64,000 bases of DNA from Bradyrhizobium diazoefficiens (lineage in GTDB: Bacteria; Pseudomonadota; Alphaproteobacteria; Rhizobiales; Xanthobacteraceae): positions 248,001-312,000 of the forward strand of contig NZ_JAFCJJ010000001.1 of the NCBI RefSeq assembly GCF_018131015.1, read 5' to 3'. Position numbers and translations under genes: made by a program. Below the pieces are notes generated by a model. The model saw only the letters and a list, made by a program, of their open reading frames with translations, was not told the DNA's origin and did no database searches. This document shows positions 1 to 64,000 of this stretch, piece by piece (the stretch's first letter is position 1; every line of letters starts with the position of its first letter).

Positions 1-1
1 C

Positions 2-574
2 GCCTCCGTAATGCTGCCGGCCGCGGATCTGCTTGCCGATGCCAAGGTTGACGCCATTGCCTGGAACGGCACCTCGGCAAGCTGGCTCGGCATCGGCCGC
101 GACCGCAGCCTTTGCGATGCGATTTTGGCGCGCACCGGCATTCCCGCCACGACGTCCACGCTCGCCTGCATCGAGGCCGTCCGCGCGCTTGGCGCCGGGC
201 GCGTTGGCCTCGTCTCGCCCTATACCGGCGACGTGCAGCGGCGGATCGCAAAAGTCTGGGCCGGGGAGGGGATCGCTCCGCACGCGGAGCGGCATCTCGG
301 CCTGCGCGACAATTTTTCCTTCGGCGAGGTCCCGCCCGCCACGATCGCCGGCATGGTCCGCGCCGTCGCGGCCGATGGCGCCGACGCTGTCGTCGTCCTC
401 TGCACCAATCTCGACAGCGCGGCGCTTGCCGCCCCGCTCGAACGGGAGCTCGACATCGCCGTGCTCGATTCGGTTGCGGTGACGCTGTGGCGAACCCTCG
501 ACCTTGCCGGCGGCGACATCGCGCGCCTGGCCCAGTGGGGCCGCATCTTCCAGACCAGGTCAGCCATCAGATGA
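2..574 (+). CDS. Asp/Glu racemase-family protein (5' end missing)
   Basis: The reading frame is open from the window edge, so the true start lies upstream and only the last 190 or so codons are present. The protein resembles the aspartate/glutamate racemase and maleate cis-trans isomerase superfamily: a Ser/Thr-rich stretch (WNGTSASWLG), then TSTLACIEAVRALGAGRVGLVSPYT, and a C-terminal VVLCTNLDS segment where the family places its second catalytic Cys. Its stop codon overlaps the ATG of the dihydropyrimidinase gene (ATGA), so the two are translationally coupled. Pairing a racemase-family enzyme with a hydantoinase suggests a role in hydantoin or pyrimidine-derived amino acid metabolism, for example hydantoin or N-carbamoyl amino acid racemisation, but substrate is inference. 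The protein has no membrane segment and should be cytoplasmic. Confidence 0.75.
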   Translation, partial: ASVMLPAADLLADAKVDAIAWNGTSASWLGIGRDRSLCDAILARTGIPATTSTLACIEAVRALGAGRVGLVSPYTGDVQRRIAKVWAGEGIAPHAERHLGLRDNFSFGEVPPATIAGMVRAVAADGADAVVVLCTNLDSAALAAPLERELDIAVLDSVAVTLWRTLDLAGGDIARLAQWGRIFQTRSAIR

Positions 575-1995
575 CGGAGACGAAAGTGACGCAGCTCGAC
601 CTCGCCATCCGCGGCGGCACCATCGTGACGGCCAGCGACGAGTTTCGTGCCGACATCGGCATCCGTGACGGCCGCATCGTCAGCATCGCCGATCGGATCG
701 AGGGTGCGGCACGCGAGATTGATGCGACGGGCCTGCTGGCGCTGCCGGGCGGGATCGACAGCCACGTCCATATCTCGCAGGCCTCAGGCCCCGACGTGGT
801 GATGGCTGACGATTTCGCCTCGGCGACGCGCGCGGCGGCGGCCGGCGGCAACACCATGGTGCTGCCCTTCGCGCTGCAGGAGAAGGGCACCTCGCTGCGG
901 ACCTGCGTCGAGAACTACCGCAAGCTCGCCGAGGGCGAATGTTACATCGACACCGCCTTCCACCTCATCATCTCCGATCCGACCGCGGTCGTGCTCGGGC
1001 AGGAGCTGCCGGCGCTGGTGAAAGATGGTTACACCTCGTTCAAGGTGTTCATGACCTATGACGACCTCGTGCTCAGCGACAAGCAGCTCCTGGAAGTGTT
1101 CGAGGTGGCGCGGCGCGAGGAGGCGCTGGTCATGGTTCATTGCGAGGGCTATGACGCGATCCGTTTCCTCACCACCAGGCTGGAGCGCGAAGGCCACATC
1201 GCGCCCTATTATCACGGCGTATCGCGGCCGCAGGCGGTCGAGCGCGAGGCGACGCATCGCGCCATCAGCCATGCCGAGGTGATCGGTGTGCCCATCATGA
1301 TCGTCCACGTCTCCGGGCGCGAGGCGATGGAGCAGGTGCGCTGGGCGCAGCAGCGCGGACTGCCGGTGCATGCGGAGACCTGTCCGCAATACATCACGCT
1401 CACGGCCGACGACATGAAGGGCCTCAACATGGACATGAGCGGCGCGAAATACGTCTGCTCGCCGCCGCCGCGCGATGTGCAGAGCCAGCAGGCGATCTGG
1501 GAAGGCATCACGTCAGGCGTGTTCCAGACCTTCTCGTCCGACCATTGCCCGTTCCGCTACGACGATCCCAAGGGCAAGCTGACGCCGAACGGGCGCACCT
1601 CGTTCCGCTGGGTGCCGAACGGCATTCCCGGCGTCGAGACGCGGCTGCCGATCCTGTTCTCCGAAGGCGTCACCAAAGGCCGCATCAGCCTGCAGAAATT
1701 CGTCGAGCTGACCGCGACCAACCATGCCCGCATCTACGGCCTCTATCCGCGCAAGGGCTCGATCGGCGTCGGCTTCGATGCCGACATCGCGCTGTGGGAC
1801 CCGAAGCTAACCAGGCCGATCCGGCAGGCGGACCTGCATCACGGCTCGGACTACACGCCCTGGGAAGGCTTTGACGTCACCGGCTGGCCGGTGACGACCA
1901 TCGCGCGGGGACGCGTGGTCTACGAGAACGGCAAGATCACCGGCGACAAGGGGGCGGGCGAGCTCTTGAGCCGCGGCAAGTCGAGCCTGGTGTGA
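571..1995 (+). CDS. hydA: Dihydropyrimidinase / D-hydantoinase
   Basis: A 474-residue cyclic amidohydrolase that opens dihydropyrimidine or hydantoin rings to N-carbamoyl amino acids in the cytoplasm. The metal-site signature of the family is visible: DSHVH (His65, His67), a Lys at 158 in SFKVFMTYDD that is carboxylated in this family to bridge two zinc ions, His190 in VMVHCEG, His246 in MIVHVSG, and Asp324 in SSDHCPF. Length is normal for the family. The start was chosen at the ATG overlapping the upstream stop; the frame is open much further upstream, but that part only mirrors the preceding gene. It is coupled to the racemase-family gene, which supports reductive pyrimidine or hydantoin use. 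Allantoinase or phenylhydantoinase activity cannot be excluded from sequence alone. Confidence 0.9.
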   Translation: MTETKVTQLDLAIRGGTIVTASDEFRADIGIRDGRIVSIADRIEGAAREIDATGLLALPGGIDSHVHISQASGPDVVMADDFASATRAAAAGGNTMVLPFALQEKGTSLRTCVENYRKLAEGECYIDTAFHLIISDPTAVVLGQELPALVKDGYTSFKVFMTYDDLVLSDKQLLEVFEVARREEALVMVHCEGYDAIRFLTTRLEREGHIAPYYHGVSRPQAVEREATHRAISHAEVIGVPIMIVHVSGREAMEQVRWAQQRGLPVHAETCPQYITLTADDMKGLNMDMSGAKYVCSPPPRDVQSQQAIWEGITSGVFQTFSSDHCPFRYDDPKGKLTPNGRTSFRWVPNGIPGVETRLPILFSEGVTKGRISLQKFVELTATNHARIYGLYPRKGSIGVGFDADIALWDPKLTRPIRQADLHHGSDYTPWEGFDVTGWPVTTIARGRVVYENGKITGDKGAGELLSRGKSSLV

Positions 1996-2024
1996 CAAGC
2001 TCTCTCTTCGCGCGTCCCCGCCGC

Positions 2025-2513
2025 TCAGTCCGTGAACAGGATTTCAAACCGGTTTGGACCGGTTGACTTGCTGTTGAAGTTGACGGTCTTGCCTGCGAGC
2101 GCAGCCAAGGTACCCGATGCGAACTTGAACAGGGTCTTTCCCGAACCTTCGGTGCCGACCGGCTTGCCGTCTTTCATGATGATCGATTGGCTGCCCTCCA
2201 AAACCTGACCGATTGCGGCTCCGCCCGGCGCACGATGAACACCCAGGGCGGCGATGCTCGTTGTCTTCGGGCCATCCCACTCGGTGGCGGAGAACGCCGT
2301 GACCACGGCATCTTTCAGAAGTCCCTCAACGCCGACGCAGGAGTAGGGATAGTTCACCAAGCTATGTCCATTGCGGTCGCCCAATGGCTCGGGAACTGCG
2401 GTGCCTACGATATTGCACTGGTACCGTCCGACTATTTCGGCTTGAGCCGATCCCACGGGGCCGGCCAGCATCATCGCGCTGCAGAACAGTCCGACAAGAA
2501 CGCTCCTCGGCAT
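2025..2513 (-). CDS. Secreted protein of unknown function
   Basis: A 162-residue protein with an N-terminal signal peptide (hydrophobic core LVGLFCSAMMLAGPV, cleavage likely after SAQA), so it is probably periplasmic. The mature part has two Cys (CNIVG and YSCVG) about 26 residues apart that could form a disulfide, and otherwise beta-rich sequence without a motif I recognise. It is transcribed away from the host-attachment-family gene; the FixK-type box at 2576-2589 lies 62 bases before its start, within the range seen for the other boxes here, so one box may serve both genes. Convergent with the hydantoinase gene, 29 bases apart. Function unknown. Confidence 0.7.
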   Translation of the reverse strand: MPRSVLVGLFCSAMMLAGPVGSAQAEIVGRYQCNIVGTAVPEPLGDRNGHSLVNYPYSCVGVEGLLKDAVVTAFSATEWDGPKTTSIAALGVHRAPGGAAIGQVLEGSQSIIMKDGKPVGTEGSGKTLFKFASGTLAALAGKTVNFNSKSTGPNRFEILFTD

Positions 2514-2575
2514 TTGCTTCCTCCCTTATTGGAATTTGAATTCTTTGATGCTCGGCTTCTTGGGCGGAGATTGCG

Positions 2576-2589
2576 TTGATCGGGATCAA
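2576..2589. promoter_or_regulatory. FixK/FNR box, TTGATCGGGATCAA
   Basis: A symmetric match to TTGAT-N4-ATCAA, the site of FNR/FixK proteins. It sits in a divergent intergenic region, 51 bases before the plus-strand gene at 2641 and 62 bases before the minus-strand gene ending at 2513. Both distances fit activation from about -41.5. Confidence 0.85.
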
Positions 2590-2640
2590 GCCGCTCTGCC
2601 CGCGTGGTGATATCGATCGACCTTCAAGAGGAGTCCGGAA

Positions 2641-3090
2641 ATGATCAGGATACCGCATCGTGCAATCGTGTTCGTCGGCGACGGCCGAAAAGCCCTGTTC
2701 CTTCGCAATGAGGGCGACGAGAAGTTTCCAAACCTGAAAACGGAGGCGGTTTTCGAGCAGGAGAATCCGTCGGCGCATCACCAGGGGAGCGACCGCCCCG
2801 GCCGGGTCAGCAAGGGCTTGCATTCGGGCGGGCGAAGCGCGGTCGAGACGACCGATTGGCATGAACTCGAGGAGAGCCGCTTTGTGCGGCAGGTCGCGGC
2901 TGCGGCGGAGCGCCTGCTTCGCAGCGAACACGCGACGTCTCTCATCGTCGTCGCGCCGCCCCGCACGCTGGCGGAGCTTCGCTCGGCGTTTCATGATGAC
3001 GTGAGGCGCCGGATCGTCGGCGAACTCGGCAGGGACCTCACCAGGCATCCCGTCGGCGAAATTGAGAAGCACTTGCAGGACGCGGATTGA
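2641..3090 (+). CDS. Host attachment family protein
   Basis: A 149-residue soluble protein resembling the family annotated as protein required for attachment to host cells (first described in Agrobacterium). The pattern is typical: an N-terminal strand with RIPHRAIVFVGDGRKALFLRN, a central Gly/His-rich loop (SAHHQGSDRPGRVSKG), and a C-terminal LIVVAPPRTLAELR segment followed by a conserved DLTRHPVGEIEKHL. The fold resembles an RNase-H or eRF1-like domain and the biochemical role is not known. A ribosome binding site (AAGAGGAG) lies 8 bases before the ATG and a FixK box 51 bases before it, so induction under low oxygen is expected. The name should not be read as evidence for plant attachment; similar genes sit in stress islands of other alphaproteobacteria. 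Confidence 0.85.
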   Translation: MIRIPHRAIVFVGDGRKALFLRNEGDEKFPNLKTEAVFEQENPSAHHQGSDRPGRVSKGLHSGGRSAVETTDWHELEESRFVRQVAAAAERLLRSEHATSLIVVAPPRTLAELRSAFHDDVRRRIVGELGRDLTRHPVGEIEKHLQDAD

Positions 3091-3156
3091 GGCAAGGATC
3101 GCGATCGGCAGCCGCTTGTTCCCACCATCTGTCCCGACCCGGTCGAAGCAGCTCGT

Positions 3157-3170
3157 TTGATTTCGGTCAA
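3157..3170. promoter_or_regulatory. FixK/FNR box, TTGATTTCGGTCAA
   Basis: A TTGA-N6-TCAA match, 57 bases before the ATG of the universal stress protein gene at 3228. Spacing is as for the other boxes in this region. Confidence 0.85.
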
Positions 3171-3227
3171 GTTTCTCGCTGGCTGTCGAGCGATAATGAT
3201 TGATCGCACATTTATCGGAGCGCCGTC

Positions 3228-4049
3228 ATGTCTGTCGCAAGCGTCATGGTCTACGTCGATTCCGAGCAGCAGGAGGAAGGGCAGGTCGCGGTTGCGGAGG
3301 GCATCGCGAAGGCGTTCGGAGCGTCGATGCTGGGGGTTTCCGCGGTGGCCGTGGAGCCTCCGTTTGTCGCCGAAGGCGTCGTCATCGAGCAGACCACCGA
3401 GGAAGACCTCAAGCGCATCAAGGCGACGCTTTCGGCAAAGGAAGCCTGGTTCAGAAGTGTGGTCCGCTTGCCCAGAGAGACGGTCGAATGGCGCTGGGCA
3501 CTCGATCATCCGACCGACTTCCTGGTCGCGCAGGCCCGAGCCGCGGATCTGGTTGTGGTCAAGCGCAGGTCGCTGACCGCCAGGCGCTCCCACTTCCTCG
3601 ATCCGGCCGGGGCCATGCTGCGGATGGGACGCCCGACGCTGTCGGTGCCGGAGCGCGTGACGCAACTCTCCGGTGACCGCATCGTGGTCGGTTGGAAGGA
3701 TACGCGGGAGGCGCGACTCGCTGTTCGCGATGCGATGCCGTTCCTGACCAGGGCGTCGCAGGTGACCGTCACAGAGGTCTGCACGTCGAGCGAGCAGGAT
3801 GCGGCGCGGCAACGAATTCGCGACGTCGCCGGCTATCTCCGGCGGCATGGCGTGCAGTGCGAGCACGAGGTGCGCGTCCATACGGCGGAGCCGGACGCGG
3901 GCTATCTCATCCGCTTGGCGTCCGACCTCGGAGCCGACCTCATCGTCACCGGCGGCTATGGACACAGCCGGCTGGGTGAATGGATTTTTGGCGGCATGAC
4001 GGAAACCCTGTTGCAACAGGCTCCGGTCTGCCTGCTGATGTCGCACTAG
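3228..4049 (+). CDS. Universal stress protein, tandem UspA domains
   Basis: A 273-residue protein with two UspA-like domains. The first (about 1-145) has a typical start (ASVMVYVDS) but no clear ATP-binding glycine motif. The second (about 150-273) ends with GGYGHSRLGEWIFGGMTETL, matching the G-x2-G-x9-G-[ST] nucleotide-binding motif, then VCLLMSH. Usp proteins of this tandem type are cytoplasmic stress proteins often induced by oxygen limitation, and a FixK box stands directly upstream. The gene lies between the host-attachment-family gene and the convergent two-haem protein gene. The asymmetry (one binding-competent domain, one degenerate) is common in tandem Usp proteins. Client and signalling role are not evident from sequence. 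Confidence 0.92.
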   Translation: MSVASVMVYVDSEQQEEGQVAVAEGIAKAFGASMLGVSAVAVEPPFVAEGVVIEQTTEEDLKRIKATLSAKEAWFRSVVRLPRETVEWRWALDHPTDFLVAQARAADLVVVKRRSLTARRSHFLDPAGAMLRMGRPTLSVPERVTQLSGDRIVVGWKDTREARLAVRDAMPFLTRASQVTVTEVCTSSEQDAARQRIRDVAGYLRRHGVQCEHEVRVHTAEPDAGYLIRLASDLGADLIVTGGYGHSRLGEWIFGGMTETLLQQAPVCLLMSH

Positions 4050-4160
4050 CGTTTGGCAATTTCAGCCAGCATGACGGGTCGTGGGGAAGCCCGTTCGCGA
4101 CAGGTCAATTCGCGGACGGCTTGCGTGATCCGCAATCTTGTGCGGCGCAGCGTGCTCGCC

Positions 4161-4868
4161 TCATCGAGGCGGCGCCGGTTTTAGTGTGTCCAAATAGGCC
4201 ACGATGGCCTCTATCTGGTACTCCGAGAGCCTTGGGTTCGACATTGCCTGATCGGGTCCAAGACGGCGATGGCTCGACGTCAGGAATTGTCTCAGTCCGT
4301 CAGCGGAGAACGAGGGTCTGTTGACGATCTCCGGGAAAGCTGGCGCCGAGGGACGGACTGTCGGCATATCGCTCGTCGCGTCGGCAACGATATGGCAGGT
4401 CCCGCAAGTGGCATGGGCAAGAGCTCGCCCCTCAGCCACCTGATCGACAAACAGTTGATTGGGGACGGGCAACGTGAGGGGTGTCTGGATTGTAATCGCG
4501 GCAAACCCGCTGGTCCTGTGGCAGTCATTACACTCGTTCGTCAGGCCGGCATACGAGGTCGTGAACGCAGGCAAGTTTTTGGATTGGAGTGCCTCGCGCA
4601 CGGCCTGGAGCTTTTCCTTGGCGCGGCGGGCTCGCGACGGGTCGGCCAACAACTTGCCTGTGGCCTCGAGATTCGTGTCGATCTGTTGCACCTCGTAGCT
4701 CGCCAAAGCCCAATTGTTCAGCTTGCCCGCAAACCATAGCTTTGCGTGCTGAAGCTGAAGTCTGTTCATGAGCTCCGAAAGGGTTGCAGAGACGTCGCCT
4801 GGAGCTCCGAAGCTGGGAGCCGACAGTGTCAAGGCGATCGACAACAACAACAACGTGACTGGGCGCAT
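4161..4868 (-). CDS. Two-haem c-type cytochrome, periplasmic
   Basis: A 235-residue exported protein: signal peptide 1-21, then an alpha-helical domain (about 25-140) with a CNDCH haem site at 113-117, then a class-I cytochrome c domain with CGTCH at 155-159 and a probable axial Met at 209 (QAMSNP). The first domain shares its pattern with the protein at 12,805-13,290: LQH-x-KL-x-FAGK-x2-NW-x-LA, then a CxxCH followed by GF-x2-I and P-x-NQ-x-F. The FixK box at 4922-4935 lies 53 bases upstream, so it should be made under low oxygen in the periplasm. Possible roles are electron transfer to a terminal oxidase or reductase, or redox/NO sensing; none can be assigned. Convergent with the universal stress protein gene. 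Confidence 0.88.
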   Translation of the reverse strand: MRPVTLLLLSIALTLSAPSFGAPGDVSATLSELMNRLQLQHAKLWFAGKLNNWALASYEVQQIDTNLEATGKLLADPSRARRAKEKLQAVREALQSKNLPAFTTSYAGLTNECNDCHRTSGFAAITIQTPLTLPVPNQLFVDQVAEGRALAHATCGTCHIVADATSDMPTVRPSAPAFPEIVNRPSFSADGLRQFLTSSHRRLGPDQAMSNPRLSEYQIEAIVAYLDTLKPAPPR

Positions 4869-4921
4869 GTTCAGGTTTTCCGGTACCAGTGGTTAGAATG
4901 ACGCTCCGGCCCGGCCCGGCC

Positions 4922-4935
4922 TTGATTTCGATCAA
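4922..4935. promoter_or_regulatory. FixK/FNR box, TTGATTTCGATCAA
   Basis: A strong FixK/FNR match lying almost midway between two divergent genes: 53 bases before the cytochrome start (4868, minus) and 52 bases before the CBS-BON start (4988, plus). One symmetric site can therefore activate both. Confidence 0.9.
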
Positions 4936-4987
4936 GTCGGTCATTTGACACGGGGAATACCCGTTGACCTTTTCCGGAGCGAAAATC

Positions 4988-5746
4988 ATGCGCGCGCACG
5001 AGATAATGTCCCGAGGTATCGTGACGATCAGGCCCGAGGCGCCGATCGCGGATGCTATCGAACTGATGCTCAAGCATCATATCAGCGGTCTGCCCGTGGT
5101 GGATTCGACCGGAAGCCTGGTTGGTGTCCTGTGCGAGAGCGACTTTGTCAGGCGAACCGAAATCGGAACCGGGCATGAGCGCAATCGATTGCTTGCGATG
5201 CTGCTCGGGACCGAGCGGCTGGCCGGTGAGTTCCTGAAGGAGCACGGACGCAGGGTCGAGCAGGTGATGACCCGTCAGCCAGTGACCATCAACGAGCACG
5301 CCCCCCTCGAGGAGGTCGCAGACCTGATGGAGCGCCGGCATCTGAACCACGTCCCGGTCATGCGCAACGATCGCATTGCCGGGATTATCACGAGGTCTGA
5401 CTTTCTGTCGGCAGTTGCCGGCCCGCTGAGCAGGGCTTCCAGTTATTCCGGGGACGACAATCAGGTTCGTCGGTCCATCCTTGCGGCACTGGCCCGGGTA
5501 CCGTGGCATCCGGTCGGCCTGAACGTGAGCGTGAAGGATGGGGCGGTCGTGCTGCGGGGCGCGGTCAAGGGCGAGAATGCCCATCGGGCGGCGATCGTGG
5601 CTTGCGAGAACGTTCCAGGCGTTCGAGGGGTCACTGACCGCCTCTGCCTTCAATCCACCCATCCCGACCCGGAGGATGACTACGGCGGAGGCGATTTCGT
5701 GTCGCTTCAGATGGAGCCCTCCATGCTGGACGACGAGCCGCTATAG
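4988..5746 (+). CDS. CBS-pair and BON domain protein
   Basis: A 252-residue cytoplasmic protein with CBS motif 1 (about 1-60, AHEIMSRGIVTIRPEAPI...SGLPVVD...LVGVLCESDF), CBS motif 2 (about 88-145, VEQVMTRQPVTINEHAPL...HVPVMRNDRIAGIITRSDF) and a C-terminal BON domain (about 160-220, VSVKDGAVVLRGAVKGE...VPGVRGVTDRL). CBS pairs bind adenosine nucleotides and BON domains may bind phospholipid or other ligands; the combination is common in rhizobial stress genes. The ATG at 4988 was preferred to the in-frame TTG at 4964 because CGGAGCG stands 7 bases before it. The FixK box is 52 bases upstream. The role is probably energy-state sensing, but the partner is unknown. Confidence 0.9.
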   Translation: MRAHEIMSRGIVTIRPEAPIADAIELMLKHHISGLPVVDSTGSLVGVLCESDFVRRTEIGTGHERNRLLAMLLGTERLAGEFLKEHGRRVEQVMTRQPVTINEHAPLEEVADLMERRHLNHVPVMRNDRIAGIITRSDFLSAVAGPLSRASSYSGDDNQVRRSILAALARVPWHPVGLNVSVKDGAVVLRGAVKGENAHRAAIVACENVPGVRGVTDRLCLQSTHPDPEDDYGGGDFVSLQMEPSMLDDEPL

Positions 5747-5765
5747 TCCGCGGGAAACGACCGGC

Positions 5766-5921
5766 TTAGTCCCGCCTCGTGAATTCGCCACCGGTCGTAC
5801 GGTGGCCTCTGGATTGCACGGCATGTTTGGCAAATCTGCCGATCGACGGCGAGAACAGCAGGATCTCGAGGGCGCCATACATCGCCAGGATCATAAGCGC
5901 CTTGATTGCTTCGTTGGTCAT
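5766..5921 (-). CDS. Small membrane protein, 51 residues
   Basis: A short frame with a good ribosome binding site (GGCGGAGG, 8 bases before ATG). The product has one hydrophobic helix (ALMILAMYGALEILLF, about residues 8-23) followed by a positively charged, polar tail. It lies just downstream of, and opposite to, the CBS-BON gene, and 23 bases downstream of another small membrane-protein gene on the same strand, so the two may form a transcript. No family was recognised. Coding status rests on the start signal and the clear membrane helix, so it is moderate only. Confidence 0.5.
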   Translation of the reverse strand: MTNEAIKALMILAMYGALEILLFSPSIGRFAKHAVQSRGHRTTGGEFTRRD

Positions 5922-5944
5922 TTCGCCATCCTCCGCCGTTCGAT

Positions 5945-6160
5945 CTAGATCGGGTGCTGCTCAGGTCGGATCATTTCGGTAACAGCCTGGCCCGGACATG
6001 GCTTGTAGGCCGTGTGAATCGTCTTCATCTGCTCGCTTGCTGCCGGACGGGCCAGCCGGTCGGTGAGTGTCGCTGCCATGATCGCGATGCTGGCCAGCAG
6101 CGCAGAGATAACAATTTTCAGGTGCGTCGCCTGGTCGGCGGTGTAAATCGAGTGGTTCAT
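5945..6160 (-). CDS. Small membrane protein, 71 residues
   Basis: The product has one predicted membrane segment (LKIVISALLASIAIMAATL, about 14-32) between a polar N-terminus and a soluble tail containing MKTIHTAYKPCPG. GGAGC stands 5 bases before the ATG. It is followed on the same strand by the 51-residue membrane protein. No FixK box was found in front of it, unlike most genes in this region. The tail might be periplasmic; function unknown. Confidence 0.5.
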   Translation of the reverse strand: MNHSIYTADQATHLKIVISALLASIAIMAATLTDRLARPAASEQMKTIHTAYKPCPGQAVTEMIRPEQHPI

Positions 6161-6407
6161 CTGCGGGCTCCATGAGCCGAGCTGTACTCTCGTGATCTTC
6201 CTATAGGGTCGGCCGAGCAGTTGAAATTCGGGGGTGTCACCTAGGGAAGTATCCGTAGGTCAGGAAGAAAGGTGCGTGGCTTGCCCTTTGACCGGGAGAT
6301 CCGCGAGACGGTCAAGAAGGCGAAATTTGCGAATCCTCAAGTCGTGTCCGATCCGGGTCGTTAGGCTGTTCAGCCAGGTCTACTCGCACCGCCGGACGGG
6401 GTGTCCC

Positions 6408-7154
6408 ATGCGACGCATCACCTTTTGCCGCTCTCCAGGATGGATGGGTGTCATCGTGTGGGGGCTTGCACTCTTGCTCGCCGCTGGCACCTGTCGGGCC
6501 AATGATTATAGAGAACAGGGAGAGAGGTTGCCGGCGACGAGCCTCGCTCCCCTCGTGAAGCGGATTGCGCCGTCTGTGGTGGGAATAAGAGGCTGGGGCG
6601 TACCGTCAGATCCGCTGGTGTTCGATCGGGACTCCGGTTTTCCAGATCCTCCAACGCTTCGGGAGTGGCAGGGGGCAGGCGTCATCGTGGATGCTTCGGC
6701 AGGCCTGATCGTTACCGCAAATCACCTGGTCGCAAACGCGACGGCGATACAAGCACTGGTGCAGGACGGGCGTGCGCTGAACGCCGCTGTGCTTGCACGA
6801 TCCGAGCAAGATGACATTGCGCTGCTCCGGATCGCGGCCGACGAGCTGCGCGCGTTGATCCTGGAGAATTCTGGTGCTCCTGAGGTGGGAGAGCCGGTGC
6901 TGGCCATCGGGAATCCCGAGGATTGGGGGCAGAGCGTGACGTTTGGCATCGTGTCAGCGTTGCATCGTTCCTGCCCAGGCATCGCCAGCAACGACCTGAT
7001 CCAATCGGACGTCCTCGTGAGCCAGGGGAGTTCGGGAGGCGCGCTGGTAAATCTGCAGGGTAAGTTGATTGGAGTGATCGTGGCGCGAAGAAGCGGCTTC
7101 GCCTTTGCCGTGCCAGTTGACGCGGTCAGGAGGCTTCTTGTAACGGCCCAGTAG
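6408..7154 (+). CDS. HtrA-like trypsin-fold serine protease without PDZ domain
   Basis: A 248-residue exported protease. A signal peptide (hydrophobic VIVWGLALLLAA, cleavage near 31) is followed by a trypsin-like domain with the S1C triad: His106 in VTANHLV, Asp136 in EQDDIALLRI and Ser209 in SQGSSGGALV. No PDZ domain follows; the protein ends about 40 residues after the active Ser, so this is a bare protease domain unlike DegP/DegQ. The frame is open upstream to 6234, but that extension is Arg/Cys-rich and lacks a signal peptide at its start, so ATG 6408 was chosen. Its position beside FtsH and Hsp20 fits envelope protein quality control. No FixK box was seen upstream. Confidence 0.85.
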   Translation: MRRITFCRSPGWMGVIVWGLALLLAAGTCRANDYREQGERLPATSLAPLVKRIAPSVVGIRGWGVPSDPLVFDRDSGFPDPPTLREWQGAGVIVDASAGLIVTANHLVANATAIQALVQDGRALNAAVLARSEQDDIALLRIAADELRALILENSGAPEVGEPVLAIGNPEDWGQSVTFGIVSALHRSCPGIASNDLIQSDVLVSQGSSGGALVNLQGKLIGVIVARRSGFAFAVPVDAVRRLLVTAQ

Positions 7155-7317
7155 AACTAGAACTCCTCAAGAACTCGGGAAGGACCATCATCACGATGGC
7201 CTCGGAGAGTCAGGCCGCACGGTCATATCGTCAGGCGATTCCGCCCAGCACCCCGGGATAGGTCACCAGATCCAACACTGGGGTCTCCGAATTGCTGATC
7301 TGCGACTTACTGCCTGA

Positions 7318-7348
7318 AAGCGGGGCTGTGCTTGTGGCAGCCCCGCTT
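7318..7348 (-). terminator. Hairpin after hsp20
   Basis: An 11-base-pair perfect stem (AAGCGGGGCTG with CAGCCCCGCTT, 9-base loop) starts 12 bases past the Hsp20 stop. Only a short CTTTC follows on the minus strand, so it may be a weak terminator or an mRNA 3' stabiliser. It also lies about 160 bases after the convergent protease gene. Confidence 0.55.
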
Positions 7349-7360
7349 CAGCAGGACCGT

Positions 7361-7882
7361 TCAGGCAGCCTTGACGTCGATGGTCTTGGCCGGCTTCTGG
7401 GCCTCCTCGATCTTCGGCAGCACGACCTTGAGCACGCCGTTCTTGAACGTCGCCTCGATCTTCTCGGCGTTGACGTCGTCCGGCAGCGGGAAGTAGCGCT
7501 CGAACGAGCCGTAGCGGCGCTCAGACACGTAATAGTCCTTCTTCGTCTCCTCGGTCTGTTCCTTCTTCTCGCCTCTGATGGTGAGACCGCCATTGGCGAG
7601 CTTCACGTCGATATTCTTCTCGTCCAGGCCGGGAAGCTCCGCCGTGATCTCGTAGGCCTTGTCGCTCTCGGCGACATCGACGGCGGGTGCGGAGAAGTTC
7701 TTGGACAAATCGCGCTCGAGCCGTGCCAGCGAGCGGAACGGCCGATTCCAGAAGCCGCTGCCGAATTCGTCGAAGATCTGGTCGATCTCGCTTCTCAGCG
7801 CATGGAACGGCTGCCACGCGCCTCCCGCTGCTGCCGGCGCGGTGGATGTCTTCGTAACGGGTAATTTCGTCTCGGTTGCCAT
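7361..7882 (-). CDS. Hsp20 / alpha-crystallin small heat shock protein
   Basis: A 173-residue ATP-independent holding chaperone. The N-terminal region contains WQPFHALRSEIDQIFDEFG, then the alpha-crystallin domain from about 65 (APAVDVAESDKAYEITAELPG) to about 160, including the family hallmark NGVLKVVLPK. The N-terminal FHALRSEIDQIFDEF and the GLTIRGEKK strand are typical of class-A rhizobial sHsps. The FixK box at 7951-7964 lies 68 bases upstream, suggesting oxygen-dependent induction; no ROSE-type thermometer was looked for in detail because the leader is short and box-dependent. Divergent from the ftsH gene. Confidence 0.95.
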   Translation of the reverse strand: MATETKLPVTKTSTAPAAAGGAWQPFHALRSEIDQIFDEFGSGFWNRPFRSLARLERDLSKNFSAPAVDVAESDKAYEITAELPGLDEKNIDVKLANGGLTIRGEKKEQTEETKKDYYVSERRYGSFERYFPLPDDVNAEKIEATFKNGVLKVVLPKIEEAQKPAKTIDVKAA

Positions 7883-7950
7883 GATGATGTCTCCTTGGAG
7901 GTTTGACCATCCCGGTCGCGGCGAGAATAATCCCGGTCCTCGAACGCTGA

Positions 7951-7964
7951 TTGATTTCGCTCAA
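7951..7964. promoter_or_regulatory. FixK/FNR box, TTGATTTCGCTCAA
   Basis: A TTGA-N6-TCAA site 68 bases before the hsp20 start. It is distinct from the second box at 8098-8111, so the divergent hsp20 and ftsH promoters each have their own site. Confidence 0.85.
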
Positions 7965-8097
7965 ATTCGAGCGCTGCGCCGCAGACAGGCCGCAGCTACA
8001 TCGCCATGTCGGGCGCGAGCGGCATTGAAGCCGAAATTGCCTTCGCTCGCGCATCCGCGTTGAATGCCGCGGCGCTCGCGCTGCGATGGCGTCGGGG

Positions 8098-8111
8098 TTG
8101 ACCTGAATCAA
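8098..8111. promoter_or_regulatory. FixK/FNR box, TTGACCTGAATCAA
   Basis: A TTGA-N6-TCAA site 66 bases before the GTG start proposed for ftsH. It lies inside the open frame that extends upstream of that GTG, which argues that the extension is not translated. Confidence 0.8.
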
Positions 8112-8177
8112 GCCGAGGCAGCCGTCTCCCGTTACCATTCGAGCCGCAGCCGACGGCCGTTGGGATGGGAGGAACAG

Positions 8178-10019
8178 GTGCAGCCCAATCAAGTCTCGCC
8201 AAAGCAGACCATAACGATGGCCATCATCTTCGCGGGCGGCATGCTGCTTGTCGTCCTGCAATTCCTTTTGACGACATACAATTCGATCGAGACCATTCCC
8301 TACAGCCAGTTCGAGCAACTGCTTGCCCAGGAAAAAGTGGCCGAGGTTTCGGTCGGACCGGACATGCTCCAGGGGAAGCTGAAGGAACAGCTCCCAAGTG
8401 GAAAGTCGGCGTTCGTGACGGCGCGGGTTGATATGGCGCTGGCCGAGAAGCTCGCGCAAAAGGGCGTGACCGTCACAGGCGTTCCGTCAGGCGGCGGGCT
8501 GCAAAGCCTGCTGTCGTGGGTATTCCCGGTTGTCGTCTTCTTCGTCATCTGGTTCTGGCTCAGGCGCAGCGTGACGGGCGGTCAGGGGTTCGGGGGACTG
8601 ATGGCGATCGGAAAGTCGCGTGCGAAGGTCTATGTTGAGAAGGACATCAAGGTCACTTTCGCCGATGTCGCCGGCGTCGACGAGGCGAAGTTCGAACTCC
8701 AGGAGGTGGTGTCGTTCCTGAAGGACCCCGGAAGCTACGGCCGGCTGGGCGCGCATGTACCCAAAGGGATTCTGCTGGTAGGGCCGCCCGGAACAGGGAA
8801 AACCCTGCTTGCACGCGCGGTTGCGGGTGAGGCTGGCGTTCCGTTCTTCTCGATCTCGGGTTCGGAGTTCGTCGAGATGTTCGTCGGAGTCGGCGCGGCT
8901 CGCGTTCGCGACCTGTTCGAGCAGGCCCGCAAGGCAGCTCCGTGCATCATATTCGTCGACGAACTCGATGCGCTCGGACGCAGCCGCGGCCCGCTGTCGT
9001 TCGGCAGCCACGATGAAAAGGAGCAGACCCTCAACCAGCTGCTCTCCGAACTTGACGGCTTCGACCCGAGCGCCGGCGTCATCCTGCTGGCAGCAACCAA
9101 TCGCCCCGAAATTCTGGACCCCGCGCTGTTGCGGGCCGGCAGGTTCGACCGGCAAGTCCTCGTCGACCGGCCGGACAAGAACGGACGCATCGCGATTCTC
9201 AAGGTGCATGTCCGCAAGATCCGGATGGACGAGGCGGTCGATCTCGACAAGGTGGCAGGCCTTACGACCGGCTTCACGGGAGCCGATCTCGCCAATCTCG
9301 TCAACGAGGCGGCGATTGCCGCGACCCGGCGCGGAGGTGACCAGGTCTCGTTCGCTGATTTCGTCACCGCGATCGAGCGGATCGTCGCCGGGGTCGAGAA
9401 GAAGAGCAGGGTGCTGGGAAGGAACGAGCGGCGCAGGGTCGCTTATCACGAGATGGGCCATGCCCTTGTGGCGGCGAGCCTGCCCGGGGTCGATGCGGTG
9501 CAGAAGGTATCGATCATTCCGCGTGGGATCGGCGCGTTGGGCTACACCATCCAGCGCCCGACCGAGGACAGGTTCTTGCTTACGGTCGAGGAATTGAAGA
9601 ACCGTATTGCCGTCCTGATGGGCGGCCGGGCATCGGAGCGCCTGATTTTCGGCGGAGTCATTTCGACCGGAGCTGCTGACGATCTTCAACGTGCGACCGA
9701 AATCGCCATTGAGATGGTGACCAGATACGGCATGGACGAGACGGTAGGGCAGCGCACCTACGCGCCGAAGCCGCAGCCATTCCTCGCCGCCCAGGATGCG
9801 GTCGTTACGGCTGCCGAGGCCACGGGCCGCGAGATTGATCTCGCCGTCCGAAACCTGATCGAGGAAGGTGATCGTCGCGCCCGCGACATCCTGCAAGGGC
9901 GGCGTGCCGACCTTGACGCGGGCGTCGAGCTGTTGATCGCCAATGAAACGCTGACTGCAGAGCAGTTTGCGCCGCTGCTCGGCCACAGCACTGGAAACAG
10001 CGAGGCGGTCGCAGCCTGA
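8178..10019 (+). CDS. ftsH: FtsH-type AAA+ zinc metalloprotease (accessory copy)
   Basis: A 613-residue membrane-anchored ATP-dependent protease. Two membrane helices (about 12-32 and 109-130) enclose a periplasmic domain. The AAA domain has Walker A GPPGTGKT (202-209), Walker B IIFVDE (257-262) and the second region of homology ending [10 protein letters not shown] (about 316-326). The zinc site is HEMGH (424-428), where most FtsH have HEAGH; the HExxH pattern is kept. The start is GTG 8178, with GGGAGGAAC ending 4 bases before it; the FixK box upstream excludes the longer frame. It sits in a stress island and is likely a second, microoxia-induced FtsH besides the housekeeping one, for turnover of damaged membrane proteins. 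That a second copy exists elsewhere is inference. Confidence 0.93.
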
Positions 10020-10072
10020 CCGTGAACCCCGCACGTGATCCCGCGCGGGGCCGCCGAAAATGCGTCGAGGTC

Positions 10073-10600
10073 TCAGCCCGCAGAGCGCTGCAGGGGTTCG
10101 CCACGCGCATCCGAACGTGGCTGTTGGCTCACCACGATGTCATGCCACAGTTTGGCGATGCTCGCCTGCGTTTCCGGCGCCAGGAAACAGTGGCCTTCAT
10201 TGTCGAAGTCGCAGAAGCGGGCGCCGGCATCGCCCCGCATGTCGGCGAGAGCCGCGTTGATGGCGTCAAGGCCGACCATCACCTGGCTGATGCTCTGCAG
10301 CTTGCTGTTGTGCAATATGTCCATCAGCCGGAAGCTCTTGACCGGCGGATTCCCGAATGCGATCCCGGGATGCCTGAATTCGAACAGCACACTGAGGGCG
10401 GCGGGCATTCCGCGCAATCGACCGAAGATCGCTGCCATCTCGTCTTCATCGCAGATAGTCGGGCGGGTAGCGCTTGGCGCCGCCGAGGCTGAGGGCTGCG
10501 GCGCCAGGCGCAGCGCGGTGATCACCTCGTGTTCGATCCATCGTCGCACCTCGATCGGTGCGTTGCAGATCTGATCCGCAGTCAGTGTGATTCCAATCAT
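10073..10600 (-). CDS. Conserved hypothetical protein, FixK-box controlled
   Basis: A 175-residue soluble protein of unknown family with no signal peptide or membrane helix. Visible features are an Ala/Pro/Ser-rich linker (about 33-48), a helical middle (FGRLRGMPAALSVLFEF), and a C-terminal part with an isolated CDFDNEGHCFLAP segment carrying two Cys that might bind metal or form a disulfide. A FixK box sits 51 bases before its start. It is convergent with ftsH, 53 bases apart. Its control places it in the low-oxygen stress set; nothing further can be inferred. Confidence 0.7.
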   Translation of the reverse strand: MIGITLTADQICNAPIEVRRWIEHEVITALRLAPQPSASAAPSATRPTICDEDEMAAIFGRLRGMPAALSVLFEFRHPGIAFGNPPVKSFRLMDILHNSKLQSISQVMVGLDAINAALADMRGDAGARFCDFDNEGHCFLAPETQASIAKLWHDIVVSQQPRSDARGEPLQRSAG

Positions 10601-10651
10601 GCCGATGCTCCCATTTCTTATGAAGCATAAGACGCCGGCCTGGAGTGGATA

Positions 10652-10665
10652 TTGATATCAATCAA
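10652..10665. promoter_or_regulatory. FixK/FNR box, TTGATATCAATCAA
   Basis: A TTGAT-N4-ATCAA match 51 bases before the minus-strand gene starting at 10,600. The same stretch contains an overlapping TTGATATCAA palindrome. Confidence 0.85.
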
Positions 10666-10754
10666 CCGCGGGACCCTGCGCCCGCCGGGGGATAAAACTC
10701 CGCACAGACTTGCGCGGAGCCGTCGTGGAGCGTCCCGACTGGAGGAGGGCAAGC

Positions 10755-11093
10755 TTAAAGGCCGCGCGAATTGATCCTCCTGCGCAAGTTATGACACTTG
10801 TCCTCCAGAATGGTTTGAAGATTCTCGGCGTTCACCAGCGCCTCGTCCGCTTGCCGCCGTTCCGACGTTCCGAAGGCAAAACCGTCGCGCAGGTTTCTCA
10901 TGTGCTTGACGCGGTCGCGCCCGGTCGCCGCTTTGCATTCGACGAATTCGAGCTGCTCCAGATCCTGCCCGAGCTTGTCTTCTTCCGAGATCAGCAACTT
11001 GACCGCAGTGCTTCTGCAGTCGGACGACAGTTCGGTCCCGTTCAGGAGCGCGACGTAGTGATCGATGTTCGCCCGAACGATGTAACGGTGCAT
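10755..11093 (-). CDS. Conserved hypothetical protein, helical
   Basis: A 112-residue soluble protein, mostly alpha-helical and charged, starting MHRYIVRANIDHYVALLNG and containing LLISEEDKLGQDLEQLEFVE. The short N-terminal pattern (RxNIDHYxxLL) is reminiscent of small rhizobial proteins of unknown role found next to stress genes. The ATG at 11,093 was chosen over one 36 bases further upstream because a purine-rich AGGGGTGG precedes it and the longer N-terminus (MEVRRRRDQGW) looks non-coding. No FixK box was found close by, although it lies among box-controlled genes. Confidence 0.6.
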   Translation of the reverse strand: MHRYIVRANIDHYVALLNGTELSSDCRSTAVKLLISEEDKLGQDLEQLEFVECKAATGRDRVKHMRNLRDGFAFGTSERRQADEALVNAENLQTILEDKCHNLRRRINSRGL

Positions 11094-11282
11094 GGCCCAC
11101 CCCTGGTCCCGACGACGTCTGACTTCCAAATGCTACCATCGCCCCGCCAAGCGACGAAGCAGGGGCTTCGGCAAATAGAGTTCGATCGGTATCATGGTGT
11201 GGATTCTTGAAGCAAGCCTAGGTGATCGTCCTGAGTTGATCCGTGCGAGTTGCGGGAGCAGGTGGTTGGCACGGAGATTTCA

Positions 11283-11462
11283 ATGTCCAACATTCTGTTT
11301 CGCTGTCCCAACACCGGCATGAACGTTCAGCACCCGATCGACGAATCTTGCTCCGGAAAGGCCGACGGGGCGATCGCAGTCGTGGATTGCCCTGCTTGTG
11401 CGAGAATCCATCTTATCAACGTCGCGACGGGTGAGTTGGCGGCAGAGCCGAGGAGCAGATAG
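11283..11462 (+). CDS. Small putative zinc-ribbon protein, 59 residues
   Basis: A 59-residue product with CPNTG near the N-terminus (Cys8) and CPAC in the middle (Cys36, Cys39), a pattern like a degenerate zinc ribbon: the first knuckle has one Cys, the second two. The start ATG at 11,283 follows CGGAG; the frame extends back to 11,250 but without a better signal. It is followed by the FixK box at 11,479 and the terminator at 11,560. Similar short proteins are common and uncharacterised in rhizobia. A nucleic-acid or regulatory role is possible but unproven. Confidence 0.6.
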   Translation: MSNILFRCPNTGMNVQHPIDESCSGKADGAIAVVDCPACARIHLINVATGELAAEPRSR

Positions 11463-11478
11463 TCGTAACGCCCTTGGC

Positions 11479-11492
11479 TTGATCTCGATCAA
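11479..11492. promoter_or_regulatory. FixK/FNR box, TTGATCTCGATCAA
   Basis: The best palindrome of the set: TTGATC-N2-GATCAA. It does not lie near a start codon; the next gene begins 270 bases away, and a strong terminator comes in between at 11,560. A promoter activated from -41.5 would start near 11,527. Confidence 0.88.
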
Positions 11493-11524
11493 GTCCAAAA
11501 AATTCGAACCGACTAGTTTGTTTT

Positions 11525-11602
11525 CGACGTAACTAGCCCATGATTACGTCCCCCAAGTCGCCGCCGAGGTCCGCCCCAAAACCTCGGCGGCTTTTCTTGT
11601 TT
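11525..11602 (+). ncRNA. Candidate FixK-dependent small RNA, about 75 nt
   Basis: No gene starts between the FixK box (11,479-11,492) and an 11-base-pair intrinsic terminator (11,560-11,591 plus T-run). A start near 11,525-11,527, about 41.5 bases from the box centre, would give an RNA of roughly 75 nt: an unstructured 5' part of about 35 nt with a C-run (CCCCC at about 11,550), then the terminator hairpin. This is the layout of bacterial trans-acting small RNAs, and resembles in logic the FNR-activated FnrS of enterobacteria, though there is no claim of homology. The terminator might instead only end the upstream small-protein transcript. Direction and start are predicted. Confidence 0.5.
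11560..11602 (+). terminator. Strong intrinsic terminator
   Basis: Perfect 11-base-pair stem GCCGCCGAGGT / ACCTCGGCGGC with a 10-base loop, followed by TTTTCTTGTTT. It separates the FixK box at 11,479 from the regulator gene at 11,763. Confidence 0.9.
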
Positions 11603-11762
11603 CGGGCCGGATGAGTTCGCCGCTCCGAAAGTGGGCCACATGCTTCTTTCCCTGGCATCGGCAGGCGGCCCAGCGATGAATTCGCAGGTTTCCGAATTTG
11701 CGGCAGATCAAGTCTGCTTCCCTGCCTCGCCCTAGTATTGCGCAGTTTGCGGGGAGGCAACG

Positions 11763-12428
11763 ATGCTGGTGAGAACCAATGCAGCGATCTGTCATTCGGA
11801 CGGCGATCAGTTGCACGCCCTTGCAGGCGGTCAGCTCCTCTCCAGCGAATTCAAGTATCGCAGAGGCATGGAAATCTTTGGCGAGGGTGAAGAGGCGGAC
11901 TACGCCTACCAGATCCTGTCCGGCGCGGTGCGCACCTACAAGCTGCTTTCGGACGGTCGCCGCCAGATCAATTCATTTCATCTCCCGGGCGACATGTTCG
12001 GGTTGGAGAATGGCGCAAGCCATCGCTTCACCGCGGATGCGGTCGTCGAAACCAGCGTTCGCATCATGAAACGAAATAGTCTCGTCAACGTCATGGCGAG
12101 CCGGATGACGGGGGCAGGCAGCCTCTTGCGCCTCGTCACGCGGAATCTGGAGCATGCCGAGATGCATATGCTTCTGCTCGGCCGCAAGACTGCGTTGGAG
12201 AGGGTGGCCGCGTTCCTGCTCGAGATGGACGACCGGCTGATGCATCCGGGCGTGCTGGTCCTGCCGATGAGCCGTCGCGACATCGCCGATTATCTCGGAG
12301 TTACCCTTGAAACGGTTTCGCGCGCTCTTTCGATCCTGAAAGATGAAGGATTGCTGCATTTCGACGGACCAACACAGAGACGAATCGTGTTGCGCGATCG
12401 CGTCAAGCTCGGCCAGCTGGAGGCATGA
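11763..12428 (+). CDS. FixK-like Crp/Fnr family transcription regulator
   Basis: A 221-residue regulator: a cyclic-nucleotide-binding-like beta-roll (about 20-120), dimerisation helix (about 125-155) and winged helix-turn-helix (about 165-215). The recognition helix carries E-x2-SR (Glu183, Ser186, Arg187 in TLETVSRAL), the FNR/FixK residues that read TTGA half-sites. The N-terminal Fe-S cysteine cluster of FNR is absent (only Cys10), so it is FixK-type and must take its signal indirectly, for example from FixLJ-dependent expression. Bradyrhizobium FixK2 has a redox-active Cys (C183) just before this helix; the matching position here appears to be Ser170. Good ribosome site (GGGGAGGC). It probably controls the boxes around it, but a second FixK elsewhere is likely. 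Confidence 0.92.
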   Translation: MLVRTNAAICHSDGDQLHALAGGQLLSSEFKYRRGMEIFGEGEEADYAYQILSGAVRTYKLLSDGRRQINSFHLPGDMFGLENGASHRFTADAVVETSVRIMKRNSLVNVMASRMTGAGSLLRLVTRNLEHAEMHMLLLGRKTALERVAAFLLEMDDRLMHPGVLVLPMSRRDIADYLGVTLETVSRALSILKDEGLLHFDGPTQRRIVLRDRVKLGQLEA

Positions 12429-12506
12429 CGTCGATCGGGTTCCAGGCGTCTTGCCGCGCAGATCGTAAGAGAGAACGCGCTTCCAAGGCGCTGGGGGGAG
12501 GGTGAA

Positions 12507-12803
12507 ATGACCGTTTTTCGATTACTTGGCAGCTCTTCGGCCTCACCTGAGGAGATCAAGCAGTTGGGCATAGCCTATCGGAAGACACTCCATGGTCTCT
12601 GCCTCGTCGACCGCAATGACCCTGTCAGTGAAATGGTTGCAAGACGGGTCATCGAGATTGCCGGGACGGGGATTCGGGACCCAAAGCAGATCTCCCGGAT
12701 CGCGATCGGACAATGCGATCCGGCCAGCAATACCTGGTTGGGGGCACCGGGCTTGTTCAACAGCAGCCGCGCGTCCGACATCCGTCCGGGAGTTGCGCGA
12801 TAA
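12507..12803 (+). CDS. Conserved hypothetical protein, 98 residues
   Basis: A 98-residue soluble protein without recognised domain. Sequence features: an N-terminal EEIKQLGIAYRKTLHGLCLVDRNDPVSEMVA helix pair and a short ARRVIEIAGTGIRDPKQI stretch that is typical of a widespread alphaproteobacterial hypothetical protein, often found near FixK-like regulators. A strong ribosome binding site (GGGGGGAGGG) precedes the ATG. It lies 78 bases after the regulator gene on the same strand and may be co-transcribed, and it ends one base before the end of the convergent haem protein gene. Confidence 0.7.
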   Translation: MTVFRLLGSSSASPEEIKQLGIAYRKTLHGLCLVDRNDPVSEMVARRVIEIAGTGIRDPKQISRIAIGQCDPASNTWLGAPGLFNSSRASDIRPGVAR

Positions 12804-12804
12804 T

Positions 12805-13290
12805 TTAAGGTCGCATTACGGGGGCAAAGACCTGATTGGCTGGTGACTGCTGGCCGGCCGGGACGCCGATGACGATGAACCCCCGCGCCATCGAGGTGTG
12901 ACAGGCATTGCAGCCGTCAGTCAGGGCGCGCAGCGAAACGGCGAACTTGCGGCTGTCTTTCGCCGATATTGCATCGGCGACCGAGAGCAGGGGGTCTTCC
13001 ATCGTGGTCACCTTGCTTACCGGAATGTCCGGATAGAAGATGGCTGCCTGCGCCAGACTGTCGGTCAATTGGCGCAATTCGAAAGCCGCGAGCTCCCAAT
13101 TCTTCGACTTTCCCGCGAACGACAGCTTAAGGTGCTGAAGCTGCGCCGCGTTCATGACTTCGACCAAGCGCGGCGCATATCGGCTGGCATTTGGCGAGGG
13201 CGGGAAACTGGATTGGGCAATCGCGGACGTCATGGCGGCCGCGGAGATCGTCAGAGCCACGCACCAGTTTCGCAGAATCATTTGGGCCAT
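12805..13290 (-). CDS. One-haem c-type protein related to the cytochrome at 4161-4868
   Basis: A 161-residue exported protein: signal peptide 1-26 (ALTISAAAMTSAIAQ), a helical domain, and a single CNACH haem site at 127-131. It shares with residues 25-140 of the two-haem protein the elements LQH-x-KL-x-FAGK, NW-x-LA, an A-LT-x2-CNxCH core, GF-x2-I and P-x-NQ-x-F, so it equals the first domain without the class-I cytochrome. The haem site near the C-terminus recalls cytochrome c' and related helical-bundle proteins but the overall pattern is different. A degenerate FixK box stands 46 bases upstream. An in-frame second ATG (M4) is also possible. Likely a periplasmic gas or redox protein; function unknown. 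Confidence 0.85.
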   Translation of the reverse strand: MAQMILRNWCVALTISAAAMTSAIAQSSFPPSPNASRYAPRLVEVMNAAQLQHLKLSFAGKSKNWELAAFELRQLTDSLAQAAIFYPDIPVSKVTTMEDPLLSVADAISAKDSRKFAVSLRALTDGCNACHTSMARGFIVIGVPAGQQSPANQVFAPVMRP

Positions 13291-13336
13291 TCCCGTTGAA
13301 CAGCTTTGAGGCTATCAGAGCCTTCGAACCGGACTT

Positions 13337-13350
13337 TTGCGCTGAATCAA
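13337..13350. promoter_or_regulatory. Degenerate FixK/FNR box, TTGCGCTGAATCAA
   Basis: One half-site is perfect (ATCAA), the other has TTGC for TTGA. It is 46 bases before the haem-protein start at 13,290, where the other boxes would predict a site. The weaker match lowers confidence. Confidence 0.45.
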
Positions 13351-13382
13351 GGAGCTGCTACGTCAGGCCGATGGACCTGCAG

Positions 13383-14366
13383 TCATGGACGCAACACGGC
13401 CGCGCCAACGAGCTTGCCGTCCCGCAGTCGGGCGAGCGCTTGGTTGGCTTCGGCGAGCGGAAATACCGTCACGGCTGTCTGAATGTCAGCCTTGGCTGCG
13501 GCGGCGAGGAAATCGATGCCGTCGCGTCGCGTGAGGTTTGCAACCGATACGATCTGACGCTCGCCCCAGAGTATATCGTAGGGAAATGCCGGAATGTCCG
13601 ACATGTGAATGCCGGCGCACACGACGCGTCCGCCCTTGCGCACCGAGCGCAGGGCGAGCGGCACCAGCGCGCCCACGGGCGCATAAATGATCGCTGCATC
13701 CAGTTCGGCCGGCGGCTTGTCTGTGGAAGCGCCGGCCCAGTCCGCGCCCAGCGAAAGCGCAAATCGCTGGGCGTCCTCGTCGCCGCGGCGCGTGAACGCG
13801 TAAACGGTCCGCCCCTGCGTCCGCGCCACCTGCGCCACGATGTGTCCGGCCGCGCCGAACCCGTAGATGCCGAGTGTTTTCGCGTCTCCCGCCATCACCA
13901 GCGATCGCCAGCCGATCAGCCCGGCGCAGAGCAGCGGTGCGATGGCGGTGTCCTCGCCGTGGGCGCCGAGCGGAAAGCAATATCCGGCATCGGCGACGAG
14001 ATGGCTGGCAAAGCCGCCGTCGCGGGTGTAGCCCGTGAATTCGGGACGATCGCAGAGATTTTCCTTGCCCGCGCGACAATAGAAGCACTCTCCGCAGGTA
14101 TGACCAAGCCAGGGCACGCCGACGCGCATGCCGAGGCTCAGGTCCTTTACGCCCGCGCCCACCGCATCGATGCGGCCAACGACCTCGTGGCCCGGGATGA
14201 TCGGATAGCAAATGCCGGGGAGCTCGCCATCGACGACGTGCAGATCGGTTCGGCAGACACCGCAGGCGCTCACCTTGACGCGGACCTCGCCCGGGCCAGG
14301 GGTTGGGTCAGGCCGTTGCTGGAGCGCCAATGGCGCGCCGCGCGCGGAAAGGGCCATGGCGTACAT
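13383..14366 (-). CDS. Zinc-dependent alcohol dehydrogenase
   Basis: A 327-residue medium-chain dehydrogenase oxidising or reducing alcohols/aldehydes with NAD(P). Catalytic zinc residues are seen in CGVCRTDLH (Cys35 region) and GHEVVG; the structural zinc lobe is CGECFYCRAGKENLC with four Cys. The coenzyme fold has GIYGFGAAGHIVAQVA. The length and the IPGHEVVGRID pattern match bacterial propanol-preferring class enzymes (AdhA-like). The weak ribosome site leaves the first ATG (14,366) and the next (14,357) both possible. It is followed downstream by the convergent end of the haem protein region; the MFS gene lies upstream on the same strand with 110 bases between. Confidence 0.9.
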   Translation of the reverse strand: MYAMALSARGAPLALQQRPDPTPGPGEVRVKVSACGVCRTDLHVVDGELPGICYPIIPGHEVVGRIDAVGAGVKDLSLGMRVGVPWLGHTCGECFYCRAGKENLCDRPEFTGYTRDGGFASHLVADAGYCFPLGAHGEDTAIAPLLCAGLIGWRSLVMAGDAKTLGIYGFGAAGHIVAQVARTQGRTVYAFTRRGDEDAQRFALSLGADWAGASTDKPPAELDAAIIYAPVGALVPLALRSVRKGGRVVCAGIHMSDIPAFPYDILWGERQIVSVANLTRRDGIDFLAAAAKADIQTAVTVFPLAEANQALARLRDGKLVGAAVLRP

Positions 14367-14476
14367 GTCGCAATCCAGGAACGGAAGCGCAGCGTCGAGC
14401 CGGCTTCGCCAGTTCTCTCGTCAGAGTGCGCCGTCACCGAGGGATAGGCAACAGGCTTGAATGAAGCGCAAGCCGC

Positions 14477-15613
14477 CTACGGCTTCGCCGTGACCGTGCG
14501 GGCCGACAGCGTGACGAGACTCATCAGCGCAGCGAGCATCCAGAACGCCAGCGGGAGGCCGCCGGCCTGGGCGACTATTCCGATGCCGGCGGGTCCGAGC
14601 AGAACCCCGGCATAGCCGGCCGTGGTGATGGCAGCGACCGCAAGTCCGGTGGGCATCGCAGTCTGGCTGGCGGCGCGGCGAAACAGCACCGGCACCAGAT
14701 TTGATGCGCCGAGGCCGATGAGCAGGAAGCCCGCCACGGCCACTGCTGCGCGTGGAGCAAGCAGCAGGACCACAAAGCCTGCGATCGCAAGCAGGCTTCC
14801 CCAGACTAGCGTCGTGCGATCGCCGACCCGCGCCACCACGGCATCGCCGCCGAGCCGTCCCGCCGTCATTGCGATCGAGAACACGATATAGCCGATCCCG
14901 CCCTGCGCCTCGCTGACGAGGCCCTCGCCAATGACGAGCAGCGCACCCCAGTCCAGGATTGCGCCTTCGACCAGGAAGGTGACGGCCGCGAGCAGGGCAA
15001 GCAGGAGCACGATGCCATGCGGCAGCACGAACAGCGGCCCCTCCTGCGCCTGCGCCGCGCGCAACAGGCGCGGCGAGGCGAGCCACATCGTGATCAGCAT
15101 CAGGGCGGAGCAGACCAGCGTGCTCGCAAGCGGGCCGAGATCGAGCGTGAGCAGGGCTGTCATGACCGCGGATCCGGCGAAGCCGCCGATGCTGAACAGG
15201 GCATGAAAGCCGGACATCAGCGGCCGTCCTGCCGCACGCTCAACCTCGACCGCATGGATGTTCATGGCAACGTCGATGGAGCCGAGCGCGGCGCCGAAGG
15301 CGAGCAGCGCCAGCGCGAGCGTCACGGGGGAGCCGGCAATTGCCAGCAGCGGCAGCACGAGGGCAAGGCCGAGCCCGCCCGCGATGATGATCGGCTTGCT
15401 CCCGTAGCGTGCGCTCAAGATCCCGGTCGCGAGCATGGCGGCGACCGAGCCGATGCCGAGGCTGAGCAGCAGCAGGCCCAGGATGGCGTCGTGGACGGCC
15501 AGCCGCGCCTTGGCGAACGGCACCAGTGGCGCCCAGCAGGCGATGCCGAAGCCCGCGACCAGAAACGAAAGCCGGGTCGCAAGCCGGGTGGCCGGCCGGT
15601 CGGCTGAGGTCAT
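14477..15613 (-). CDS. MFS transporter
   Basis: A 378-residue membrane protein with about 12 hydrophobic helices, typical of the small MFS transporters related to YbjJ/inner-membrane sugar-efflux-like families. The loop after helix 2 carries ARYGSKP, a degenerate form of the MFS motif G-x3-D-R-x-G-R. The ATG at 15,613 is preceded by CGGAGC; the frame is open far upstream, but that part has no membrane character. The substrate cannot be inferred. It may share a transcript with the alcohol dehydrogenase gene 110 bases downstream. A divergent ABC operon begins 476 bases away on the other strand. Confidence 0.85.
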   Translation of the reverse strand: MTSADRPATRLATRLSFLVAGFGIACWAPLVPFAKARLAVHDAILGLLLLSLGIGSVAAMLATGILSARYGSKPIIIAGGLGLALVLPLLAIAGSPVTLALALLAFGAALGSIDVAMNIHAVEVERAAGRPLMSGFHALFSIGGFAGSAVMTALLTLDLGPLASTLVCSALMLITMWLASPRLLRAAQAQEGPLFVLPHGIVLLLALLAAVTFLVEGAILDWGALLVIGEGLVSEAQGGIGYIVFSIAMTAGRLGGDAVVARVGDRTTLVWGSLLAIAGFVVLLLAPRAAVAVAGFLLIGLGASNLVPVLFRRAASQTAMPTGLAVAAITTAGYAGVLLGPAGIGIVAQAGGLPLAFWMLAALMSLVTLSARTVTAKP

Positions 15614-16089
15614 TGACGAAGCTCCGGGGGGAAAAAGCGCGATCGCGGGGTCAGGTGAGGGCTTTGGATCATCAACCGGAATCGAACGCCGGGGTTCCGG
15701 CCGGTGTCCTCTGCCCGGTGGGAGGTGTGACATACGGGGCTCCGTCGCCTCCGTCATTTCACATTGTGCAATGGGGGCGCGTTGGCGGCGCGAAAAAGGG
15801 CAAGTCCGAAAGTCGAACACAGGAAAATCGAAGCAGCTTGACCTTTGAAAAGTCCCACACTCTAATCCCTCAAAAGCAAGAAGCAGGGCCGGGGAGGGGC
15901 TTGCCTGAAATGAGATCGCGTCGGCTTTCGCCCAGCGCGTTCGAAACCCATCGCGACATTCATGACCGGGACTCCCCAGCCGCCGCCAGGTTGACCTGAT
16001 GGCCCCGGGGCGAATCCTGCGAGGAATCCGCCGGCAAGACCAAACACAATCACGCCAAAAGAGCGAACATCCAAGGGAGAGGACTGCCA
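15614..16089. other. Divergent intergenic region, 476 bases
   Basis: No convincing gene is seen. The stretch separates the MFS gene (minus) from the ABC operon (plus) and must hold both promoters. The only notable element is CATTGTGCAATG at 15,762-15,773, a short palindrome that could be an operator for a GntR-, FadR- or IclR-type regulator; there is no regulator gene beside it. Confidence 0.4.
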
Positions 16090-17373
16090 ATGTCGAAGAA
16101 GGTCTCCAAGCCAAGATCGATTTCCCGCCGCCGCCTGCTGGCGACCGCGGGGGCTGCGCTTGCGGCCACGCCGCTCGGCGTCAATTTGCTAAGAGCGCAG
16201 CAGGGGCCGATCAGGATCGGCATGAGCATGCCGCAGACCGGCGGTCTTGCCGGTGGCGGCAAGGCATCACTGCTCGGCATCGAGATCTGGCGCGACGACG
16301 TCAACGCCAAAGGCGGGCTGCTCGGCGGCCGCAAGGTCGAGCTCGTCGTCTATGACGACAAGTCGAGCGCTGCGGAGACGCCGGCGATCTATTCCAAGCT
16401 GATCGACGTCGACAAGGTCGACCTCTTGTTCGCGCCCTATGCCACCGTGCCGACGGCGCCGATCATGCCGATGGTCAAGCAGCGCGGGCTGCTGCTGATG
16501 GGCAACTTCTCGTTCCAGGTCAACAGCAAGGTCGGCCACGACATGTGGTTCAACAATGCGCCGTGGGGGCCGGCCGACAGCTGGGCGTCGTCGTTCCTCG
16601 ACATCGGCCAGAAGGCCGGCGGCAAATCCATGGCGCTGCTGGCGGCCGACCAGGAATTCGCCCAGAACCTGGCCAAGACCGCGCGCGAGGTCGCCGCGCA
16701 GCGCAAGCTGCCGGTCGTGTTCGACCAGGCCTATCCGCCGAGCACGGTGGAGTTTTCCAGCATCATCCGCGCGCTGAAAGCGACCAAGCCGGACATCGTC
16801 TATGTCGCGTCCTATCCGCCGGACTCGACTGGCATTTTGCGCGCCGTGAACGAGATCGGCATCGGCGACAGCGTCAAGGTGTTCGGCGGTGGCATGGTCG
16901 GCCTGCAGTTCGGCGCCGTGATGGAGAACATGGGCTCGCTGCTCAACGGCGTCGTCAACTACAACACGTGGCTGCCGGAAAAGAGCATGTATTTCGACGG
17001 CACCAAGGAGTTCTTCGACAAGTACACCAAGCGCGCCGTGGAGGCCAAGATCGACCCGCTCGGCTATTATCTGGCGCCGTTCGGCTATGCCAGCGGCCAG
17101 ATGATCGAGCAGGCCATCGGCAAGGTGGGTTCGCTGGACCAGAAGGCGCTGGCGAAATACTTACGCGAAAACACCCACAAGACCATCGTCGGTCCGATCG
17201 CGTTTTCGGCTGACGGCGAGCGCAAGGAGACCGCGGTGCTGCAGGCCCAGTTCCGCGGCGTTGTGGACAAGAACATGGAGCAGTTCCGCAGCTCGGGCAA
17301 GCAGGTGATCCTGTTTCCGGACAGCCTGAAGTCCGGCGAGCTGGTCGCTCCGTTCGAAGCCGCGCGGAAATAG
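16090..17373 (+). CDS. Branched-chain amino acid-type ABC transporter substrate-binding protein
   Basis: A 427-residue periplasmic binding protein of the LivJ/type-I superfamily. It has a twin-arginine signal (SRRRLLATAGAALAA, about 12-27), unusual but common for this family in Bradyrhizobium, so it is probably exported folded. The mature part begins IRIGMSMPQTGGLAGGG, the usual start of the first lobe, and includes SSAAETPAIYSKLIDVDKVDLLFAPY. First gene of a five-gene operon (binding protein, two permeases, two ATPases). These systems carry branched-chain amino acids, amides, urea or aromatic acids; the actual ligand is unknown. AGGGAGAGGA stands before the ATG. Confidence 0.92.
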   Translation: MSKKVSKPRSISRRRLLATAGAALAATPLGVNLLRAQQGPIRIGMSMPQTGGLAGGGKASLLGIEIWRDDVNAKGGLLGGRKVELVVYDDKSSAAETPAIYSKLIDVDKVDLLFAPYATVPTAPIMPMVKQRGLLLMGNFSFQVNSKVGHDMWFNNAPWGPADSWASSFLDIGQKAGGKSMALLAADQEFAQNLAKTAREVAAQRKLPVVFDQAYPPSTVEFSSIIRALKATKPDIVYVASYPPDSTGILRAVNEIGIGDSVKVFGGGMVGLQFGAVMENMGSLLNGVVNYNTWLPEKSMYFDGTKEFFDKYTKRAVEAKIDPLGYYLAPFGYASGQMIEQAIGKVGSLDQKALAKYLRENTHKTIVGPIAFSADGERKETAVLQAQFRGVVDKNMEQFRSSGKQVILFPDSLKSGELVAPFEAARK

Positions 17374-17390
17374 GCTGGACGTCGCGAGAC

Positions 17391-17466
17391 TGCCCGGGAA
17401 GAATCGTCCCGGGCAGGCAATGGGAAGCCCCGGCTTGAGCTGATCGGGGGAGCGGCTCAAGCCGGG
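17391..17466 (+). other. Two stem-loops between binding-protein and permease genes
   Basis: Hairpin 1: TGCCCGGGA / TCCCGGGCA at 17,391-17,415 with a 7-base loop. Hairpin 2: CCCGGCTTGAGC / GCTCAAGCCGGG at 17,429-17,466 with a 14-base loop, a 12-base-pair perfect stem. Neither is followed by a T-run. Such intercistronic hairpins usually stabilise the binding-protein mRNA, keeping it more abundant than the permease part. Confidence 0.7.
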
Positions 17467-17482
17467 TCAAGGGGGACCAAAC

Positions 17483-18364
17483 TTGTTTTCACTGGATCTG
17501 CTGCTCGATGCGGTGGTGATCGGCGTGCTGCTCGGCTGCTTCTACGGCGCGGTCAGCCTCGGCCTGTCGGTGTCGTTCGGCCTGCTCGACGTTCCGCATG
17601 TGGCGCACCCTGCGTTCCTGGTGCTGGCGTCCTACGCCGTGTATTTCCTCAACGAGCATTACGCCGTCGATCCGCTGGTCGCCGGGCTCCTGATCACGCC
17701 GGTGTTCTTCGTGTTCGGGCTCGCCGCCTATCGCCTGTACTACGAGACGTTCGAGAAGCGCGGCAGCGACGCAGGCGTGCGCGGCATCGCCTTCTTCTTC
17801 GGCGTCGCCTTCATCATCGAGGTGCTGATCATCCTGCAATTCGGGGTCGACCAGCGCTCCGTCACGGCCGATTACGTCGGCAAGGCGTGGCGGTTCGGCG
17901 ATTTCCGCATTCCGTACCGGCTGCTGGTGGCCTTCGCCGTCGCGACCGTGCTGACCGTCCTGCTGACGCTGTATCTGTCGAAAACCTTCATGGGACGCGC
18001 CATCCGCGCGGTCGCGCAGGACGAGGTGGCGTTGCGGCTGATGGGCGCCGACCCGCTCAAGGTCAAGCAGTGGGCCTTCGGCATTGCCACCGCCGTGCTC
18101 GGGATCGCCGGTGCCCTGCTCATCATCGTCGCGCCGGTCGATCCGATCCTCGACCGGGCCTATATCGGGCGCACCTTCTGCGTCGTGGTGATGGCGGGGC
18201 TCGGCAGCATGAGCGGCACGCTGGTCGCCGCCATCATTCTCGGCGTCGCCGAGTCGATCGTGCTCACCCTGTTCGGCGCCTCCTGGGCGCCGGCGATTTC
18301 CTTTGCGATGTTGCTCGGCGTTCTCGCCGTCCGGCCGCAGGGCCTGTTTGGCAGGCGATCATGA
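17483..18364 (+). CDS. Branched-chain amino acid-type ABC permease (LivH-like)
   Basis: A 293-residue inner-membrane protein with about 8 helices, starting FSLDLLLDAVVIGVLLGCFYGAVSLGLSVSFG and ending ISFAMLLGVLAVRPQGLFGRRS, both typical of LivH-type permeases. The conserved EAA-like loop region is ARAIRAVAQDEVALRLMGADP. The start is TTG 17,483 after AAGGGGGA; no earlier ATG fits. Its stop overlaps the ATG of the next permease (ATGA), so they are coupled. It forms the translocation pore with the LivM-like partner. Confidence 0.92.
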   Translation: MFSLDLLLDAVVIGVLLGCFYGAVSLGLSVSFGLLDVPHVAHPAFLVLASYAVYFLNEHYAVDPLVAGLLITPVFFVFGLAAYRLYYETFEKRGSDAGVRGIAFFFGVAFIIEVLIILQFGVDQRSVTADYVGKAWRFGDFRIPYRLLVAFAVATVLTVLLTLYLSKTFMGRAIRAVAQDEVALRLMGADPLKVKQWAFGIATAVLGIAGALLIIVAPVDPILDRAYIGRTFCVVVMAGLGSMSGTLVAAIILGVAESIVLTLFGASWAPAISFAMLLGVLAVRPQGLFGRRS

Positions 18365-19317
18365 CCCGCAACAGCATGGCCTTCTGGACCGGCGCGGCGG
18401 TCTTTCTCGCCGCGGTCTTCGTGATGACGCAGGTGGTCGGAAACCAGTACCCGTTCTTCGCCGGCTACGTCATCCTGCAATTCATCGCGCTCGCCGTCGC
18501 CTGGAGCATCCTCGGCGGTTACGCCGGCTATGTGAATTTCGGCACCAGCGCGTTCTACGGCGTCGGCGTCTACAGCTCGGTGTTCCTGGTCAAAGCCTTC
18601 GGCGCACCGCTTCCCCTGCAGATCCTGGCCGCCGCCGCCATCGGCGCCCTGATGGGGCTTGCGCTGGGCGTGCTGACGCTCCGCATGCAGGGCATCTTCT
18701 TCTCGATCGCGACGATCGCGCTGACCATCATCATCGAGACGGCGATCACCAACTGGCGCTATGTCGGCGGTGCCGCCGGCATCCAGATCCAGCGGCCGCC
18801 GGTGACCGCGCCGTTCGAAAATTACGTGCAGATGCTGTTCTTCGTGCAGGCGCTGCTCGTGGTGCTCGCGGTCGCGATCTCGCGCTACATCCAGAATTCA
18901 TGGATCGGTCGCGGCCTGCAGGCGCTCAGGGACGACGAGCTCGCGGCCGAATGCACGGGCGTGCCGACCTTGCGCCTGAGGCTGCTCGCCTGCGTGATCT
19001 CGGGCGCGCTGCTGTGCGCCGTCGGCGCGCCCGCTGCGATGTACCTGCAATATGCCGACCCCGGCTCCGCGTTCAATCTCAACTACTCCGTCACGACCTT
19101 GGCGATGTCGCTGATCGGCGGCACCGCGCACTGGTCGGGACCGATCATCGGCGCGATCCTGCTCGGGACGACGCAGCAATTGCTGACGGTAACGATTTCG
19201 TCGGAAGTCAACGTGCTGGTGCTGGGCCTGATGCTGGTGCTGTTCGTCGTCGGCGCGCCGCAGGGCATCATCGGCCTGGTCGGCAGGCTGCGCGGCAAGA
19301 AGGAGGGTGGGGCATGA
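18361..19317 (+). CDS. Branched-chain amino acid-type ABC permease (LivM-like)
   Basis: A 318-residue inner-membrane protein with about 9 helices. It contains GGYAGYVNFGTSAFYGVGVY and the loop SWIGRGLQALRDDELAAECTGV, the permease signature of LivM proteins. The ATG overlaps the upstream stop, and its own stop overlaps the ATG of the ATPase gene (ATGA). It should pair with the LivH-like protein. Confidence 0.92.
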   Translation: MTRNSMAFWTGAAVFLAAVFVMTQVVGNQYPFFAGYVILQFIALAVAWSILGGYAGYVNFGTSAFYGVGVYSSVFLVKAFGAPLPLQILAAAAIGALMGLALGVLTLRMQGIFFSIATIALTIIIETAITNWRYVGGAAGIQIQRPPVTAPFENYVQMLFFVQALLVVLAVAISRYIQNSWIGRGLQALRDDELAAECTGVPTLRLRLLACVISGALLCAVGAPAAMYLQYADPGSAFNLNYSVTTLAMSLIGGTAHWSGPIIGAILLGTTQQLLTVTISSEVNVLVLGLMLVLFVVGAPQGIIGLVGRLRGKKEGGA

Positions 19318-20054
19318 CGTCCTCCGACGCGCCTGCGCCGCTGCTGCGGATCTCGGCGCTCACCAAGCGTTTTGGCGGGTTCACCGCGCTCAGCAATGTC
19401 AGCGTCGACATCCGGCCCGGCGAGCGGTTCGGCCTGATCGGTCCGAACGGCTCGGGCAAGACCACGCTGATCAACTGCATTTCCGGCGTGTTTCGCACCG
19501 AGCCCGGCACCGTCCTGTTTGGCGGCGAGGACGTCACGCCGCTGCAGCCGCATCAGCGCACCCGCCGCGGCATCAGCCGCAGCTTCCAGATTCCGCGGCC
19601 GTTCAGGAGCATGACGGTTGCCGAAAATCTCATGGTCGCGCTCGATTTTGCCGCGCACGAGCACGTCTCGGTGGGCCAGCGGCAGGACAGCATGATGTCG
19701 ATCCTGACCCAGATGGGCCTGGGGTCGAAGGCCAACGTTTCGGCGGCAAGCCTCAGCCAGGTGGAATTGCGCAAGATGGAGCTTGCGCGCGCCATGGCGA
19801 CGCATCCGAAGCTTTTGATCTCGGACGAGGCGATGGCGGGGCTCTCCAGCTCGGAAGTCGACGAGGTGCTCGATCTGCTGCTGAGCCTTGCCGGCCGCGA
19901 CATCACCATCATCATGATCGAGCACATCATGCAGGCCGTGATGCGTTTCTCCGAGCGCGTCATGTGTCTCGACGCCGGCAGGATTATCGCGCTCGGCACA
20001 CCAACCGAGGTCATGGCCGACCGGCGCGTGCAGGAGGCTTACCTTGGCACTTAG
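19314..20054 (+). CDS. ABC transporter ATPase (LivG-like)
   Basis: A 246-residue cytoplasmic ATPase. Walker A is GPNGSGKT, and the segment after it (RRGISRSFQIPRPF) matches the LivG pattern. The ABC signature is SLSQVELRKMELARAMA, where other LivG proteins have LSYGQQRRLEIARAL, so the usual Gly-Gln is missing. Walker B is LLISDEAMAGL, where LLLLDEPAAGL is usual. Both changes leave the catalytic Glu and the LS start in place, and the gene is otherwise intact, so it is likely functional. The next gene overlaps its last codons (TTG at 20,044). Confidence 0.9.
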   Translation: MTSSDAPAPLLRISALTKRFGGFTALSNVSVDIRPGERFGLIGPNGSGKTTLINCISGVFRTEPGTVLFGGEDVTPLQPHQRTRRGISRSFQIPRPFRSMTVAENLMVALDFAAHEHVSVGQRQDSMMSILTQMGLGSKANVSAASLSQVELRKMELARAMATHPKLLISDEAMAGLSSSEVDEVLDLLLSLAGRDITIIMIEHIMQAVMRFSERVMCLDAGRIIALGTPTEVMADRRVQEAYLGT

Positions 20055-20781
20055 CCTTGCCATCAACGATCTGGATGCGGGTTACGGCGCCGTGAAGGCG
20101 TTGCGCGGCGTGTCGCTCCATGTCGAGGGGGGCGAAGCGGTTGCCCTGCTTGGCACCAACGGCAACGGCAAGAGCACGCTGATGAAGTGCATTGCGGGCC
20201 TGGTGCGGCCGCAACGCGGCACGATCGCGCTCACCATCGACGGCACGGCGCACGAACTGTCCCGCCTGACCAGCGAAGACATCGTCGAGCTCGGCGTGGC
20301 GATGGTGCCGGAGGGACGGCGCCTGTTTCCCCGGCTGACCGTGCTGGAGAACCTGATGCTCGGCGCCTTCCGCAAGGCGGCCCGGCGCGCCATCGACCGC
20401 AACCTTGCGGTCGCCTTCGAAACCTTTCCCGTGCTGAAGGAACGGCAGGGGCAGCTCGCGGGCACCATGTCGGGCGGACAACAGCAGATGCTGGCGATTG
20501 CGCGCGCGCTGATGTCGTCACCGCGCCTGCTGCTGGTGGACGAGCCTTCGGTCGGGCTTTCGCCGCTGCTGGTCTCGCAGACCATCACCAAGATCGGCGA
20601 GCTCAAGCAGAACCTCGGCCTCACCGTGCTGATGGCGGAGCAGAACTTCAACCAGGCGATCCGGATCGCCAGCCGCGGCTACATCATCGTCCACGGTGAA
20701 ATCGTCGTGTCGGCCGGTTCCGTCGACGAATTGACGGGCAACGACATCGTCAAGCGGCTCTATCTCGGCGGCGCTGCCTGA
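20044..20781 (+). CDS. ABC transporter ATPase (LivF-like)
   Basis: A 245-residue ATPase with Walker A GTNGNGKST, signature MSGGQQQMLAIARAL and Walker B LLLVDEPSVGL, all of standard LivF form (a Asn replaces the second Gly-Ala of Walker A). It starts at TTG 20,044, overlapping the upstream gene by 11 bases. Together with the LivG-like ATPase it energises the transporter. It ends the operon; no clear terminator follows. Confidence 0.92.
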   Translation: MALSLAINDLDAGYGAVKALRGVSLHVEGGEAVALLGTNGNGKSTLMKCIAGLVRPQRGTIALTIDGTAHELSRLTSEDIVELGVAMVPEGRRLFPRLTVLENLMLGAFRKAARRAIDRNLAVAFETFPVLKERQGQLAGTMSGGQQQMLAIARALMSSPRLLLVDEPSVGLSPLLVSQTITKIGELKQNLGLTVLMAEQNFNQAIRIASRGYIIVHGEIVVSAGSVDELTGNDIVKRLYLGGAA

Positions 20782-20976
20782 TTTTTGCAAGTCCGTTATA
20801 GCCGGCCCTCCTTGTTCAGCGGGGAGGCGATCTCGCACCATCAATCAGCCACCCCAATCTCCCCGCAGAGCGGCTCCTCTAACCGTGAGGTACGCAGGTC
20901 AGAAATTCAGTTGCGCACCTCAAAAATTGAAGGCAGGATCGTACCCAAAGACTACAAAGTCGCTGGGAGGATCGTG

Positions 20977-22242
20977 ATGAGGCTGCTCAGGAAGCTGGGA
21001 CTCGCCGCTGCCGCTTGCCTGTTTGGCGCAAACGTCGCCGCAGCTGATACCGTCGTGAAATGGCTGCATATCGAGGTAAATCCAGCCCAGGTGAAGATCT
21101 GGGAGGAGGTCGCACGCAGCTATGAGGCCTCGCATCCCGGTGTGAAGGTCGAGATGCAGTTCCTGGAGAACGAGGCCTACAAGGCCAAGCTGCCGACCAT
21201 CCTGCAATCCAAGGACCGGCCGCACATCATCTATAGCTGGGCCGGCGGGGTGCTGAAGGCGCAGGTCGAAGCGGGCGTGCTGGAAGACATCACCGATTCT
21301 GTGAGGAGCGGCGGCTACAGCGATACGATCGCACCGGCAGCGCTCGCCGCCTTCACCCAGAACGGCCGCGTCTTTGGACTTCCGATCGCGCTGTCGCAGG
21401 TCGGATTCCTCTACAACAAGGATTTGATGGCCAAAGGCAATGTCGATGCAAGCAAGATCAAGACATGGGACGATCTGCTCGGCGCTGTGAAAACGCTGAA
21501 GGCCGCGGGTGTTACGCCGATCGTGGTTGGCGGTGCCGATAAATGGCCGCTGCACTTCTACTGGACGCATCTCGCCGTGCGCATCGGCGGCAAGCCGGCC
21601 TTCGATGCGGCGCTGCGCGGCGAGAACGGCGGCTTCGCCGGCGAGACCTTCCAGAAATCCGGCGAGCTGTTCAAGCAGCTCGTCGATCTCCAGCCGTTCC
21701 AGAACGGTTTTCTCGGTTTCAAGAACCCGCAGGCCGTCGGCTATTTCGGTGACGGCAAGGCCGCGATGATCCTGGCCATCTCGTCCTTCTATCACACCCA
21801 GCGCGCGCTCGCTGCCGACAAGGTCGGTCTCGGCGACGACAAGCTCGGCTGGTTCGATTTTCCGGCCGTACCCGGCGGCAAGGGTGAGCCGTCAGACACG
21901 CTCGGCGGCATCACCGGCTGGCTGATCACCAAGGGGGCGCCCAAGGAAGCCACCGACTTCCTCAAGTTCTTCATCTCCAAGGACGTGCAGGCGCGGCTCG
22001 CCGCCGGCAACTTCATCGTTCCGGTCGTCAAGGGCGGCGAGGCCGGCCTCAACAGCGCCTTCATGAAGCAGATCGCCGCCAATCTGGCGAAGTCTAACTA
22101 TCACCAGAACTTCTACGACCAGAGCCTCGGCCCCTCGGTCGGTCGCGTGGTGAACGACGTCACGGCGGAGATCGCCGGCGGCAGCATGAACCCGCAGGAC
22201 GCCGCCAAGGCGATCGAGGCTGCCTGGAAGCAGGGTAACTGA
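20977..22242 (+). CDS. Sugar-type ABC transporter extracellular binding protein
   Basis: A 421-residue periplasmic protein of the SBP-bac-1 (MalE/UgpB-like) family. The signal peptide is residues 1-24 (LGLAAAACLFGANVAAA), then VVKWLHIEVNPAQVKIWEEV. Family features include IYSWAGGVLKAQVEAGVLEDIT, FLYNKDLMAK, and the WxxLL segment KTWDDLLGAVKTLKAAG. The ATG at 20,977 was chosen because GGGAGG precedes it; the frame is open to 20,785, but that part looks like leader. First gene of an operon with two permeases, a Gfo/Idh/MocA enzyme, a ThuA-like protein and a LacI regulator. The ligand is probably a sugar or polyol, as the two enzymes suggest. Confidence 0.92.
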   Translation: MRLLRKLGLAAAACLFGANVAAADTVVKWLHIEVNPAQVKIWEEVARSYEASHPGVKVEMQFLENEAYKAKLPTILQSKDRPHIIYSWAGGVLKAQVEAGVLEDITDSVRSGGYSDTIAPAALAAFTQNGRVFGLPIALSQVGFLYNKDLMAKGNVDASKIKTWDDLLGAVKTLKAAGVTPIVVGGADKWPLHFYWTHLAVRIGGKPAFDAALRGENGGFAGETFQKSGELFKQLVDLQPFQNGFLGFKNPQAVGYFGDGKAAMILAISSFYHTQRALAADKVGLGDDKLGWFDFPAVPGGKGEPSDTLGGITGWLITKGAPKEATDFLKFFISKDVQARLAAGNFIVPVVKGGEAGLNSAFMKQIAANLAKSNYHQNFYDQSLGPSVGRVVNDVTAEIAGGSMNPQDAAKAIEAAWKQGN

Positions 22243-23186
22243 TGGTGGCGCGACGGATCGCAAGCTCGCCGGCGATCGGCGTCGCGGAAACATCGTTCTC
22301 ACCGCTCGCGGTCCGCGGCCCGCGCTGGGACGGCCGCTTCACGGTCGTGATCCTGTTCCTGCCGCCCGCGCTGCTGCTGTTCACGCTGTTCGTGGTGCTG
22401 CCGATCGGGGAGGCCGCCTGGTATTCGGCCTTCAACTGGAACGGCTTTGGCCGGCCCACCAACTGGATCGGCTTCGACAATTACCGCTTCGTGCTGGAGA
22501 CGCGCGCGTTCTGGCTCGCCCTGCGCAACAACGGCCTGATCATCGCGGTCTCGCTCGCGATCCAGTTGCCGCTCGCGCTCGCGCTCGCTTTGATGCTGGC
22601 CGAACGCTTTCGCGGGGCGGTGGCGCTGCGGATGCTGTTCTTCATGCCCTACATCCTCGCCGAGATCGCGACCGGGCTGATCTTCAGCTTCGTCTATGAC
22701 GGCGATTACGGCCTCGTCGCCTCGATCTGGCGCGCCTTCGGCGCCGAGCCGCCGCATCTGCTGGCCTCGACCGACACTGCGATGCTGGCGGTGCTGATCG
22801 TGATCGTCTGGAAGTATTTTGGCTTTCACATGATGCTGTTCATCGCAGCGCTCCAGAGTCTCGACAAGAGCCTGATCGAGGCCGCGCGGATCGACGGCGC
22901 GACGCGGTCGCAGACGCTGCGCCACGTCGTCATCCCCTTGCTCTACCCGACGATCCGGCTCTCTGTGTTCTTCGCCATCATCGGCTCGCTTCAGCTCTTC
23001 GACCTCGTCATGCCGCTGACGCGCGGGGGGCCTGCGGATTCCTCCAACACGATGGTGAGCTTCCTCTACAACAACGGCATCTCGCGCATGCGGGTCGGTT
23101 ATGGCAGCGCCATCGGCGTCATCCTGTTCGTGATCTGCGTGACCTTTGCCTTCACCTACAAGCGATGGTTCATGCGCGATGAGTAA
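22242..23186 (+). CDS. Sugar ABC transporter permease (MalF/UgpA-like)
   Basis: A 314-residue inner-membrane protein with six helices; the EAA loop is EAARIDGATRSQTLRHVVIPLL. It shares one base with the upstream stop codon (TGATG). It forms the pore with the next gene product. Confidence 0.93.
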   Translation: MVARRIASSPAIGVAETSFSPLAVRGPRWDGRFTVVILFLPPALLLFTLFVVLPIGEAAWYSAFNWNGFGRPTNWIGFDNYRFVLETRAFWLALRNNGLIIAVSLAIQLPLALALALMLAERFRGAVALRMLFFMPYILAEIATGLIFSFVYDGDYGLVASIWRAFGAEPPHLLASTDTAMLAVLIVIVWKYFGFHMMLFIAALQSLDKSLIEAARIDGATRSQTLRHVVIPLLYPTIRLSVFFAIIGSLQLFDLVMPLTRGGPADSSNTMVSFLYNNGISRMRVGYGSAIGVILFVICVTFAFTYKRWFMRDE

Positions 23187-24027
23187 CGCACAGACCACGC
23201 GCGCGCCGTTCGATCCTGCCGTCCTGTTCAAGGCGATATTCCTCTTTGTGGTTGCCGTCTTCGTGCTGGTGCCGCTGCTCGCGACCGTGCTCGGCGGCTT
23301 CAAATCGCTGGGCGAGCTGCGCGTCAACCCGTTCGGCCTGCCGCAGCACTGGGAGTGGCAGAACTATGCCGACATCCTGTTTTCGGCGCGCTACTGGCAG
23401 CTCCTGCGCAACTCGCTGATCATTTCGACGCTCGCGGTGACGCTGACCCTGATCGTGGCCTCGATGGCGGCGTTCACTTTCGCCCACGTCCGGTTCTACG
23501 GCTCGTCGATGCTGCTGAGCTATCTGACGCTCGGCCTGCTGTTCCCGGCCGCGACCGCGGTGCTGCCGCTCTTCATCAAGGTGCGCGATCTCGGCCTGCT
23601 CGACACCTATTTCGGCGTCGCGCTGCCGCAGGTGGCCTTCAGCCTCGCCATGAGCGTGCTGCTGCTGCGGCGCTTCTTCAAGGACATTCCCTATGAACTT
23701 CTTGAAGCGGCGCTGGTCGACGGCTGCAGCTACATCAAATTCTTCCGCTATGTGACGCTGCCCCTGTCGCGGCCGATCCTGGCGACGGTCGGCACCATCA
23801 CCTTCGTCAACAGCTGGAATGCCTACCTGCTGCCCCTGGTGATGCTCAACACCGATGCGCTCTATCCATGGCCGCTCGGCATCATGGTTTACCAGGGCGA
23901 ATACTCGTCCGAATGGCACCTGATCCTGGCCTTCATCACGCTGACCATCCTGCCGACGATCATCCTGTTTCTGCTGGCCCAGAAGCACATCGTCGCCGGC
24001 CTCACCGCGGGCGCGGTCAAGGGATGA
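23179..24027 (+). CDS. Sugar ABC transporter permease (MalG/UgpE-like)
   Basis: A 282-residue inner-membrane protein with six helices; its EAA loop is EAALVDGCSYIKFFRYVTLPLS. The start overlaps the end of the upstream permease gene by eight bases. The operon lacks an ATPase; the one it needs must come from elsewhere in the genome. Confidence 0.93.
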   Translation: MSNAQTTRAPFDPAVLFKAIFLFVVAVFVLVPLLATVLGGFKSLGELRVNPFGLPQHWEWQNYADILFSARYWQLLRNSLIISTLAVTLTLIVASMAAFTFAHVRFYGSSMLLSYLTLGLLFPAATAVLPLFIKVRDLGLLDTYFGVALPQVAFSLAMSVLLLRRFFKDIPYELLEAALVDGCSYIKFFRYVTLPLSRPILATVGTITFVNSWNAYLLPLVMLNTDALYPWPLGIMVYQGEYSSEWHLILAFITLTILPTIILFLLAQKHIVAGLTAGAVKG

Positions 24028-24049
24028 ACGATATTCTTGGGAGAACACA

Positions 24050-25147
24050 ATGAGAAAAGTCGGCGTCGGAATCATCGGCTGCGGTGTCATCAGCACCGCC
24101 TACCTCAAGGCGGCGCAGCGCTTTCCGGCCATGGAGGTGAGGGCGCTGGCGGACATGCGCAGCGATGCCGCGGAGCGGCAGGGCGCCGCCTTCAACCTGC
24201 CGGCGATGCGGGTCGATCAGCTGCTGAAGCGCGACGACGTCGAGATCGTCGTCAATCTCACCGTGCCGCTCGCCCACACCGACGTCAGTCTCGCGGTGCT
24301 GAATGCCGGCAAGCATGTCCATTCCGAGAAGCCGCTCGGCATCAACGTCGCGGAAGCCCGCAAGGTGATGGAGCTTGCCGCGCAGAAGGGCCTTCGCGTC
24401 GGCTGCGCGCCCGACACGTTCCTCGGCGGCGGCCACCAGACCGCGCGCAAGCTGATCGACGACGGGGCGATCGGCACGCCGGTGGCCGGCAGCGCCTTCT
24501 TCGGCTGTCCCGGCCATGAGCGCTGGCATCCGGCGCCGGGCTTCTATTATTTGCGCGGCGGCGGGCCGATGCTCGACATGGGCCCGTACTACATCACCGA
24601 TCTCGTGCAGTTGCTCGGTCCGGTCGCCAGCGTGATGGGCTCGACCGCGCGGCCGAAATCCGAGCGGGTGGTGACCAGCCAGCCGATGAACGGCGCGCTG
24701 ATCCCGGTCGAGGTCGCGACCCATGTCGCGGGCACCCTCGAGTTCGAGAGCGGGGCGGTCGTCTCGATCGCGATGAGCTTCGATGTACCAAAACACCGGC
24801 ACGCGCCGATCGAGATCTATGGCGACAAGGGCAGCATGCTGGTGCCGGACCCGAACCGCTTTGGCGGCGAGGTGCAGATCGCGAAGACCGGCGGCGAATG
24901 GGAGGTCGTGCCGTTGACCCACGGTCATGTCGAAGGCGAGTTCCGCTCCATCGGCGTCGCCGACATGGCCTCCGCGATCCTGAACAACCGGCCGCATCGG
25001 GCCAGCGGCGCGCTGGCCTTCCACGTGCTGGAGGTGATGGAGGCATTCCAGACCTCGGCCGACGAAGGGCGGCGCGTCAGGATCGAGAACCGCGTCGAGC
25101 GACCGGCGATGCTGCCGGCCGGACGTGAAACCGGACAGATCGACTGA
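24050..25147 (+). CDS. Gfo/Idh/MocA family oxidoreductase
   Basis: A 365-residue NAD(P)-dependent dehydrogenase, probably acting on a sugar, inositol or sugar acid. N-terminal Rossmann domain with VGIIGCGVIS, then the family hallmark EKPLG (about 98-102), and a C-terminal domain with GGGPMLDMGPYYITDL. The His and Asp in the latter are the usual catalytic positions in this family. Good ribosome site (GGGAGAACA). It sits in the sugar ABC operon, so it should act on what the transporter imports. Confidence 0.9.
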   Translation: MRKVGVGIIGCGVISTAYLKAAQRFPAMEVRALADMRSDAAERQGAAFNLPAMRVDQLLKRDDVEIVVNLTVPLAHTDVSLAVLNAGKHVHSEKPLGINVAEARKVMELAAQKGLRVGCAPDTFLGGGHQTARKLIDDGAIGTPVAGSAFFGCPGHERWHPAPGFYYLRGGGPMLDMGPYYITDLVQLLGPVASVMGSTARPKSERVVTSQPMNGALIPVEVATHVAGTLEFESGAVVSIAMSFDVPKHRHAPIEIYGDKGSMLVPDPNRFGGEVQIAKTGGEWEVVPLTHGHVEGEFRSIGVADMASAILNNRPHRASGALAFHVLEVMEAFQTSADEGRRVRIENRVERPAMLPAGRETGQID

Positions 25148-25157
25148 GGGAATGACC

Positions 25158-25802
25158 ATGCGCAAGGCAATGATTGTTTGGGGGGGCTGGCCGGGACACG
25201 ATCCCGATCTCTGTGCCTCGATGATCCGCACCTGGCTGAAGGCGGAAGGCTTTGAGGTTCGGATCGAGACGACGACGGAGGCATTCGGCGATCCCTCCGT
25301 CCATGATCTGTCGCTGATCATCCCGATCTACACCATGTCGAAGATCGAGAAGGCGGACGCGCTCAATCTCTGCGCGGCGGTGCGCAGCGGCGTCGGGCTC
25401 GCCGGCCATCATGGCGGGATGTGCGATGCCTTCCGCGACTCCGTCGACTATCAGTTCCTGTGTGGCGGACAATGGGTCGCGCACCCCGGCAACATCATCG
25501 ACTACAAGGTCGACGTGACGAAGCCGGACGATCCCGTCATGAAGGGCCTGAACAGCTTCGAGCATCGTTCGGAGCAGTACTACATGCACGTCGACCCCGC
25601 CATCGAGGTGCTGGCGACGACGACGTTTACCGGCGAGCACGCGCCCTGGATCGACGGCGTGGTGATGCCCGTCGTTTGGAAGAAGCGCTATGGCGCGGGC
25701 AGGGTGTTCTATTCCTCGCTCGGCCACCGCGCCTACGAGCTCGACGTTCCCGAGATCAGGACGCTGATGACCCGCGGCATGCTGTGGGCGGCGCGCGAAT
25801 GA
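25158..25802 (+). CDS. ThuA-like protein
   Basis: A 214-residue protein of the ThuA (trehalose utilisation) family, a class-I glutamine amidotransferase-like fold. It begins MRKAMIVWGGWPGHDPD, and includes GVGLAGHHGGMCDAF at the nucleophile-elbow position, where no Cys nucleophile is obvious, and YHRAYELDVPEIR near the end. ATG 25,158 is preferred to 25,152 because GAGGGA lies 6 bases before it. In rhizobia thuAB supports trehalose or related disaccharide oxidation, and pairing with a Gfo/Idh enzyme recalls ThuB. Whether the substrate is trehalose, maltitol or another sugar is not shown. Its stop overlaps the LacI ATG. Confidence 0.85.
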   Translation: MRKAMIVWGGWPGHDPDLCASMIRTWLKAEGFEVRIETTTEAFGDPSVHDLSLIIPIYTMSKIEKADALNLCAAVRSGVGLAGHHGGMCDAFRDSVDYQFLCGGQWVAHPGNIIDYKVDVTKPDDPVMKGLNSFEHRSEQYYMHVDPAIEVLATTTFTGEHAPWIDGVVMPVVWKKRYGAGRVFYSSLGHRAYELDVPEIRTLMTRGMLWAARE

Positions 25803-26848
25803 CGGCTGCCGCGCCACAGCAGGTCGCTCGCGCCACGCTCGAGGACGTCGCGCGCGCGGCGGGCGTTTCGCTAGCCACCGTGGATCGCGTCGTCAACCGG
25901 CGCGACGGCGTACGGGCCAAGACGGTCGCGCGCGTCGAGGCTGCGGTCGCCAAGCTCGGCTACCGCGCGGACGTTGCGGCGGCGCGACTCGCGCGCGGGC
26001 AGAGCTTTCGCTTCGCCTTCGTGCTGCCGACCGGCAGCAACAGCTTCATGACCAATCTGACCGAGCAGGTCCAGCGCACGGCGGAATGGCTTGCCGGTCA
26101 GCGCGGCTTCATCGACATCCTCCATGTCGACGTGTTCGATCCGGACGTGCTGGCGAGCGCGCTGGAGGGCCTGTCGCCGGCCTATCAGGGGGTCGCGGTC
26201 ATCGCGCTCGATCACCCCAGGGTGCGCGCGGCGATCGACGAGCTCGCAGCGCGCGGGGTCGTTGTGGTGACCCTGGTGTCGGACGCGCCGAGCTCGCGCC
26301 GGCTCCATTTCGTCGGCATCGACAATCCCGCCGCGGGGCGGACCGCGGCGACATTGATGGGGCGTTTCCTCGCCGGCCAGCAGGGGACAGTGGCAGTGAT
26401 CGCAGGCTCGCTGGCGCTGCGCGATCATACCGAGCGGCACTATGGCTTCCACCAGATCCTCTCCAGCGAATATCCGAACCTGACCGCGTTGCCGGCCCTG
26501 GAGGGCCGCGACGACAGCGAGCGCACGCGGGAGCTCACCGCCGCGCTGCTTTCGCGCCATGCCGATCTGCGCGGCATCTACTGCTGCGGCGCCGGCAACC
26601 GCGGCATCGCCGATGCGCTCGAAGCCTCGGGCCGCGCGCGCGACGTGGTCTGGATCACCCATGAGCTGACGCAGTACACGCGGCGGTTCCTGGTCCACGG
26701 CACGCTCGATGCCATCATCAACCAGGATCCCGGCCACGAGGCGCGCTCTGCGGCCCGCGTCCTGCTCGCGCACTGCTCGGGCGAGCCCATCAGCCCCGAC
26801 CAGGAGCGCATCCGCATCGACATTTTCTTGCGGGACAACCTGCCGTAG
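25799..26848 (+). CDS. LacI family transcriptional regulator
   Basis: A 349-residue regulator. The N-terminal HTH (about 12-60) is ATLEDVARAAGVSLATVDRVVN, followed by a periplasmic-binding-protein-like effector domain (FRFAFVLPTGSNSFM...). The TVDRV recognition helix is of the less common Asp type, as in other sugar-alcohol regulators with type-I binding domains (BKR-type). It is translationally coupled to thuA and probably represses or activates the whole sugar ABC operon in response to the imported sugar or a product. No palindromic operator typical of LacI was identified upstream of 20,977. Confidence 0.92.
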   Translation: MTAAAPQQVARATLEDVARAAGVSLATVDRVVNRRDGVRAKTVARVEAAVAKLGYRADVAAARLARGQSFRFAFVLPTGSNSFMTNLTEQVQRTAEWLAGQRGFIDILHVDVFDPDVLASALEGLSPAYQGVAVIALDHPRVRAAIDELAARGVVVVTLVSDAPSSRRLHFVGIDNPAAGRTAATLMGRFLAGQQGTVAVIAGSLALRDHTERHYGFHQILSSEYPNLTALPALEGRDDSERTRELTAALLSRHADLRGIYCCGAGNRGIADALEASGRARDVVWITHELTQYTRRFLVHGTLDAIINQDPGHEARSAARVLLAHCSGEPISPDQERIRIDIFLRDNLP

Positions 26849-26863
26849 GGGCGGGCGGCCGGC

Positions 26864-27346
26864 TCATGCGCTGTAAACGTCGAAATCGAGATCGATATTG
26901 CGGTCCGCGGCGAATTGCAGGATGTCAGCGGGAACTGAGAAACCCTGATTTCTGCTCTCGAGCGAAAGACCAAAGCTCAAGCGAACTCGTGCTCCCTCCG
27001 GAAGCTGTTTCCAGACGGAGGGGGCTTGAGGAAAGCGGGCTATAAGCGTCCTGACCGCTTCCGTAACGTCCCATTCATCGGTCTCTTCCGATCTCAACTG
27101 GACCTTCCACGAGCCGAATTTGGCGATACCTGGGCGCACTGTGTGTAGAGTTGGCAAGCCTTTGGTTTGAGAGCTTGTCGGCTCGACTAGCAAGAGACGA
27201 GTGACATCATCCGGGACAAGATCGTCGGCCCGGATGATGAGCGAAATCGAGAACCAGGAGATTGGCCCTCCAAACCATACTGTCCCGGGAGGGGCGTCTG
27301 CTGCTGGCTTCGGAAATGGTCGCTTCATCGCTTGCTTATAAAGCAC
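26864..27346 (-). CDS. DUF4279 protein
   Basis: A 160-residue soluble protein with the DUF4279 pattern: ISWFSISLIIRADDLVPDDVTRLLLVEPT near the N-terminus, and GSWKVQLRSEET in the middle. The start may be GTG 27,346 or ATG 27,328. The DNA is visibly poorer in GC than the neighbouring genes, suggesting later acquisition. It sits between the sugar operon and dusA on the opposite strand. The family is widespread and has no known biochemical function. Confidence 0.75.
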   Translation of the reverse strand: MLYKQAMKRPFPKPAADAPPGTVWFGGPISWFSISLIIRADDLVPDDVTRLLLVEPTSSQTKGLPTLHTVRPGIAKFGSWKVQLRSEETDEWDVTEAVRTLIARFPQAPSVWKQLPEGARVRLSFGLSLESRNQGFSVPADILQFAADRNIDLDFDVYSA

Positions 27347-27534
27347 GGACAGATTGAGTACATGAGGTCTGTTCGCGTCGAGCGAACCAGCATGGTGGCA
27401 GATGGTAGCAACCCGCTCGCAAGAACCGGTTCGGTAACCCCACCATGAGCGGATTGGGACTCAAAGAACCAATGAAATCAGTATAGATACGTTGCCGTGT
27501 CTTCCTGGGATTGGACCGACAGAGAGACCGTTAG

Positions 27535-28530
27535 GTGACTGAAAAGACTTGGAAATTTAGCGTGGCCCCGATGATGGACTGGACCGACCGGCATTGCCGC
27601 GTGTTCCACCGTCACCTGACGCGGCGGGCGCTGCTCTACACGGAGATGCTGACGACGGGCGCCATCATTCATGGCGACCGGGAGCGGCTGCTCGGGTTCG
27701 ATGCGATCGAGCATCCGGTGGCGCTTCAGCTCGGCGGCTCGGACCCGCGCGACCTCGCAGAGGCCGCGCGGATCGGCGAGGCGTTTGGCTATGACGAGAT
27801 CGATCTCAATGTCGGCTGCCCCTCCGATCGCGTGAAGGACGGCCGCTTCGGCGCCTGCCTGATGGCGGAGCCGGAGCTCGTGGCGCGTTGCGTCGAGGCG
27901 ATGAAGCGCGCGGTCGCCGTGCCCGTCACGGTGAAGTGCCGCATCGGCATCGACGACCAGGATCCGGAAATCTCGCTCGACACGCTCGCGCGCGCGGTGG
28001 TGGCTGCGGGCTGCGATACGCTGACCGTGCATGCCCGAAAAGCCTGGCTCAATGGGCTCTCGCCGAAGGAGAACCGCGACATCCCGCCGCTCGACTATGA
28101 TCGCGTCTACCGGCTCAAGCGCGCGATGCCGAACGTGCCGATCATCATCAATGGCGGCATTCCGAGTGTGGAGGCGGCGAGGGCGCATCTTGCCCATGTC
28201 GACGGCGTCATGCTCGGCCGCGCCGCCTATCAGGAGCCGTGGCGGCTTTTGACCGTCGATCGCGACATCTTCGGCGAAGCGCCGCCGCACGCGACCATGC
28301 AGGACGCGCTCGAGGCGATGATGCCCTATATCGAGGCGCAGCTCGCACGGGGAACGCGGCTGCACGCCATCACGCGCCACTTCGTCGGCGCCTTCCACGC
28401 GGTGCCCGGCGCACGCGCCTTTCGCCGCCATCTTGCCGAGCAGGGCGTGAAGCCGGGGGCGGGCATCGACGTGCTGCGCGAGGCGATCGCGCGCGTCGGT
28501 GCGCGGGCACCGGCCGAGGTCGCAGCGTAA
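27535..28530 (+). CDS. dusA: tRNA-dihydrouridine synthase A
   Basis: A 331-residue FMN-dependent enzyme that reduces uridine to dihydrouridine in the D-loop of tRNA. The hallmark FSVAPMMDWTDRHCR begins it, then DEIDLNVGCPSDRV with the catalytic Cys (Cys in VGCPS), KCRIGID, HARKAWLNGLSPKENR with the active-site His-Lys pair, and INGGIPS for flavin binding. The DusA-type hallmark LNGLSPKENR assigns it to subfamily A. It starts at GTG 27,535. A housekeeping gene amid accessory ones. Confidence 0.96.
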   Translation: MTEKTWKFSVAPMMDWTDRHCRVFHRHLTRRALLYTEMLTTGAIIHGDRERLLGFDAIEHPVALQLGGSDPRDLAEAARIGEAFGYDEIDLNVGCPSDRVKDGRFGACLMAEPELVARCVEAMKRAVAVPVTVKCRIGIDDQDPEISLDTLARAVVAAGCDTLTVHARKAWLNGLSPKENRDIPPLDYDRVYRLKRAMPNVPIIINGGIPSVEAARAHLAHVDGVMLGRAAYQEPWRLLTVDRDIFGEAPPHATMQDALEAMMPYIEAQLARGTRLHAITRHFVGAFHAVPGARAFRRHLAEQGVKPGAGIDVLREAIARVGARAPAEVAA

Positions 28531-28681
28531 GCCGGGGCGGGGCGGCTTAACCGAAATGGGGCTGCCGGTTCGCCCAATTCTTTCCCTTTCTCCGCCCCGC
28601 TTCGAGCGCGTTTCCTGAACACGATGCGGCCATTGAGAACCTCGCGCGCCCCAGGTGCGCTGCAGGGAGGCCCGCTGCGTC

Positions 28682-29440
28682 GTGGAGCAACCGTCGCGAC
28701 CCCAACGGTGGAAACAGCGCAAACTGCGCCGCACGTTTGCTGTTGCCACCATCGTCGCCCCGGTGGTGCTGATGCCTGAAATGAGCTTTGCCGAGGGCTT
28801 GCTGGATTTCCTGTTCCGCGGCGGTCAAAAGCAGCAGGCCCCGATCCTGGGCAATCTCTTCAACGACAATCCGCAGCCTCCGCCGCCGCGGCCGGCCGCC
28901 GCAAGCGGGGGGCCGGCTTTTTGCGTGCGGAGCTGCGACGGAAAATATTTTCCGCTGATGCGCGGCGCTGCGACGCCGGCACAAATGTGCCAGGCGTTCT
29001 GTCCGGCCAGCCCGACCAAGGTCTTCTTCGGCTCCAGCATCGAGGGTGCCCGCGCCGCGAGCGGCGAACGCTACGCAGACAGCGAGAACGCCTTCGCCTA
29101 TCGCAAGGCGCTGCGCGCCGACTGCACCTGCAATGGCCACAGTCCCGGCGGTCTCATGCCCATCGATCTGGCGATGGACGGCTCGCTGCGCTCGGGTGAC
29201 GTGCTCGCCAGCACCGACGGCCTCGTCGCCTATTCCGGCATACGGGTCGGCAACGACCAGACCCCCGATATGACCCCGGTTGCGTCTTTCCCGGGCCTGA
29301 CGCCGGAGGTGCGGGCCCGGTTGACCGACATGAAGGTCGCGCCGGCACGCGCCGACATGGCGGCAACTGCCGAAGGGGCACGCACCGCGCTTCCGGCGAC
29401 GCCGCCCGCGCCGAAGCCGGTGCCCGCGCGCGACAAGTAA
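28682..29440 (+). CDS. DUF2865 secreted protein
   Basis: A 252-residue protein with a signal peptide after a charged N-terminus (LRRTFAVATIVAPVVLMPEMSFA). The DUF2865 core is CVRSCDGKYFPLMRGAATPAQMCQAFCPASPTKVFFGSSI, with six Cys in total including CTCNG further on, consistent with a disulfide-rich periplasmic fold. Proline-rich linkers stand before and after it. The GTG at 28,682 is preferred to the GTG at 28,655 because GGGAGG stands 11 bases before it. This family is confined to alphaproteobacteria and has no known function. Confidence 0.8.
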   Translation: MEQPSRPQRWKQRKLRRTFAVATIVAPVVLMPEMSFAEGLLDFLFRGGQKQQAPILGNLFNDNPQPPPPRPAAASGGPAFCVRSCDGKYFPLMRGAATPAQMCQAFCPASPTKVFFGSSIEGARAASGERYADSENAFAYRKALRADCTCNGHSPGGLMPIDLAMDGSLRSGDVLASTDGLVAYSGIRVGNDQTPDMTPVASFPGLTPEVRARLTDMKVAPARADMAATAEGARTALPATPPAPKPVPARDK

Positions 29441-29483
29441 GAGCCGCTGCCTCATCCCCTTCAGCGCAAAACTTCGCCTTTTG

Positions 29484-29497
29484 TTGACCCTGATCAA
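29484..29497. promoter_or_regulatory. FixK/FNR box, TTGACCCTGATCAA
   Basis: A TTGA-N6-TCAA match 60 bases before the ATG at 29,558. It lies 16 kb from the main FixK-controlled island. Confidence 0.8.
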
Positions 29498-29557
29498 GGG
29501 TCGAGACGGCTGATCACGCGACGCTAAACCGATCACCATTCATCAGGAGATACCACC

Positions 29558-29842
29558 ATGGCAAGCTATGTGAAGCGTCTTGGTCTGCTCGTGGCCGCGG
29601 CCTTGTTCACCGCCGCTCCGTTGTCACTCAACGTCTCGTCGGCGAAGCTCCCATCGGTGGTCCTTGACAGCGCTGAAGCGAGAGTAGGGCGCCCACTAAC
29701 GCCGATGAGCGTGGCCGGCGTGAACCGCAGAGTGCATCGGCGCGCTTACTACGGCGCGGCCGCGGTGGGAGCGGCCGGCGCTTATGGCGCGTACGGTTAC
29801 CGGAGGACCTGCGGATATTATCCGTATCCGCCATGCTACTGA
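29558..29842 (+). CDS. Gly/Tyr-rich secreted protein, FixK-box controlled
   Basis: A 94-residue product with a signal peptide (LLVAAALFTAAPLSL, cleavage about 25-30), a middle stretch ending NRRVHRRAYYG, and a tail of Gly/Ala/Tyr repeats (AAAVGAAGAYGAYGY) ending CGYYPYPPCY. The paired Cys near the end may form a disulfide. Ribosome site CAGGAGA. Small Gly/Tyr-rich exported proteins of this kind are frequent in Bradyrhizobium and uncharacterised; a surface or cell-wall coat role is conceivable. The FixK box makes it a predicted low-oxygen product. Confidence 0.8.
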   Translation: MASYVKRLGLLVAAALFTAAPLSLNVSSAKLPSVVLDSAEARVGRPLTPMSVAGVNRRVHRRAYYGAAAVGAAGAYGAYGYRRTCGYYPYPPCY

Positions 29843-29849
29843 GGGCGCG

Positions 29850-29880
29850 CGAGGTTCGTCCAACACGACGGCGAACCTCG
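29850..29880. terminator. Hairpin between convergent genes
   Basis: CGAGGTTCG / CGAACCTCG, a 9-base-pair perfect stem with a 13-base loop, lies between the ends of the genes at 29,842 (plus) and 29,898 (minus). No T-run follows on either strand, so termination would be weak. Confidence 0.45.
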
Positions 29881-29897
29881 GCTCTCGAGATCTCGCC

Positions 29898-30455
29898 TCA
29901 ATCGACTGCGGTGCGAGAGCGGCGGTGGCTGCCTTGCAGCTCCGGATAGCCGGTGAGCATCAGCTTGTCGGCGCGCACGCCCCAGCTCTCGAGGCGGTCG
30001 AGGAAGCTCATGCCGAGCAGATTGGTCTTCATCTGGCCGCGCTGCACGACGAGGGCCGGCACCGATTTCTCGACGAGGTGGCCGACGGCGAGACGGTCGA
30101 GCGTGAGCCGCGCCGCCTTGGTGTGACCGCCCGCGGTCTCGAGGTCGACGTCATATTCGAGCATCTCGAGCGGCAGCCCGATTGCTTTCGCGGTTTCCCA
30201 GGTCAGCACCACGGAGGTCGCGCCGGTGTCGATCACCATCGGCGCGGTCACGCCGTTGATCCTGGCGCGCAGCGCGAATTCGCCGCCCTGGCCGCGCGCG
30301 ATCTGCACGGCAGGCGCGGGCGAAGCGGCGATCTGGGCGCGAATCATGTGCGAGACCTTGTTGCTCGCGCGCGCGATCTGGTCGGGATCGCCATAGGCGA
30401 CGACGGCGCCGGCGGTGCCGGCGAGCATGACGAGAACGAGCAGGAAGCGGATCAT
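29898..30455 (-). CDS. TIGR02281-type clan AA aspartic protease
   Basis: A 185-residue protein with an N-terminal signal anchor (FLLVLVMLAGTAGAVVAYG) and a retropepsin-like domain carrying the catalytic triad VIDTGAT. These are single-domain aspartic proteases (SplD/RC1339-type relatives) facing the periplasm; a dimer would be needed for activity. It lies 28 bases after the DUF1289 gene on the same strand, with a good ribosome site (CCGGAGGC). Confidence 0.85.
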   Translation of the reverse strand: MIRFLLVLVMLAGTAGAVVAYGDPDQIARASNKVSHMIRAQIAASPAPAVQIARGQGGEFALRARINGVTAPMVIDTGATSVVLTWETAKAIGLPLEMLEYDVDLETAGGHTKAARLTLDRLAVGHLVEKSVPALVVQRGQMKTNLLGMSFLDRLESWGVRADKLMLTGYPELQGSHRRSRTAVD

Positions 30456-30483
30456 CGCACGCCTCCGGACATGGGCGCGTTGG

Positions 30484-30687
30484 TCAGGTGCGTTTCGGCG
30501 CTGGCGCGATCGGCTGCAGACCGGCCTCCGCCATCCGGGCCGGCAACAGCGCCATGACCGCGAGCCGTTCCGCGCTCTCCATGGCGTGCCAGCGCGCGAT
30601 CTCCGGCAACGTGCGGCCGCAGCCGAAGCACAGCTTGGTCCTGGGGTCGATGATGCAGACGGCGACGCACGGCGTTTCCTGGCTCAT
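30484..30687 (-). CDS. DUF1289 Cys-rich protein
   Basis: A 67-residue protein with the DUF1289 core: CVAVC near the N-terminus and CFGCGRTLPEIARW; four Cys (7, 11, 20, 23) could bind one Zn or Fe-S. These short proteins are widespread in proteobacteria as predicted Fe-S-like proteins. It is co-oriented with the downstream aspartic protease. Confidence 0.85.
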   Translation of the reverse strand: MSQETPCVAVCIIDPRTKLCFGCGRTLPEIARWHAMESAERLAVMALLPARMAEAGLQPIAPAPKRT

Positions 30688-30731
30688 CAGGGCATAGTGA
30701 AGGATGATCGGGCAAGTCTGCAAGCATCCGG

Positions 30732-32327
30732 TTAAGAGCCCGTGCCCGCGCTCATGATCGGCTTGTGACGCGGCCGCCGCTTCTCGTCGGGCAATGCGAA
30801 ATTCTCCGGCTGGAGCGGCGGCGCGTCGTCCGAGAGCGGCGCCAGCGCGCTCATCACGCGCTCCGGCGGGAAGGTGACGATCACCTCGGTTCCGATCCGC
30901 AGCTTCGATTTCAGCGTGAACGTGCCGCCATGCAGGTCGATCAGGTTTTTCGCGATCGGCAGGCCGAGCCCTGCACCCTGTTCGGCCGACTTGATCGAGT
31001 TGGAGCCCTGGCCGAAGGAGGCGAGCACGACCGGGATCTCGTCCTCGGGGATGCCGGAGCCGGAATCCCGCACCGAGAGATACTGGCCGCCCGAGGCGGT
31101 CCAGCCGGCCTTGAGCCAGATCTCGCCGCCCTGCGGGGTGAACTTGATCGAGTTCGAAAGCAGATTGAGCACGACCTGGCGGATCGCGCGCTCGTCGGCC
31201 CACAGCCGCGGCATGTCGTGCTCGAACACCTCGTGGATGGTGATGCCGCGGCTCGAGGCACGCAGCTTCATCAGATGGTGGCAGTCGGCGACGACGCCGA
31301 CCAGCGACACCGCTTCCTCGTTCAATTCGTAGCGGCCGGCCTCGATCCGCGACAGGTCGAGAATCTCGTTGATGAGATTGAGCAGGTGCACGCCGGAATT
31401 ATGGATGTCGGCGGAATATTCCTTGTAGACCGGCACGGCATGGGCGCCGAAGATTTCGCTCTTCATCACCTCGGAGAAGCCGAGAATGGCGTTCAGCGGC
31501 GTGCGCAGCTCGTGGCTCATCTGCGCCAGGAAGCGCGATTTCGCGACGTTGGCGGCCTCGGCGCGATGACGGGCCTCGTCCGAGATCGCCTTGGCCTGTT
31601 CGAGCTCGCCGATCAGCGCGTCCTTCTCGGCGCGCGCCTCCAGCGTGGCGAAGGTCGAGGAGTGCAGGCGATGCGCCAGCAGCACGAAATAGCCTTCGGC
31701 CGCGAGCGCCACGGCCGCCAGGATGTAGTTGTCGAGCGAGCCGGTCACAACGAAGCTCAGGGCCATCGCGACCGCGACCGGCGCCGTGGCGGCGAGCGCT
31801 GCGATCGGCAAATTGGCGGCGAGCATGCTCGACACTGCGATCACCAGCAGCATCAGGAACATCATCAGCGTTTCCGTGACCATGTCGAGCACGGGATGGA
31901 TCAGGATCGCCATCCAGCACAGGCCATAGAGCAGGTCGAGCACGACGAAGCGGGTCCGCCAGGTGCGCGTCGCCGCGGGCGAGGCGGGCTCGGCGAGGAA
32001 GCGGCGGCAACTGCGGATCATCGCGGCATGGATGAGGATCATGCCGGCGGTCCAGGTCGCGGCCGGGATCGGCTGCATCCACACTGCGAACAGCGCGCCG
32101 GTGGCGACCACCAGCAGCAGCACGACATAGGAGGCCGACAGCCGGGTCTGGGCATATTGCCGCAGCAGCTCGGAGTCGAAGGCCGGCCGGGTTCCGCTGG
32201 TCGACGTTAACTTGTCGCGTGCCTCGCGCACCCGCTGCGCCGCCGCCCGCCGGCTGCTCGCAGACGGCGCAGCCACCGGCTCGGCCGGAAGCTGCACAAC
32301 CTCGGGCTTTTCAGCGGGTTTACTCAT
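30732..32327 (-). CDS. PleC/DivJ-like sensor histidine kinase
   Basis: A 531-residue inner-membrane kinase. A cytoplasmic N-tail (1-60) is followed by about six membrane helices (63-217), a short coiled linker (225-265), the HisKA box with phosphorylated His272 (FLAQMSHELRTPLNAILGFSEVMKSE) and an HATPase domain with N, G1 and G2 boxes (NLLSNSIKF, DSGSGIP, GAGLGLPI). The H-box resembles the PleC/DivJ/PdhS group that acts on DivK in the CtrA cell-cycle network. Its promoter carries a CtrA-type site at 32,428. The ATG at 32,327 was used because the longer frame (to 32,387) adds a non-coding-looking tail. No response regulator is adjacent, which is usual for this group. Confidence 0.85.
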   Translation of the reverse strand: MSKPAEKPEVVQLPAEPVAAPSASSRRAAAQRVREARDKLTSTSGTRPAFDSELLRQYAQTRLSASYVVLLLVVATGALFAVWMQPIPAATWTAGMILIHAAMIRSCRRFLAEPASPAATRTWRTRFVVLDLLYGLCWMAILIHPVLDMVTETLMMFLMLLVIAVSSMLAANLPIAALAATAPVAVAMALSFVVTGSLDNYILAAVALAAEGYFVLLAHRLHSSTFATLEARAEKDALIGELEQAKAISDEARHRAEAANVAKSRFLAQMSHELRTPLNAILGFSEVMKSEIFGAHAVPVYKEYSADIHNSGVHLLNLINEILDLSRIEAGRYELNEEAVSLVGVVADCHHLMKLRASSRGITIHEVFEHDMPRLWADERAIRQVVLNLLSNSIKFTPQGGEIWLKAGWTASGGQYLSVRDSGSGIPEDEIPVVLASFGQGSNSIKSAEQGAGLGLPIAKNLIDLHGGTFTLKSKLRIGTEVIVTFPPERVMSALAPLSDDAPPLQPENFALPDEKRRPRHKPIMSAGTGS

Positions 32328-32427
32328 CGCACAACAACAATTCCCGCCCGCGCGAGGCGGGCCTTCTGCATTCTCTATCTCTGGCAAGAAATCCTTAAGA
32401 GCTGACTTAAGGAGCTAAAGAATTACG

Positions 32428-32442
32428 TTAACCCGGAGTTAA
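32428..32442 (-). promoter_or_regulatory. CtrA-type box, TTAA-N7-TTAAC
   Basis: On the minus strand it reads TTAACTCCGGGTTAAC, exactly the CtrA consensus of two TTAA half-sites seven bases apart. It lies 101 bases before the kinase start. A nearby CCTTAAG-N6-CTTAAGG repeat at 32,393-32,412 has TTAA half-sites eight bases apart. The nhaD gene ends 40 bases away on the other side. Confidence 0.75.
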
Positions 32443-32481
32443 TTCGTCGGCGCTAGCGCCGTCCGCAACGAAGCCCGCCGG

Positions 32482-33759
32482 TCAGTGAGTCAAATTGTAC
32501 TGTGCGATGTAGGCGACGGCGCCTGCCAGGTAACCGGCAAGCGCGAGCCCGCCGATGCGGCGGGCGTACCAGAGGAACTCGATTTTCTCGATGCCCATCG
32601 CGGCGACGCCTGCGGCAGAGCCGATGATCAGGATCGAGCCGCCGGTTCCGGCGCAATAGGCGATGAATTCCCAGATGAAGCTGTCGGGCGGAAAGTGCGC
32701 CAGCTCGTACATGCCGATCGTCGCGGCCACGAGCGGCACGTTGTCGATGACGGCGCTGAGGAGGCCGAGCAGGATGACGATGATGTCGTGGCGGCCAATG
32801 GTTGCCTCGAGCCAGCGCGCCAGCATTGCGAGCATCCCGGCATGCTCGAGGGCCGCGACTGCGAGCAGGATTCCGACAAAGAACACGATTGCGGTCATGT
32901 CGATCCGCGTCAGGGCGTGGGCGAGGGTGAGAGGGCGGCGTTCGTCGTCGTTCTTACGCCGATGGACGATCTCGCCCACCAACCAGAGGATGCCGAGCCC
33001 GAACAGGATGCCCATGAAGGGCGCCAGGTGCGTTGTCGCCTTGAAGACCGGCACGGCGACCAGGATACCGAGTCCGAGGCCGAACATCAGGTTGCGCTCG
33101 AACGGATCGACCTTCGACCGGCTGTCATCCCTGGTCAGCGGCGCGATGACCTTCCTCCGCAGCGAAAAGCTTACGATCAGGAGCGGCACGAGGAGATTGA
33201 TCAGCGACGGCAGGATCAGCGCCGCCATGATGTTCACCGGCGTGATCTGCCCGCCAATCCACAGCATCGTCGTGGTGACGTCGCCGATGACGGTCCAGGC
33301 CCCGCCGGCATTCGCGGCGATCACGATGATGGAGGCGAACAGAAGCCGGTCGCTGCGTCCGCCGATCAGCTTCTGGATCAGTGAGACCATGACGATGGTC
33401 GTGGTCAAATTGTCCAGAATCGCGCTGAGGAAAAACGTGATGAAGCTGATGACCCAGATCAGTGTGATCTGGCTCCTGGTGCGGATCAGCGCGGTGATGA
33501 CTTCGAAGCCGTCATGGGCGTCGATGACCTCGACGATCGTCATCGCGCCGATCAGGAAGAACACGATCTGTGCGGTTGCACCGACGGATTCCCCGAGCTG
33601 TTGGTTGATCATCGCGGGGTCGTGCATCGCGGTCGCGTAGAACGTCCACAGCAGACCGGCGCCGATCAGTGCGCTCGCGCTCTTGCTGACCCCGAGGGGA
33701 TGCTCGAGCGCGATCGCCGCGTAAGCCAGAACGAAGACTGAAGCGAGTATGATCAGCAA
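32482..33759 (-). CDS. nhaD: Na+/H+ antiporter NhaD
   Basis: A 425-residue inner-membrane protein with 11-13 helices. Features of NhaD/ArsB-type antiporters are visible: GAMTIVEVIDAHDGFEVI in the second quarter, SAILDNLTTTIVMVSL with the conserved Asp-Asn-x-Thr, a matching VIDNVPLVAATIGM in the second half (the internal repeat), and GTGGSILIIGSAAGVAAMG near the end. Function: sodium extrusion coupled to proton uptake. Confidence 0.92.
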   Translation of the reverse strand: MLIILASVFVLAYAAIALEHPLGVSKSASALIGAGLLWTFYATAMHDPAMINQQLGESVGATAQIVFFLIGAMTIVEVIDAHDGFEVITALIRTRSQITLIWVISFITFFLSAILDNLTTTIVMVSLIQKLIGGRSDRLLFASIIVIAANAGGAWTVIGDVTTTMLWIGGQITPVNIMAALILPSLINLLVPLLIVSFSLRRKVIAPLTRDDSRSKVDPFERNLMFGLGLGILVAVPVFKATTHLAPFMGILFGLGILWLVGEIVHRRKNDDERRPLTLAHALTRIDMTAIVFFVGILLAVAALEHAGMLAMLARWLEATIGRHDIIVILLGLLSAVIDNVPLVAATIGMYELAHFPPDSFIWEFIAYCAGTGGSILIIGSAAGVAAMGIEKIEFLWYARRIGGLALAGYLAGAVAYIAQYNLTH

Positions 33760-33781
33760 GGCGATGACGGCTCGTCAACGA

Positions 33782-34654
33782 TCAGCGCGACAGGCGCGCA
33801 AGCAGGCTCGACGTGTCCCAGCGCTTGCCGCCCATCTTCTCGACTTCGGAATAGAACTGGTCGACCAGCGCGGTCACCGGCAGGTTGGCGCCGTTGCGGC
33901 GGGCTTCCGCCAGCGAGATCGAGAGGTCCTTGCGCATCCACTCGACCGCGAAGCCGAAATCGTACTTGCCATCGTTCATGGTCTTGTAGCGGTTCTCCAT
34001 CTGCCAGGATTGCGCGGCGCCCTTGGAGATGGTTTCGATCACGGCGGCGACGTCGAGGCCGCTCTTCTTGGCGAAGTGGATGCCCTCGGAGAGGCCCTGC
34101 ACGAGGCCGGCGATGCAGATCTGGTTGACCATTTTGGTGAGCTGGCCTGATCCGGCCGGCCCCAGCAGCTTGCACATCCGCGCATAGGCGCCGGTGATGA
34201 TCGGCTCGGCGCCGGCATAGGCGTCGGCGGCGCCGCCGCACATCACCGTCAGCACGCCGTTCTCGGCGCCGGCCTGGCCGCCGGACACCGGGGCGTCGAC
34301 GAACTTGAAGCCGGCCTTGGTGGCGGCGGCGTCGAGCTCGCGGGCGACCTCGGCGGAGGCCGTGGTGTGGTCGACGAAGGTCGCGCCCTTCTTCATGCCG
34401 GCGAAGGCGCCGTCGGCGCCGATCGTGACCGCGCGCAGGTCGTTGTCGTTGCCGACGCAGCACATCACGAAATCCTGGCCCTCGGCGGCGGCCTTCGGGG
34501 TGGCGGCGGTCTTGCCGCCAAACTTGTCCGCCCAATCCTTCGCTTTCGCCGCGGTGCGATTGTAGACGGTGACCTCATGGCCCCCTTTTTTCACGAGGTG
34601 TCCGGCCATGGGGAAGCCCATCACGCCGAGACCGAGGAAAGCGACTTTTGCCAT
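33782..34654 (-). CDS. Beta-hydroxyacid dehydrogenase (HIBADH family)
   Basis: A 290-residue NAD(P)-dependent oxidoreductase. The Rossmann motif is GLGVMGFPMAGHLVKKG, the substrate signature VDAPVSGGQAGAENGVLTVMCGG and the catalytic Lys in GQLTKMVNQI. The family includes 3-hydroxyisobutyrate dehydrogenase, tartronate semialdehyde reductase and related enzymes, and this member most resembles the tartronate/2-hydroxy-3-oxopropionate type; the substrate is not certain. ATG 34,654 follows the first good start; the frame is open upstream to 34,852. It is divergent from a VOC protein gene. Confidence 0.9.
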   Translation of the reverse strand: MAKVAFLGLGVMGFPMAGHLVKKGGHEVTVYNRTAAKAKDWADKFGGKTAATPKAAAEGQDFVMCCVGNDNDLRAVTIGADGAFAGMKKGATFVDHTTASAEVARELDAAATKAGFKFVDAPVSGGQAGAENGVLTVMCGGAADAYAGAEPIITGAYARMCKLLGPAGSGQLTKMVNQICIAGLVQGLSEGIHFAKKSGLDVAAVIETISKGAAQSWQMENRYKTMNDGKYDFGFAVEWMRKDLSISLAEARRNGANLPVTALVDQFYSEVEKMGGKRWDTSSLLARLSR

Positions 34655-34850
34655 GTGTGGGTACCTTGTCCGTAGTTTGGGTTTTACGGTTCTTGCCGGG
34701 CGAGGGGCACCGGTTCCGCCATTGCGGCAGGATCGGGCGCACCATAAACCGTTGAGCGGGCAGGGCAACGGCTTCGTTTGGCGGACCCCTGTGCTAGGAT
34801 GGCGCGGCCAGGACTCGAAACTTGGGGCAACAAAAACAGGGAGCGAAAGC

Positions 34851-35288
34851 ATGGGCGGCGTGAGCGTTGGCGTCCTCGATCATTTCAACATCCGGACCCG
34901 GAATCTGACCGAGACGGTCCGCTTCTACGAGGATGTGCTGGGCCTGGAAAAAGGCGCCCGGCCGAACTTCGCATTCCCTGGGGCCTGGATGTACAGCGAG
35001 GGCAAGCCGGTGGTGCACCTCGTGGATATTTCTCCGACCGCCGAGCCACAAAAGCCGGATTCCGGCGTTGTGCACCATGTCGCCTTCGCCAGCCGCGGGT
35101 TTGACGGCATGAAGCGGCGTCTCACCTCGAGGGGCATGGCGTTCGACTCCCGCCAGGTGCCCGGCGGCGAGCTCTGGCAGATCTTCGTCCACGATCCGAA
35201 CGGGGTGATGATCGAGCTGAACTACGAGGCTGCCCTGGAGCAGGGGGCCGCACCCGCCGAGACGGCCGACGACATCGGCAGGCAGTAG
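34851..35288 (+). CDS. VOC (glyoxalase/bleomycin-resistance) family protein
   Basis: A 145-residue protein of the vicinal oxygen chelate superfamily with one complete betaalphabetabetabeta pair: LDHFNIRTRNLTETVRFYEDVLGLEKG, then HHVAF and EL as the candidate metal ligands (His11, His80 region, Glu near 125). It could be a lactoylglutathione lyase or a ring-cleaving dioxygenase-like protein; substrate unknown. CAGGGA precedes the ATG. Confidence 0.85.
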   Translation: MGGVSVGVLDHFNIRTRNLTETVRFYEDVLGLEKGARPNFAFPGAWMYSEGKPVVHLVDISPTAEPQKPDSGVVHHVAFASRGFDGMKRRLTSRGMAFDSRQVPGGELWQIFVHDPNGVMIELNYEAALEQGAAPAETADDIGRQ

Positions 35289-35330
35289 CCTTTTGGGCGT
35301 TTCCGCTTTAATGGGGCATCCTCAAGCCTT

Positions 35331-35355
35331 GAGCATGATCTTCTGGATCATGCTC
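35331..35355. repeat. Short palindromic intergenic repeat
   Basis: GAGCATGATC, a 5-base loop, then GATCATGCTC: a perfect 10-base-pair inverted repeat upstream of mrp. The GAGCATGATC arm is typical of scattered palindromes in Bradyrhizobium intergenic DNA. Confidence 0.6.
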
Positions 35356-35372
35356 TGTTCAGGAGATGCGCC

Positions 35373-36506
35373 TTGAGCGTGACGCAGCAACAGGTTCTCG
35401 ACAGCCTCGCCAGGATCAAATCGCCGCGCGGGGTCGCGCTCACCAATGCCAATGTGCTGAGCGAGATCACCGCCTCCGACGGCAAGGTGTTCTTCTCGAT
35501 CAACGTCGAGGCCGCGGAGGCGCGGGCCTGGGAATCGGTCCGGGCCGAGGCCGAAGCCGCCGTGCGCGCCATTCCCGGCGTCACCACCGTGATGGTGGCG
35601 CTGACCGCCGAGCGCAAGCCGGGCTCCGCGCCTCCCCCGCCAACGCCAAGCCGTGGCACGCCGGGAGTCCAGCCGGCTCATGCGCACAAGCCGCCGCAGG
35701 GCGGCGGATCGCCGATGGCGCGGCAGTCCGAGATTCCGGGCGTTGGTGCCGTGATCGCCGTCGCCTCTGGCAAGGGCGGCGTCGGCAAATCGACCACCGC
35801 GCTCAATCTGGCGCTCGGCCTGCGCGACCTCGGCCTCAAGGTCGGGCTGCTCGATGCCGACATCTACGGCCCCTCGGTGCCGCGTCTGACGGGCCTGCGC
35901 GACAAGCCCGAGCTGAACGACGAGCGAAAGATGATTCCGCTCCGGCGCTTCGGCCTCGCCATCATGTCGATCGGCTTCCTGGTCGAGGAAGAGACCGCGA
36001 TGATTTGGCGCGGGCCGATGGTGATGTCGGCGGTGACGCAGATGCTGCGCGACGTCCAATGGGGCACGCTCGACGTGCTGGTCGTCGACATGCCGCCGGG
36101 CACCGGCGATGCCCAGCTCACGCTGGCGCAGAACGTGCCGCTGAAGGGCGCCGTCATCATCTCGACCCCGCAGGACCTGTCCCTGATCGACGCCCGGCGG
36201 GGGCTCGCGATGTTCAAGAAGGTCAATGTGCCCGTGCTCGGCATCGTCGAGAACATGAGCTACTTCCAGTGTCCCCATTGCGGCACGAAATCCGACATTT
36301 TCGGCCATGGCGGCGCGCGCCACGAGGCCGAGAAGCTCGGAGTACCGTTCCTGGGCGAGATCCCGCTGCACATGGCGATTCGCGCCACGTCCGATGCTGG
36401 TAATCCGGTGGTCGACAGCGAGCCGGATGGGCCCCATGCGGCGATCTACCGTGCGATCGCAGGCCAAGTCCGGGACCAGCTCAAGGGGATCATTGCCGCG
36501 GCCTGA
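35373..36506 (+). CDS. apbC: Iron-sulfur cluster carrier ATPase Mrp/ApbC
   Basis: A 377-residue P-loop ATPase. An N-terminal DUF59/MIP18-like domain (about 1-85), a Pro-rich linker (about 88-120) and the ApbC domain with the deviant Walker A VASGKGGVGKSTTA, DADIYGPSVPR, MPPGTGDAQLT, and the paired Cys CPHC that hold a bridging Fe-S cluster. It delivers Fe-S clusters to apoproteins. The start is TTG 35,373 with AGGAG 5 bases before it. Housekeeping gene. Confidence 0.95.
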   Translation: MSVTQQQVLDSLARIKSPRGVALTNANVLSEITASDGKVFFSINVEAAEARAWESVRAEAEAAVRAIPGVTTVMVALTAERKPGSAPPPPTPSRGTPGVQPAHAHKPPQGGGSPMARQSEIPGVGAVIAVASGKGGVGKSTTALNLALGLRDLGLKVGLLDADIYGPSVPRLTGLRDKPELNDERKMIPLRRFGLAIMSIGFLVEEETAMIWRGPMVMSAVTQMLRDVQWGTLDVLVVDMPPGTGDAQLTLAQNVPLKGAVIISTPQDLSLIDARRGLAMFKKVNVPVLGIVENMSYFQCPHCGTKSDIFGHGGARHEAEKLGVPFLGEIPLHMAIRATSDAGNPVVDSEPDGPHAAIYRAIAGQVRDQLKGIIAAA

Positions 36507-36517
36507 GTGGGTCGTGA

Positions 36518-37792
<1,275 letters not shown>

Positions 37793-37818
37793 TCAATCCG
37801 AAGTCGGACAAGACCGGA

Positions 37819-37848
37819 AAGCCCGGCCTCGATGAGGCCGGGCTTTTT
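37819..37848 (+). terminator. Strong intrinsic terminator
   Basis: Perfect 12-base-pair stem AAGCCCGGCCTC / GAGGCCGGGCTT with a 3-base loop and then TTTTT, 27 bases after the TRAP binding-protein stop. Confidence 0.92.
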
Positions 37849-38082
37849 GTTTGCCGAAGCGTATCCGGGGGCTCGAGCAAAAATGTGAAAAACAACCCCA
37901 TGCACCGTTGAAGCAGGGTTCGGGCTGACAGGCCGGTCGACGCCGCCAACGGATTGATGCGTCGGGGCGAATCAGCGCAAAGGCGTAATCGTCATGAGGT
38001 CGGGGGAAACCAGCATCGGAAGATAGGAACGACCGCATGGGCCGACCGTTGAGCGCGCGGCTCAATCGCTCCGGAGGCCCGC

Positions 38083-38310
38083 ATGTCGCAGGACAAGAAG
38101 CCCGTGACACCCACACAGCCGGAAAAATCCCGCGAGGACGAAGCGCGCGAAGTCGCCCGGGAATATGCCGATCAGCAGCGCCAGGTCATCGACAAGCTCC
38201 GCAAGCGGGACGGGCACGCCGGGGAGGGGCGTGTGATTGCCGGCAGCGCCGGCCAAGATACGGCTGTGCTGTCGTGCCGGGAACGCAGGACAATGCAGCG
38301 TTACTCGTGA
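38083..38310 (+). CDS. Small hypothetical protein
   Basis: A 75-residue, highly charged product: SREDEAREVAREYADQQRQVIDKLRKR looks like a common short rhizobial helical protein, but the rest (from about 44) is atypical for it and may be a run-on past a lost stop. GGAGGC precedes the ATG. The last 10 bases overlap the end of the convergent LysR gene. Function unknown. Confidence 0.5.
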   Translation: MSQDKKPVTPTQPEKSREDEAREVAREYADQQRQVIDKLRKRDGHAGEGRVIAGSAGQDTAVLSCRERRTMQRYS

Positions 38311-39206
38311 ATGATGGGCAGTGCGCGAAGATGGCGGACGGCATATTCCGTGAATGCTCGCACGGCCGGCGCCATGTGGCGAGAGCTCGGCACGACGACC
38401 TGGACAGGATATGGCGGCGGTTCGAACCCGGGAAGCAGTCGGACGAGCTTTCCAGCCGACAATTCCTGGGCGACCTGATAGGAAAACAGGCGGGAGATCC
38501 CCTGATCTGACAAGACTGCGGAAATCACCGTGTCCAGGTCGGTGGCCATCAGGCGCGGGACCACGCGGACGGCTTGTAGACGCCCGCGCCCCTGGAAACG
38601 CCATTCCATCGGCGCGGGTATCCCTGTAAAGAACACGATTTGATGCTTCGCCAGGTCGCGCGGGCTGCGGATTTCCGGCCGATTGCGCAAGTATGCGGGA
38701 GTCGCGACCAGGACACGTCTGATGGCCCCCACCCGCCTTGCGACGAGACGGGAGTCGGCGAGTTGACCAATCCGGATCGCGACATCGATGCCTTCCTCGA
38801 TCAGATCGAGGGTGCGTTCGCCCATAATCATCTCCATGCGTAGACCCCGATGGATATCGAGGAAGCTTGACGCGATTGGAGCGACATGGCGGCGACCGAA
38901 CACGCTCGGTGCGGTGATCCGCAACACGCCATGCAAGGGCGCTCCTTCCTTTTCGATCATCTCGTCGATGGTTTCGGCGTAGTTCGCGAGCAGCGCTCTT
39001 GCTCGCTCGGCGAAACGGCGGCCCGATTCCGTCAGCGCAAGCCGGCGAGTCGTTCTCTCGATCAATCGCCTGCCCACGCGCTCTTCCATCGCCGCGAGAG
39101 CGCGCGTGACCGCGGGCGGCGAGCGCTTCAACCGCTTGGCGGCGCCTGCAAGGCTTCCCGCCTCGACGATCGCCACGAATGCCTCCAATTCCTCGATGCG
39201 ATCCAC
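38301..39206 (-). CDS. LysR family transcriptional regulator
   Basis: A 301-residue regulator with an N-terminal winged HTH (about 1-60, FVAIVEAGSLAGAAKRLKRSPPAVTRALAAMEERVG) and a LysR substrate-binding domain with TAPSVFGRRHVAPI. The closest type is the CrgA/AaeR-like group acting on aromatic or quinone-type signals, but no target is obvious: the next gene (39,373) is divergent and encodes an unknown secreted protein. Intergenic DNA between is AT-rich. Confidence 0.9.
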   Translation of the reverse strand: MDRIEELEAFVAIVEAGSLAGAAKRLKRSPPAVTRALAAMEERVGRRLIERTTRRLALTESGRRFAERARALLANYAETIDEMIEKEGAPLHGVLRITAPSVFGRRHVAPIASSFLDIHRGLRMEMIMGERTLDLIEEGIDVAIRIGQLADSRLVARRVGAIRRVLVATPAYLRNRPEIRSPRDLAKHQIVFFTGIPAPMEWRFQGRGRLQAVRVVPRLMATDLDTVISAVLSDQGISRLFSYQVAQELSAGKLVRLLPGFEPPPYPVQVVVPSSRHMAPAVRAFTEYAVRHLRALPIIHE

Positions 39207-39372
39207 TGTGTTTCTTCCGATAACTGAAAGTATGACTTTCAGAATTAATTATAGGGGAAGATTGGAAGGAGTCCTAAGTTTATCTGCGTGCGAGCCGAGC
39301 CGACGGTGAGGAGTGGTCGCCCTAACACGGGCCTCGTCCCGCCGCTTTTGGGAACAGGTTGGGTGACACCAG

Positions 39373-40161
39373 ATGGATATCACCTGCATTGCAGCTGTAA
39401 CGGGACAGGCGATTGCCTTCGCCAAGTGCGTGTTGCAGCTCCTCACGCGAGGCTTGGCGAGACTACATGGTTCGAAATGGTGGCGTGGGCGCACGGCATT
39501 GGCCGTGTTGTTACTCTGCAACGCGTTGGTCCTGAGCTCGACGAACAATGCCGAAGCGCAATGCACTGCGCGGGATGTTATGCAGAATCAGTTGGCTCGC
39601 AAGACGGTTCCTTTCCAACCGTCACAGCGTCTGGTGACCTCGGCGAACGTCGTTCCCGTGTGGAGGACGATCGCAACAGGGACATATCCGGATTCGTTGG
39701 CCCTGCGTAACGCGTTGAGCGCCATCGGTTGCGGCGTCGGCGGCCTGGCGGCAGAGATACTTGCCCGACCGGCTTTTATCGTCAACGCCGGGAAAGCCGA
39801 CATCGAGCTTCTTGCGGTGTCCGCAGCCGAACTGGGCGTGCAGGGCGAGACGGCTGCGCTGCGGCAAATCTACGCCGCCGCACAACAACTTGGGTTTGCG
39901 CTTGCGCCCGCTGAAATTGGTCCGCAACTGAGGCTTCAATATCTGGACCAGCCGATCGGGGAGTTTCTCATCATCGGCATGGAGCCGATCACGACGTGGA
40001 CGGGCGATCCAGTCATCCTGACTGTCGCCAATGGTGGAGCAGGCCTCATCCTCATCGGTCAGGAAGGCCACGACGATGTGAGAATATCGACTGCGTCCCG
40101 TTTCATATTCGTGCGTTCCGACCGCGCGCAGCCCGCCTCGCTCTCTCGCCGCAGCTTTTGA
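39373..40161 (+). CDS. Secreted protein of unknown function
   Basis: A 262-residue product with a long N-terminus, then a membrane or signal segment (TALAVLLLCNALVLSSTNNAEA, about 41-62) with a cleavage-like site ANAEA. Following is DVMQNQLARKTVPFQPSQRL and a body rich in beta-turns with no known motif. The late signal segment may mean the true start is an internal Met nearer to it. Divergent from the LysR gene. Base composition is slightly low for the region. Confidence 0.55.
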   Translation: MDITCIAAVTGQAIAFAKCVLQLLTRGLARLHGSKWWRGRTALAVLLLCNALVLSSTNNAEAQCTARDVMQNQLARKTVPFQPSQRLVTSANVVPVWRTIATGTYPDSLALRNALSAIGCGVGGLAAEILARPAFIVNAGKADIELLAVSAAELGVQGETAALRQIYAAAQQLGFALAPAEIGPQLRLQYLDQPIGEFLIIGMEPITTWTGDPVILTVANGGAGLILIGQEGHDDVRISTASRFIFVRSDRAQPASLSRRSF

Positions 40162-40187
40162 GCAACAGCCGGTCGCAGGAGGTAAGG

Positions 40188-40559
40188 ATGCCGGAGAGAG
40201 TCAAAGAGATGTTCTCCGCCAGATGGGCAGCCGCGCTGGCTGGTCTGTTGGCGCTGGTGGGTCCGGCGCTCGGTCGGGACGACGGTCGCTACGCAAATTC
40301 ACCGCTGAGATCATGGTTCGAAAGTCTGCAAAGTGAATTTGGGCAGTGCTGTACCAATGCAGATGGATACATCGTGTCGGAACCGGATTGGGAATCCGAC
40401 AAGGGAAACTATCGCGTCCGCATCGACGGAGAGTGGGTCATCGTGCCCAACGGCGCCGTTCTCACGCAACCCAACCGTGCCGGTCACACCATGGTTTGGA
40501 AATACTACATCGACGGTCATCCGCGAGTCCGCTGCTTCCTGCCCGGCAGCATGACCTGA
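40188..40559 (+). CDS. Secreted protein, conserved in rhizobia, function unknown
   Basis: A 123-residue product with a signal peptide (AALAGLLALVGPALG, cleavage near 29) and a body with QSEFGQCCTNADGYIV, a WESDKGNYRVRIDGEWVIVP strand pair and RVRCFLPGS near the end. The three Cys suggest disulfide bonding. A very strong ribosome site (CAGGAGGTAAGG) precedes the ATG at 40,188. It follows the secreted unknown gene by 26 bases and could be its operon partner. Confidence 0.75.
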   Translation: MPERVKEMFSARWAAALAGLLALVGPALGRDDGRYANSPLRSWFESLQSEFGQCCTNADGYIVSEPDWESDKGNYRVRIDGEWVIVPNGAVLTQPNRAGHTMVWKYYIDGHPRVRCFLPGSMT

Positions 40560-40848
40560 GCGTCCGACCTTCCCGCATCAAGCTGTTGCAACTGGACGGC
40601 GCAAAATCCGATCCTGCCTGGCGCCACCGCCTATGGCTTCCGGGCCAAGGGCAGCAATGGCTTCCCGTCGCCGCCGACAGCACATCCGCGGCCTTGTGAG
40701 GTCATGTTCCAACTGGCTTACGCGAACCTGACAGGCCTGGTCGATGGCCCGTTAGCTTTTTTGCTGGCCCAAACCCTGCGAATGGTGGAAGAGAGCAGGC
40801 GAGCGGCGCGAGCCGCGGACCTGGACCGGACCATCCGGCGGACAAGCG

Positions 40849-41523
40849 ATGCGCCTTCTGATCGTCGAGGACAATGCCGAGCTGTCGCGGCTCGTCGCCA
40901 GCGGGCTGGCGGCGGCCGGCTATGAGAGCGACATCGTCGGCACCGGCACCGAAGCGCGCGAGGCGGTGCGCAACGTCAACTATGCCGCGATGATCCTCGA
41001 CCTCGGCCTGCCCGACGGTGACGGCCTGACCGTGCTGCGCGAGCTGCGCCGCCAGATGGAGCCGCTGCCGGTGCTGGTGCTGACCGCGCGCGGCGGCCTG
41101 CAGGACCGTGTCAGCGGCCTGCGCAGCGGCGCCGACGACTATCTCGCCAAGCCGTTCGCGATGGAGGAGCTGGTGGCCCGGCTGGAGGCGGTCCTGCGCC
41201 GCCCCGGCCAGTTGCTCGGCCGCTCGCTGCGTCTCGCCAATCTCGTCTACGACACCGAGAGCCGACAGATCTTCGTCGACGACCAGCCGAAGTTCATCTC
41301 GTCGCGCGAGACCTCGGTGCTCGAGATCCTGCTGCGGCGGCAGGGCAGGGTGGTGCCGAAGAAGAACGTCGAGGACCACATCTTCGGGCTCGAGGGCGAC
41401 GTCGCCTCCAACGCGGTCGAGGTCTACGTCTCGCGGCTGCGCAAGCAGCTCGCCGAGCACGGTGCCAAAGTCGTGATCCACACCATCCGCGGTGTCGGCT
41501 ACCTCATGACCGAGGAGAAGTAG
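40849..41523 (+). CDS. OmpR-type response regulator (TctD/QseB-like)
   Basis: A 224-residue regulator: receiver domain with phosphorylatable Asp51 (ILDLGLPDGDG), Thr79 and Lys101 (YLAKPF), then an OmpR winged helix ending YVSRLRKQL and TIRGVGYLM. It precedes its kinase by one base and is most similar to TctD/QseB regulators. The 289 bases upstream (40,560-40,848) hold no gene but will contain the promoter. The nearest transporter is the convergent TRAP pair; tricarboxylate control is a guess. Confidence 0.92.
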   Translation: MRLLIVEDNAELSRLVASGLAAAGYESDIVGTGTEAREAVRNVNYAAMILDLGLPDGDGLTVLRELRRQMEPLPVLVLTARGGLQDRVSGLRSGADDYLAKPFAMEELVARLEAVLRRPGQLLGRSLRLANLVYDTESRQIFVDDQPKFISSRETSVLEILLRRQGRVVPKKNVEDHIFGLEGDVASNAVEVYVSRLRKQLAEHGAKVVIHTIRGVGYLMTEEK

Positions 41524-41524
41524 C

Positions 41525-42877
41525 ATGGCTGCCGCCGGTTCCTGGGGCCGGTCGCCGACCTTCAAATCGCTGATCTCGCGCATCGTGTTCATGCACATCG
41601 TCGCGGTCGCGGTGGTCGCGATCTTCCTGCCGCTGGTGCTGTTCTGGCTGTTGAATTCGGAGGTCAACCAGCTCCATCGCGCCGCCATGCGTGCCCAGGC
41701 GGAGGTGCTGGCCGAGCGCATCGTCGCGCAAGCGGACGGCACGCTGACGTTCAACCTGCCCGACAGCCTGCGCGGGCTCTACTCCGACGCCTATGGCCGC
41801 TACCAGTACGACATTCGCGATGTCGAGGGCCGCCTGCTGTTCTCCTCGCGTCCACGTTCCAGCGCCGCGGCGCCGCCGCCCGAGACCATTTCCGGGGCTG
41901 CCGTCACCCGGCTGTTCGACGGCAAGCCGGTGCGCATCCAGGTCGCCGAGGACCTGTCGCATCGCGACGTCATCATCGACGACATCATCTCCAACTTCTT
42001 CCGCAAGGTGGGGTGGATCACGATCCCGGTCCTGCTGGTCCTGCTCGCCGCCGACATCATCATCTTCCGCCGCGCGCTGGCGCCGCTGTGGAAGGCCTCG
42101 GAACAGGCCAGCAATATCGGCCCGGCGCGCACCGACATCCGCCTGCCGACCGAGCAGATCCCGCGCGAGATCGTGCCGCTGGTCACCGCCGTCAACGAGG
42201 CGCTCGACCGCCTCGAGGGCGGTTTTCGCGTGCAACGGCAGTTCACGGCCGACGCCGCGCATCAACTGCGCACGCCGCTCGCGATCCTGCGCACGAGGAT
42301 CGAAACGCTCGGCGACGGCGCGGCAAAGCAGGCGCTGCTCGCCGACATCGAGGGCATGAGCCGCATCGTCGCCCAGCTGCTCGAGATCGCCGAGCTCGAC
42401 ACGCTGGTGCTCGATCCCGGCGAGACCGCCGACCTGCGTGCCGTCTGCACCGACGTGGTCGGCACCATCGCGCCGTTCGCGATCGCCCAGCACAAGGACA
42501 TCGCGCTCAAGGGCTCGGATAGCCCGGTGATGATCCACGGCAATGCCGAGATGCTGCAGCGCGCGATCTTCAACCTCGCCGAAAACGCCATCAAGTTCAC
42601 CGCGAAGGACACCTCCGTCGACGTCGAGGTCGGCGAGGACGGTGTGGTGCGCGTGCGCGATTGCGGGCCCGGCATCGCCGAGGCCGAGCGCGAGCTGATC
42701 TTCCAGCGCTTCTGGCGCCGCGACCGCCAGCGCTCCGACGGCGCGGGCCTCGGGCTGTCGATCGTGCGCGGGGTCGCGGACGATCACGCCGCGACGGTCG
42801 CCGTGGAGAATTTGCCGGGAGGCGGCGCGGAGTTCACGTTGCGGTTTCGGCTGGCGGACGCGCCGGGTGGCGTGTGA
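41525..42877 (+). CDS. Sensor histidine kinase (TctE-like)
   Basis: A 450-residue two-helix sensor: membrane helices at about 20-43 and 163-182 enclose a periplasmic sensor (2CSK-N-like) domain. HisKA has His246 (ADAAHQLRTPLAIL) and the ATPase domain has NAENAIKF, GPGIAEAE and GAGLGLSIV. It starts two bases after the regulator stop, so the pair is co-expressed. TctE-type kinases usually sense di- or tricarboxylates; the TRAP transporter genes 0.7 kb downstream are a possible target. Confidence 0.92.
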   Translation: MAAAGSWGRSPTFKSLISRIVFMHIVAVAVVAIFLPLVLFWLLNSEVNQLHRAAMRAQAEVLAERIVAQADGTLTFNLPDSLRGLYSDAYGRYQYDIRDVEGRLLFSSRPRSSAAAPPPETISGAAVTRLFDGKPVRIQVAEDLSHRDVIIDDIISNFFRKVGWITIPVLLVLLAADIIIFRRALAPLWKASEQASNIGPARTDIRLPTEQIPREIVPLVTAVNEALDRLEGGFRVQRQFTADAAHQLRTPLAILRTRIETLGDGAAKQALLADIEGMSRIVAQLLEIAELDTLVLDPGETADLRAVCTDVVGTIAPFAIAQHKDIALKGSDSPVMIHGNAEMLQRAIFNLAENAIKFTAKDTSVDVEVGEDGVVRVRDCGPGIAEAERELIFQRFWRRDRQRSDGAGLGLSIVRGVADDHAATVAVENLPGGGAEFTLRFRLADAPGGV

Positions 42878-43006
42878 CGATCGCGCTGGCGTGCAAGGTG
42901 GCAACGACAAGAAGCCGCGTGCCCGTGGCAGGCGGTCTACCCTTCGTTGCGGCGCGAGCGTATAGTCGTGGTGCCGTCCAGGCACGCAGCCGTCAGGAAC
43001 TCACCC

Positions 43007-43228
43007 ATGGCCGAAGGCGACGCCGTCCGCATCATTCCTCACCGTGGCGTCGACGAAGACTGCGGAAGCGTCGAAGTCTGGTTCGCCGATGGCCGGAAAT
43101 CGGTCAAGTTCTATTGGGACAACCTCGTCTCGCGCCGGTTGAGCGGCAACATGCTGACGCGGGAGCAGGCCACCGAGAAAGCCACCGCGCTGGCGAGGGC
43201 CGAGATCGACAAGCTCGACAATCCCTAA
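43007..43228 (+). CDS. Small conserved hypothetical protein
   Basis: A 73-residue soluble product: VRIIPHRGVDEDCGSVEVWFADGRKSVKFYWDN, then a helical tail (EQATEKATALARAEIDKL). The start at 43,007 is supported by CAGGAAC upstream. It shares its last four bases with the stop of the convergent repeat-protein gene. The VWFADGRKSVKF(Y/F)WD pattern recurs in a widespread rhizobial family of unknown function. Confidence 0.65.
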   Translation: MAEGDAVRIIPHRGVDEDCGSVEVWFADGRKSVKFYWDNLVSRRLSGNMLTREQATEKATALARAEIDKLDNP

Positions 43229-43470
43229 CGGCCGGTGGTGGACCGTCCGATGCTGCGACCTTTGGCATCATAGGTGGTCGTGGTGTTGCCGCTGGTGCTC
43301 TCGCGGCCGATCACCTTGCCCTTGGAATCGTAGAAAATCGTCGTGCCCTGGCTGTCGGTGGAGGAGGTGCCTACGCTCCGCCCGGAAGAATCGTAGAACC
43401 GCTTTGACTGCGCCGACGCCGCGCCGGTCATCAGCGCGAGCGCCAGGAGTATGGGCAGACTTTTCATCAT
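43225..43470 (-). CDS. Secreted protein with three short YD-type repeats
   Basis: An 81-residue product with a signal peptide (LPILLALALMTGAASA) followed by three about 20-residue repeats: FYDSSGRSVGTSS, FYDSKGKVIGRES and TYDAKGRSIGRST, with YD at 26-27, 47-48 and 67-68. The pattern Y-D-x2-G-[RK]-x-[IV]-G is that of single YD/RHS-type hairpin repeats. It faces the small gene at 43,007 with a four-base stop-codon overlap. Likely periplasmic or surface-exposed; function unknown. Confidence 0.75.
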   Translation of the reverse strand: MMKSLPILLALALMTGAASAQSKRFYDSSGRSVGTSSTDSQGTTIFYDSKGKVIGRESTSGNTTTTYDAKGRSIGRSTTGR

Positions 43471-43497
43471 CGCGCTTCAACGAAGCTGGTGGGCGCT

Positions 43498-43520
43498 CCT
43501 TCTCCCGCAAGGGGAGAAGG
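43498..43520. repeat. Palindromic intergenic repeat
   Basis: CCTTCTCCC, a short loop, then GGGAGAAGG, lying between the YD-repeat gene and the TRAP genes. CTCCCGCAAGGGGAG elements of this type are scattered through Bradyrhizobium intergenic DNA and may act as terminators for the TRAP operon. Confidence 0.55.
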
Positions 43521-43541
43521 AAAAGGGGCAGCCGCGCGCCG

Positions 43542-45143
43542 CTATTTCTGCGGCGGGCCGAGATCCAGCGGCGGCAGCTCGATCTGCGGCACCTCGATCT
43601 TGACCTTGCTGAGATCGACGTCGAGCGGCTTGTCGAGCAGGGCCGTTACGACGATCGGGAAGGCGATCACGATCGCCACCATGACGGCCTGCAACCCGAT
43701 CCAGGGCAGGGCACCCCAGTAGATGTCGGAGCTCTTCACTTCCTTCGGCGCCACGCCGCGCAGATAGAACAGCGCGAAGCCGAACGGGGGATGCAGGAAC
43801 GACGTCTGCATGTTGACGCAGAGCATGACGCCGAACCAGATCAGCGCGGCGTCGGGTCCCACGACCGGGCCCAGCACCTTCTGCGCAATCGGGGCAACCA
43901 TCGGCAGGATGATGAAGGCGATCTCGAAGAAGTCGAGGAAGAACGCCAGGAAGAAGATGAAGAGATTGATGAAGATCAGGAAGCCCCAGACGCCGCCGGG
44001 AAGCGAGGTCAGATGGTGCTCGAGCCAAACGCCGCCGTTGACGCCCAGGAACACCACCGAGAAGCAGGTCGAGCCGATCAGGATGAAGACCACCATGGTG
44101 GAGAGGCGCATGGTGGACTCGTAGCCCTGCTTGATCAGGTCGCGCAGGTCGGGGATGCGAACCGCTTCGAGGCAGAGCCAGACCACGGCGAGATAGACCA
44201 CGGCGAAGGTCACCTTGAACAGTTTTCCTTCGCCGAGGAACACGCCGATGATGGCGCCGATGCCGGCGGCGGCGATGCCGATCAGGAGCATCTTGTGCCC
44301 CTTGTTGCTCAGGTCCTTGTGGTGGATCGCGGCAAGAACGATCGCGCCGATCGCGCCCATCGCGCCGGCCTCGGTCGGCGTCGCAAGGCCCAGCATCATC
44401 GTGCCGAGCACCACGAAGATCAGCACAGCCGAGGGAATGATGCCCATCAGGCATTTGCGCCAGAGCGGCCAGCCCGTCAGCGTCCGCGCTTCCTTGGGAA
44501 CGGCAGGGACGTGGCTGGGCTTGAAGATGCCGAGGAAGAACGTGTAGCCGGCGAACAGGGCGATCTGCAGCACCGACGGCCCCCACGCGCCGAGATACAT
44601 GTCACCCACCGACTTGCCGAGCTGGTCGGCCATCACGATCAGCACCAGCGAAGGCGGCACCAGCTGGGTGATGGTGCCGGAGGCGGCCAGCACACCGGTG
44701 ATGTAACGCACATTGTAGCCGTAGCGCAGCATCACCGGCATCGAGATCAGCGCCATGGCAATGACTTGCGCGGCCACCGTGCCGGTGATCGCGCCGAGGA
44801 TGAAGCCGACGATGATGACGGAATAGCCGAGACCGCCGCGGACCGGGCCAAACAGCTGGCCCATCGAATCCAGCATGTCCTCGGCGAGACCGCATCGTTC
44901 GAGAACGGAGCCCATGAAGGTGAAGAAGGGAATCGCGAGCAGCAGCTCGTTGGAAAGCACGCTGCCGAAAATGCGGCCGGGAATCGCCTGGAGGAAATTG
45001 AGGTCGAAGAAGCCGAGGTGGATCGACAGGAAGCCGAACGACAGCCCGAGCGCGGCGAGCGTGAAAGCCACCGGGAAGCCGATCAGCATGGCCAGAATCA
45101 GGCCGCCGAACATCAGCGGCGGCATCATCTCCAGCGTAATCAT
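43542..45143 (-). CDS. TRAP transporter large permease (DctM)
   Basis: A 533-residue inner-membrane protein with about 13 helices. It starts PLMFGGLILAMLIGFPVAFTLAALGL, contains FTFMGSVLERCGLAEDML, and ends with a long hydrophilic tail (from about 500, LSKVKIEVPQIELPP) not usual for DctM. The ATG overlaps the stop of the small-permease gene (ATGA). With DctQ it moves a carboxylate using a sodium or proton gradient. Confidence 0.93.
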   Translation of the reverse strand: MITLEMMPPLMFGGLILAMLIGFPVAFTLAALGLSFGFLSIHLGFFDLNFLQAIPGRIFGSVLSNELLLAIPFFTFMGSVLERCGLAEDMLDSMGQLFGPVRGGLGYSVIIVGFILGAITGTVAAQVIAMALISMPVMLRYGYNVRYITGVLAASGTITQLVPPSLVLIVMADQLGKSVGDMYLGAWGPSVLQIALFAGYTFFLGIFKPSHVPAVPKEARTLTGWPLWRKCLMGIIPSAVLIFVVLGTMMLGLATPTEAGAMGAIGAIVLAAIHHKDLSNKGHKMLLIGIAAAGIGAIIGVFLGEGKLFKVTFAVVYLAVVWLCLEAVRIPDLRDLIKQGYESTMRLSTMVVFILIGSTCFSVVFLGVNGGVWLEHHLTSLPGGVWGFLIFINLFIFFLAFFLDFFEIAFIILPMVAPIAQKVLGPVVGPDAALIWFGVMLCVNMQTSFLHPPFGFALFYLRGVAPKEVKSSDIYWGALPWIGLQAVMVAIVIAFPIVVTALLDKPLDVDLSKVKIEVPQIELPPLDLGPPQK

Positions 45144-45682
45144 TGCACCGGCCTCTCGTACTTCGCATCGATCATGACATAGCCCTTCAACGCCGCGATG
45201 CGCTTGATCACCTCGGAGAGGCCCTGCAAGGCCAGGAAAACGAAGCCCACGGGAACGACGGCCTTGATCGGCCAGCGGATCAGGCCGCCGGCATTGCTGG
45301 AGATTTCACCAACGGAGTAAGCCTGCATGAAGAAGGGCCACGACAGATAGGAGAGAAGCAGGCACGACGGGATCAGGAAGAACAGCGTCCCGATCAGGTC
45401 GAGCCAGAGCTGGCCGCGCTCGGAGAGCATGAGATAGAGAATTTCGACGCGAACGTGCTCGTTCTTCTTGAACGTATAGGACGCGCCGAACATCACGAAG
45501 ACGGCAAACATGTACCACTGCAACTCGAGCCAGCTGTTGGAGCTGTAGCTGAAGGCATAGCGGATCATCGCGTTGGCCGCGCTCACGACGCAGGCGGCGA
45601 GAACGAGCCAGTTGCAGATGGTGCCTAACTTCTCATTGAGAAAGTCGATCGTGTTGCTGACAGCCAACAGGGGGCGCATCAT
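45140..45682 (-). CDS. TRAP transporter small permease (DctQ)
   Basis: A 180-residue inner-membrane protein with four helices. The pattern NSWLELQWYMFAVFVMFGASYTFKKNEHVRVEI is the family hallmark (the EHVRVEI segment). It is followed in a coupled ATGA overlap by DctM. Its substrate-binding partner is not adjacent; the DctP-family gene at 36,701 is the best candidate. Confidence 0.93.
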   Translation of the reverse strand: MMRPLLAVSNTIDFLNEKLGTICNWLVLAACVVSAANAMIRYAFSYSSNSWLELQWYMFAVFVMFGASYTFKKNEHVRVEILYLMLSERGQLWLDLIGTLFFLIPSCLLLSYLSWPFFMQAYSVGEISSNAGGLIRWPIKAVVPVGFVFLALQGLSEVIKRIAALKGYVMIDAKYERPVQ

Positions 45683-45989
45683 GTTCTCCTCGGCCGCCCG
45701 TGCAGGAACGAGCCGATTGTGGTTGCGAGCGTCATTTCGCCAACGCGCGCGGAACGCGCGAAGCTACGGCTCACTTGCAAGAGCGATTGCAACGAAACTC
45801 CTCCCCCGTCACCCGCTTCCGCCGTCTTGGCTGTCATCTGGGAGACAGTGGCCTTTCCGGCCGGCTGGCTTGAAAGCAGGCCGCACCAAATCAGCGGCGT
45901 GGTGCGCCGTCAATCGGAAAATGGACAAATTGACGCCGGGTCAAAAGCTTAAGATCGCAAAAGCTTAGGTTAGCGGCGGGGCGAACCCG
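45683..45989. other. Intergenic region, 307 bases
   Basis: No gene or RNA is evident. It lies between the TRAP operon and moaA, both on the minus strand, and must hold the TRAP promoter. A CGCGCGGAACGCGCG hairpin is the only structure of note. Confidence 0.4.
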
Positions 45990-47024
45990 CTAGCCGCCGG
46001 TGACGCTCATGTGGCGGGAGACGCTCGGCCGGTCGTGGCGGCGGTCGATGATGAAGTCGTGGCCCTTGGGCTTCAACCCGATGGCGCGGTCGATCGCAGC
46101 CGCAAGCAGAGCATCCTCGCTCGATGCACGCAGAGGTTTGCGCAAATCGGAGGCATCCTCGTGGCCGAGGCAGGTGTGCAGCGTGCCGGTACAGGTGATG
46201 CGCACCCGGTTGCAGGATTCGCAGAAATTATGCGTCATCGGCGTGATGAAGCCGAGCTTGCCGCCGGTCTCGGCGACACTGACATAGCGCGCCGGCCCGC
46301 CGGTGCTCTCCGCCAGATCCGTCAGCGTGAACTGCTGGGCGAGCCGCGCCCGCACCAGCGACAGCGGCAGATACTGGTCGATGCGCCCCGACCCGATCTC
46401 GCCCATCGGCATCACCTCGATCAGCGTCAGCCCCATGCCCTTGCCATGGGCCCAGCGCATCAGGCCGGGAATCTCGTCCTCGTTGAGGTTCTTCAGCGCC
46501 ACCGCATTGATCTTGACGGCAAGGCCAGCGGCGCGCGCCGCCTCGATGCCCTCGAGCACCTTGTCGATCTCGCCCCAGCGCGTGATCTCGCGAAACTTCC
46601 TGGGATCGAGCGTATCGAGCGAGACGTTGATGCGGCGGACGCCGCAATCGGCGAGCTCGCGCGCGTGCTTCGCAAGCTGCGTGCCGTTGGTGGTCAGCGT
46701 CAATTCGTGCAGGGCGCCGCTCGCAAGATGGCGCGACAGCGAGCGCACCAGCGTCATCACGTTGCGGCGTACCAGGGGCTCGCCGCCGGTCAGCCGCAGC
46801 TTCTTCACGCCCTTGGCGATGAAGGCGGTGCAGAGCCGGTCGAGTTCCTCCAGTGTCAGGAGGTGGGCTTTGGGCAGGAACGTCATGTCTTCCGACATGC
46901 AGTAGAAGCAGCGCAGGTCGCAGCGGTCGGTGACGGAGACGCGCAAATAGCTGATTGTCCGGCCGAACGGATCGGTCATCGGGCTCGACAGTGCGGCGAG
47001 GGGGCTCGCGGTAGATCCGTTCAT
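45990..47024 (-). CDS. moaA: GTP 3',8-cyclase MoaA
   Basis: A 344-residue radical SAM enzyme that starts molybdenum cofactor synthesis by converting GTP to (8S)-3',8-cyclo-7,8-dihydro-GTP. The SAM-cluster motif is CDLRCFYC (Cys35, 39, 42), followed by [20 protein letters not shown] and NVSLDTLD. The second cluster is [20 protein letters not shown] and the C-terminus ends with the functional Gly-Gly. It may begin at the annotated ATG or at M16. Housekeeping; the ModE-like regulator gene at 57,046 is not linked. Confidence 0.96.
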
Positions 47025-47148
47025 GCGAGAGGCCTTGTCACTTACGGCGACGTCACTTGCGGCGGTGGGCTCACCTTTTGCTTCAGCGCTGCCCGAAAAG
47101 CAATCTAAGCACCGGACGCGACAAGGACAATCGTGCGCTGCAGGGTGT

Positions 47149-47631
47149 TCAGCGTTTGCCCGCGTTGGGGTCGGGGAATGGCGAGGCGGCGGCAGGTGCC
47201 GCGGCGGCCGGGGCAGCCGCGGCCGGTTTCGGCTTCTTCGGCCGGTGCGGCTTCCTCACGGGCTTGGGTGGTACCGCCGGCGGCAGTTCCGCGAACACCG
47301 GGTTCGGGTCCGTGGTGATGGAGGCGGGCGTGGAAAAATCCCCGGGATTGCGGATCACGTTCACGGGCACGGTCGCCGGCTGGTGCCTGTCGAGGGCGTA
47401 GCTTACCGTGAAGGGGACGTCGGGGGCGGGAACCGAGACCGAGCAGGGGGTCTTGCAGCCCGGTCCGAGCGACGTTCGGGCCTCGGCGCCCGGCGGACTG
47501 GATTCGAGCTGGACCTGGACGGTCGGCGGAGCCGATTTGAACATGTCCCAGGAGACCGACGAGCAGCCGCCAAGGCCCAGGGAAAGGCCTGCGGATAGGC
47601 CCGCTGCCGCTAACGCGATGACACGACGCAT
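47149..47631 (-). CDS. Lipoprotein, Pro/Ala-rich tail
   Basis: A 160-residue product with a type-II signal: LGLGGC is a lipobox, so Cys22-23 should carry lipid. A short beta domain ([31 protein letters not shown]) with two Cys follows, resembling the PEGA-type domain of other bacterial lipoproteins, then a Lys/Pro/Ala-rich tail ([17 protein letters not shown]). It is upstream of gph on the minus strand but 129 bases away. Probably an outer- or inner-membrane-bound periplasmic protein of unknown role. Confidence 0.8.
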
Positions 47632-47759
47632 TGACCACCCACTTCGCTGCGACGAACCGCCACAGCGACCTTAGGGGTGCCGCTGCTGCCGGACAACCGG
47701 CCGGCTTCGCATCATGAAGAAATGGTTAATGCCGGGACTTGAGAAAATCGATTGCAGTT

Positions 47760-48452
47760 TCAGGGCCTTGATGAGGCACAGGCCAGCATCAGGCTGTGGG
47801 CGGCGCCGGGCAGGTCGCGCATGTGATGGATCAGCCGGTCGGGCTTCAGGTCGGCGATCGGCACGTCCGTGTAGCCGAAACTGACCCCGATCACGGGCAC
47901 CCCCGCCCGCCGGGCCACCCCGACATCGGTTCCGGCGTCCCCCACCATGATACTCGCGGAAACCTGGCCACCGGCGCGGGCCACCGTCTCGCGGAAGATG
48001 GCCGGATCGGGCTTCTGGACGCCGAACGTGTCGGCGCCGCAGATCGCCGCGAAGCGGCGGCTGAGGCCGAGCTGGTCCAGGAGCCGCTTGGACAGCCATT
48101 CCAGCTTGTTGGTGCAGACCGCGAGGCGATGGCCCTGCGCGGCGAGCAAATCGAGCGCGGCCTCGAGCCCCTCGAAGGGCCGCGATTCGGCGGCGATATT
48201 GTCGGCGTAATAGGCGATGAAATCGGCCGTCAGCCGGTCCATGTCGGCCGGGCTGACGGTACGGCCCTCGGCCTCGAGGCCGCGCTCGAGCAGCCTGCGG
48301 GCGCCGGCGCCGATCATATTGCGGGCCGAGGCCATCGGCACGGGCGGCAGCCCTTCGCGCGTCAGCACGTGATTGAGCGCGGTGATCAGGTCGGGCGCCG
48401 TGTCCACCAGCGTGCCGTCGAGATCGAAGACGAGGGTGTAGGGGGAGGTCAT
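47760..48452 (-). CDS. gph: Phosphoglycolate phosphatase
   Basis: A 230-residue HAD-family phosphatase that detoxifies 2-phosphoglycolate from DNA repair and the oxygenase reaction of Rubisco. Motif I is FDLDGTLVDTAPD, motif II CTNK, motif III KPDPA and motif IV GDAGTDVGVARRAG. The start is ATG 48,452 after a GGGGGAGG-type site; the frame is open upstream to 49,256, overlapping rpiA on the other strand, and that part is not coding. Divergent from rpiA. Confidence 0.93.
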   Translation of the reverse strand: MTSPYTLVFDLDGTLVDTAPDLITALNHVLTREGLPPVPMASARNMIGAGARRLLERGLEAEGRTVSPADMDRLTADFIAYYADNIAAESRPFEGLEAALDLLAAQGHRLAVCTNKLEWLSKRLLDQLGLSRRFAAICGADTFGVQKPDPAIFRETVARAGGQVSASIMVGDAGTDVGVARRAGVPVIGVSFGYTDVPIADLKPDRLIHHMRDLPGAAHSLMLACASSRP

Positions 48453-48620
48453 GATCCCAAGCGCTATCGGTCCGGCCGCACCTGCGCAAGGGGCAGGGGC
48501 ATAAGATCGGCTTATGGATCTGTTCCCCAGACCCTGTTCTCCGGGGAAAAACGAGGCTACACAGGCCGCCGCAAGCGACCATGACCGGCACATCCTCATA
48601 ACCCAGAGGCGGGCGCAAAA

Positions 48621-49352
48621 TTGGATATGGAACAGTTGAAGCGGCAGGCGGCGGCGCACGCACTGGAGGAGGTGCGGGACGGCATGCAGCTCGGGCTCGG
48701 CACCGGCTCGACCGCAAAACACTTCGTCGAGCTGCTCGGCGAGCGCGTGCGCGCCGGGCTCAAGGTGATCGGCGTGCCGACCTCGGAGACGACACGGGCC
48801 GACGCGGAGCGGTGGGGCATCCCGCTGACCACGCTCGACGAGATCGACCACCTCGACATCACCGTGGACGGAGCCGACGAGATCGATCCCCAACTCAATC
48901 TGATCAAGGGCGGCGGCGGCGCGCTGTTGCGCGAAAAGATCGTCGCGGCGGCCTCGGATCGCATGATCGTGATTGCCGACGACACCAAATGGGTGCCGGC
49001 GCTCGGCCGCTTCCCGCTGCCGATCGAGGTCATCCCGTTCGGCCTCGGCGCGACCCGCCGGGCGATCGAGCAGGCATTTGCGCAATGCGGCGTTTCCGGG
49101 CAAATGGCGGTCCGCAATGCCAAGGGCGGGGACAAGGACGGCCACGTTTTCGTCACCGATGGCGGCCACTGGATCCTCGACGCCCGGCTCGGACGGATTG
49201 AGGATCCCGCGCGCCTCGCGAGTGCGTTGAGCGCGATTCCCGGCGTCGTCGAGCATGGGCTTTTCATCGGCCTGGCGACCACGGTCGTGCTGGCGGGTGG
49301 CGGCGGAATCCGCGTGATTGAACGGCGAAAGCCCAAAGGAGACCAGGAATGA
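48621..49352 (+). CDS. rpiA: Ribose-5-phosphate isomerase A
   Basis: A 243-residue cytoplasmic isomerase of the pentose phosphate pathway. Signatures: [43 protein letters not shown] with the active-site Asp and Lys, and the C-terminal [11 protein letters not shown]. The start is TTG 48,621 (or ATG 48,627, two codons later). Its stop overlaps the ATG of the DUF2059 gene (ATGA). The divergent gph gene starts 168 bases away. Confidence 0.95.
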
Positions 49353-49897
49353 AGAGCGTTTTGAAATTTTTGCCGGCCGCGACCCTCGCTGTGGGACTGG
49401 CGCTTGTGGCCGTTCCGGCCGCCGCGCAGCAGCCGACAGCCCCGGCGAAATCCCCGCCGGCCGCGGCGCCTCCGAAATCCACGCCGGCGGCGATCGCCGC
49501 CGCCAAGGAGATCCTCGCGATCAAGAACGCCAGCGCGATGTACGCCAATGCCGTGCCGGGCATGGTCGAGAAGACCAAGGGCGCGCTGATCCAGCAGAAC
49601 CTCAATTACCAGAAGGACCTCAACGAGGTTGCTCCGATCGTCGCCCAGCAACTCAACGGCCGCGAAAAGGAGATCGGCGAAGGCATGGCGCAGGTCTACG
49701 CCAGCGAGTTCACCGAGCAGGAGCTGAAGGATCTCGTTGCCTTCTACAAGACGCCGCTGGGACAGAAGCTGATCACCGCCGAGCCGCGGGCCATCGGGCT
49801 GAGCATGGCCTTCATGAACTCCTGGGCCCAGAATTTCACCGAGACCGTGATGGGGGCCTTCCGCGCCGAGATGCGCAAGCGTGGGAAGGAAATCTGA
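49349..49897 (+). CDS. DUF2059 secreted protein
   Basis: A 182-residue exported protein: signal peptide 1-28 ([16 protein letters not shown]), a Pro/Ala-rich linker (to about 50), then a helical DUF2059 domain ([23 protein letters not shown]...[11 protein letters not shown]). DUF2059 proteins are periplasmic and uncharacterised. It is coupled to rpiA by an ATGA overlap, an arrangement often kept in rhizobia. Confidence 0.9.
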
Positions 49898-49952
49898 CAG
49901 ACACTATCTGATCAGGACTCCCTGAAGCGCGACGAAGGGGTCGGAGTGGACA

Positions 49953-51341
49953 ATGGCTGAATTCGACGTCGACCTCTTTGTCATCGGTGGCGGTTCGGGT
50001 GGCGTGCGCGCCGCCCGCATCGCGGCCGGCCACGGTGCCCGCGTAATGATCGCGGAAGAGTACCGCATGGGCGGCACCTGCGTGATCCGCGGCTGCGTGC
50101 CCAAGAAGCTGTTCGTGATCGGCTCGCATGTCCGTCACGAGATCGAGGACGCGGCCGGCTTCGGCTGGACCATTCCGGCAGCACAGTTCGACTGGCCAAC
50201 GCTGATCGCCAACAAGGACAAGGAGATCGCGCGGCTGGAGGCGGCCTACACGGCGAACGTCGAGAAGTCGGGCGCGCAGGTGGTCAAGAGCCGCGCAGTG
50301 ATCGAGGACAGGCACACCGTCCGCCTGCTCGAAAACGACCGGAAGGTCACCGCCAGATACATCCTGATCGCCACCGGCGGCGCGCCCAATCACGGCGCGG
50401 CGATCCCCGGCATCGAGCACGTCATCTCCTCCAACGATGCGTTTCACCTGAAAAAGCTGCCGAAGCGTATCGTGATCCAGGGCGGCGGCTACATCGCGCT
50501 GGAATTCGCCGGCATCTTCGCCGGCTTCGGCTCCGACGTCACCGTGGTCTATCGCGGCGATAATATTTTGCGCGGTTTCGACGAGGACGTTCGCACCCAT
50601 GTTCGCGGCGAGATGGAGAAGCAGGGTATCACCATCCTCACCGGCTGCACGGTGAGCAAGGTCGATCGCCACGGCGAGGAGTTCACCACGCATCTGTCGA
50701 ACGGCTCGAGCCTCGCCTCCGACCAGGTGATGTTCGCGATCGGCCGGCATCCCAACGTCGCCAATCTTGGCCTGCAAAACGCCGGCGTCGCCATCAATCC
50801 GAACAACGGCGGCATCGCGGTGGACGCCTTCTCGAAGAGCTCGGTGGACAGCATCTACGCAATCGGCGACGTCACCCATCGCTTCAACCTGACGCCGGTC
50901 GCGATCCGCGAGGGCCACGCCTTCGCCGACACCGTGTTCGGCAAGCGCGAGGTGAGGGTGGATCACGCCAACATCCCGACCGCGGTGTTCTCGCAACCGG
51001 AGGTCGGCACCGTCGGCCTCACCGAGACCGAGGCGCGCGCGCAATATAGCCATGTCGACATCTACAAGACGACGTTCCGTCCCATCAAGGCGACGATGTC
51101 CGGCCGCGACACAAGGGTGCTGATGAAGCTCGTGGTCGACGGCGCGACGGATCGCGTGCTCGGCTGCCACATCGTCGGCGACGCCGCCGCCGAGATCACG
51201 CAAGCCGTTGCGATCGCGGTGAAGATGAAGGCGACCAAGGCCGATTTCGATGCGACAGTCGCGCTGCACCCGACCGCGGCCGAAGAACTCGTGACGATGC
51301 GCACGCCGACCGCCCGCCATGTCCGCCAGGCGGCGGAGTAG
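49953..51341 (+). CDS. gor: Glutathione-disulfide reductase
   Basis: A 462-residue FAD-dependent disulfide reductase keeping glutathione reduced with NADPH. FAD motif GGGSGGVRAARIAAGHG, redox pair Cys43/Cys48 in GGTCVIRGCVPKK (many Gor have CVNVGC), NADPH motif GGGYIALEFAGIF, and the C-terminal catalytic His in HPTAAEE. The CVIRGC variant is the usual form in alphaproteobacterial and plant-type enzymes. It follows the DUF2059 gene by 55 bases on the same strand. Confidence 0.95.
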   Translation: MAEFDVDLFVIGGGSGGVRAARIAAGHGARVMIAEEYRMGGTCVIRGCVPKKLFVIGSHVRHEIEDAAGFGWTIPAAQFDWPTLIANKDKEIARLEAAYTANVEKSGAQVVKSRAVIEDRHTVRLLENDRKVTARYILIATGGAPNHGAAIPGIEHVISSNDAFHLKKLPKRIVIQGGGYIALEFAGIFAGFGSDVTVVYRGDNILRGFDEDVRTHVRGEMEKQGITILTGCTVSKVDRHGEEFTTHLSNGSSLASDQVMFAIGRHPNVANLGLQNAGVAINPNNGGIAVDAFSKSSVDSIYAIGDVTHRFNLTPVAIREGHAFADTVFGKREVRVDHANIPTAVFSQPEVGTVGLTETEARAQYSHVDIYKTTFRPIKATMSGRDTRVLMKLVVDGATDRVLGCHIVGDAAAEITQAVAIAVKMKATKADFDATVALHPTAAEELVTMRTPTARHVRQAAE

Positions 51342-51356
51342 GCTTCTTGTTCTGAC

Positions 51357-51400
51357 GCGTTTTCTTGACGCGAACCGGTACCCACTTCGCTCGAAAACGC
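51357..51400. repeat. Rhizobial REP-type intergenic palindrome
   Basis: GCGTTTTC at 51,357-51,364 and GAAAACGC at 51,393-51,400 enclose a core containing CGCGAACCGGTACCCACTTC, the pattern of a common palindromic repeat in Bradyrhizobium intergenic regions. It lies between the convergent gor and bicupin genes, within a few bases of the latter stop. Confidence 0.7.
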
Positions 51401-51404
51401 GCTT

Positions 51405-52544
51405 TTAGCCATAGAGATAGCCGACCGGCTTGCCTTCGGTCCGCAGCGGACGCATGTCCCGGTGCGTGATGATCTGGCCGGCCAGGCCGTCGATCTCGTC
51501 GCGCTGCGCCGGTGTCCAGCTGCGAAGCTCGTTCATGCCCTTGAGCAGGCCGAGCCGGAGCACCTGGGTGTTCTCACCGATGCCGGCGAGGCTGACCGAA
51601 TTCTTGCCCGACGTCACTACGTCGCCGGCCGACAGCTCAAAGGTCTCACCGGCCTTGTTCTTGAACTCCGCCGTGCCGCGAATAACGCGATGGATCACGA
51701 CCTCGCCCCTGGCAAGAAAGCCAGTGTCGGCGACGGCCGAAGTGCTCTTCGGCAACAGCGCATGGCCGCGCGGATCGGTCGCGATGATGTGGCCGGTGAC
51801 GAGATGGCCGCTCGGGATTTCGATGCCGATGTCGCGCAAATAGACCGGCATGGGAGATTTGACGGAGCCGTCGGCGAGTGGCCTGAACAGCGCGTCCAGC
51901 GCCAGGGGATCCTGAAGCCAGAACCCCGCGCCGGCAGGCCGGTCGTGCAGCCTGTGGCTCCACGCCACGCGCGGCGTCTCATCCTCGTTGATCTCGGCCG
52001 GGCCGACGATGGTCGGGTTCGGGAAGGTCGTCGGATCGGTGATGAAGGCCTCGAGGAATTTGCCGGAATAGCCCATCGAGATCGGATCGGGCACCACCGT
52101 CTGCGGCGTCTTCAGGTTCTCCTCCGTTGAGAGGCCGGACCAGGTGTAGAAGAGTTGGCGGTGCACGATCGCGCTTTGCAGCATCACCGCGCCGGGGCCG
52201 ACATTGTAGAAGCGCCCGTCGTAGTCGAAGGTGAATGCGCCCGAGGTGACCAGCACGAGCTGGAAGCCGCCCGGCGGAAGATGAAGGTGGAAATCGGTCG
52301 GCCCGGTGTCGGGGAGGTAGATCGGCAAATTGGTCGCGACTTCGTGCAGGAGGAAGGTTTCGTTGTTGGCGTGAAAGCCTTCATTGGCGCGGTTGTAGAG
52401 CGCTTGCGGTCGATACGTCGCCTCGAAGGTGGCATTCCGGTCGCGGTCGATCGCAACGAAGTCCAGGTCGTTGAGGCGCAGCTGCGCACCATTCGGGTGG
52501 GTGAGGCCGGTGATTTTGAGATCGCCCGCAGCATGCACGTTCAT
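51405..52544 (-). CDS. Bicupin protein, possibly homogentisate-dioxygenase-like
   Basis: A 379-residue soluble protein with two cupin-type beta-barrels (about 60-130 and 260-350). The first includes LHLPPGGFQLVLVTSGAFTFDYDGRFYNVGPGAVM, the second VIHRVIRGTAEFKNKAGETFELSAGDVVTSG. Several His/Glu in the first barrel could bind metal (HLHLPP...HRQ), but the classic HGD H-x5-E ligand set is not clear. The length and bicupin layout resemble homogentisate 1,2-dioxygenase-family proteins of bacterial gene clusters with unknown substrates. It is convergent with gor. Confidence 0.75.
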   Translation of the reverse strand: MNVHAAGDLKITGLTHPNGAQLRLNDLDFVAIDRDRNATFEATYRPQALYNRANEGFHANNETFLLHEVATNLPIYLPDTGPTDFHLHLPPGGFQLVLVTSGAFTFDYDGRFYNVGPGAVMLQSAIVHRQLFYTWSGLSTEENLKTPQTVVPDPISMGYSGKFLEAFITDPTTFPNPTIVGPAEINEDETPRVAWSHRLHDRPAGAGFWLQDPLALDALFRPLADGSVKSPMPVYLRDIGIEIPSGHLVTGHIIATDPRGHALLPKSTSAVADTGFLARGEVVIHRVIRGTAEFKNKAGETFELSAGDVVTSGKNSVSLAGIGENTQVLRLGLLKGMNELRSWTPAQRDEIDGLAGQIITHRDMRPLRTEGKPVGYLYG

Positions 52545-52887
52545 GACGTTCTCCGGTTCGCGCCATTGCTCACCTGCGGAACATGCTTGCGAATTCCGGG
52601 CCAGTCCGGTTGCGCAGCAACGGGCGCGTCGCCAGGCGGCAAAAATCCGGTGATTGCACGGGAGGTTAGATCGGCTGGCGCGACAAATGTCCGGTCCCCG
52701 GAGTCATGCCTCGCGTCCGGGCATGCGACGCGCGCTGTCTAATTTGTCGGCAGGCCCCGCGGGAACGGTGCAGCCAAAGCCGGTTCCGCAAGGCCCCCTG
52801 CGGAACGCATTCGGCCTCGCGGGATTAGCGATCAGGGTCCCTTCTCGACCGGCGTGGGGTCTCGTTCGGTCCAGCCCGGGAGTTTTC

Positions 52888-53082
52888 ATGCCAGATGGCC
52901 ACGAAAGGCCGCAGGCGGAGGTGGCAGGCTATATCGACGAGATGTGCACCGAGCTGCGCGAGATGGCGCACAGGGCCCGGTTGTTCTTCCTCGCACACCT
53001 GCTCAGCATGGTGATCCTGCAGGCAAAAAGGCATCGGCAGGCAGATGATCTGCGCTCCGAAGCCGTTCATTCAAACGACTGA
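52888..53082 (+). CDS. Small helical protein, 64 residues
   Basis: A short product, likely all-helical: AEVAGYIDEMCTELREMAHRARLFFLAHLLSMVILQAKRH. The hydrophobic face of the middle part could bind a membrane or partner protein. CGGGAG stands 7 bases before the ATG. Its last 16 bases overlap the end of the convergent zinc-ribbon gene at 53,067. Small proteins of this pattern recur beside the ybdK-type ligase gene in rhizobia. Confidence 0.65.
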   Translation: MPDGHERPQAEVAGYIDEMCTELREMAHRARLFFLAHLLSMVILQAKRHRQADDLRSEAVHSND

Positions 53083-53252
53083 AACGTCCGCGGCTCGGGC
53101 TTGCCGGACGGGCTGTCGGCCCACTTCGCCATGTCCATCGTCCGCGCGTCGACGCCCTCGCACCAGAAGCAGCTCAGCTCGGTGCGGCCGTTCGCGGCCA
53201 GGGTGGGGACGAGGCCGTTGCCGCAGCCGGCGCAATAGGCGATGTCTGTCAT
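53067..53252 (-). CDS. Small putative zinc-ribbon protein, 61 residues
   Basis: A 61-residue protein with CAGCG at the N-terminus and CFWCEG in the middle, two Cys pairs of a zinc ribbon. GGAGGAGCGG precedes the ATG. The tail (EPRTFQSFE) overlaps the small gene at 52,888. It lies downstream of the ybdK-type gene on the same strand with 65 bases between, so it may be in one operon. Confidence 0.7.
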   Translation of the reverse strand: MTDIAYCAGCGNGLVPTLAANGRTELSCFWCEGVDARTMDMAKWADSPSGKPEPRTFQSFE

Positions 53253-53316
53253 TCCGCTCCTCCAGAACACGGCAAATTCAACAGCGCCGTTTTCGTTCCC
53301 CAAGCTTGCGCGAGGG

Positions 53317-54540
53317 CTATGGCGGCGCCGCCTCAGTGGGGCCGGGGGCGTGTGTCTGGGACGTGGTCGCGGCGATCCAGCGCGACACCGAAGCGATGTC
53401 GTCGCCATTGTCGCGAAAGGCGCGCAGCTGGAATTCGGCCGAGCTTCCGCGCGCCACGATGGTCCGGCAGTGCTCGACCTCGGCGGCGCAGTTCAGCGCG
53501 GCCGCGTCGTCCGCGACGTCGTCGATGACGCGAGCAAGCAGCTCCGAGATCGTGACGGGGCCGTCCTTCGTGGCAAAGATGCAATCTGTGCCGTAGCGCT
53601 GGGCGCGCCATTTGTTCTCGACCGCAATCGCGCGGTCGACGGCGGTGACCTGTTTCGACAGATGCGGCCGCTCGCAGAGATGCCGGGCCAGGCAGCGATA
53701 GAGCGAGGCGATGGCGACGGCGTCGTCGACGAAGGTGCAGGTGTCCGGCGCGCGCAGCTCGAGCGTCGGATGCTTCATCGAGGGGCGCATCGCCCACCAG
53801 ATGTGGCTTTCATCGGGAATGACGCCTGAGCGCTGCAGCGCGCCGACATAGGCGTCGTAATCGTGCCGGCCTTCGAACAATTCGGGCAGGCCGGTGCGCG
53901 GCAGCTCGGAATAGGCGGCGAGCCGGTAGCCCTTGAGCCCCGTCTTGTGCGAATTCCAGAACGGCGAGGAGGCCGACAGCGCGATGAACAGCGGCAGATG
54001 CGGCAGCATCGCCCGCATCACGGCCATGCGCTTCTCGGGATCGGGCAACTGGACGTGCACATGCATGCCGCACATCATGTTGCGGTGGCCGATGCTGCGC
54101 AGATCCTCGATCATCTCCTCGTAACGCGGCTTCGGGCTCGGCTGCGACAGGCGCCAGATCGCGGTCGGATGCGTGCCGCAGGCCATGATGACGAGGCCGT
54201 ATTGCGCGGCGACGCTGGCGACCTCGCGGCGCAGGAAGCGCAGCTCCTCGCGCGCGTCGTTCACGTCGACATGGACGTTGGTGGCGACCTCGAGCTGGGA
54301 CTGCAGCATCTCCCGCATGGCCTGACCGCCGGTCGACCAGTTCGCCGATTCGAACAGCTCGTTGGGCGTCTGGATCGCGACCTCGAAGGTGCGGTGATCG
54401 GCGAGGAAATATTCCTCCTCGATGCCGAAGGAATATTCGGCCGCTTCGCCGCGGCTTCCGGCGGAGCGAATGACGAGATGCTGCCGGTCGTCGGAAGCAT
54501 CCAGCCGCAGCAGTTTCAGGACGTCTGAAGCAAGTGTCAT
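53317..54540 (-). CDS. YbdK-type carboxylate-amine ligase
   Basis: A 407-residue member of the glutamate-cysteine ligase 2 family: EYSFGIEEEYFLAD is the hallmark start (EEEY), followed by QLEVATNVH, ACGTHP, RNMMCGMHVHVQLPD and RLAAYSELPR. These are ATP-dependent ligases or related enzymes whose physiological substrates are mostly unknown; weak glutamate-cysteine ligase activity was seen in E. coli YbdK. It is divergent from the TerB-domain gene and upstream of the zinc-ribbon gene. Confidence 0.9.
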   Translation of the reverse strand: MTLASDVLKLLRLDASDDRQHLVIRSAGSRGEAAEYSFGIEEEYFLADHRTFEVAIQTPNELFESANWSTGGQAMREMLQSQLEVATNVHVDVNDAREELRFLRREVASVAAQYGLVIMACGTHPTAIWRLSQPSPKPRYEEMIEDLRSIGHRNMMCGMHVHVQLPDPEKRMAVMRAMLPHLPLFIALSASSPFWNSHKTGLKGYRLAAYSELPRTGLPELFEGRHDYDAYVGALQRSGVIPDESHIWWAMRPSMKHPTLELRAPDTCTFVDDAVAIASLYRCLARHLCERPHLSKQVTAVDRAIAVENKWRAQRYGTDCIFATKDGPVTISELLARVIDDVADDAAALNCAAEVEHCRTIVARGSSAEFQLRAFRDNGDDIASVSRWIAATTSQTHAPGPTEAAPP

Positions 54541-54918
54541 CGCGCCACCCGGCTGAGCTGTTCTCTGCCGGCGTTAATCCGTCCGAGCGGGGCGGGTTCC
54601 GCACCCGCACCACTGGAAATTGCAGGCACGCCCGGAACATTTTGCGCGCGTTCTGGCGCGCAAATCGGTGCGGCGGCGGGTCGCAGTCGCGTCGCCTTGA
54701 ATCCGACGCAGCCCATTTCTAAGTCAGGATACAACATGAATCCGGGCCCCTCTGGCGAGGCTGCCGACGAATGTCGGTGAGACCTCGCGATGTCGGATGA
54801 CCTGTCCCCGCGCGAATGCGATGGATCGGCTGATCGTCGGGCCCTCTCTGTTCCCTCCGACGCCACCGTCCCCATCGCTGCCCCCCGCGGTCAATTCGCC
54901 AAGCTCAAGGGAGCGACG

Positions 54919-55389
54919 ATGCCTGACACCAACGCCTCGAATCCGATCGAACTCGAGATCACCGAACCGTCCAGCCTCAACGAGCAGGCCGCGGTGGCGC
55001 TGGTGATTGCCGGCGCGCTCGTTGCCGTCGCCGACCGGCGGGTCTCGCCGGTCGAGCGCGACGAGGTGATCCGTTTCATCAGGGATCGCGACCTGGCGCC
55101 GCACATCGCCGACGAGCGGTTGCTTGCGATGTTCGACGAGCTGGCCGAACGGCTCGATCGACCGGACTTCGCCAATGTCGTGATCGACACGCTGCGGCCG
55201 GTCTCGAACCTGTCGCTCTCGTCGCATTTGCTGGAGCTGTCCGAACGTGTCGCGGCCGCGGACGAGGACGTGCATCCGCATGAGGTGCAGGCGATCAAGC
55301 TGCTGCGGCTGCTGACGCAGGCCTTGCCGCGCGCAAGACCGGTGACCGCGCGCGCCCCGTCGCCTGCGGCCTCCGAGGGTTGCGCGTGA
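54919..55389 (+). CDS. TerB-like protein
   Basis: A 156-residue acidic protein with the TerB (tellurite resistance) helical fold: EQAAVALVIAGALVAVADRRVSPVERDEVIRFI and a second DEDVHPHEVQAIKLLRLL, the two acidic loops of the family that bind a metal. The ATG at 54,919 is preceded by AAGGGAGCG; the frame is open further upstream, but the extension looks non-coding. It is translationally coupled to a membrane gene (GTGA at 55,386). Ter proteins are associated with metal stress and membrane-linked defence complexes. Confidence 0.85.
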   Translation: MPDTNASNPIELEITEPSSLNEQAAVALVIAGALVAVADRRVSPVERDEVIRFIRDRDLAPHIADERLLAMFDELAERLDRPDFANVVIDTLRPVSNLSLSSHLLELSERVAAADEDVHPHEVQAIKLLRLLTQALPRARPVTARAPSPAASEGCA

Positions 55390-55745
55390 GTGCTGCGGAC
55401 CAGCGTCGAGAAGAATCCGAGCGCGCCGGTGGTCAGCCAGCCGGCGGCGACCCGCGCCTCGACGCGCTGGTCCAGCGCCTGCCGCCGCGGCTTGCCGGCA
55501 CCGTCGATTATCTCATGCAGCCGTCCAGCCGCTGGGTGCGGCTGCCCTCGGGTGCGCTGCTGATCGTCGGCGGCGTGCTGTCCTTCCTGCCCGTGCTCGG
55601 CGTCTGGATGCTGCCGCTCGGGCTTGCACTGCTCGCGGAGGACGTGCCGGCGCTGCGCGCGTCCCGTTCCCGGGCCCTCGACTGGATCGAGCGGCGAAAA
55701 CCGCACTGGTTCGATCCGTCCCCACCGAAAAATGACCAGACATGA
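55386..55745 (+). CDS. Small membrane protein in the ter-like cluster
   Basis: A 119-residue protein with a charged N-terminus, then PSGALLIVGGVLSFLPVLGVWMLPLGLALLAEDV, one or two membrane helices that recur in a family of tiny rhizobial membrane proteins (PLGLALLAEDVP is conserved). It starts at GTG 55,386, overlapping the stop of the TerB-like gene, and ends in an ATGA overlap with the TerC-like gene, so all three are co-translated. Function unknown but linked to its neighbours. Confidence 0.75.
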   Translation: MSAADQRREESERAGGQPAGGDPRLDALVQRLPPRLAGTVDYLMQPSSRWVRLPSGALLIVGGVLSFLPVLGVWMLPLGLALLAEDVPALRASRSRALDWIERRKPHWFDPSPPKNDQT

Positions 55746-56380
55746 CCGAGTTCATGACCGCCGACGCGCTGTCTGCGCTGCTGCAGGTGGTGCTGATCGA
55801 CCTCGTGCTCGCCGGCGACAATGCCGTCGTGATCGGCCTTGCCGCTGCGGGACTTCCGGCCGGCCAGCGCCGGCGCGCCATCGTCGTCGGCATCGTCGCC
55901 GCGACTGCGCTGCGCATCGTCTTCGCCGGCGTTGCGACCCAGCTCCTCCAGGTCATCGGCCTCCTGCTTGCCGGCGGCATCCTGCTGCTCTGGGTATGCT
56001 GGAAGATGTGGCGCGAGCTGCGCGAGCAGGCTGCGCATGCGAGCGCGCTTGCATTCAGCCATAGTGGCCATGCGGGCAGCACGCCGCTGCCGCGAAAAAC
56101 CTTCCGCCAGGCGGCGGCGCAGATTGTCGCCGCCGACGTGTCGATGTCGCTCGACAACGTGCTCGCCGTCGCCGGTGCCGCGCGCGAGCATCCCTATATC
56201 CTCGTCTTCGGCCTCTTGCTGTCGGTCGCGCTGATGGGCGTCGCCGCGGATCTGCTCGGCCGTGTGCTCCAGAAGCAGCGCTGGATCGCCTATGCTGGCC
56301 TTGCCATCATCATTTATGTCGCCTTCGAGATGATCTGGCGCGGTTCGCTCGAGCTTGCACCGGTCATTGCCAGTCTCTGA
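55742..56380 (+). CDS. TerC/YjbE-family membrane protein
   Basis: A 212-residue inner-membrane protein with about seven helices. The family signature is present twice: LIDLVLAGDNAVVIGLAAAGL near the N-terminus and AADVSMSLDNVLAVAGAA in the middle, each with an Asp-Asn pair that may carry a metal ion. TerC-family proteins move manganese or mediate metal/tellurium stress. Coupled to the upstream membrane gene. Confidence 0.92.
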   Translation: MTEFMTADALSALLQVVLIDLVLAGDNAVVIGLAAAGLPAGQRRRAIVVGIVAATALRIVFAGVATQLLQVIGLLLAGGILLLWVCWKMWRELREQAAHASALAFSHSGHAGSTPLPRKTFRQAAAQIVAADVSMSLDNVLAVAGAAREHPYILVFGLLLSVALMGVAADLLGRVLQKQRWIAYAGLAIIIYVAFEMIWRGSLELAPVIASL

Positions 56381-56414
56381 TGCGACAATTCCCATCCGCA
56401 ATCCGGAGTGATGA

Positions 56415-57000
56415 ATGACATCCGAACCCGAAGCACCTTCACCGCGCACCGAACTGCTGCGCCCGATCGGTCTGTTTCCGCGGCTGATCTTCGGCTCGCG
56501 CTGGCTCCAATTGCCGCTTTATGTCGGACTTATCGTCGCGCAGGCCGTGTATGTGCTGCTGTTCCTGAAGGAGCTTTGGCATCTCGCCTTGCACTCGTTC
56601 GATGCCAGCGAGCAGCAGATCATGCTGACCGTGCTCGGCCTGATCGATGTCGTCATGATCTCGAACCTGCTGGTGATGGTGATCGTCGGGGGCTACGAGA
56701 CTTTCGTCTCGCGCCTGAATTTGCGCGGCCATCCGGACGAGCCGGAATGGCTCAGCCACGTCAACGCCAGCGTGCTCAAGATCAAGCTCGCGATGGCGAT
56801 CGTCGGCATCTCCTCGATCTCCCTGCTCAGGACCTTCATCGAGGCGGGCAATCTCGGGACGACGCGGAGCAATTTCAACCGAGAGCGGCGTGATGTGGCA
56901 GGTGCTGATCCACCTGACCTTCATCATCTCCGCGATCGGCATCGCCTGGGTCGACCGCCTTGCCGACAACGCGCACCGCAAGGAGGCCGCTCACGGCTGA
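56415..57000 (+). pseudogene. YqhA/TIGR00645 membrane protein, frameshifted
   Basis: The first 150 or so residues are a clear YqhA-family membrane protein ([14 protein letters not shown]...[18 protein letters not shown]...[12 protein letters not shown]...FIEAGNLGT), then the frame becomes foreign. One base too many is the cause: at about 56,877-56,878 the DNA reads AATTTCAACCGAGAGC, where removing one A gives AATTTCACCGAGAGC and the usual ending continues ([31 protein letters not shown]) to a stop at 56,998-57,000. Without the correction the frame runs to 57,089. Either a real mutation or a sequencing error. Four membrane helices are expected in the intact protein; it belongs to the ter-like cluster by position. 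Confidence 0.8.
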
Positions 57001-57045
57001 GACCGGCGCGCCTCTCCGGCACGAACGGTGCTCGCCACAGGGACA

Positions 57046-58128
57046 TCATCGCACGGCGTGCATCTCCAGAAACGCCTTCACGCCGGTGACGGTGCCGGTA
57101 TCCGACGGCACGTAGCCGGGGAGCGTCGCGATCGCCGCGCGAAAATCGGCGCTGCGCACGATCTCGAGGATGCGCTGCATCGGCTTTGTATCCAGGAAAG
57201 CGCGCTTGCAGACGAAGAAATAGTCCTCGGTGAGGAGACGGATGAAATCGAGGCCGAAATGACGGGCGGCGGCCTCGACGCCAAAGCACGCGTCCGCCAT
57301 GCCGCTTGCGACATAGGCCGCGACCGCCGCATGGGTGAACTCGATCTGCTGCGCGCCGTTGATCCTGCTCTCCTCGATGCCTTGCGCGGCGAGCAGCTGG
57401 TCGAACAAGAGGCGCGTGCCGGAATCATGGTCGCGGTTGACGAACCGGACTTTTGGTCCGGTGAGGTCGGCCAGCGACGCGATCCGCAACGGATTGCCGC
57501 GCGCGACCATCAAGCCCATCTCGCGCGTCACGAAGCTGATGATGCGGTCCTCGCGGGGATCGAGCCATTCGCGCGCCGCCTGGATGCCCTGGGCCCGCAG
57601 CGCGCCGTGCGGCAGATGCAGGCCGGAGAGGTCGCAGGCGCCCTGGGCCAGCGCGACCAGCGAGTGCTGGTTGCTGACATAGCGCAGATCGACGCCGATG
57701 CCGGGCTCGCGGTCGAGGAACTCGCGCAGTTTCGCCACCGCAAAGCCGTGGCTGGCATGGACGCGGATCACGGAGGGGCGCTGCTCGAGGAACGGCTTGA
57801 TCTCGCTCGCGAGCTCCTGCGCCAGGTTTTCGAGCTGCGGCCCGAGCCGCGCCTGCATGCGCTCGCCGGCCCATACCAGCCGCTCGCCGAAGGGCGTCAG
57901 CTTCGAGCCCTTGCCGCGCTGGGTCTCGACCAGCGGCGTGCCGAAGAACTCCGACCATTGCTCGATCAGATTCCAGACATGCCGGTAGGACAGCTGCGCG
58001 TCGCTGGCCGCGCTGGTGATCTTGCCGGTCTTCCGGATCTCGTTGAGCACGCCGAGCATGATCACGGCGGTGCGCGGGCTGCCCTCCCGGCGAAATCGCC
58101 AGACGGCCTCGATCTCGATCTGAAGCAT
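57046..58128 (-). CDS. ModE-like HTH plus periplasmic-binding-like domain regulator
   Basis: A 360-residue one-component regulator. The N-terminal winged HTH (about 20-90) is ModE/LysR-like: [47 protein letters not shown]. The rest (about 115-350) is a PBP-like effector domain with [18 protein letters not shown] and [20 protein letters not shown]. This layout is known for molybdate or sulfur-oxyanion responsive regulators. It is divergent from an aldehyde dehydrogenase, and a palindrome at 58,139 lies directly before its start. Whether the ligand is molybdate is not shown. Confidence 0.85.
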
Positions 58129-58138
58129 CGGCCTTCCT

Positions 58139-58156
58139 TATGAACTACACTTCATA
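58139..58156. promoter_or_regulatory. Candidate operator, TATGAA-N6-TTCATA
   Basis: A perfect 6-base inverted repeat with a 6-base spacer, 10 bases before the regulator start and 82 before the aldehyde dehydrogenase ATG. The intergenic stretch is notably AT-rich. By position it is the probable binding site of the ModE-like regulator. Confidence 0.5.
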
Positions 58157-58238
58157 TATTTGGCGTCCATCTGCAAATCATATCATATTTACACGGCCGA
58201 ATAGGTGCCTAGTCTGGCATACCAGAATAGGAGATAAT

Positions 58239-59726
58239 ATGATGTCTGTTGCATATGACTTTGCCCACTCGCCGGCCAGCGAGTTCATGTCCCGGCCGCA
58301 GCATCTCCTGATCGACGGCCGCCGTGTGCCGGCGAGCTCCGGGCGCACCTTCAAGTCGCTCAATCCCGCGACCGGACAGGTCATCGCGGTGATCGCGGAA
58401 GGTGGCGAGGCCGATGTCGAGCATGCGGTGGCGGCCGCGCGCCGGGCATTCGAAGGCCCCTGGCGCACGATGCGCGCCTCCGAGCGCGGCCAGATCCTGC
58501 TGCGCTGGGCGGACCTGCTCAAAGCTCATGCGGACGAAATCGTCGAGCTGGAGTCGATCGATGCCGGCAAGCCGATTTCCGCAACGCTGCGCCAGGACTT
58601 TCCGGCCGCGGTGGACACGCTGATCTATTACGCCGGCTGGGCCGACAAGATCAGCGGCGATGTCATCCCGGTCCGCGACGATGCCCTGACCTACACCGTG
58701 CGCGAGCCGGTCGGCGTGGTTGCTGCGATCGTGCCGTGGAATTTCCCGCTGATGATCGGCATGTGGAAGCTTGCGCCGGCGCTGGCGTGCGGCTGCACTA
58801 TCGTGATGAAGCCGGCCGAGCTGACCTCGCTCTCGGCGCTGCGCATCGCCGAGCTGGCGCTCGACGCCGGCCTGCCGAAGGGCGTCTTCAACGTCGTCAC
58901 GGGACCGGGGCGCGTCGTCGGCGATGCACTGGTCAATCATCCCGATGTCGACAAGGTCACCTTCACCGGCTCGCCGGGGGTGGGGCGCGGAATCATGAAG
59001 GGCGCGGCCGGCAACTTCAAGCGCGTCTCGCTCGAGCTCGGCGGCAAGTCGGCCAACGTCATTTTCGACGACGCCGACCTGGAGGCGGCGTCAAAGGCTG
59101 CGGCGTCCGGCATCTTCTTCAATGCGGGCCAGGTGTGCTCGGCCGGCTCCCGCGTGCTGGTGCAGGAGAGGGCCTATGACGAGGTGGTCGACCGGCTGGC
59201 GGCGCGGGCCAAATCGCTGAAAATCGGCGATCCCCTCGATCGCAAGACGGCGCTCGGCCCGGTGATCTCCGAGAAGCAGAGGAAGTCGATCCTCGACTAT
59301 GTCGATATCGGCCGGAATGAGGGGGCTAGCCTCGTCACCGGCGGCACGCGGGTCGGCGAGCGCGGCTATTTCATCAGCCCGGCCGTGTTCGCCAACGTCG
59401 CGCATGAGATGCGGATCTCCCAGGAGGAAATCTTCGGCCCCGTCGTCAGCGTCATCAAGTTCACCGACGAGGCCGATGCGTTGCGGATCGCCAACGGCAC
59501 CGCCTACAGCCTTGCCGCCGGGGTCTGGAGCCGCGACATCGGCAGGCTGCAGCGCTTTGCCAAGCGGGCGCGTGCCGGCACGGTCTGGATGAACACCTAT
59601 GGCTATACCGACGTGCGCCTGCCCTGGGGCGGCGAGCGCGATTCCGGCCTTGGCCGCGAGCACGGCACCGCCGCGCTCGACAATTTCACCGAGCCCAAGA
59701 CCGTGTGGATGAACCTGGCCGTCTGA
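58239..59726 (+). CDS. NAD(P)-dependent aldehyde dehydrogenase
   Basis: A 495-residue ALDH superfamily enzyme. The NAD site is PWNFPLMIGMWKLAPALA and FTGSPGVGR, the general base Glu266 (LELGGK) and the nucleophile Cys300 (NAGQVCSAG). The C-terminal LPWGGERDSGLGREHG is of the betaine/gamma-aminobutyraldehyde dehydrogenase type. The start is ATG 58,239 with TAGGAG 4 bases before; a Met follows at once. It is divergent from the PBP-type regulator. Possible substrates are betaine aldehyde, aminoaldehydes or other small aldehydes. A strong terminator follows. Confidence 0.93.
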   Translation: MMSVAYDFAHSPASEFMSRPQHLLIDGRRVPASSGRTFKSLNPATGQVIAVIAEGGEADVEHAVAAARRAFEGPWRTMRASERGQILLRWADLLKAHADEIVELESIDAGKPISATLRQDFPAAVDTLIYYAGWADKISGDVIPVRDDALTYTVREPVGVVAAIVPWNFPLMIGMWKLAPALACGCTIVMKPAELTSLSALRIAELALDAGLPKGVFNVVTGPGRVVGDALVNHPDVDKVTFTGSPGVGRGIMKGAAGNFKRVSLELGGKSANVIFDDADLEAASKAAASGIFFNAGQVCSAGSRVLVQERAYDEVVDRLAARAKSLKIGDPLDRKTALGPVISEKQRKSILDYVDIGRNEGASLVTGGTRVGERGYFISPAVFANVAHEMRISQEEIFGPVVSVIKFTDEADALRIANGTAYSLAAGVWSRDIGRLQRFAKRARAGTVWMNTYGYTDVRLPWGGERDSGLGREHGTAALDNFTEPKTVWMNLAV

Positions 59727-59750
59727 CAACCTCCCGAGCGGCCAACCCTG

Positions 59751-59792
59751 GAGCCCGCCTGATATCCCTCCGATCAGGCGGGCTCTCTTTTT
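59751..59792 (+). terminator. Strong intrinsic terminator
   Basis: Perfect 13-base-pair stem GAGCCCGCCTGAT / ATCAGGCGGGCTC with a 9-base loop, then TCTTTTT, 25 bases after the aldehyde dehydrogenase stop. Confidence 0.92.
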
Positions 59793-59918
59793 CAGAAACG
59801 ATAAAATTGTCGGCAATCCGTTCAGCGGCGGCAAAGCCTGCGAACAGGAAGGCGGCTGCCTTAAACCTCGGCTTTGCAACCAGGATGCATGCTCCCGGCA
59901 AAAGGGTGGGGCATCAAC

Positions 59919-60182
59919 ATGTCGGTTCTCAGGGAGATCGTGGCGGCGGTTGCGGGAGTCTACGCGCTGCTGTTCGTCTGCGACGCGTTGTTCGGGGTCG
60001 GCGAGGCGCGCTTCGACGACAGCTATTACAGCGCCAGCTTCTACGCGCCGCGATCGCAGGAATTCCGCTTCGCAAGCGGCATCACGCCGGCGGCCCGCGT
60101 CAGCGACGCCTTTGCGCAGTTCACGCCGAACGAAATCAAGCCGAACAAGCGCTATTCGTCGCTGGAGACGGTGATCCGCTAA
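59919..60182 (+). CDS. Small conserved exported or membrane protein
   Basis: An 87-residue product with an N-terminal hydrophobic segment (IVAAVAGVYALLFVCDALFGVG) and a soluble tail with SYYSASFYAPRSQEF and a Ser/Ala/Phe-rich region. Such proteins recur in rhizobia as unknown. The ATG at 59,919 follows AGGGTGGGG; in-frame starts at 59,874 and 59,889 lack support. It is convergent with the COG4705-type gene 18 bases away. Confidence 0.65.
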   Translation: MSVLREIVAAVAGVYALLFVCDALFGVGEARFDDSYYSASFYAPRSQEFRFASGITPAARVSDAFAQFTPNEIKPNKRYSSLETVIR

Positions 60183-60200
60183 AGCGGCGACCTTCGGCCA

Positions 60201-60995
60201 TCAGGCTCGTTCCGCGGCCTGGCGATCGCCCGGATGCTGCCCCGCGCGTTGCGGGATGAGCAGCAGGCATAGCACGATGAACACGGCGATCACGGCCGAG
60301 GCCAATGGCCGGCTCAGCGCGAGCCCGCCGTGGTCGAGCGGCTTGTCGAGGAAATCGCCGACGGTGGCACCCAGCGGCCGCGTCAGGATGAAGGCCGCCC
60401 AGAACAACATCACGCGCGAGACGCGGGTCCAGACGTAGAGCGCCGCGATGACGGCGAGTCCCGCCGCGAAGATCAGCGCGCCGCCGCCATAGCCCATGTT
60501 GCCGGTGTCGGCGATCCAGTCGCCGAGCGCGGTGCCGAGCGTCTGCGAGAAGGTGATCGCGCTCCAGTAGAAGGCCTCGACGGGCGGCGTGCTGACGCTG
60601 TCGACCGCGATCGTTCCCTCGGAGCGATACCAGAGGCCGAGCACGAGCAGAAGGCAGGCAAGCAACAGCGTCGAGCCGCCGGTATAGCCGATGCCGAGCG
60701 AGCGGTCGGCGAGGTCGGCCATCGTCGTGCCGAAGGTGGTCGAGGCCACGATGGTCGCCCAGTACAGCGCCGGTAGGAACTTGCGCGCGCGGATCTGCGT
60801 GGCGACCAGCACGATCAGCACCAGCAGGAACAGGAACGTGCCCGCGAGGTAGCCCCACTTCAATGTCATCGTGACCGTGTCGCCGCCGGTCTCGCCCAGC
60901 GTCGTGGCGGCGATCTTGATGATCCAGAAGCCGAGCGTGACTTCCGGGACCTTGCTCTCGCGGATGATGTGGCCGCGGCTGGCATGATCTTCCAT
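60201..60995 (-). CDS. COG4705-type membrane protein with fourfold repeat
   Basis: A 264-residue inner-membrane protein with about eight helices. Each quarter carries the same polar motif within or beside a helix: TTLGETGGD (31-39), TTFGTTMAD (86-94), QTLGTALGD (151-159) and RPLGATVGD (206-214), roughly 55-65 residues apart, each ending in an Asp. Four buried acidic sites on a fourfold-repeated membrane scaffold suggest ion or metal movement, but that is inference; the family is uncharacterised. ATG 60,995 has GAGGAC upstream; the frame is open to 61,202 but the extension is not membrane-like. Confidence 0.85.
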   Translation of the reverse strand: MEDHASRGHIIRESKVPEVTLGFWIIKIAATTLGETGGDTVTMTLKWGYLAGTFLFLLVLIVLVATQIRARKFLPALYWATIVASTTFGTTMADLADRSLGIGYTGGSTLLLACLLLVLGLWYRSEGTIAVDSVSTPPVEAFYWSAITFSQTLGTALGDWIADTGNMGYGGGALIFAAGLAVIAALYVWTRVSRVMLFWAAFILTRPLGATVGDFLDKPLDHGGLALSRPLASAVIAVFIVLCLLLIPQRAGQHPGDRQAAERA

Positions 60996-61481
60996 GATGT
61001 CCTCGTCGCGTCCGACCCCCCGGGACGCGGTCGATCGCATTGCCGGCGGCGCTACGCCGACTGGCCAACCGCCATGGCGGACGTCAGTTTCAACGTGATC
61101 GACGAGGAGTTGCCGGCCCGGCCGGCGCGTAGCCGAGCGCGTGGGCGGACGCCGGGGAAGTTCATGAAGGCGTAGACGAGACGAGTGCGCGCTGATCTGC
61201 AATGAGTGCGCCGCAAATTGATCGAGATGCGGGCTCCGGCGGGAATATCCGTCAAGCGGCGCAGATAATGCAGGCAGCGGCGGACGGCTTGTCCGCAGGA
61301 TAGCCCGATCCGGCGGGTGAAGGCGGTGTTGAGCACCGGCGCACCCGGATAGCGAGGTCGGCCATTCACGTCAAGCAGCAGGAAGATGGTCGGCGCGAGG
61401 GTCGCGCGGGCGTGCGATGTCGCATCGATCTCATTCGATGAGTTCGTAAGTCGTGATAAGGAGCAAGATCGGGAGACGGAT
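60996..61481. other. Region of 486 bases without a firm gene
   Basis: Between the COG4705-type gene (minus) and the small secreted protein gene (plus). A minus-strand frame of 149 residues at 61,052-61,501 exists but has no start signal and no recognisable family, so it was left out. The first 70 bases hold the promoter of the COG4705-type gene. No RNA gene is evident. Confidence 0.4.
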
Positions 61482-61748
61482 ATGAGACACCTGGTTGCCA
61501 TAACAATGCTGGCGTTCTCGACCAGTTCCGCAATGGCGGGCTATTGCGCTGGCGGCCAGCAGCCTGTGCCGCCCGAGGTCGCCGAGCGCATGGCGCTGCC
61601 ATTGTGCGGCTTCGCCGCGACGCAGCCATGGGGGCCGAACGGTTGCCAACCCTGCGATTCCCGGAACATGTATCCAAATCCATTCGGGGCCTATGACGAA
61701 GCACCCGCCGCATCGCGCCGGGCGCGGCGCGGTTGGCTGCACAATTGA
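61482..61748 (+). CDS. Small secreted Cys-rich protein
   Basis: An 88-residue product with a short signal peptide (LVAITMLAFSTSSAMA) and GYCAGGQQP, PLCGFAATQPWGPNGCQPCDSRNMYPNPFG: four Cys in the mature part. GGGAGACGG precedes the ATG. It overlaps the long version of the next gene, so the downstream start is probably at the GTG at 61,753. Confidence 0.6.
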   Translation: MRHLVAITMLAFSTSSAMAGYCAGGQQPVPPEVAERMALPLCGFAATQPWGPNGCQPCDSRNMYPNPFGAYDEAPAASRRARRGWLHN

Positions 61749-61752
61749 GACT

Positions 61753-62220
61753 GTGACCCCGAACGCTCCCAGGAGTTGCGGAAGCTGCACGGCCTGCTGC
61801 GATGGCTGGCTGCAGATCGAGGTGCGCGGCCATCAGGTTCGGAAGGGGCAGCCTTGCCCATTCAGCGTCGCGCATCAATGCGCGATCTATCCGGAGCGAC
61901 CGCAGAGTCCATGCCGGGAATTCATCTGCGGCTGGCTTGTCGCGTCGAGTCCGCTGCCGGATTGGATGCGGCCTGACAGGGCCGACATGATCATGCTTGC
62001 CGCCAATTTCTTCTGGCGCGGGCTTCCGGTCGACGTTGTGGTTCCGGCTGGAGAGCGTCCCAAGCAGAAGGCTCTGGAGTGGCTGACGAAGTTCTGCGCG
62101 GAGCGGAAGCGGCTCCTGGTCTACCAAATCGGGGACGACTGGTTCGCATTCGGTCCACCCGCCTTCCAGACGGACATTTCCGAGCGCCTTGGGCGCGGCG
62201 AGAAGCCTTGGGGCGACTGA
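61753..62220 (+). CDS. YkgJ-like Cys-rich zinc/iron-binding domain protein
   Basis: A 155-residue protein with the Cys pattern of the YkgJ (DUF3109-like) family: CGSCTACCDG near the start, then CPF, CAIYPERPQSPCREFICGW, seven Cys in total that should bind one metal ion or cluster. The frame also has an ATG at 61,693, but that start overlaps the secreted-protein gene by 56 bases; GTG 61,753 was chosen, though its ribosome site is weak. Function unknown; family members are thought to bind zinc or iron. Confidence 0.75.
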   Translation: MTPNAPRSCGSCTACCDGWLQIEVRGHQVRKGQPCPFSVAHQCAIYPERPQSPCREFICGWLVASSPLPDWMRPDRADMIMLAANFFWRGLPVDVVVPAGERPKQKALEWLTKFCAERKRLLVYQIGDDWFAFGPPAFQTDISERLGRGEKPWGD

Positions 62221-62389
62221 CACCCGATTTGTGACTGCTCAACTGCCGCAAATTGCTATGCGACAGATCGACGCGAAAGATTTTTTGGCAGGAATAGTTG
62301 CAAAAATAACACGGTTCCAAGAAAGGTAATTCAACCTCCGCGATAAATCTGTTATGTGGCATGTGGCATACACTAGCTTCCTTTTTATC

Positions 62390-62411
62390 CCGGACCCGTC
62401 AGATGGTCCGG
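62390..62411 (+). promoter_or_regulatory. Leader hairpin before the porin gene
   Basis: CCGGACC / GGTCCGG with an 8-base loop ends 19 bases before the porin ATG. The surrounding 62,221-62,430 stretch is AT-rich and contains no gene. A hairpin this close to the start may set translation, as in other porin mRNAs. Confidence 0.5.
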
Positions 62412-62430
62412 CAGATAAAGGGGAAACCAG

Positions 62431-64000
62431 ATGAGGAAGGCCTTCCTGCTCGGAACGGGCTTTGCTGCCCTATGCGCGACATCCCTCAATCAGCCACTGC
62501 GCGCCGCGACGCTTGACGACGTCATTGCGCGTCTCGATGCGCTCGAACGCAGCAACGCCAAGCTCGCAAAGGAGAACGCGCAGCTTCGCGAACGCGTCAA
62601 TCGCATGGGCGAACCGAGGGCCGCGGCGGTCGCGGCTGCGCCGGCGTCGCCCAAGGGCAACCCGGTGCTGCACGCCGCGGTGGCACCGTCGCCTTCGCCG
62701 GCGCCGGCAGCCGAGCACACGGTCGTCAGCATCGGTGGCGCGCCTCTCTACACCAAGGCGGCCGGAGGCAATGCGTTCATCGACAACACCACCGTGACGC
62801 TCTACGGCCATGTCGATCTCTCCGGAGACATCTTCAATCCAGGCGTCTACGACCAGGGCACCAAGCTCGGCGTCTCCAGCAACCTCACTTACTTCGGCGT
62901 GCGCGCGCGTCACAATCTAGAACCTTACGGCATGCCGGGCTGGGCGGCGGTTGCGCAGTTCGAGTCCCTGGTCGAAGTGGCGTCGGTGCCCACCGAGCGC
63001 GCTGCGTTCGGCACACGCGACAGCTTCCTCGGCATGGAGAGCCCATGGGGTGCGATCAAGGCGGGCAAGGCCGACACGCCCTACAAGAAGGCGACGGCGA
63101 AGTTTGATCCGTTCTCTGCGACGCTTGGCGACTACAACTCGATCATGGGCAACACCGGCGGCGACCTCCGCGCCGAGTTCGATTGGCGTGCGCCACACGC
63201 GATCTGGTATGAATCGCCGGTATGGTACGGATTCCAGGCCGCGATCATGTTCTCGCCGGGACAGAACACGGCGAAGGACAACAGCGACTTTGCGCTCGGC
63301 GACTTCAATTGTCCGGGCACATCGGCGCGCGGCTCCGGCTCAGGCTTCCCGCTCACGTCGGCACCCGAAGGCTGTACCGACGGCTCCTATGGCAATCTCT
63401 ACAGCGCGTCGCTGACCTACAACCAGGGGCCCTTCACCGCGGTCGGCGCGTTCGAACTGCATGAAGGCACCAACCGCACCGGCGACGAGGCGGTCACACC
63501 ACTCAGCAATGGCGGTGTTCTGATCGTGCCGCCGGGCTCGGTCGGCATCGCCAATGAATGGGCCGCGAAGGTCGGCGCGGGCTACAGGTTCAGCGACGTG
63601 ATCGGCACCTTGCAGCTCTACGGCATCTATGAGGTGCTGCGCCGCGAACATACGGTTGCCGCCTTCAACGAGCGCTCGCGCGACGGCTACTTCCTGAGCG
63701 CGACCCAGTCCGTCGACAGATGGGACATCAGCGCGTCATGGGCGCACGCCAATTCGTCGCCAGGCTCGCCCGGCACCGGCGTGCTCAACGCTTATCCCGT
63801 CGCCGGTGTCCCGGTCTCGGCTCCGGCCGGTGCCGCCGACTTCGCGCTCAACACGCTGGACTCGAGCGCGGACCAGTATGCGCTGGGCGTGAAGTATCAC
63901 TTCAGCCCATTCGTGTCCTGGTACCTGGTCGGCAGCTACCTCCGTAACGGACCGGGCGCACACTACTGCCTCGGCGTCAGCGGGCACGGCTATGGCGTCT
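62431..64000 (+). CDS. Outer-membrane porin (3' end missing)
   Basis: The frame is open from ATG 62,431 to the window edge, giving the first 523 residues. Signal peptide (1-27, LLGTGFAALCATSLNQPLRAA), then a coiled-coil of about 30 residues (VIARLDALERSNAKLAKENAQLRERVNRM) that probably anchors the barrel to the cell wall or makes trimers, a Pro/Ala/Ser linker (about 55-100), and beta-barrel strands beginning TVTLYGHVDLSGD, the usual first strand of the alphaproteobacterial Gram-negative porin family, with VRARHNLEPYGMPGWAAVAQFESLVEV after it. The Cys-containing loop (FNCPGTS...EGCTD) could have a disulfide. GGGGAAACCAG precedes the start. Confidence 0.9.
   Translation, partial: MRKAFLLGTGFAALCATSLNQPLRAATLDDVIARLDALERSNAKLAKENAQLRERVNRMGEPRAAAVAAAPASPKGNPVLHAAVAPSPSPAPAAEHTVVSIGGAPLYTKAAGGNAFIDNTTVTLYGHVDLSGDIFNPGVYDQGTKLGVSSNLTYFGVRARHNLEPYGMPGWAAVAQFESLVEVASVPTERAAFGTRDSFLGMESPWGAIKAGKADTPYKKATAKFDPFSATLGDYNSIMGNTGGDLRAEFDWRAPHAIWYESPVWYGFQAAIMFSPGQNTAKDNSDFALGDFNCPGTSARGSGSGFPLTSAPEGCTDGSYGNLYSASLTYNQGPFTAVGAFELHEGTNRTGDEAVTPLSNGGVLIVPPGSVGIANEWAAKVGAGYRFSDVIGTLQLYGIYEVLRREHTVAAFNERSRDGYFLSATQSVDRWDISASWAHANSSPGSPGTGVLNAYPVAGVPVSAPAGAADFALNTLDSSADQYALGVKYHFSPFVSWYLVGSYLRNGPGAHYCLGVSGHGYGV

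Follow-up and report, generated by a model that had tools for sequence, protein, structure and literature searches.

In rhizobia, life in nodules, nitrogen fixation and denitrification all depend heavily on control by FixLJ-FixK at low oxygen. In the window, the whole 64-kb stretch of Bradyrhizobium DNA that we analyzed, a FixK-type box stands shortly before a strong terminator, raising the question of what is transcribed between them and to what end. We put the probability at roughly 0.7 that the locus is a free-standing, FixK-activated gene for a small RNA (sRNA) that would be induced at low oxygen and would block G-rich ribosome-binding sites in trans, a reading built on sequence comparison and on analogy with known sRNAs. 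One systems study describes small-RNA-dependent control at low oxygen as poorly characterized (PMC6515984). The locus is now named and found also in strain USDA 110, and predictions are available for its start, end, activator and pairing sites, which opens a FixK-driven sRNA layer to direct testing.

The box, TTGATCTCGATCAA (11479-11492, plus strand), agrees at 10 of 10 positions with the FixK box consensus, TTGAT-N4-ATCAA. An initial annotation had called it the best box of the window; the site and its coordinates were right, but it is not the single best, because an equal box at 2576 ties with it. The longer form TTGATC-N2-GATCAA occurs twice in the 64 kb against 0.00 expected from 100 shuffles, while TTGAT-N4-ATCAA with at most one mismatch occurs at nine sites against 0.94 expected. 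At class II promoters, the box is centered about 41 nt upstream of the start and is accompanied by a -10 element. The last base of a -10-like TAGTTT (11514-11519, plus strand) lies 33.5 nt past the box center, which is class II spacing, and the predicted start is therefore near 11526-11527, 40.5-41.5 nt from that center. Relatives keep the spacing: the distance from box to -10 is nearly fixed and, in a 27-row alignment, T of the -10-like element is invariant and A at least 90% conserved. A sigma-70 scan listed no promoter at the RNA locus; an activator-dependent promoter can escape such a scan. In this arrangement, a FixK-type protein would be the activator of a putative class II promoter.

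Besides the box at 11479, the nine FixK-type sites of the window comprise those at 2576-2589, 4922-4935 and 10652-10665 and five with one mismatch. Seven of the nine fall between 2,500 and 11,500, in a region that also has Hsp20, FtsH and a FixK-like gene and is possibly an island of low-oxygen genes.

The predicted RNA (11526-11600, plus strand) is about 75 nt long, starting near 11526 and ending in a T-run. Its 5′ hairpin, SL1 (11526-11550, plus strand), has the arms GACGTAA (11526-11532) and TTACGTC (11544-11550) around the loop CTAGCCCATGA. A C-rich linker, CCCCAAGTC (11551-11559, plus strand), follows and is mostly unpaired, although the predicted fold allows weak pairing of part of it with the tail. 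The terminator hairpin, SL2 (11560-11598, plus strand), consists of a stem of 11 bp (11560-11570 with 11581-11591) that is 100% complementary, the 10-nt loop CCGCCCCAAA and the T-run TTTTCTT, the initial annotation having likewise noted a perfect terminator of 11 base pairs with a T-run; 67 bases separate box and stem. A terminator scan of the window did not list SL2 because the scan takes loops of 3-8 nt. The earlier description of a C-rich, single-stranded 5′ half stands as regards the C runs, but the 5′ half is the hairpin SL1, and the C runs occupy its loop, the linker and the terminator loop. As folded, the RNA has z = -6.9, and 0 of 200 shuffles were as stable; seven RNAs folded singly gave z-scores of -3.6 to -7.7, in a set that includes a box-less look-alike (L169). 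A 24-codon frame runs from an ATG at 11540 through the terminator and is open in the window (judged by eye), and so the transcript might be a small mRNA. Of the 27 aligned rows, however, that of the window alone has this ATG, and constraint tracks base pairing, which makes a coding role for this frame scarcely credible.

Is the RNA conserved, and does the box go with it? A blastn search of 265 Bradyrhizobium genomes gave matches in 27, some by chance. We built a covariance model, R1, from the RNA only, with the box excluded; its 16 training rows share the same layout and were chosen for their box (18 loci had the layout, and L022 and L029 were omitted from alignment A1). R1 recovers the window RNA at G000:C1:259526-259600, equivalent to window positions 11526-11600, with E = 4.7e-14, this locus being one of the 16 training rows. 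Across the genus, R1 matched at least 32 places in at least 31 of the 265 genomes at E <= 0.01, with the best 13-18 candidates per genome scored. At 29 of these 32 places, a FixK box that matches at 9 or more of the 10 half-site bases has its center 32.5-41.5 nt upstream of the RNA start (28 of 31 computed, plus L132, which was read separately and whose distance of 40.5 was derived from match coordinates). Outside the training rows the fraction is 13 of 16; the boxes of L029 and L053 (the latter under the name L022) had been seen beforehand, yet these loci lie outside the training set. As a control, away from the RNA in the same loci, 1,525 of 161,996 stretches of 60 nt (0.94%) hold such a box anywhere. 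The three matches that have no box are L054 and L059, which look false, and L058, whose fold fits.

Scanning 84,980 species genomes for the pattern yielded 23 stretches, of which six match R1, all titled Bradyrhizobium; the other 17, not so titled, gave no R1 match and were set aside. Also rejected were the blastn matches that have no RNA-like context (L014, L017, L019-L021, L023, L024, L027 and L028), the blastn match L026, which is a box alone, and L174, where a FixK box precedes an open frame and there is no RNA of this kind. L060, L126, L143 and L170-L172 were discarded as members or evidence.

We examined conservation and covariation in a MAFFT alignment of 27 members that was not fitted to structure (alignment A3, from 29 loci minus L050, which has an insertion, and L058, which has no box; L052 is in both A3 and A4). 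Mean pairwise identity is 94.5% in the box half-sites, 38.7% in the adjoining spacer between box and -10, and 48.5% from the -10 to the RNA start. Within the RNA, it is 70.7% in the SL1 arms, 57.0% in the SL1 loop, 65.3% in the linker, 84.4% in the SL2 arms, 60.1% in the SL2 loop and 54.9% in the tail. The spacer has thus drifted (39%), while the box (94%) and the RNA (55-84%) are better kept. Conservation outside the terminator, on which the initial annotation had made its proposal depend, extends over the box, the position of the -10, the 5′ hairpin and the C-rich linker as well as the terminator hairpin.

In the same alignment, 92.7% of cells are paired, compared to 31-43% with the partners slid. 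Nine of 19 pairs have been altered on both sides (4 of 8 in SL1 and 5 of 11 in SL2) versus 3.4 in shuffles, a number that 0 of 500 shuffles equaled; for further pair types, 14 of 500 shuffles reached the observed number. Covariation numbers are higher on the fitted alignment A2, which is biased toward the structure and contains some false rows. Both stems are kept by compensatory evolution. Together, the sequence comparisons make it very probable that the locus is a genuine gene for a structured RNA, conserved and linked to FixK boxes.

Terminators after genes are ordinary, and a 59-codon gene (11283-11462, plus strand), for which there was no Pfam or NCBIfam match, stops 16 bases before the box. 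SL2 might accordingly be a mere terminator of that gene's mRNA, with the box coincidental or serving the downstream gene. We used tblastn to count neighbors at 83 loci, with 1-1.5 kb on either side (83 of 88 loci were counted; L122, L186, L188, L189 and L190 were dropped, and L169 and L121, which have no FixK box, were kept). The 59-codon gene is upstream at 10 of the 83 loci, and ftsH at 18, whereas the box, SL1 and terminator stay together and the -10 keeps a near-constant distance from the box. An origin as the end of the 59-codon gene's mRNA is therefore very improbable, and the evidence continues to favor an RNA gene in its own right.

The downstream neighbor bears on a further question, whether the RNA acts on the gene that follows it. 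In the window this gene (11763-12428, plus strand) encodes a CRP/FNR-family regulator of 221 aa with the Pfam domains HTH_Crp_2 and cNMP_binding. The initial annotation had noted a FixK-like regulator here, with 270 bases between the box and the downstream start, and both points hold: a plausible ATG lies at 11763, at that distance, and the NCBIfam FixK model scores 220 bits, under its 300-bit cut-off. A FixK-like gene is downstream at 20 of the 83 loci, the window included, with homologues of 52-68% identity in relatives. More often, at 33 of the 83 loci, the terminator is followed after about 14-98 nt by a DUF6894 (PF21834) gene in the same orientation; among the 27 aligned rows, which are those of subfamily 1, this holds for 20. 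This proximity would suit a leader or attenuator, in which the RNA would be the 5′ untranslated region of the DUF6894 or FixK-like gene and the terminator would set read-through. Yet the same RNA precedes different genes (both together at one locus, L045), and 31 of the 83 loci have neither gene within the approximately 1-1.5 kb checked downstream. The window RNA is itself intact, and tblastn over about 1-1.5 kb found no DUF6894 gene downstream of it.

Moreover, the FixK-like gene has a box-like site of its own past the terminator. In the window, this is a degenerate FixK-type box, TTGCGGCAGATCAA (11698-11711, plus strand), followed by a -10-like TAGTAT (11733-11738, plus strand), whose distance from its box equals that in the RNA promoter. 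Between terminator and FixK-like gene, TTG-N7-TCAA is present in 17 of 20 loci, counted by eye; it is absent in L161 and L052, and the L117 stretch stops short. With its own promoter-like site, the FixK-like gene does not need the RNA as its leader. Since the regulator gene has its own box and -10, and DUF6894 is next in most subfamily-1 rows, continued transcription into that regulator gene is probably not what the RNA is for, judging from these gene arrangements. A leader or attenuator in general is also rather unlikely, and we continue with the free-standing RNA.

Upstream of the FixK-like genes at L129, L131 and L116, a recurrent element like CCGGGCAATTACGTAGG, which we take to be reminiscent of a FixJ site, precedes the FixK-type box; it is not evident in the window. 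The host genome (7.1 Mb) has FixJ, scoring above the cut-off, beside a FixK, which means that part of the upstream cascade is there.

How widespread is the RNA? For models R2, which spans box to terminator, and R3, both of which include the box, the best 13 candidates per genome were scored and part of the matches were inspected. R2 matched at least 48 of 265 genus genomes at E <= 0.01 and exposed a second subfamily. This has the same layout as subfamily 1, with SL1 GCGTAG-CCCC-CTACGC, linker CCCCACCC and terminator loop TTCCCCAA. Covariation within subfamily 2 alone is weak (3 pairs versus 1.1; 9 of 500 shuffles). R3 matched at least 61 of 265 genomes if weak matches and those to subfamily 1 are counted. 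At E <= 1e-5, the two models together reach at least 54 of 265 genomes, 37 from R2 and 17 more from R3. The distribution in the genus is patchy among the best 13-18 candidates scored per genome, and some genomes have two or three places, G047 having three. A FixK-like gene is downstream in 9 of 18 aligned rows of subfamily 2; the window combines this gene, typical of subfamily 2, with the upstream neighbors of subfamily 1.

With the best 8 candidates per genome scored, an order-wide R2 search matched at least 5 of 397 genomes, all Bradyrhizobium, and a family-wide search at least 27 of 391, three of them outside the genus (G273, G326 and G353). Among these three, the layout looks related in G326 only, at locus L121. 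Locus L122, from another genus, is an uncertain candidate and was left out of the neighbor count. Among the best 8 candidates per genome in the order and family searches, no member outside Bradyrhizobium was convincing.

We next consider what such an RNA could do. Its unpaired parts are rich in C and poor in G. Of the 27 subfamily-1 rows, 17 have CCC in each of the three unpaired segments (SL1 loop, linker and SL2 loop) and the other 10 lack it in at least one; of the 18 subfamily-2 rows, 16 have it in each (L052 is in both sets). At least two of the three segments have it in 24 of 27 and 18 of 18, respectively, and the window RNA has it in all three. In the linker, CCC occurs in 21 of the 27 subfamily-1 rows and in all 18 of subfamily 2. 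In each subfamily, counts of C runs in the linker and SL2 loop are above all 500 within-segment shuffles. In the SL1 loop, 7 of 27 subfamily-1 rows have CCCC versus a shuffled mean of 5.9, a count that does not surpass every shuffle, and in subfamily 2 CCC and CCCC equal the highest shuffle, no more.

We propose that when oxygen is low, a FixK-type protein, either FixK2 of the FixLJ-FixK2 cascade or the neighboring FixK-like protein, would bind the box at 11479-11492 and turn on the class II promoter. The transcript of about 75 nt, from about 11526, would fold into the 5′ hairpin, C-rich linker and terminator hairpin, leaving the C runs of the two loops and the linker mostly free of pairing. 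These runs would pair with G-rich ribosome-binding regions of mRNAs that are dispensable at low oxygen and so block their translation, each molecule offering several partly redundant pairing sites. Induction of the RNA at low oxygen is highly likely. That the RNA, once made, acts as an antisense block at ribosome-binding sites is likely, because of the analogy with sX13 and NfeR1. In an exploratory duplex ranking, the start region of the FixK-like gene, GCGGGGAGG, came 7th of 59 open frames of the window, a predicted rank that is compatible with feedback but is not evidence for it.

As described in the accessible parts of the respective papers, sX13 of Xanthomonas has stable stems and C-rich loops and targets G-rich motifs at start sites (PMC3771888), while NfeR1 (alpha-r14) of alpha-rhizobia has three redundant anti-SD motifs in unpaired regions, with three hairpins that each carry CCUCCUCCC, and is controlled by LsrB and NtrC (PMC10746234). 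sX13 has three stems versus two here, and the accessible text on it mentions no FNR-type control (PMC3771888); against its Rfam family (RF02232), the USDA 110 member (L117) scores 13.9 versus the 50 bits required, and there is no match in the window. Like NfeR1, the RNA is alphaproteobacterial and repeats C-rich motifs in unpaired regions; unlike NfeR1, it has two hairpins, CCC or CCCC runs and a FixK box, and CCTCC is absent from 11526-11600. C-rich, G-poor segments would suit any G-rich partner, and the RNA could be made and yet bind a protein or, as a sponge, another RNA rather than ribosome-binding sites of mRNAs. We consider this improbable, as sX13 and NfeR1, which are of this layout, repress via G-rich start-site motifs, and we retain the translation block as the probable mode of action.

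The comparison with FnrS that the initial annotation had drawn is apt for control, but the action is better matched by the C-rich-loop sRNAs sX13 and NfeR1. FnrS of enterobacteria is FNR-dependent and represses mRNAs that are dispensable without oxygen (PMC8139620). In both cases, a CRP/FNR-family low-oxygen regulator would control the RNA, here a FixK-type protein; in the Rfam comparison, the locus reaches gathering score for no family, FnrS included. Among alphaproteobacterial RNAs, likened here by description alone, PcrZ of Rhodobacter sphaeroides is a low-oxygen sRNA that follows PrrA, with FnrL acting perhaps indirectly (PMC8139620), and the promoters of RSs0019 and RSs2461 of the same species are bound by FnrL, the RNAs themselves being uncharacterized in the accessible part of that report (PMC4263372).

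Genome G027, which we take to be the USDA 110 chromosome, carries one copy of the RNA, of subfamily 2, at 8,442,102-8,442,221 on the minus strand, with a predicted start near 8,442,171. BjsR1-BjsR10 are small RNAs of this strain, several of them multi-copy (PMC5082802). None of the coordinates in Table 1 of that paper, where the coordinate of BjsR10c is absent, is near 8,442,171 on the minus strand, and the nearest, BjsR6a, is 4.8 kb off. We compared BjsR6 because it is multi-copy and within 5 kb of the USDA 110 member. The BjsR6 and BjsR7 copies are at their published coordinates in G027, where the three BjsR6 places resemble one another and likewise the two BjsR7 places. At their published starts, BjsR5a, BjsR6a-c and BjsR7a-b differ in sequence from the USDA 110 member; the other BjsR RNAs were rejected by position only.

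At gathering score, Rfam gave no family for the window locus, for its USDA 110 counterpart or for the further members that were compared (one tRNA was found elsewhere in L121). In the literature searched, which includes the accessible texts of PMC4842269, PMC6515984, PMC7143759, PMC8139620 and PMC5082802, we found no FixK-dependent sRNA; a 2012 Bradyrhizobium sRNA survey, most subscription papers and supplementary tables of transcription start sites were outside this scope, and so earlier detection is possible. The RNA seems to represent a new family within a known class of regulators, the combination of FixK control, C-run loops and several subfamilies being unmatched in that literature.

A broader idea, which we hold only tentatively and regard as doubtful, is that one two-hairpin RNA chassis with unpaired C runs has been copied and has come under a variety of regulators: through FixK boxes in Bradyrhizobium (with several subfamilies and as many as three places in one genome), through CRP/FNR boxes of the TGTGA type (the tandem pair at L121) and possibly through an ECF-type promoter (L169, and the tandem pair at L189). 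Such RNAs might form a post-transcriptional arm of FixLJ-FixK and, more widely, a set of interchangeable translation blockers that act on the same G-rich sites under different stresses.

Several further RNAs and groups were seen in the course of these searches. Locus L121, in another genus of the family, has two tandem RNAs of the same layout at about 1340-1630, each preceded by a TGTGAC-N4-ATCAC box with a -10-like site; their SL1 stems differ yet pair. The window's own genome contains a look-alike RNA that has no FixK box (L169, G000:C56:124306-124415), with a CCCC-loop hairpin, the linker CCCCCCAAG and CCCCC in the terminator loop. It folds with z = -3.64, and 1 of 200 shuffles was as good. 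Upstream of it lies GAAC-N16-CGTC, which to us resembles an ECF-sigma promoter; at L189, two tandem look-alike RNAs have GAAC-N17-CGTC. A third group (L168, L179, L181, L182, L184 and L194) has a FixK-type box, an SL1 like GCGCAG-ATCCCCCAA-CTGCGC and a terminator loop that contains no CCCC. A DUF6894-like gene is next in five of its six loci, the exception being L179, where a CBS-domain-like frame, recognized by eye, is nearby. A fourth group (L185, L192 and L135, the last at about 516-612) has a FixK-like box, a hairpin like GCACTTGGCCCCCCGAGTGC and a C run in the terminator loop. Elsewhere in the window, positions 54734-54805 match the Rfam terC RNA (RF03067) with 52.1 bits against a cut-off of 39.9.
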